A DNA stretch of 18,766 nucleotides from positions 1 to 18,766 of the forward strand of contig PMIG01000285.1 of NCBI GenBank assembly GCA_003157055.1, read 5' to 3'. The notes below the pieces were generated by a model. The model ran no database searches. It had not been told where the DNA came from and saw only the letters and a program-made list of their open reading frames with translations. Both the position numbers and the translations under genes were made by a program. Each line of letters begins with the position of its first letter. The stretch's first letter is position 1. Positions 1 to 18,766 of the stretch are shown one piece after another. This DNA comes from Bacteroidales bacterium. GTDB lineage: Bacteria > Bacteroidota > Bacteroidia > Bacteroidales > VadinHA17.

Positions 1-1
1 G

Positions 2-127
2 GGATGGGAACCTGCAGATAATAAAGAACATAAAATTATAAATTGTCCTGTACCCGGATGTCCGATGGCGACACATAGTGAAACTCCTCCGGGATCAGTC
101 AGCTACTTAGAGCTTGTCAAAAAATAG
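2..127 (+). CDS. C-terminal fragment of an unrecognised protein
   Basis: An open frame enters from the left edge and stops at TAG (125-127), leaving 41 residues of a protein C-terminus. The tail contains two closely spaced cysteines (CPVPGC), then MATHSETPPG, and ends in ELVKK. I do not recognise the family. The pair of cysteines could be a disulfide or a metal site, but that cannot be decided from so short a piece. A good intrinsic terminator lies 24 bases after the stop, which supports this being the true 3' end of a gene and the end of its transcript. Confidence 0.6.
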   Translation, partial: GWEPADNKEHKIINCPVPGCPMATHSETPPGSVSYLELVKK

Positions 128-150
128 AACTTATTACTTCAAATAATAAT

Positions 151-178
151 AAGGTGTCCTGCAGAGACACCTTTTTTT
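151..178 (+). terminator. Rho-independent terminator
   Basis: A perfect inverted repeat, AGGTGTC (152-158) with GACACCT (166-172), encloses a 7-base loop and runs directly into a T-run (172-178). It ends the transcript of the partial gene at 2-127 and separates it from the muiA-like operon. Confidence 0.85.
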
Positions 179-194
179 ACGGTCTGATTTTTGA

Positions 195-226
195 TTGAAA
201 AAGTTTATCCGAAAATCTTAACTTTA
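195..226 (+). promoter_or_regulatory. Possible promoter of the muiA-like operon
   Basis: TTG at 195-197 is followed after 21 bases by TAACTTTA (219-226), which matches the Bacteroidota -7 consensus TAnnTTTG at all but the last base. The expected start site would leave a leader of about 20 bases before the ATG at 253. This is a pattern match only. Confidence 0.4.
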
Positions 227-252
227 TGGCTGTTTAATTAAAAACCATTGCA

Positions 253-1860
253 ATGAGAAAAATTATAGTCCTTTTATTAATCTTAATACCATTTAATATG
301 GCTATTTCAGCAGAATCAGTAAAAGATATCAAAGCCACACTTAAGCATGTGACAGTTTATCCCGACCGTGCGCAGATGACTCATGATGCCACAGTTGAAA
401 TACCTGCCGGAAAAACAATACTTAAGCTTGGATCTCTCTCTCCCTACATTGACCAGCAGAGCATCCAGGTAAAGGGGAATGGCGATTTCATGATCGTCTC
501 GGTCAATTACCAGAACAATTACCTCGAGAACCTTGAAGATCTTCCTGTAATAAAGGATATAAGAAACCAGATCGAAGCTCTTCAGCTTAAAGTGGAAGAT
601 GAACAGGCAGCGATCAGCATTCTTAATGAGAAGGAGGCATTTCTTGTAGCTAACCGCGCTGTCCTTGATAAGAAGACAACCCTCACAATAGAACAGCTTA
701 AGAGCGTGATGGACCTTTATACCACCAACATGGAACAGGTAACTACCTCGGTTCTGAAAAAGAACAGGCTGATAAAGGATTATCAGAAACAGATCGATGC
801 GCTTCAGAAACAGATTGCCGATAAAACTGGTAAACAGCAACTCCCTTCCGGCGAGATTTCCGTGACTGTAACAGCTGACAAACCGGTAACAGGGAAACTG
901 GATTTTGCATATGTCGTATCCAACGCCGGCTGGTATCCATCATATGATGTAAGAGTTGACGACATAACGAAGCCTGTAAACATATTTTTCAAAGCCAATG
1001 TATTCCAGAATACCGGCGTTGAATGGAAGGATGTGAAGCTGAGCTTCTCGAATGCCACTCCATGGATTGCCGGAGATGTCCCGGTTCTTTATCCGTGGTT
1101 CATCGATTATTACATACCCATGCCGGTTACTAAGTCGAGAATGCCAATGATGTCAGCAAAAGGCGAGGCTCCCGCAATGGCAGAAGCAGCCACCAACGAT
1201 ATGGCTAAAGAAGCTGAGGCCGCACCTGTGGGAGTTGAAAAGCAGGTAGGCGAGACAACAATCACCTTTGATGTTTCAATCCCATGTTCCCTCGCTTCCG
1301 ACGGGAAAATACAGACGATAGAGGTTCAGCGTTCAACAGTTCCTGCTGAATATAAATATGTGACTGTTCCAAAGATGTCGTCGGTTGCCTACCTTACCGC
1401 AAGCATCACCGACTGGGCAAAGCTGAGCCTGCAGAGCGGTGAAGCCACACTTTATTTTGAAAATACTTTTGTCGGAAAGTCTAATCTCGACGTCAGCCAG
1501 CTTAAAGATACTCTGACTCTCTCTCTTGGAAATGACAATAGTATTCTTGTCAAGAGGGAAAAGCGCCAGGATTTCACAAGTAAAAAGACGTTCGGATCAA
1601 ATAAAACTGAGATCTATTCATTCCTGATAACTGTCAGGAACAATAAACCGGGTGTAATAAAGATAACCCTGAGCGACCAGATTCCTGTCTCATCGAACAG
1701 CGGAATAACAGTAGAGGCAACCGAGCTGACAGGCGGAAAACTTAATTCACAGACAGGTTTTGTAAACTGGGACCTTGAGATAAAACCACAGGAAACCAAA
1801 CAGATAATTCTGACCTACTCAGTCAAGTATCCAAAGGACAAAACAATAATTCTTGAATAA
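253..1860 (+). CDS. MuiA-family protein (DUF4140/DUF4139)
   Basis: The protein has 535 residues and is probably exported. Residues 1-20 form a signal peptide (a hydrophobic run, then an AISA cleavage-like site). Residues about 31-95 match the N-terminal DUF4140 region (VTVYPDRAQ). Residues about 95-195 are Gln/Lys/Glu-rich and likely coiled coil. Residues 200-535 match DUF4139, with the typical AGWYPSYDVR at 225-234. A low-complexity Ala/Glu/Met/Pro stretch (about 297-330) interrupts that domain. The family is annotated as 'mucoidy inhibitor MuiA' after an E. coli plasmid observation; its biochemical role is unknown. It is the first gene of a tight operon (11 bases to the yccF-like ATG, then 3 bases to thiL). 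Domain assignment is confident, function is not. Confidence 0.85.
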   Translation: MRKIIVLLLILIPFNMAISAESVKDIKATLKHVTVYPDRAQMTHDATVEIPAGKTILKLGSLSPYIDQQSIQVKGNGDFMIVSVNYQNNYLENLEDLPVIKDIRNQIEALQLKVEDEQAAISILNEKEAFLVANRAVLDKKTTLTIEQLKSVMDLYTTNMEQVTTSVLKKNRLIKDYQKQIDALQKQIADKTGKQQLPSGEISVTVTADKPVTGKLDFAYVVSNAGWYPSYDVRVDDITKPVNIFFKANVFQNTGVEWKDVKLSFSNATPWIAGDVPVLYPWFIDYYIPMPVTKSRMPMMSAKGEAPAMAEAATNDMAKEAEAAPVGVEKQVGETTITFDVSIPCSLASDGKIQTIEVQRSTVPAEYKYVTVPKMSSVAYLTASITDWAKLSLQSGEATLYFENTFVGKSNLDVSQLKDTLTLSLGNDNSILVKREKRQDFTSKKTFGSNKTEIYSFLITVRNNKPGVIKITLSDQIPVSSNSGITVEATELTGGKLNSQTGFVNWDLEIKPQETKQIILTYSVKYPKDKTIILE

Positions 1861-1871
1861 CCCACAGATTG

Positions 1872-2246
1872 ATGAACTTCCTTGGAAACCTGTGCTGGCT
1901 CATTTTCGGAGGTTTAATTATTGCCATTGAATATTTCATTGGAAGCCTCTTGCTGATGGTCACAATCGTCGGGATCCCTTTTGGAGTGCAGACACTCAAG
2001 ATGGGAGCGCTTGCAATCTGGCCGTTCGGACGTGATACCCGTGTTCATTCAAGGGCCTCAGGCTGCCTTTATATACTGATGAACCTCCTATGGCTTCTCT
2101 GCGGCGGCATATGGATAGCGCTTACCCATGCCTTCTTCGGATTGCTGCTTTGCATTACAATAATAGGGATACCCTTCGGCCTTCAGCATTTTAAGCTGAC
2201 GGCAGTTGCACTGAATCCTTTCGGGAGAGATATAGTAATTACTTGA
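1872..2246 (+). CDS. YccF domain-containing inner-membrane protein
   Basis: A small integral membrane protein of 124 residues from the ATG at 1872; a TTG one codon upstream is a possible alternative start. It is an internal duplication. Each half has a hydrophobic segment beginning CWLIFGG or LWLLCGG, then a second segment ending in GIPFG(V/L)Q, then a loop ending NPFGRD or WPFGRD. This double GIPFG...PFGRD pattern is the signature of the YccF (DUF307) family. The family's function is unknown; in E. coli YccF sits next to an inner-membrane transporter. The gene lies between the muiA-like gene and thiL with almost no intergenic space, so it is co-transcribed. Confidence 0.85.
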   Translation: MNFLGNLCWLIFGGLIIAIEYFIGSLLLMVTIVGIPFGVQTLKMGALAIWPFGRDTRVHSRASGCLYILMNLLWLLCGGIWIALTHAFFGLLLCITIIGIPFGLQHFKLTAVALNPFGRDIVIT

Positions 2247-2249
2247 CAA

Positions 2250-3275
2250 ATGGAATATATTCCCATCAGCAAACTGGGGAAATACGGCCTAATCGATCAT
2301 CTTTCAGCGGGCTTTACTCCGATAAACAAGAGTACTGTAAACGGGATCGGGAACGACGCTTCTGTCATATATTCAGGAGATAAATATACCCTGGTTTCGA
2401 CCGATCTTATGCTTGAAGGGATCCATTTTAACCTTGTATATTTTCCCCTGAAGCACCTCGGCTACAAATCTGTTATAAGGGGAATATCCGACATCTATGC
2501 CATGAACGGCACTCCGGGTCAGATCCTGATCGGGCTCGGGATAAGCTCAAGATTCTCGTCAGATCAGGTCGATGAGATATATGGAGGAATTAATCTTGCC
2601 TGCAATAAATATGGAGTTGATCTCGCAGGCGGAGACATAACAAGTTCGCTTACCGGACTTACGATAAGCGTCACTGCGGTCGGATATGCCGAAAAGGATA
2701 GTCTTGTAAGAAGGGATGGCGCCAGACCTAACGACCTTATTTGCATAACCGGCGATTTAGGAGCTTCCTACATGGGACTTCAGCTGCTTGAAAGGGAACG
2801 ACTGATCTTTGAAAAGAACAAGGGCATCCAGCCTGATCTCGCAGGCAATGATTATGTAATAGGACGGCAGCTGAAACCTGAATTTCCCGCCGCTGTGCTC
2901 TCAGATCTGAAAGAAGCAGGTATACATCCCGGATCAATGATTGATGTAACAGATGGACTTGCTTCGGACCTCATGCAGATTTGCAAGGCTTCAGGTACCG
3001 GCTGCAGGATATTCAACAAACAGATCCCGATTGACTATGAAACCTCACGGCTGGCTGAGGAATTTAATATTGATCCCCTGATCCCTGCCATGAACGGAGG
3101 TGATGACTTTGAGTTGCTCTTCACTGTTCCGATTGAAATGTACGAAAAAGTGAAAGAGATAGCTTCTGTGAAGATAATCGGTCATATTACTGAAAAAGGT
3201 TCCGGCAACTACCTTGTAGGAGATGAAGGAACTGAGGTTGAGATAATGGCCCAGGGCTGGAGCCGGGAAAAATAA
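2250..3275 (+). CDS. thiL: Thiamine-monophosphate kinase ThiL
   Basis: A cytosolic enzyme of 341 residues that phosphorylates thiamine monophosphate to thiamine diphosphate using ATP and Mg2+, the last step of cofactor synthesis. It belongs to the PurM/SelD ATP-binding superfamily. Visible motifs are GIGNDASV (32-39), STDLMLEGIHF (50-60, metal-binding Asp and substrate region), SDIYAMNG (80-87), GGD (127-129), TGDLG (168-172), IDVTDGLASDL (231-241) and NGGDDFELLFT (282-292). Length is normal for the family and no key motif is missing. It starts 3 bases after the yccF-like stop, so it is the last gene of that operon; no other thiamine gene is in the window. Transcription ends at the shared hairpin after its stop. 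Confidence 0.93.
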   Translation: MEYIPISKLGKYGLIDHLSAGFTPINKSTVNGIGNDASVIYSGDKYTLVSTDLMLEGIHFNLVYFPLKHLGYKSVIRGISDIYAMNGTPGQILIGLGISSRFSSDQVDEIYGGINLACNKYGVDLAGGDITSSLTGLTISVTAVGYAEKDSLVRRDGARPNDLICITGDLGASYMGLQLLERERLIFEKNKGIQPDLAGNDYVIGRQLKPEFPAAVLSDLKEAGIHPGSMIDVTDGLASDLMQICKASGTGCRIFNKQIPIDYETSRLAEEFNIDPLIPAMNGGDDFELLFTVPIEMYEKVKEIASVKIIGHITEKGSGNYLVGDEGTEVEIMAQGWSREK

Positions 3276-3276
3276 A

Positions 3277-3300
3277 AAAGGGACCTATCTGGGTCCTTTT
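3277..3300. terminator. Bidirectional terminator shared by thiL and lpxA
   Basis: The arms GGGACC (3280-3285) and GGTCCT (3292-3297), extended by A-runs on the left and T-runs on the right, form a hairpin of about 9 bp with one G-U pair. Read rightward it ends in TTTT just after thiL; read leftward it ends in a run of T. The lpxA stop codon (TAG, reverse complement of 3285-3287) and its last sense codons lie inside the hairpin, so one element serves both converging operons. Confidence 0.8.
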
Positions 3301-4061
3301 ATTACGCCTCTTTGTGAATTCCTGATGAAATCAATTATATAATCCCTTTCAGGAGTTGGTTCGAATTCTTTTTCAATCTTTTCCAGTGCCTGTGTAAAAT
3401 TAAGCTTGCTCTGGTAAATAACCCTGTAAATATTATGTATCTCGTCAATTTTCTCTTTGACGAATCCTCTTCTTGCAAGACCCACCGTATTGAGTCCCAT
3501 ATAACACAAGGGATCCCTGTCTGCGAGAATATATGGCGGAACATCGATTCGTATTTTACAGCCTCCGCCTATAAAAGCATGCGCGCCGATTCTTGCGAAC
3601 TGGTGGACAAGCGTTCCTGCAGAGATTATAGCCCAGTCGTGAACCTTAACTTCTCCTGCCAGTCCGGTCGAGTTTCCCATAATGCAGTTGTTCCCTAATG
3701 CACAATCGTGCCCTATGTGCGAGTATGCCATCAGGAGACAGTTCTCTCCAACGATTGTCTTTCCAACGGCAGCTGTACCCCTGTTCACCGTAGATCCCTC
3801 TCTGACAGTTGTCCTGTCGCCTAATTCAGCAGTGGTTTCCTCGCCTTTGAATTTAAGATCCTGTGGAATTCCTGAAACAACTGCCGAAGGAAATATCCTG
3901 CAGTTTTTCCCGATCCTTGCACCATCCATAACGGTTGCATTGGGGCCGATCCATGTTCCATCTCCTATGGTTACATTGCCCGCAATATAAGCGAATGGTT
4001 CAACTGTTACATTTTCGCCTAGTTTTGCATCCGGATGAATAAACGCTGATTTTGAGATCAT
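3285..4061 (-). CDS. lpxA: UDP-N-acetylglucosamine acyltransferase LpxA
   Basis: A protein of 258 residues catalysing the first step of lipid A synthesis, transfer of a 3-hydroxyacyl chain from ACP to the 3-OH of UDP-GlcNAc, in the cytosol. Residues 5-190 are hexapeptide repeats forming a left-handed beta helix (many IG-D/E-xxx turns). The catalytic histidine is H118 in AYSHIGHDC, aligned with H125 of E. coli. VHQF (152-155), DVPPY and the NTVGLARRGF segment before the C-terminal helices are also family features. The helical C-terminal region (about 195-258) is complete. It starts 5 bases after the lpxC-fabZ stop, so it is the last gene of the lipid A operon. E. coli H144 (LAGHVSV) corresponds to Glu137 here. 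Confidence 0.93.
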   Translation of the reverse strand: MISKSAFIHPDAKLGENVTVEPFAYIAGNVTIGDGTWIGPNATVMDGARIGKNCRIFPSAVVSGIPQDLKFKGEETTAELGDRTTVREGSTVNRGTAAVGKTIVGENCLLMAYSHIGHDCALGNNCIMGNSTGLAGEVKVHDWAIISAGTLVHQFARIGAHAFIGGGCKIRIDVPPYILADRDPLCYMGLNTVGLARRGFVKEKIDEIHNIYRVIYQSKLNFTQALEKIEKEFEPTPERDYIIDFIRNSQRGVIKGPR

Positions 4062-4066
4062 TGCAA

Positions 4067-5461
4067 CTATTTATTTTTAATTACCTGGGCAGTCATTTCT
4101 CCTTCCACAACCAGGGTATTGCCGACAAAAGCTTGTCCATACATTGCCACTATTCCTCTTCTCATGGGTTCAATCAATTCCATCTTTAGAATTACCGAAT
4201 CGCCGGGAACAACTTTATGCTTGAATTTAAGCTTATCTATTTTCAGGAAATAAGTTGAATATTTTTCAGGATCTTTAACACCGCTCAGAACCAGTAGCCC
4301 GCCGCACTGTGCCAGGGCCTCAACGAGCAGAACGCCAGGCATTACAGGTTCGTCAGGAAAATGGCCTTGAAAGAATGGCTCATTGATTGTGACATTTTTA
4401 ATCCCGACAACAGTGGTTTCATCAAGGTAAATAAGCTTATCGACCATCAGGAAAGGAAACCTGTGAGGAAGCCGCTTTTTTATATCTTCCACGGTAAAAA
4501 CAGGCGGCTGTGAAGGATCATAGATGGGGATGCTTCGTTTTGAAGAGGCCTTTTTCATCTCCTGCCTCATAAGCTTTGCAAGCCTTGTATTTGCGTAATG
4601 GCCAGGACGGGTAGCAACAACTTTCCCCTTTATAGGATGGCCGACGAGTGCAAGGTCACCCATGATATCGAGAAGCTTGTGCCTTGCTGGTTCGTTGGGA
4701 TAAATTAATTCGGTATTATTGAGCACACCTGCAGTATGAGTGCTTATTCCTGGTCTGTTGAAAAGCTTGGCAATACGGTCTATTTCTGACTGATCAACTT
4801 CCTTATCGAGGATCACGATAGCATTGTCAAGATCACCTCCTTTGATCAGCCCCATCTTAAAAAGGGGTTCAAGCTCGTGAAAGAAGACGAATGTACGGCT
4901 TCTGCAAATTTCTTCCTCGAAATCATCAATCGAGTCGAGAATTGCATATTGATTTCCAAGTATTTTTGAATTATAGTCGATAAGAACGTTAATGCTCAGG
5001 TGGTCGTCGGGGTAGACGATCAGATCGACGCCGTGCTCTTCGTCGGAGAATACGATTTTCTGCTTAACGACAAAATAGTTGCGGTCTTCCTTAAGATCGA
5101 CGATTCCTGCTTCCTTGATTGCCTTGACAAAAGCCCATGCAGATCCACCCATTATAGGTGCCTCCTGGGCATTCATTTCTATCAGCGCATTATCGACGCG
5201 AAGACCATGAAGGGCTGCAAGCGCATGTTCAATAGTCGACACTGAAGCATTATTCTGAACAAGGGTTGTTCCCCTTGAAGTATCAGTGACGTTTTCAGCC
5301 AGTGCATCGATGACGGGTTTGCCAGGAAGGTCGACCCGGCAGAATTTATATCCGTGGTTTGCCGGTGCCGGCTTGAAGGTGATAGTAACATTGACCCCGG
5401 TATGCAATCCCTTTCCATTCAGACTTATCTCCCTGGCCAGTGTCCTCTGTTTTTCGCTCAT
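4067..5461 (-). CDS. lpxC/fabZ: Bifunctional LpxC deacetylase / FabZ hydroxyacyl-ACP dehydratase
   Basis: A fusion protein of 464 residues. The LpxC part (about 1-310) is the zinc deacetylase that commits UDP-acyl-GlcNAc to lipid A. E78 and H79 (STIEHAL), H261 and D265 (ARHKLLDIMGD) and H275 (VGHP) match its catalytic and zinc residues. The FabZ part (about 322-464) dehydrates 3-hydroxyacyl-ACP in fatty-acid elongation; LPHRFPFLMVD (331-341), QGHFPDEPVMPG (365-376, catalytic H367) and LVEALAQ (379-385, catalytic E381) are intact. FabZ competes with LpxA for 3-hydroxyacyl-ACP, so the fusion fixes the ratio of LpxC to FabZ. This fusion is known in Bacteroidota and Chlorobi. The ATG follows a 119-base gap after lpxD that may hold an internal promoter. 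Confidence 0.95.
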   Translation of the reverse strand: MSEKQRTLAREISLNGKGLHTGVNVTITFKPAPANHGYKFCRVDLPGKPVIDALAENVTDTSRGTTLVQNNASVSTIEHALAALHGLRVDNALIEMNAQEAPIMGGSAWAFVKAIKEAGIVDLKEDRNYFVVKQKIVFSDEEHGVDLIVYPDDHLSINVLIDYNSKILGNQYAILDSIDDFEEEICRSRTFVFFHELEPLFKMGLIKGGDLDNAIVILDKEVDQSEIDRIAKLFNRPGISTHTAGVLNNTELIYPNEPARHKLLDIMGDLALVGHPIKGKVVATRPGHYANTRLAKLMRQEMKKASSKRSIPIYDPSQPPVFTVEDIKKRLPHRFPFLMVDKLIYLDETTVVGIKNVTINEPFFQGHFPDEPVMPGVLLVEALAQCGGLLVLSGVKDPEKYSTYFLKIDKLKFKHKVVPGDSVILKMELIEPMRRGIVAMYGQAFVGNTLVVEGEMTAQVIKNK

Positions 5462-5500
5462 CAGTTAAAATGTTTGATAGAATTTTGGGTACAAAAAAAA

Positions 5501-5508
5501 CAAAAATA
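5501..5508 (-). promoter_or_regulatory. Possible internal promoter -7 box before lpxC-fabZ
   Basis: Read on the minus strand, 5508-5501 is TATTTTTG, an exact match to the Bacteroidota -7 consensus TAnnTTTG, about 40 bases before the lpxC-fabZ ATG in the only sizeable gap of the lipid A operon. No good -33 TTTG is seen at the usual spacing, so support is partial. Confidence 0.35.
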
Positions 5509-5580
5509 ATCCGAACAAGCTAAAAAAACAGCTTTTAAGTCTATTAATACCAACCTCTTTAGCCTGAACCTTATTCTATT

Positions 5581-6618
5581 CTACTGTTTTTTAAAGGATT
5601 CTATTTCCTTTTCCAGCGCATCGACTTTTATCTTCAGCTCCGGCAATTTCTTGAATACTATAGAGCACCTTAGAAAATCCCTATGGTCGAAGGCAGGATA
5701 TCCAAGTAAAATCGAATTCTCTTTCTTGACATCGCTTGGGATGCCTGACTGGGCTCCGATTTTAGTTCCGTCGGCTATCTTAATGTGACCAGCTATGCCA
5801 ACCTGACCACCGAACATGCAGTTCTTACCAACTTTCGTGGAACCTGATATTCCGGTTTGCGCTGCCATAACCGTATTTTCTCCTATTTCGACATTATGGG
5901 CTATCTGGATCAGGTTATCGAGCTTCACCCCCCTGCGGATTATGGTCGATCCCATCGTGGCCCTATCGATAGTGACATTAGCGCCTATCTCTACATGATC
6001 TTCAATAACAACATTACCAATTTGAGGTATTTTCATAAATTCATTTTCAGACTGAGGAGCGAAGCCAAACCCGTCGCTTCCGATCACACTCCCGGCATGA
6101 ATAATAACTCCTTCGCCAAGAATACACTCATGATATATCTTTACACCCGGATTCAGTGTGGAGCCGTTTCCCACTTTTGAATTGTCGCCGATATAAACAT
6201 GAGGATAAACAGAACAGTTGTCTCCTAAAACACAATTCTCGCCTATATATGCGTATGCTCCTATATATGCGCCCTCTCCAATTTTTGCAGAAGGCTCAAT
6301 AATAGCGGTAGGATGAATCCCTTTCTTCCTGGGTTTTGACTGTTCGACAAGCTGGAGAAGGGAGGCAAATGCATCATAGGCATTTTCAACTTTGATAAGT
6401 GTGGCTTCCACTTTTGATGTAGGAACAAAGCTTTTGTTCACCAGCACAACAGATGACTTTGTCGAATAGATGTAATGTTCATATTTGGGGTTGGCAAGAA
6501 ATGAAAGTGCGCCCTCACGTCCTTCCTCAATTTTCGCTATGGTATTGACGACCTTGCCGGGATCGCCTTCGACTTCGCCTTTCAGGAAGCCGGCTATTGC
6601 TGCTGCTGTAAATTCCAT
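5581..6618 (-). CDS. lpxD: UDP-3-O-acyl-glucosamine N-acyltransferase LpxD
   Basis: A protein of 345 residues that adds the second 3-hydroxyacyl chain, at the 2-amino group of UDP-3-O-acyl-glucosamine, after LpxC has acted. Residues 1-95 are the N-terminal uridine-binding domain (typical [11 protein letters not shown] at 36-46). Residues about 100-300 are hexapeptide repeats, with the catalytic H241 in [12 protein letters not shown] and the SDGFGFAP loop at 181-188. Residues 318-345 are a charged C-terminal helix that likely extends the trimer. It starts 16 bases after the HD-domain gene and precedes lpxC-fabZ; its product acts after LpxC, so gene order is not pathway order. Confidence 0.95.
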
Positions 6619-6634
6619 AATCTTTGTTTTTTAA

Positions 6635-7888
6635 TTATCTGCATTCTTTGGGATAGCAAAGAAAATATTTTGTGATCCTCTCTGAGAGGAACCTGTGATC
6701 GAACATATCGGAAACATCTGAGATCTCCGCTGTTTCGCCCGATTTAAGAAGGATCCTGACCTCAGGTGCATCAGGAGTGTATGCCAGGTTTGACACCATA
6801 TCGGTGAAAACAAAATAATCGGTCTCTTCCCGGCAGATATCAAGTTTCTCTTTTACAATGCCTTTCAATTTCCTTACCCTCTCTCCTGGAAACGGTTCAT
6901 TCTGCAACTCTATTGCCAGCAGGTCTCTATTTGATAATCTTGAGGAGAGATTGGCGAGGATTTTATCCTGATGATCGGCCCAGTATTTTATTGATACCAT
7001 AACATCTGAATCGTCCAGCCTGGTAAAATTTGAAGCAATCAGGCCTGGGGTGAATTTCCCATCCCTGAACAGGTCATCCGGACCAAATTTATTGTATAGG
7101 AAGAACCTTAAAGCAGGAGTTGCGTATATATCTGTTCCCTCCGAAGCGATCTCCCTGGCTCTTTTAAGTATCAGCACCAGCAGGCTTTCGGCCGAAAGAA
7201 CGGTTTTATGCATATAAACCTGCCAGTACATAAGTCTCCGGGCAATAAGGAATTTCTCGACCGAATAGATCCCTTTTTCATCGATCACAAGGGAGTCATC
7301 GACAACATTCAGCATCCTGATAATCCGGTCAGAACCCACCGATCCCTCTATTACGCCGGTAAAGAAACTGTCGCGGCGAAGGTAATCGAGCCTGTCCATA
7401 TCCATCTGACCTGCAATGAGCTCATGCAGAAAGTTACGCTTATAGGTGCCTTTGAATATCTCAATTGCCAGTGAAAGTCTGCCTTTGAAATGCTCATTCA
7501 GCTTTCTCATGAGAAGAAGTGAAAGGTCCTCATGCGAGATTCCGCTGACAATTGAATTCTCGAGAGCATGTGAAAAGGGACCGTGCCCGGTATCATGCAG
7601 AAGAATTGCGCAAAAAACTGCCTCTTCTTCCTCATCAGATATCTTCACCCCTTTCCCTATAAGGGTCCTGATTGCCATATCCATTAGGTGAAGGGAGCCT
7701 AGGCTGTGCTGAAAACGAGTGTGGGTTGCCCCCGGGTAGACAAAGCTCGTAAGGCCAAGCTGCCTGATATTCCTGAGCCTCTGAAACCAGGGATGTTCAA
7801 TGAGGTCAAAGATAAAATCGCCCGGGATACTGATGAAGCCGTAAACTGGATCGTTAATGATCTTTCGTTTATTTGTCAGATAAGCCAC
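6635..7888 (-). CDS. HD-domain phosphohydrolase
   Basis: A cytosolic protein of 417 residues of the HD superfamily, in the dGTPase-like group often annotated simply as 'HD domain-containing protein'. Metal-binding residues are visible: H61 in THTRFQHSLG, the HD pair H98-D99 in LLHDTGHGPFSHALE, and an Asp in the MDMDRLDYLRRDS segment (162-174). The C-terminal part (about 190-417) has no motif I can assign. The substrate is unknown; relatives hydrolyse nucleotides or phosphate monoesters. The start is GTG at 7888: an in-frame TAA lies five codons upstream with no ATG between, and AGGAAA precedes the GTG. It is the first gene of the lipid A operon, an arrangement that recurs in Bacteroidota. Confidence 0.85.
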   Translation of the reverse strand: MAYLTNKRKIINDPVYGFISIPGDFIFDLIEHPWFQRLRNIRQLGLTSFVYPGATHTRFQHSLGSLHLMDMAIRTLIGKGVKISDEEEEAVFCAILLHDTGHGPFSHALENSIVSGISHEDLSLLLMRKLNEHFKGRLSLAIEIFKGTYKRNFLHELIAGQMDMDRLDYLRRDSFFTGVIEGSVGSDRIIRMLNVVDDSLVIDEKGIYSVEKFLIARRLMYWQVYMHKTVLSAESLLVLILKRAREIASEGTDIYATPALRFFLYNKFGPDDLFRDGKFTPGLIASNFTRLDDSDVMVSIKYWADHQDKILANLSSRLSNRDLLAIELQNEPFPGERVRKLKGIVKEKLDICREETDYFVFTDMVSNLAYTPDAPEVRILLKSGETAEISDVSDMFDHRFLSERITKYFLCYPKECR

Positions 7889-7906
7889 TTTCCTGAATTT
7901 GATTTA

Positions 7907-7914
7907 CAAAAATA
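7907..7914 (-). promoter_or_regulatory. Possible promoter -7 box of the HD-lpxD-lpxC-lpxA operon
   Basis: On the minus strand, 7914-7907 is TATTTTTG, an exact TAnnTTTG match, 18 bases before the GTG start of the HD gene in the 80-base divergent intergenic region. The implied leader would be only about 12 bases. No clear -33 box is seen. Confidence 0.35.
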
Positions 7915-7968
7915 TGAATTAGTTTTACAATGTGATGAACGATTGATTTTTCGAGATACTAAATTTTA

Positions 7969-8961
7969 ATGCAGATAATCATGACAAAGCTAACATTCAG
8001 ATCACTAATGAACCTGGGATCGTCTGCAATTATGAAAATGGCGACCGGAATTAACCTGCTGTTCATACCCGCACCTGCTGGAAGTGATCAGAGATTATCG
8101 TTAAAGCATGATGACCTGGAACGGACTTTTCATATACATATTCCTTCATCATTTAATAAAAAAGTTCCGTGGCCGCTGGTTATTGCATTACATGGCAGGG
8201 GAGGAAACGGAGAAAGCATGATTCTTGTTTCACGTAAAGGCTTTAACAAGCTGGCTGACAGGGATGGGTTCATCGTCGCTTATCCGGATGGAATCGAGCT
8301 GAACTGGAATGATGGCAGGATGGATGAAGAGGTGAACGATCGCGCACACAGGGAGAACATTGATGATACCGGCTTCATCTCTGATTTGATAGACAAAATG
8401 ATAACAGATTACAACATAGACCCAAAACGGGTTTATGTTACCGGAATATCAAACGGCGCAATAATGTCTTATCGCCTTGCCTGTGAATTATCAGACAAAA
8501 TTACTGCAATTGCTCCCGTCGATGGGAATATTCCGAACATGATTTTACATGAATGCACACCTGCCAGACCCGTTTCATTGCTGGCAATAAATAATATAAA
8601 TGATCCGCTGGTCCCATTTGAAGGAGGTGAGATCTTCGGACATTTCCATATGACAAAACTGGGTAAGGTTTTATCAGTGAAGGAATCTATTGGGTTCTGG
8701 GTAAACCAGGACAAATGCTCGGTCACACCGGAAATTTCTGAAGAGCCCGACAGGGATCCCAAGGATGGTACAAGAGTGACAAGAATGGAATTCGGTAACG
8801 GCACGCAGGGGACTGAAGTAATTGTTTATGCTATTGCTGGCGGCGGACATACCTGGCCTGGAGGGTTTCAGTACCTTCCTGTATGGCTTATAGGAAAAAC
8901 CAGCAAGGACATTGATGCCACTGATGTCATCTGGGAATTCTTTAAGAAACATTCGAGATAG
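7969..8961 (+). CDS. PHB-depolymerase/LpqC-type esterase (alpha/beta hydrolase)
   Basis: A serine hydrolase of 330 residues of the 'esterase PHB depolymerase' family, which also includes feruloyl and acetylxylan esterases. The oxyanion-hole segment is LHGRGGNG (74-81), the nucleophile is S161 in GISNG, the acid is D212 in NDPLVP, and the base is H294 in GGGHTWPGG; all are intact. The first 38 residues contain a hydrophobic stretch (GINLLFIPAPAG) that may be a signal peptide, so periplasmic or outer-membrane location is likely but not certain. A second ATG at 7981 is an equally possible start. The gene is divergent from the HD gene and monocistronic, converging on the cold-shock gene 36 bases away. 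The natural ester substrate cannot be told from sequence; PHB itself is not implied. Confidence 0.83.
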   Translation: MQIIMTKLTFRSLMNLGSSAIMKMATGINLLFIPAPAGSDQRLSLKHDDLERTFHIHIPSSFNKKVPWPLVIALHGRGGNGESMILVSRKGFNKLADRDGFIVAYPDGIELNWNDGRMDEEVNDRAHRENIDDTGFISDLIDKMITDYNIDPKRVYVTGISNGAIMSYRLACELSDKITAIAPVDGNIPNMILHECTPARPVSLLAINNINDPLVPFEGGEIFGHFHMTKLGKVLSVKESIGFWVNQDKCSVTPEISEEPDRDPKDGTRVTRMEFGNGTQGTEVIVYAIAGGGHTWPGGFQYLPVWLIGKTSKDIDATDVIWEFFKKHSR

Positions 8962-8969
8962 CACTTGAG

Positions 8970-8993
8970 ATCATGCAATCATGCAATCGAGAT
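8970..8993. repeat. Tandem 8-base repeat between convergent genes
   Basis: Two exact copies of ATCATGCA (8970-8977 and 8978-8985) are followed by a degenerate third unit, ATCGAGAT. Related sequence with the same 8-base spacing occurs near 13963-13978 and 18009-18024, also between genes. Confidence 0.5.
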
Positions 8994-8997
8994 GGCG

Positions 8998-9465
8998 TCA
9001 GGCTTTCGGTTCTTCCTTGAACAGTTTTACCTTCAAAGCAGTGGATCCTTTAGGGCCTTTGCCGATCTCAAATACGACAACATTATTTTCCTTTATTTGA
9101 TCCAGCAGGTTATTTGCATGGACAAAGATGCTTTGATTTGACTGAAGATCACGTATAAAACCAAAACCCTTTGAGTCATTAAAGAAAGTGACTATCCCTT
9201 TCCGAACGAAATCTGGAGCACTTGCAGGATCGTTTTTAGTAATTTTAAGCTCTATATTTTCAGCTATAACAACTGTTTTCTTTAAGGGATCGGGTGGAGT
9301 TGAAGTAATCTTTCCAAATTCATCTACATAAGCTATCATATCGTCAAAGCTGCTTTTCTTATTATCAGTTGACTTTTTAGCACGCTTTTCGGCTTTTGCT
9401 TTTCTTTTCTTTTCTTTTTTTATTCTTACTTCCTTTTTGTTGTATGTCTCCTGTGATCGGCTCAT
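8998..9465 (-). CDS. Cold-shock-domain protein with Lys-rich N-terminal extension
   Basis: A protein of 155 residues. Residues about 1-40 are very rich in Lys/Arg/Glu and are likely a helical or disordered nucleic-acid-binding tail. Residues 41-85 are a linker. Residues 87-150 are a cold-shock (OB-fold) domain with RNP1 KGFGFI (99-104) and RNP2 IFVHA (113-117). The domain binds single-stranded RNA or DNA and typically melts mRNA structure. The extended form, longer than the 65-70 residue canonical Csp, is common in Bacteroidota. It is monocistronic, with 235 bases between it and the divergent gene at 9701. Regulation by temperature is plausible from family knowledge only. Confidence 0.88.
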   Translation of the reverse strand: MSRSQETYNKKEVRIKKEKKRKAKAEKRAKKSTDNKKSSFDDMIAYVDEFGKITSTPPDPLKKTVVIAENIELKITKNDPASAPDFVRKGIVTFFNDSKGFGFIRDLQSNQSIFVHANNLLDQIKENNVVVFEIGKGPKGSTALKVKLFKEEPKA

Positions 9466-9700
9466 AAAATTATTTTACTTTAATTAGTGTTTTTAAATAA
9501 GTGACCAGCTTCGGCAACCCATGGTGAGCAATTAATTATTAACCGGGTTATTGATTAGCAGCAGACCGGGTAAAATCGCGAAGCTGAATCTCCTGCAAAG
9601 ATATGAAAAAATCCGATGAATGATGTTTTCGCATAATTGGTTATGAAGTTCTGAGGAGTTGCACTGTTTTCTTATCTTTACCTGACAAGAGCCTAATACC
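9466..9700. other. Divergent intergenic region with repeats
   Basis: This region separates the cold-shock gene from the gene at 9701. It contains a spaced inverted repeat (CAGCTTCG at 9506-9513, CGAAGCTG at 9579-9586) and a direct repeat ACCGGGT (9542-9548 and 9565-9571), either of which could be an operator or part of a long structured leader for the cold-shock mRNA. I see no tRNA, small ORF or known riboswitch. Confidence 0.3.
9673..9680 (+). promoter_or_regulatory. Possible -7 box for the 9701-11218 operon
   Basis: TATCTTTA matches TAnnTTTG except at the last base and lies 20 bases before the GTG at 9701. There is no convincing -33 element at the usual distance. If real, the leader is about 13 bases. 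Confidence 0.3.
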
Positions 9701-10126
9701 GTGTACCAGAAAGATTATTTACTCCGTATGATTGCAACGCTGATGAAGTTCCTTGGAGAAGTTCTCGGGCTTATCAAGAAAGGAGATCTGAAAAAAGCAT
9801 CAGATCAGCTGGAAGCAGGGTATAATATCTTTCTCAGGGAGGATTCATCATTCTTCCGCAATATCCCGGAAGAAAAGCTTATACAAGATCTTCTCCAGGA
9901 GCATAACTATACAAATGGGCATCTTGAGATCCTTGCAGAGCTGTTCAATGCTGAGGCCGAGTTGGATATGGCAAAGGGCGAAAAAAGTGACAGCCTTGAA
10001 TTCTCAAGGAAAGCGCTGATACTTTTCGAATTCGTCGATAATGAGCAAAAAACTTACTCAGCGGAAAGACTGGATAAGATGGAAGCGCTCAGAAACAGGA
10101 TCGAAGAACTTAATTTCAGCACATAA
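9701..10126 (+). CDS. Small all-helical protein, possibly DUF6483-like
   Basis: A soluble protein of 141 residues, starting at GTG 9701 (MYQKDYLLRMI...). It is predicted almost entirely helical with amphipathic spacing, and a TPR-like feel in the region about 28-125 (GDLKKASDQLEAGYNIFLRED, then an AEAELDMAKGEKSDSLEFSRKAL segment). The opening DYLLRMI and the pattern of a short acidic helical protein recall the uncharacterised DUF6483 group, but I hold that loosely. There are no catalytic motifs, signal peptide or membrane segments. It ends 12 bases before the sterol-reductase-like gene and is almost certainly co-transcribed with it; a regulatory or scaffolding role is possible but unsupported. 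Confidence 0.7.
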   Translation: MYQKDYLLRMIATLMKFLGEVLGLIKKGDLKKASDQLEAGYNIFLREDSSFFRNIPEEKLIQDLLQEHNYTNGHLEILAELFNAEAELDMAKGEKSDSLEFSRKALILFEFVDNEQKTYSAERLDKMEALRNRIEELNFST

Positions 10127-10138
10127 CTTTTTATAACT

Positions 10139-11218
10139 ATGGACAAAACACCGGGATTATTAGCGCCGGCTCTGGTGTATGTATTGATATTTATTTTAAA
10201 TATCATATTACCAGGCAAATGGATAACCGGATATGTGACTAAAACAGATTCCAATGAAAAAATGAGATACCATCTTAATGGTTTCTCCGTGTTCCTTGTA
10301 GTTGTTTTAATATGGTTTTTACTGGGATATTTTAATATTGTCCCATTTGACTGGCTCTATACATGCAGATGGTATGGATTGACGGGCGCATGTACCCTTG
10401 GCGCCATTTTTACCCTGGCTGTCATATTGCCTTATCCCCCTGTAAGAAAGTCGATCGTATCAGATATATTTTTAGGCAGGAAAGAAAATATTCAGTTTTG
10501 GAAAGGAAGAGTAGATGTGAAAATGTGGCTCTATCTTGCAGGAGCGACTATGCTGGAACTGAATGCATTAAGCTTCACGGCGCATCACCGGTTTCTGTTT
10601 GGAGATCAGGCTTCGACCGGCATCTTTCTTTCAACTGTGTTACTTACATACTTCATCGTTGATTATTTTACTTTTGAAAAAGTCCATTTGTACACTTATG
10701 ATTTATTTGCTGAAAGAGTCGGATTCAAACTGGGCTGGGGGTGCATAGTCTTTTATCCTTACTTTTATTCAGTCTTCTTATGGTCTACTGCAGAATTGCC
10801 CGATCCACATACTCCTGTCTGGAAATTAGCTGTATATATTCTAATATTCTTTACCGGCTGGGTGCTATCCCGAGGTGCTAATTTGCAAAAGTATTATTTC
10901 AAAATAAATCCTGAAAGACCATTCCTGTGGATAGTGCCGGAAACAATTACGGATGGCAATAATACGCTGCTGGTAAACGGGTTCTGGGGTATCAGCAGGC
11001 ACATTAATTATCTGGGCGAAATATTAATGGCGACTGGTATCATCCTTTGTATAGGATATCCGGGGTTGATATGGCCCTGGTTATATCCTTTGTACTATGT
11101 CATCCTCTTATTTTCGCGCCAGAAAGATGATGATAACCGGTGCGCTGTCAAATACGGGGAGCTATGGAAAACCTATGTAAAAAAAGTTCCCCACCGTATT
11201 GTTCCATTTGTTTATTAA
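10139..11218 (+). CDS. ERG4/ERG24-family sterol reductase homologue
   Basis: A polytopic membrane protein of 359 residues with about 9-10 hydrophobic segments. It has the landmarks of sterol delta-14/delta-7 reductases in order: YHLNGF (44-49), a G(R)xDxK segment (RVDVKMW, 124-130), LGWGCIVFYPYFYS (198-211), SRGANLQK (244-251), LLVNGFWGISRHINYLGE (277-294) and the C-terminal KYGELWKTYVKKVPHRI (338-354). In the family these surround the NADPH and sterol sites. Known enzymes reduce sterol double bonds with NADPH; the same fold covers ICMT-like methyltransferases. It is short for the family (eukaryotic forms exceed 400), and the usual RPG after DxK appears as LAG (134-136). The substrate here is unknown: no sterol-synthesis gene (squalene epoxidase, oxidosqualene cyclase) is in the window. 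It is co-transcribed with the small helical gene. Confidence 0.85.
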   Translation: MDKTPGLLAPALVYVLIFILNIILPGKWITGYVTKTDSNEKMRYHLNGFSVFLVVVLIWFLLGYFNIVPFDWLYTCRWYGLTGACTLGAIFTLAVILPYPPVRKSIVSDIFLGRKENIQFWKGRVDVKMWLYLAGATMLELNALSFTAHHRFLFGDQASTGIFLSTVLLTYFIVDYFTFEKVHLYTYDLFAERVGFKLGWGCIVFYPYFYSVFLWSTAELPDPHTPVWKLAVYILIFFTGWVLSRGANLQKYYFKINPERPFLWIVPETITDGNNTLLVNGFWGISRHINYLGEILMATGIILCIGYPGLIWPWLYPLYYVILLFSRQKDDDNRCAVKYGELWKTYVKKVPHRIVPFVY

Positions 11219-11249
11219 AATATTCGTCTGTTAAATGAGTGTCAGAAAT

Positions 11250-12050
11250 TTATAACCGATACATTTTCCGTGTAGTATCTCCCATAATATTGACAGCAAC
11301 TTTCCCCGGCAGTATCTTCCGCATAAAGAAAGATGCAATTCTGTTTCCTCTTCCTGTAATGAACGACGGTTGTCTGCCTAACTTCTTAAAACATTCATTT
11401 GCCACTTCATCCGGAGCCATCACCCGTGGTGTAAAAAAACCGGTCTTTTCAGGACGTGTATTCTTAAAACCAGGAGTTGATGTAGCACCTGCGCAACAGG
11501 CAATGACATCCACACCACTGTCTTTCCACTCATACCAGAGGCTTTCCGCAAGTACCCTGTTAAAAGCTTTTGTCGCCGCATAAACTGATAAAAAACCGCT
11601 GCCCTGAAGGCCAGCCATGGATGTCATTAATACAATTGCCCCCTTACCTTTTGTCAGCATTTTTTCTCCAAATACCTGGAGCATGTTCAGGGGAGTTACC
11701 ATATTTAACTGAACCATCTGAGAGTAGATCTCTGCTGAGTTATTAATGAACGGGCCGATAACTGACAGTGCAGCATTAAATACCAGCAAGCTGATCTCTT
11801 TGCCATCCAGTATTCCCTCTATTTCCCTCACGGCATCAACAGCTGACAGGTCACAGGAGATATAAATTACATTTATTTTATATTTATTTTCCAATAAATG
11901 AGCCAATTGTTGTAACGGCTGAAGGCGGCGGGCAATAAGAACAAGATCCATACCTTCTGCTGCCAGTAAAGTCGCAAATGCAGCTCCAATCCCTTCCGAA
12001 GCGCCGGCTATCATGGCTGTCCGGCCATATTTTTGTTTTAAGTTCATCAT
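11250..12050 (-). CDS. Short-chain dehydrogenase/reductase (SDR)
   Basis: A classical SDR of 266 residues with an NAD(P)-binding Rossmann fold. It has the glycine motif GASEGIG (16-22), RR at 41-42 after the second strand (suggesting NADP preference), FNAA (91-94), catalytic S144 in LMTSMAG, and Y157 with K161 in YAATK. The C-terminal region (about 190-266) is longer and basic, and resembles the 3-ketoacyl-reductase/17-beta-HSD type SDRs more than FabG. The substrate is unknown. Its ATG shares the final A of the upstream hydrolase stop codon (TAATG), so the two are translationally coupled. It converges with the sterol-reductase-like gene 31 bases away; both chemistries could act on hydrophobic substrates, but this is only suggestive. 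Confidence 0.85.
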   Translation of the reverse strand: MMNLKQKYGRTAMIAGASEGIGAAFATLLAAEGMDLVLIARRLQPLQQLAHLLENKYKINVIYISCDLSAVDAVREIEGILDGKEISLLVFNAALSVIGPFINNSAEIYSQMVQLNMVTPLNMLQVFGEKMLTKGKGAIVLMTSMAGLQGSGFLSVYAATKAFNRVLAESLWYEWKDSGVDVIACCAGATSTPGFKNTRPEKTGFFTPRVMAPDEVANECFKKLGRQPSFITGRGNRIASFFMRKILPGKVAVNIMGDTTRKMYRL

Positions 12051-13900
12051 TATTTGACCGCTTCTTCCCCTCCTACGACCGGTATCGTAATCGACGTACC
12101 ATCGAGATCGACTGTGAGCTTCGTTCCCGGGTCAGGCCATAGGGTGAACTCCCTGTCGGTCGAGAAGATCATCAGCGCGATCTGTCTGCCGGCAGCTATG
12201 ATCTGGTCGTCAGGCTCAAGGTTAAACGTCATTTCATAGAACTTACCGGGGGTGAGGGGCTTGCTTTCGGTAAGCGACTTATAGTTCCTGAGATCGGCCC
12301 ATCCGCGGTTAATGAGGTTGTCATTGATCTTCGCATTGCGGTCGGGATTCCATGGCAGCTCAATCAACCAGACTGACAGGTTAACGGCCGGCTTGTCGCA
12401 CGATGCCCTGATGGTTATTGTGGGGACACCCGAGATATGAAGAGGCTGCTTCAGCGGAGGCAATGCATAGATCAGCCTGTGATCAGTCCACTCAGCCTGC
12501 GCAAGGGTAGCCCCGCTGAAGGAGTAGTTATCAACAATAGTCTCCTTGCCCTGCTTCGGCGCTTTTGCCATTACAAGCATGCCGGCCTTTGTACCTCCGG
12601 CTGTCAGGAAAAACTGAACGGGTTTTGCATCAGGATTCGGATAATCGGCGTAGGGAGTTGGCTTCAGCCTATCGTCATTCTCGCGGACGATCCATGCTTT
12701 CGGATCATTTTCGACATTATTCTGAATGCCGAAAAGGTACCTGGTGAACCATTTGTTCATCAGGCTGAAGGGAGGCTCTCCTCCATGACCGCCCTGGTGG
12801 AAATATACCTGAACGGGAACACCTTTCTCCCTCAATACTTTTATGAAGCGGACACTGTGACTTATCATAACATTCCAGTCATTAAATCCATGAGCCATCA
12901 ATGTGGCAGCCTTGTAATCCTTAATATAATTCATCAGGTCGCGCTGTGCCCAGAAGTCATTGTAATCGCCTGTAGTTCGGTCAATATGTCCTACGATGAC
13001 ATTATTCCTGAAAACGCTGTCGCAGTAGGCACAATTATCAGGATTGGAATGTATAAAGTCGTAAAGGACGTCAACATCTTCGCCAAGATAGCCGCCCGGA
13101 CTGCGGACAAGTCCATTGGACCGGTAGTAATGATAATATGAGTTATTGGGTGATACAGGGATGATTGCTTCAAGACCTTCGACTCCGGTAGTTGCTGCGG
13201 CAAAAGGTATTGTTCCGTTATATGATGTACCTATCATACCCACCTTGCCGGTGGTCCAGTAGGCTTTCACTTCTTCATTACCATAGGGAGTGGTATAGCC
13301 TTTTGCCCTGCCGTTGAGCCAGTCGATTACTGCCTTGGGAGCCAGAGCTTCGATCCTCGTTCCGACTGTTGGGCATCCCTGCGAGAAACCGGTACCGGGT
13401 GCCGAAGAATGGACAATAATAAATCCGTATGGTATCCATTGCCTGGTCAGAGAGTTGGAAATAATCGCCTCCTGACCTGTCCTTACAATTGCAGGAGCTT
13501 TGAGCCGCTCGGGAGACGGGCCGTCAAGCTGCTGTCTTACATTCCAGTTATATTTAGCGTCTGTAGATGCGATACCGGCAAAATAAGGGCTTGACTCATA
13601 TATTACAGGGAGCTTTAGACCTTCAGTCTCTGTCTGTACCGGACGAGTAACATCGACATGCATCCTGTCCTTTTTCCCATCGCCGTCGGTATCGAATTCC
13701 GTTTCGACCCAGAGGTGTTGTTTTATCCATAGATCGGGATTCTCGAATGCCGGGATTTTCTGTGCTTCACCATTAAGAACCACCGGAATGACGGCCGGTG
13801 TCTTAAGTGTATCTGATGTTTTTGTCCCGTTGACCTGAGCAATAATATTGAGCTGGCAGAGGAGTAAGGCAGCCAGGGTGAACAAAGTGAATTTCTTCAT
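12050..13900 (-). CDS. Secreted CocE/NonD-family (S15, Xaa-Pro dipeptidyl-peptidase-like) hydrolase
   Basis: A protein of 616 residues from the ATG at 13900, which begins a clear signal peptide (MKKFTLFTLAALLLC...IIAQ); a longer frame reaches an ATG at 13945, but its first 15 residues are polar and precede the signal. Residues about 55-400 form an alpha/beta hydrolase domain: nucleophile S226 in GTSYNG, acid D341 in HGFNDWN, base H372 in QGGHGG. Residues about 420-616 are a beta-rich X-Pro dipeptidyl-peptidase C-terminal (jelly-roll) domain. Family members cleave Xaa-Pro dipeptides, cocaine or beta-lactam-like esters, so the substrate is open. The protein is periplasmic or outer-membrane associated. 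The SDR gene overlaps its stop. Confidence 0.87.
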   Translation of the reverse strand: MKKFTLFTLAALLLCQLNIIAQVNGTKTSDTLKTPAVIPVVLNGEAQKIPAFENPDLWIKQHLWVETEFDTDGDGKKDRMHVDVTRPVQTETEGLKLPVIYESSPYFAGIASTDAKYNWNVRQQLDGPSPERLKAPAIVRTGQEAIISNSLTRQWIPYGFIIVHSSAPGTGFSQGCPTVGTRIEALAPKAVIDWLNGRAKGYTTPYGNEEVKAYWTTGKVGMIGTSYNGTIPFAAATTGVEGLEAIIPVSPNNSYYHYYRSNGLVRSPGGYLGEDVDVLYDFIHSNPDNCAYCDSVFRNNVIVGHIDRTTGDYNDFWAQRDLMNYIKDYKAATLMAHGFNDWNVMISHSVRFIKVLREKGVPVQVYFHQGGHGGEPPFSLMNKWFTRYLFGIQNNVENDPKAWIVRENDDRLKPTPYADYPNPDAKPVQFFLTAGGTKAGMLVMAKAPKQGKETIVDNYSFSGATLAQAEWTDHRLIYALPPLKQPLHISGVPTITIRASCDKPAVNLSVWLIELPWNPDRNAKINDNLINRGWADLRNYKSLTESKPLTPGKFYEMTFNLEPDDQIIAAGRQIALMIFSTDREFTLWPDPGTKLTVDLDGTSITIPVVGGEEAVK

Positions 13901-14061
13901 GTGGTTTGGGTTAGAAATAAGATACTTATGTAGAATAATTTTCATTTAATACAACCTGCAAAAATCATACAATCATGAGAATGATTTAAAGGTATTAAGG
14001 TATCAGGATATTAAGATTAAATGCCGTAAAACCGTTGCACCATTGAGCCGTTGGTCTGGTA
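13901..14061. other. Intergenic stretch with short degenerate repeats
   Basis: Between the LDH stop and the secreted hydrolase. It contains ATCATACA-ATCATGAG (about 13964-13979) and a degenerate 8-base tandem series GGTATTAA / GGTATCAG / GATATTAA / GATTAAAT (13991-14022). No terminator hairpin with a T-run or exact promoter box is clear; TATCTTAT upstream of the 13900 start is a weak -7 candidate. Confidence 0.3.
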
Positions 14062-15024
14062 TTAATCCAATGATCTGATTGCTTCACTGAGTATCCCTGC
14101 AGAGCGTTTGAGAGACTCCATCTCCCCGGGAGACAGAGGGCTGTTTATGATCTTTACAACACCCTTATCAGAAACTATTGACGGTACGCTGAGACACACA
14201 TCCTTCAGGCCGAATTCACCATCTACAAGAACAGAGACTGTCATTACGCTGCTCTGCTTCCGGAGAATGGCAGCTGTGATCCTGACAAGCGCCAGCCCGA
14301 CTGCAAAATGGGTGGAGCCTTTGGCATTTATTATATGATAAGCTGATTCACGCACTTGCTTTTCAATCTCCTGTTGTTCAGCCTTCCAGTCGGTACATTT
14401 ATTGCAAACAGGACAATAATTGTCAATAACCATTCCTGCCACATTGGTCATCGACCATGCTGCAAATTCGCTGTCGCCATGCTCGCCAAGGATATATGCA
14501 TGAACGTTGTGGACATCAACGCCGCAATGATTGCTGAGAAGGTATCTGAACCTGGCGCTGTCGAGAACGGTACCTGATCCTATTACCCTGCCTCTCTCCC
14601 ATCCCGATCGCTTCAAAGCTATATATGTCATCACATCGACAGGATTGCTGACAATAAGCATCACTCCTGGCGATCCATGCATGGCGACATCCTCAGCAAT
14701 GCCTCCGACTATATCGGCATTCTTTTTCAGGAGTTGCAGCCTGGTCTCCCCCGGACGTTGAGCTGATCCGGCAGTTATCACAATAAGCTGCGCATCGGCA
14801 TAATCGGAAACTGACCCTGCACGGATGATAACCGTAGGAAAGAACGCCTGACCATGAACCAGGTCAAGAACCTGGCCCAGAACCAGATCTTCGTTCCTGT
14901 CAAGAATAACAATCTCATCGGCGAGACCGCTCTGTGCCAAGGCATAGCAATATGTTGCCCCTACAGCTCCTGCTCCAACCACAACAACCTTACGGATCTG
15001 TCCGCCGTTTTTGTTTTCTTCCAT
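14062..15024 (-). CDS. ldh: L-lactate dehydrogenase
   Basis: A cytosolic NAD-dependent enzyme interconverting pyruvate and L-lactate, 320 residues from ATG 15024. Motifs: NAD-binding GAGAVG (17-22), active-site loop QRPGETR (89-95) with Gln at the specificity position (malate dehydrogenase has Arg), SNPVD (126-130), D155/R158 in DSARFR, and catalytic H182 in GEHGDSE. A cysteine triad, CPVCNKC (204-210), lies where a similar CxxCxxC is found in Thermotoga LDH. A longer frame reaches an ATG at 15090, but an exact -7 box at 15100-15093 places the mRNA start at about that codon, so 15024 is the better start. It is monocistronic and divergent from the gene at 15200. Confidence 0.9.
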   Translation of the reverse strand: MEENKNGGQIRKVVVVGAGAVGATYCYALAQSGLADEIVILDRNEDLVLGQVLDLVHGQAFFPTVIIRAGSVSDYADAQLIVITAGSAQRPGETRLQLLKKNADIVGGIAEDVAMHGSPGVMLIVSNPVDVMTYIALKRSGWERGRVIGSGTVLDSARFRYLLSNHCGVDVHNVHAYILGEHGDSEFAAWSMTNVAGMVIDNYCPVCNKCTDWKAEQQEIEKQVRESAYHIINAKGSTHFAVGLALVRITAAILRKQSSVMTVSVLVDGEFGLKDVCLSVPSIVSDKGVVKIINSPLSPGEMESLKRSAGILSEAIRSLD

Positions 15025-15092
15025 ATTATGATTATTTAAGATATTCACCTGATTAACATCGAAGAGTAACTTTTGTTTTGATTTCTTCATAT

Positions 15093-15100
15093 CAAAATTA
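15093..15100 (-). promoter_or_regulatory. Promoter -7 box of ldh
   Basis: On the minus strand, 15100-15093 is TAATTTTG, an exact TAnnTTTG match. The transcript would begin near 15086, giving a leader of about 60 bases to the ATG at 15024 and excluding the upstream ATG at 15090. The -33 region is poor. Confidence 0.4.
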
Positions 15101-15171
15101 AATGAAATTTAATCAAGAAGATATATTGTTTGCCCTTCCACTCAGCTTACACGACTGGTGTTAAAATAAAC

Positions 15172-15202
15172 TTGCCTTGTCTGCGATTCTATAATAACTT
15201 TG
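15172..15202 (+). promoter_or_regulatory. Promoter of the CrtC-like / membrane-fusion operon
   Basis: TTG at 15172-15174, a 20-base spacer, and TAACTTTG at 15195-15202, which matches the Bacteroidota consensus (TTTG, 19-21 bases, TAnnTTTG) nearly perfectly. The transcript should start around 15208-15210. This is the best promoter match I found in the window. Confidence 0.6.
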
Positions 15203-16072
15203 ATAATATTAAATATTTTCACTTGCAGTATCGATGCTGGATATTTTAGTGTACTAAAGAAAGTATTAAAAGTCTTTATTATAAGGCAAGCTGGTTTTAA
15301 AATAGAAAAACTGTATATCGATTGCATTGACGATCGGGGAAATTGCTTTATCCTCTACTGGGCAAAGGTGAAATTCTTTCTGCTGAGGATCATTTATTCA
15401 GGACTTGTATTCTCTGACGCCGATGGTCTGACAATTGAAAAATCAACATTAAGAAAGACCATTAAGCCGGTAATCAACGGGGGAATAAATTTTAAAAATA
15501 AATTTCTGAAAACCAGTGTTAGTCTGAAGAGAATTGACGATCCGATTACAAGGTCGCTATATAAGGAAAATGAAAACAATGAATTAATCTGGAACTGCCA
15601 TCATCCCAAAGCTCTGGCTGAAATAAACTACAATGGCCGCATTTATAAAGGTTATGGGTATTCTGAAACACTTTTCTGCCCGATAAACCCTCTTAAATTG
15701 CCGATGGAAGAACTGAAGTGGGGCCGCTTTTTATCTGATTCGCATACGGTGATCTGGATAAACTGGAAGGATGATCAACCTCTGAATAAAATATTCATGA
15801 ATGGCACCGAATATAATGATGCTGTTTTCAATAATGAGACAATATATTTTAATGATGGAAAGTACAAACTTACTTTTTCAGAGATCCGGTCAATAAGGAA
15901 CAACAAGCTTTCCGGGTTATTTTCAAAAATGAAATTCATGAAAATATTCTTTAAAAGCAGGCTCCTGAATTCACTTGAAAAAAAATATAAGGCAAAAACA
16001 ATCCTTTCCGAAAATTCTCTCTTCTTATCAGATGGCTGGTCATTATTTGAAACTGTAACATGGAGAAAATAA
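15200..16072 (+). CDS. CrtC-like (carotenoid 1,2-hydratase/lipocalin-like) protein
   Basis: The frame gives up to 290 residues and probably a beta-rich soluble protein. Family-like landmarks: LYIDCIDDRGNCFILYWAKV (38-57), WNCHHPKA (131-138), GYGYSE (151-156), LKWGRF (172-177), VIWINW (184-189), FMNG (199-202) and GWSLFETVTW (279-288). This pattern resembles the two-lobed CrtC/AttH-type fold that includes carotenoid 1,2-hydratases, but the match is from memory and the reaction is unknown. The start is unclear: the only in-frame ATG/GTG/TTG upstream of the conserved part is TTG 15200, which overlaps the -7 box, so a non-standard start (ATT or CTG between about 15278 and 15310) is likely. It is A/T-rich compared with its neighbours. 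The last 13 bases overlap the next gene, so translation is coupled. Confidence 0.6.
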   Translation: MIILNIFTCSIDAGYFSVLKKVLKVFIIRQAGFKIEKLYIDCIDDRGNCFILYWAKVKFFLLRIIYSGLVFSDADGLTIEKSTLRKTIKPVINGGINFKNKFLKTSVSLKRIDDPITRSLYKENENNELIWNCHHPKALAEINYNGRIYKGYGYSETLFCPINPLKLPMEELKWGRFLSDSHTVIWINWKDDQPLNKIFMNGTEYNDAVFNNETIYFNDGKYKLTFSEIRSIRNNKLSGLFSKMKFMKIFFKSRLLNSLEKKYKAKTILSENSLFLSDGWSLFETVTWRK

Positions 16073-17997
16073 AAGAAATATCAGGTAAGGTTCTTTATGG
16101 GTTACTGTTTGCTGTCCTGATCCCCATTATTCTCATTTTCTGGGCAAAGCATACCCATGATGTTGTTACGCTGCCACTGCCTGATAAATTACTCTTCGGA
16201 TGGATACCATTGATCACGGGAGTAATATTTATCTGCTCCGGCATATGGAGCCTCTGGCACTCGGGCAAGGGATTGCCTATGAATGCTTTTCCGCCAGAAA
16301 AATTTGTAAAAAATGGCCTTTATGCATTTACAAGACATCCCATTTATCTGGGTGCGGCGCTGGTAAGCTTTGGATTGTCGGCTGTCGCACAATCGGCATC
16401 AGGATTCTGGCTGGTAAGCCCCGTATTCTCGCTGTTGATGGTAGCTTATGTCGCAGGATTCGAAAATGAAAAAACGGAGTCGCTCTTTGGTCCACAGGAT
16501 TATAAACCCTTCCTGTCATTGCCCGATGCTTCCGAAATTTCACCATCATTTGCTGATAGATTATCATCATACTTTCTTGTTTTTTTACCATGGCTGATCG
16601 TTTACGAGGCCTTCATATTTATCGGAGCCTCCAAGGATGCAATCATCACCAATCTTCCCTTTGAGAAGCGACTGCCTGTATGGGAATTTTCAGAAGTGTT
16701 CTATGCCTTTACCTACCTGTTTGTTTTATCTGTACCATTTGTGATAAGAACAAGGAAGCAACTAAGGAGCTTTACTACCGACATATGGTTTGCAATAATC
16801 ATTGTTGGGATCATTTACCTGGTATTCCCGATGGTGGTAAAACAAAGGGATTTTATTCCTCATTCATTCATCGGCCGATTCATATTGTTTGAACGATCCA
16901 TTGATGGTGAAGCTTGCGCGTTGCCATCTTTTCATGTGATACTGGCGTTCGTAGCCGCAACATATTTCGGGAGGAGCTTTGTCCGCTATAAGTGGATATG
17001 GTATCTCCTGGCAGCAGTTATCTCGTTGAGCTGCATAATGACCGGAGCTCATTCAATTCCGGATGTCGTTGCAGGCTTTATCACTTACATAATAATTATT
17101 TGCAGGCAGCGAATATGGAACTTTATACGGAAGCAGGCTGAACGACTTTCAAACAGCTGGCGGGAATGGAGAGTTGGCCCGGTAAGAATAATTAATCATG
17201 GCTTCTACGGCGGAGCGGCGGGATTTATAGGAACGCTGCTGACCGGCTGTTTTCTCGGCCGGCAGTATGCTCTTGTCTGCTTTGCAATCATGGTATGTGT
17301 CATTATCGGAGCCGGACTCTGGGCACAGATGATTGAAGGATCACCGAAATTACTGAGACCATACGGCTATTATGGAGGACTAGCCGGAGGAATTCTTGCA
17401 TGTGTAATTGCGCATTTTGTTTTTTCAATTGACCTTTTCATCTTGCTTGCATCCTTTGCTATGTCAGCACCGTGGATCCAGGCAACAGGACGACTACGAT
17501 GCCTTGTTCAGGGATGCTGTCACGGAAGGCCTTCTAATGAGAATATCGGGATACACTTTACACATCCCAATTCGCGGGTTAACAAAATATCAGGTATGGC
17601 CGGTGTTCCGCTTCACCCGACACAACTATATTCAATAGGTACAAATATTATAACAGGGCTGGTTCTGATCAGGTTATTCAGCATGGGGATATCCGCCTCT
17701 TTAATCATCGGAATATATTTTATACTTAACGGGACGGGAAGGTTTGTCGAAGAATCATTCCGCGGTGAAGCTCAGACACCATACTGGAAAGGGATGAGGA
17801 TATATCAGTGGATAGCAATAATAAATATCCTGATTGGAATAATCTTTACTACTGTACCAAATACCGGAATACTGATATTTCAGCCCAATTTTTCGTCATT
17901 CATCGCAGCAATCGGAGTAGCAATACTGATTACTATTGCGTCGGGAGTTGATTTCCCGGAGTCAAATCGGAGGTTTGCACGATTGACCAGTAATTAA
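16060..17997 (+). CDS. ICMT-like methyltransferase / PAP2 phosphatase / Lgt-like transferase fusion
   Basis: A polytopic inner-membrane protein of 645 residues, about 15 hydrophobic segments, with three modules. Residues 1-155 match the ICMT/PEMT-type methyltransferase fold: NGLYAFTRHPIYLG (85-98) and E137 in ENEK, followed by a short charged tail. Residues about 165-350 are a PAP2 lipid phosphatase: PSFH (289-292) and TGAHSIPDVVAG (328-339), giving H292, nucleophile H331 and D335; the first PAP2 motif is atypical. Residues about 375-605 resemble prolipoprotein diacylglyceryl transferase (Lgt): GRLRCLVQGCCHGRPS (477-492), LHPTQLYS (518-525) and GRFVEESFRGE (560-570). The combined reaction is unknown: a lipid methylated, dephosphorylated and transferred or remodelled is one reading. 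It starts inside the 3' end of the CrtC-like gene. Confidence 0.82.
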   Translation: MEKIKEISGKVLYGLLFAVLIPIILIFWAKHTHDVVTLPLPDKLLFGWIPLITGVIFICSGIWSLWHSGKGLPMNAFPPEKFVKNGLYAFTRHPIYLGAALVSFGLSAVAQSASGFWLVSPVFSLLMVAYVAGFENEKTESLFGPQDYKPFLSLPDASEISPSFADRLSSYFLVFLPWLIVYEAFIFIGASKDAIITNLPFEKRLPVWEFSEVFYAFTYLFVLSVPFVIRTRKQLRSFTTDIWFAIIIVGIIYLVFPMVVKQRDFIPHSFIGRFILFERSIDGEACALPSFHVILAFVAATYFGRSFVRYKWIWYLLAAVISLSCIMTGAHSIPDVVAGFITYIIIICRQRIWNFIRKQAERLSNSWREWRVGPVRIINHGFYGGAAGFIGTLLTGCFLGRQYALVCFAIMVCVIIGAGLWAQMIEGSPKLLRPYGYYGGLAGGILACVIAHFVFSIDLFILLASFAMSAPWIQATGRLRCLVQGCCHGRPSNENIGIHFTHPNSRVNKISGMAGVPLHPTQLYSIGTNIITGLVLIRLFSMGISASLIIGIYFILNGTGRFVEESFRGEAQTPYWKGMRIYQWIAIINILIGIIFTTVPNTGILIFQPNFSSFIAAIGVAILITIASGVDFPESNRRFARLTSN

Positions 17998-18278
17998 TAG
18001 TGCCTTGTAATCGTGCAATCAAGAAGATATGGTTATCAGGCGTCAGGAGTCAGGTGAGTTAATCACTAACCCAGGGCTTCAGCCCGGGGTATGCAATATT
18101 ATGTTACAATCAGGCTTTAGCCCTCACTTCTTCCTTCGTATCGGCTCCGCTCGGTTAAGACTAATTAGCTTTCAGATTATTATTAGCTATCTTTATACAA
18201 AATATGTCAAGAAATATCTGCTGCTAAAAAAAGTTAAGTCATTGTATTTAAAAACATAATCACTAATAAAAAGAAAAA
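17998..18278. other. Intergenic region with REP-like palindromes
   Basis: No gene is supported between the fusion gene and the SPFH gene. The region carries ATCGTGCA-ATCAAGAA (18009-18024), the palindromes at 18070-18122, and an A/T-rich run before the SPFH ATG. TATCTTTA (18188-18195) is a weak -7 candidate for that gene. Confidence 0.4.
18070..18122. repeat. REP-like palindromic repeats
   Basis: The hairpin CCCAGGGCT-TC-AGCCCGGGG (18070-18089) has 8 pairs and one A-G mismatch. It is followed, 23 bases on, by a second short palindrome GGCT-TT-AGCC (18113-18122). The pattern recalls intergenic palindromes of Bacteroidota that are associated with REP-type transposases; no transposase is in this window. 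Confidence 0.55.
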
Positions 18279-18766
18279 ATGGAGATAAACTATTTATGGT
18301 ATTTAATAATTCCAGTTGTATTGCTGCTTTTCGCAGGAATAAAAATTGTACGTCCGACTCAACGGGGATTAATTGAGAGGCTTGGGAAGTATCGGAAGCT
18401 TGCCAATCCCGGATTTCATTGGATAATACCCATTATAGATAAACTATATCTGGTAAATGTGACCGAACAGATGGTAGATGCTGAACCACAGGAAATAATC
18501 ACCAACGATAATCTGAATGCAAGCGTTGATGCGCAGGTATATTTCAGGGTGAAATCTGATGAAGAAAGCGTTAAAGGATCGACTTATAATGTTAATAATT
18601 ATAAATGGCAGATTGTTAACCTTGCACGCACTACATTACGTAATATAATCGGTACACTCACTCTTAAATCGGCCAACAGCGAACGCGGAAAAATCAATGC
18701 CGAGCTCTACAGAACTCTGCATAATGAGACTCAAACATGGGGTATTGAAATTGTACGTACAGAGCT
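18279..18766 (+). CDS. SPFH/stomatin-family protein (N-terminal part)
   Basis: The frame starts at ATG 18279 and runs off the right edge after 162 residues. Residues about 5-20 form a membrane anchor (YLWYLIIPVVLLLFAG). Then comes the band-7/SPFH domain: RPTQRGLIERLGKY (25-38), NPGFHWIIP (43-51), a run of strands with NDNLNASVDAQVYFRV, and the ANSERGKINAEL helix that leads to TWGIEIVRTE. Members oligomerise on the cytoplasmic membrane and scaffold proteases or lipid domains; many bacterial ones pair with an NfeD-type partner, which would lie beyond the window. No strong promoter or Shine-Dalgarno is visible. Confidence 0.88.
   Translation, partial: MEINYLWYLIIPVVLLLFAGIKIVRPTQRGLIERLGKYRKLANPGFHWIIPIIDKLYLVNVTEQMVDAEPQEIITNDNLNASVDAQVYFRVKSDEESVKGSTYNVNNYKWQIVNLARTTLRNIIGTLTLKSANSERGKINAELYRTLHNETQTWGIEIVRTE

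Follow-up and report, generated by a model that had tools for sequence, protein, structure and literature searches.

A gene pair encoding a predicted CrtC-type fold protein and a three-domain membrane protein with a predicted inverted Lgt-like domain

A three-domain membrane protein and its partner gene

The window, by which we mean the whole 18,766-nt stretch of DNA analysed, is contig PMIG01000285.1 (C214 in our numbering) of a fragmented Bacteroidales genome (398 contigs, 78 per cent complete). A 645-codon open frame without a stop encodes one intact membrane protein, in which the structural model places 18 membrane helices (4 + 6 + 8), and its start overlaps the end of an upstream partner gene by 13 bp (Table 1). 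The initial annotation had read this frame as three membrane-lipid enzyme modules on one polypeptide, and this is borne out: PEMT/DUF1295, PAP2_3 and LGT all score above their Pfam cut-offs, each third of the protein searched separately matches only its own kind of family, and the signature motifs lie where they had been placed (Table 1, with TGAHSIPDV at residues 328–336).

Table 1. Coordinates of the gene pair and of the features within it.
Feature	Coordinates	Strand	Basis
Partner gene, soluble protein of ~260 aa, predicted CrtC/AttH-type fold	15200..16072	+	ORF, alignment, model
Putative methyltransferase–PAP2_3–Lgt-like fusion, 645 aa	16060..17997	+	open frame, Pfam, model
Putative PEMT/DUF1295-type methyltransferase domain, residues 1–160	16060..16539	+	Pfam
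RHPIYLG motif, residues 92–98	16333..16353	+	sequence, alignment of 50 fusions
PAP2_3 domain, residues 164–347	16549..17100	+	Pfam, structural comparison
PAP2 C2 motif PSFH, residues 289–292	16924..16935	+	sequence, alignment
PAP2 C3 motif H331...D335	17050..17064	+	sequence, alignment
Positively charged linker (helix and beta hairpin), residues 348–379, predicted cytosolic	17101..17196	+	model, charge count
Lgt-like domain with one extra membrane helix, residues 380–629	17197..17946	+	model, alignment, charge count
GRLRCLVQGCCHG signature, residues 477–489	17488..17526	+	alignment
HPTQLY motif, residues 519–524	17614..17631	+	sequence, alignment
GRFVEESFRGE motif, residues 560–570	17737..17769	+	alignment
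Family-specific C-terminal tail, positive, predicted cytosolic	17947..17994	+	alignment, charge count

In the N-terminal domain, PEMT (PF04191) matches residues 45–144 with 30.8 bits (cut-off 25) and DUF1295 matches residues 16–138 with 30.5 bits (cut-off 20.4). ICMT (PF04140) stays below its cut-off of 24 bits, both for the whole protein (18.7) and for the excised third (23.0), so that the earlier label “ICMT-like” fits loosely: the kinship with PEMT and DUF1295 stands and the match to ICMT itself falls short. Pfam is the sole basis on which this domain is assigned as a putative methyltransferase. The structural match lists, which barely probed this domain, contain no solved ICMT or PEMT structure. 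Across a set of 50 diverse fusions P94, Y96 and E135 are invariant, and H93 is kept in 46.

The second domain matches PAP2_3 (PF14378) over residues 210–347 with 36.9 bits (cut-off 27), and the plain PAP2 family remains below its cut-off (23.7 versus 27.2). Its His-His-Asp triad is present in the window's protein and in 46 of the 50 fusions. The triad is lost in three members that form one clade (L059, L060 and L068; 100/100), as well as in L064, the split L058, L116 and L066, and two methyltransferase–Lgt fusions have no PAP2 domain at all: L074, a 459-aa protein from a Tissierellia bin, and the divergent L109 (genome G495, 554 aa). A coupling of the loss of the methyltransferase His93 to the loss of PAP2 was considered and proved wrong, the two losses falling in different members.

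The third domain matches LGT (PF01790) with 75.6 bits (cut-off 24.9) over residues 437–597, and structural comparison of the predicted model also matches its fold to Lgt. The NCBIfam equivalog model for Lgt (NF000778), the sole NCBIfam match of note, lies far below its cut-off at 74.4 versus 334 bits. We number residues by E. coli Lgt (PMC4728403), transferred through the signature motif and an alignment with the genome's own Lgt, the E. coli sequence itself being outside the alignment. On this basis R478 aligns with the catalytic Arg143, and R561, E565 and R568 with Arg239, Glu243 and Arg246; all four are kept in the 50 fusions, save for R561 in one. The position of Tyr26, an equivalence that rests on our own alignment, is His in 49 of 50, and that of Glu151 is Cys in 49 of 50. 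Mutants of either residue in E. coli Lgt are reported to be inactive (PMC4728403), so that of the earlier label “Lgt” the fold holds and two residues needed in the E. coli enzyme are replaced. C481, C487 and H488 are invariant and C486 is found in 49 of 50; D631 and P633, in the C-terminal tail, are likewise invariant. The same genome also encodes a normal Lgt, which has Lys at its Arg246 position.

The partner, which the initial annotation had passed over, has a conserved core at 15284–16066 and an uncertain start: TTG at 15200 and a less common start codon close to 15280 are the two candidates. Its predicted model has the fold of CrtC, AttH, Fsa2 and 25-phosphosteroid lyase, with decalin-forming Diels-Alderases at the top of the match list and sequence identities of 6–12 per cent to these fold relatives. 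Membership of PF07143, the CrtC/AttH family, was considered and rejected: none of 32 partner members matches it, nor does any give a meaningful match elsewhere in Pfam, and hhalign against 15 of 20 fetched PF07143 members returns a probability of 4 per cent over 14 columns.

Further searches of the pair gave null results. Neither protein matches the PADLOC-DB defence-system models, the fusion (the only one of the two queried) has no match in a plasmid collection, predicted promoters and terminators around the pair are fewer than in shuffled sequence, and profile searches for solved relatives with both alignments return chance matches only, not reaching even Lgt.

Elsewhere in the window, a gene run on the minus strand (3285–6618) resembles what we take to be lpxA, an lpxC-fabZ fusion (464 aa) and lpxD. 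At 10139–11218 (+) lies a 359-aa protein of the sterol-reductase type ERG4/ERG24 family (148.8 bits), unexpected in such a genome, with an SDR gene nearby on the opposite strand. Between the fusion and an SPFH/Band 7 gene, a GC-rich, palindrome-like stretch can be seen by eye at 18069–18160; a repeat search downstream of the fusion found none.

Predicted membrane orientation

Membrane orientation was predicted by taking helix ends from the model, placing successive loops on alternating faces and counting Lys+Arg per face. In the Lgt part, the signature face (signature, head loop and TM6–7 loop) carries a mean of 11.0 such residues versus 1.2 on the opposite face, and in 50 of 50 fusions it is the richer of the two. 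The bias is the opposite in canonical Lgt (5.1 versus 11.5; signature face richer in 0 of 15 controls, which share the phylum of the window). Standalone GCC-type proteins, drawn from several phyla, show the opposite bias as well (5.8 versus 11.7; richer in 1 of 6, the single exception having an Arg-rich N-terminal extension). The published E. coli Lgt structure is described as negative on its periplasmic face and positive on its cytoplasmic one, so the charge count reads the real enzyme correctly.

The methyltransferase and PAP2 halves, counted by themselves, give 13.3 inside versus 4.7 outside, again in 50 of 50. Helix 349–364 of the linker has a mean hydropathy of -0.2. Because the linker carries positive charge and is too polar for a membrane span, and given the bias of the two halves before it, it is predicted to be left in the cytosol. 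The two relatives that lack PAP2 show the same charge bias (11 versus 3 and 13 versus 2). From the reversed bias and the agreement of the methyltransferase and PAP2 halves, the Lgt-like active site most likely faces the cytosol, and the pattern suggests that the domain lies upside down relative to canonical Lgt. In the resulting predicted layout the SAM site, the Lgt-like site and the soluble partner share the cytosolic face, and the PAP2 site points outward.

Distribution, gene neighbours and selection

The initial annotation named the same architecture in other genomes as support for its reading, and the domain order indeed recurs in five phyla: Bacteroidota, Acidobacteriota, Verrucomicrobiota, Planctomycetota and Pseudomonadota (alpha, beta and gamma). 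A word-based search finds at least 2915 homologues at E<=0.001 (7997 candidates were scored, and further candidates exist). Among the matches listed, which include the window's own protein, 118 of 120 are 600–670 aa long, and the listed homologues carry the same three Pfam groups. In the 50 diverse fusions PEMT is matched in 50, LGT in 49 and PAP2_3 in 46, these being counts at E<=0.001 and not at Pfam cut-offs. From named genomes the scan yielded 85 relatives, of which 80 were kept; 72 of these (L004–L075) represent the fusion, fragments of it or, for L074, the version without PAP2, and the remaining eight are mainly single-domain Lgt-like proteins. In several Bacteroidota genomes (G135, G140, G144 and others) a second, weaker LGT-family protein occurs beside the normal Lgt.

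The partner is present in 63 of the 65 related loci whose contig covers its place, and the pair stands alone in most loci; by simple ORF calling, a same-strand gene lies within 80 bp upstream in 24 of 60 loci and downstream in 16 of 61. One locus (L060) has the order partner, ABC ATPase, permease, fusion, sulfotransferase, of which L059, L064 and L068 show parts; the permease call in loci of this type comes from a sub-cut-off ABC2 match (24.3 versus 31.6 bits) and the position behind the ATPase. The ABC genes are absent between partner and fusion in L058, and in L073 the opposite strand carries the sulfotransferase together with an APS kinase. The order in L109 is partner, P450, methyltransferase–Lgt fusion, ABC ATPase and a permease homologue without an ABC Pfam match. 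The ABC, sulfotransferase and P450 neighbours suggest that the product is small, lipid-like and open to further decoration and export.

Some loci hold other features. A radical SAM gene stands beside the ABC/sulfotransferase module in L060 (13033–14094, with a SPASM domain) and L068 (6712–7575). Immediately upstream of the pair in L007 (2915–4744, +) is a second Lgt-like protein (609 aa, LGT 59.9 bits), whose C-terminal half resembles an outer-membrane beta-barrel by eye. In Paenimyroides tangerinum the module occurs on two scaffolds with the same neighbours (L022 and L023), as a duplication or an assembly copy. Broken pieces of the fusion are found in genome G048 (contigs C16 and C166) and in L005 an intact fusion stands next to a decayed partner remnant; some relatives are in the course of losing the module.

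Partner and fusion distances are correlated (r 0.85 over 37 loci; 0 of 1000 permutations). In the tree, Neisseriaceae and Cardiobacteriaceae group with the flavobacterium Paenimyroides (100/100) among the Bacteroidota, and the phyla require 8 changes against a minimum of 4. Both this placement and the change count fit some horizontal transfer, and are compatible with it rather than proof of it. Fusion and partner are under purifying selection, with dN/dS values of 0.12 and 0.17 between the window and L004 and of 0.11 and 0.16 between the window and L006; for L012, synonymous changes are saturated in most parts. Among the three domains, the comparison with L004 shows the strongest constraint in the Lgt part (dN/dS 0.05), ahead of PAP2 (0.17) and the methyltransferase (0.23).

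Proposed function and relation to known systems

The architecture, the conservation, the link with the partner, the partner and Lgt folds, the kept and lost residues and the charge inversion are computed results. The reading of them that we prefer, with slightly less than even confidence, is a two-gene module that makes a probably methylated glycerolipid on the cytosolic face, by means of an inverted Lgt-like domain and with PAP2_3 as an optional part. The Lgt-like domain would take a glycerophospholipid, phosphatidylglycerol by analogy with Lgt, from the inner leaflet, the pair Arg478/Arg561 holding its phosphate; the diacylglyceryl group would then go to an acceptor that is small and cytosolic, where Lgt itself uses an exported prolipoprotein. 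The soluble partner may make or present a hydrophobic acceptor or product on the same face, the methyltransferase domain could cap the product with a methyl group from SAM, and PAP2_3, where present, might remove or transfer a phosphate group on the outer face. We infer the orientation, and with it lipid transfer from the inner leaflet and methylation on the same side; the acceptor, the order of the steps and the product are guesses. The processive modification of one substrate that the initial annotation suggested may or may not apply. A strict three-step line is disfavoured, because several members have lost the PAP2 triad and two lack PAP2 altogether, and because the PAP2 site is predicted to lie across the membrane from the other two. 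In its wider form, which we hold more tentatively, an inner-leaflet Lgt-like transferase, a methyltransferase and a CrtC-fold partner would constitute an undescribed, horizontally spread pathway for a methylated glycerolipid or lipid natural product, perhaps sulfated and exported in one clade.

The strongest rival, though an unlikely one, starts from the activities of relatives of the partner's fold and makes the substrate a prenyl lipid (quinone, polyprenol or terpenoid). The partner would hydrate, dehydrate or cyclise the prenyl chain, with the methyltransferase acting on the head, PAP2 removing the prenyl phosphate and the Lgt-like domain joining a glycerolipid. Decalin-forming Diels-Alderases, however, head the fold list, so the substrate cannot be read from the fold, and the neighbour clusters (in which few neighbours are annotated) show no recurrent prenyl-pathway gene beside the pair. 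We give a distinctly smaller chance to an alternative lipoprotein enzyme, in which a periplasmic Lgt-like domain would lipidate special exported cysteine proteins and the methyltransferase would cap the lipidated cysteine much as ICMT acts at prenylcysteine. For MYXO-CTERM proteins, an Lgt-like enzyme of their own has been proposed (PMC11980579), and both the LGT match above cut-off and the kept equivalents of Arg143, Arg239, Glu243 and Arg246 agree with such a role; the presence of a normal Lgt in the same genome speaks against it, and the reading is weakened by the replacement of Tyr26 and Glu151 and by the orientation, the charge bias being reversed in 50 of 50 and the linker helix too polar to serve as an added membrane span.

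A role other than transfer appears similarly improbable. Here C481, C486, C487 and H488, whose near-complete invariance suits such a role, would bind a metal or cofactor, and the fusion would be a lipid sensor, a flippase or a scaffold for the methyltransferase. The three cysteines are found in 6 of 6 standalone relatives too and so do not set the fusion apart, the domain keeps the arginine-glutamate core of Lgt, and in the comparison with L004 it is under stronger constraint than the other two. That the frame is a frameshift, a chimeric assembly or a decaying gene, an outcome for which the broken and decayed copies in some relatives might be cited, we regard as next to impossible: intact full-length homologues in many genomes and purifying selection on the fusion rule out an artefact.

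The separate domains are already known, and the combination is in the databases under partial names, the homologues being called after single thirds (Ste14, membrane-associated phospholipid phosphatase, or prolipoprotein diacylglyceryl transferase). Counts of lipoprotein-pathway enzymes may thus include proteins that probably do not make lipoproteins. Full-text searches, limited to open-access PMC, gave no paper on the architecture or on an inverted Lgt among those listed; as far as these searches go, both the predicted inversion of an Lgt fold and the near-constant CrtC-fold partner are undescribed. If the inverted orientation holds, Lgt would be a further fold known to occur either way round in the membrane, and the cytosolic side would gain access to Lgt chemistry. 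The partner's predicted fold is known for unusual carbon chemistry, and its tight pairing with the fusion offers a small, testable two-gene lipid route across five phyla.

Compared with known systems, the N-terminal domain resembles membrane methyltransferases of the PEMT/DUF1295/ICMT type in its PEMT match, its RHPxYxG-type motif and the invariant Glu135, and differs from them in a GxGLPMNAFPP stretch ahead of the motif that nearly all fusions keep. The PAP2_3 domain departs from the lipid phosphotransferases Aur1, IPC synthase and the SMS-related protein, and from LpxE, in being fused to other enzymes and in the loss of its triad, or its absence, in several lineages. The partner has the predicted fold of the CrtC/AttH family but not its sequence. 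Standalone Lgt-like proteins (L077 and L079–L083; GRxGCxxxGCCYG) share the Cys481/Cys486/Cys487 pattern and HPTQLY with the fusion; unlike it, they consist of a single LGT domain with Tyr at the Tyr26 position and a normal charge bias in five of six, and R433, E564, T573, D631 and P633 are invariants of the fusion's own. Relative to E. coli Lgt (5azb), the Lgt-like domain of the window sits behind two fused enzymes and has an extra C-terminal membrane helix, the equivalents of Tyr26, Asn146 and Glu151 and the arm-2 His are replaced, and the charge bias, and hence the predicted orientation, is reversed.
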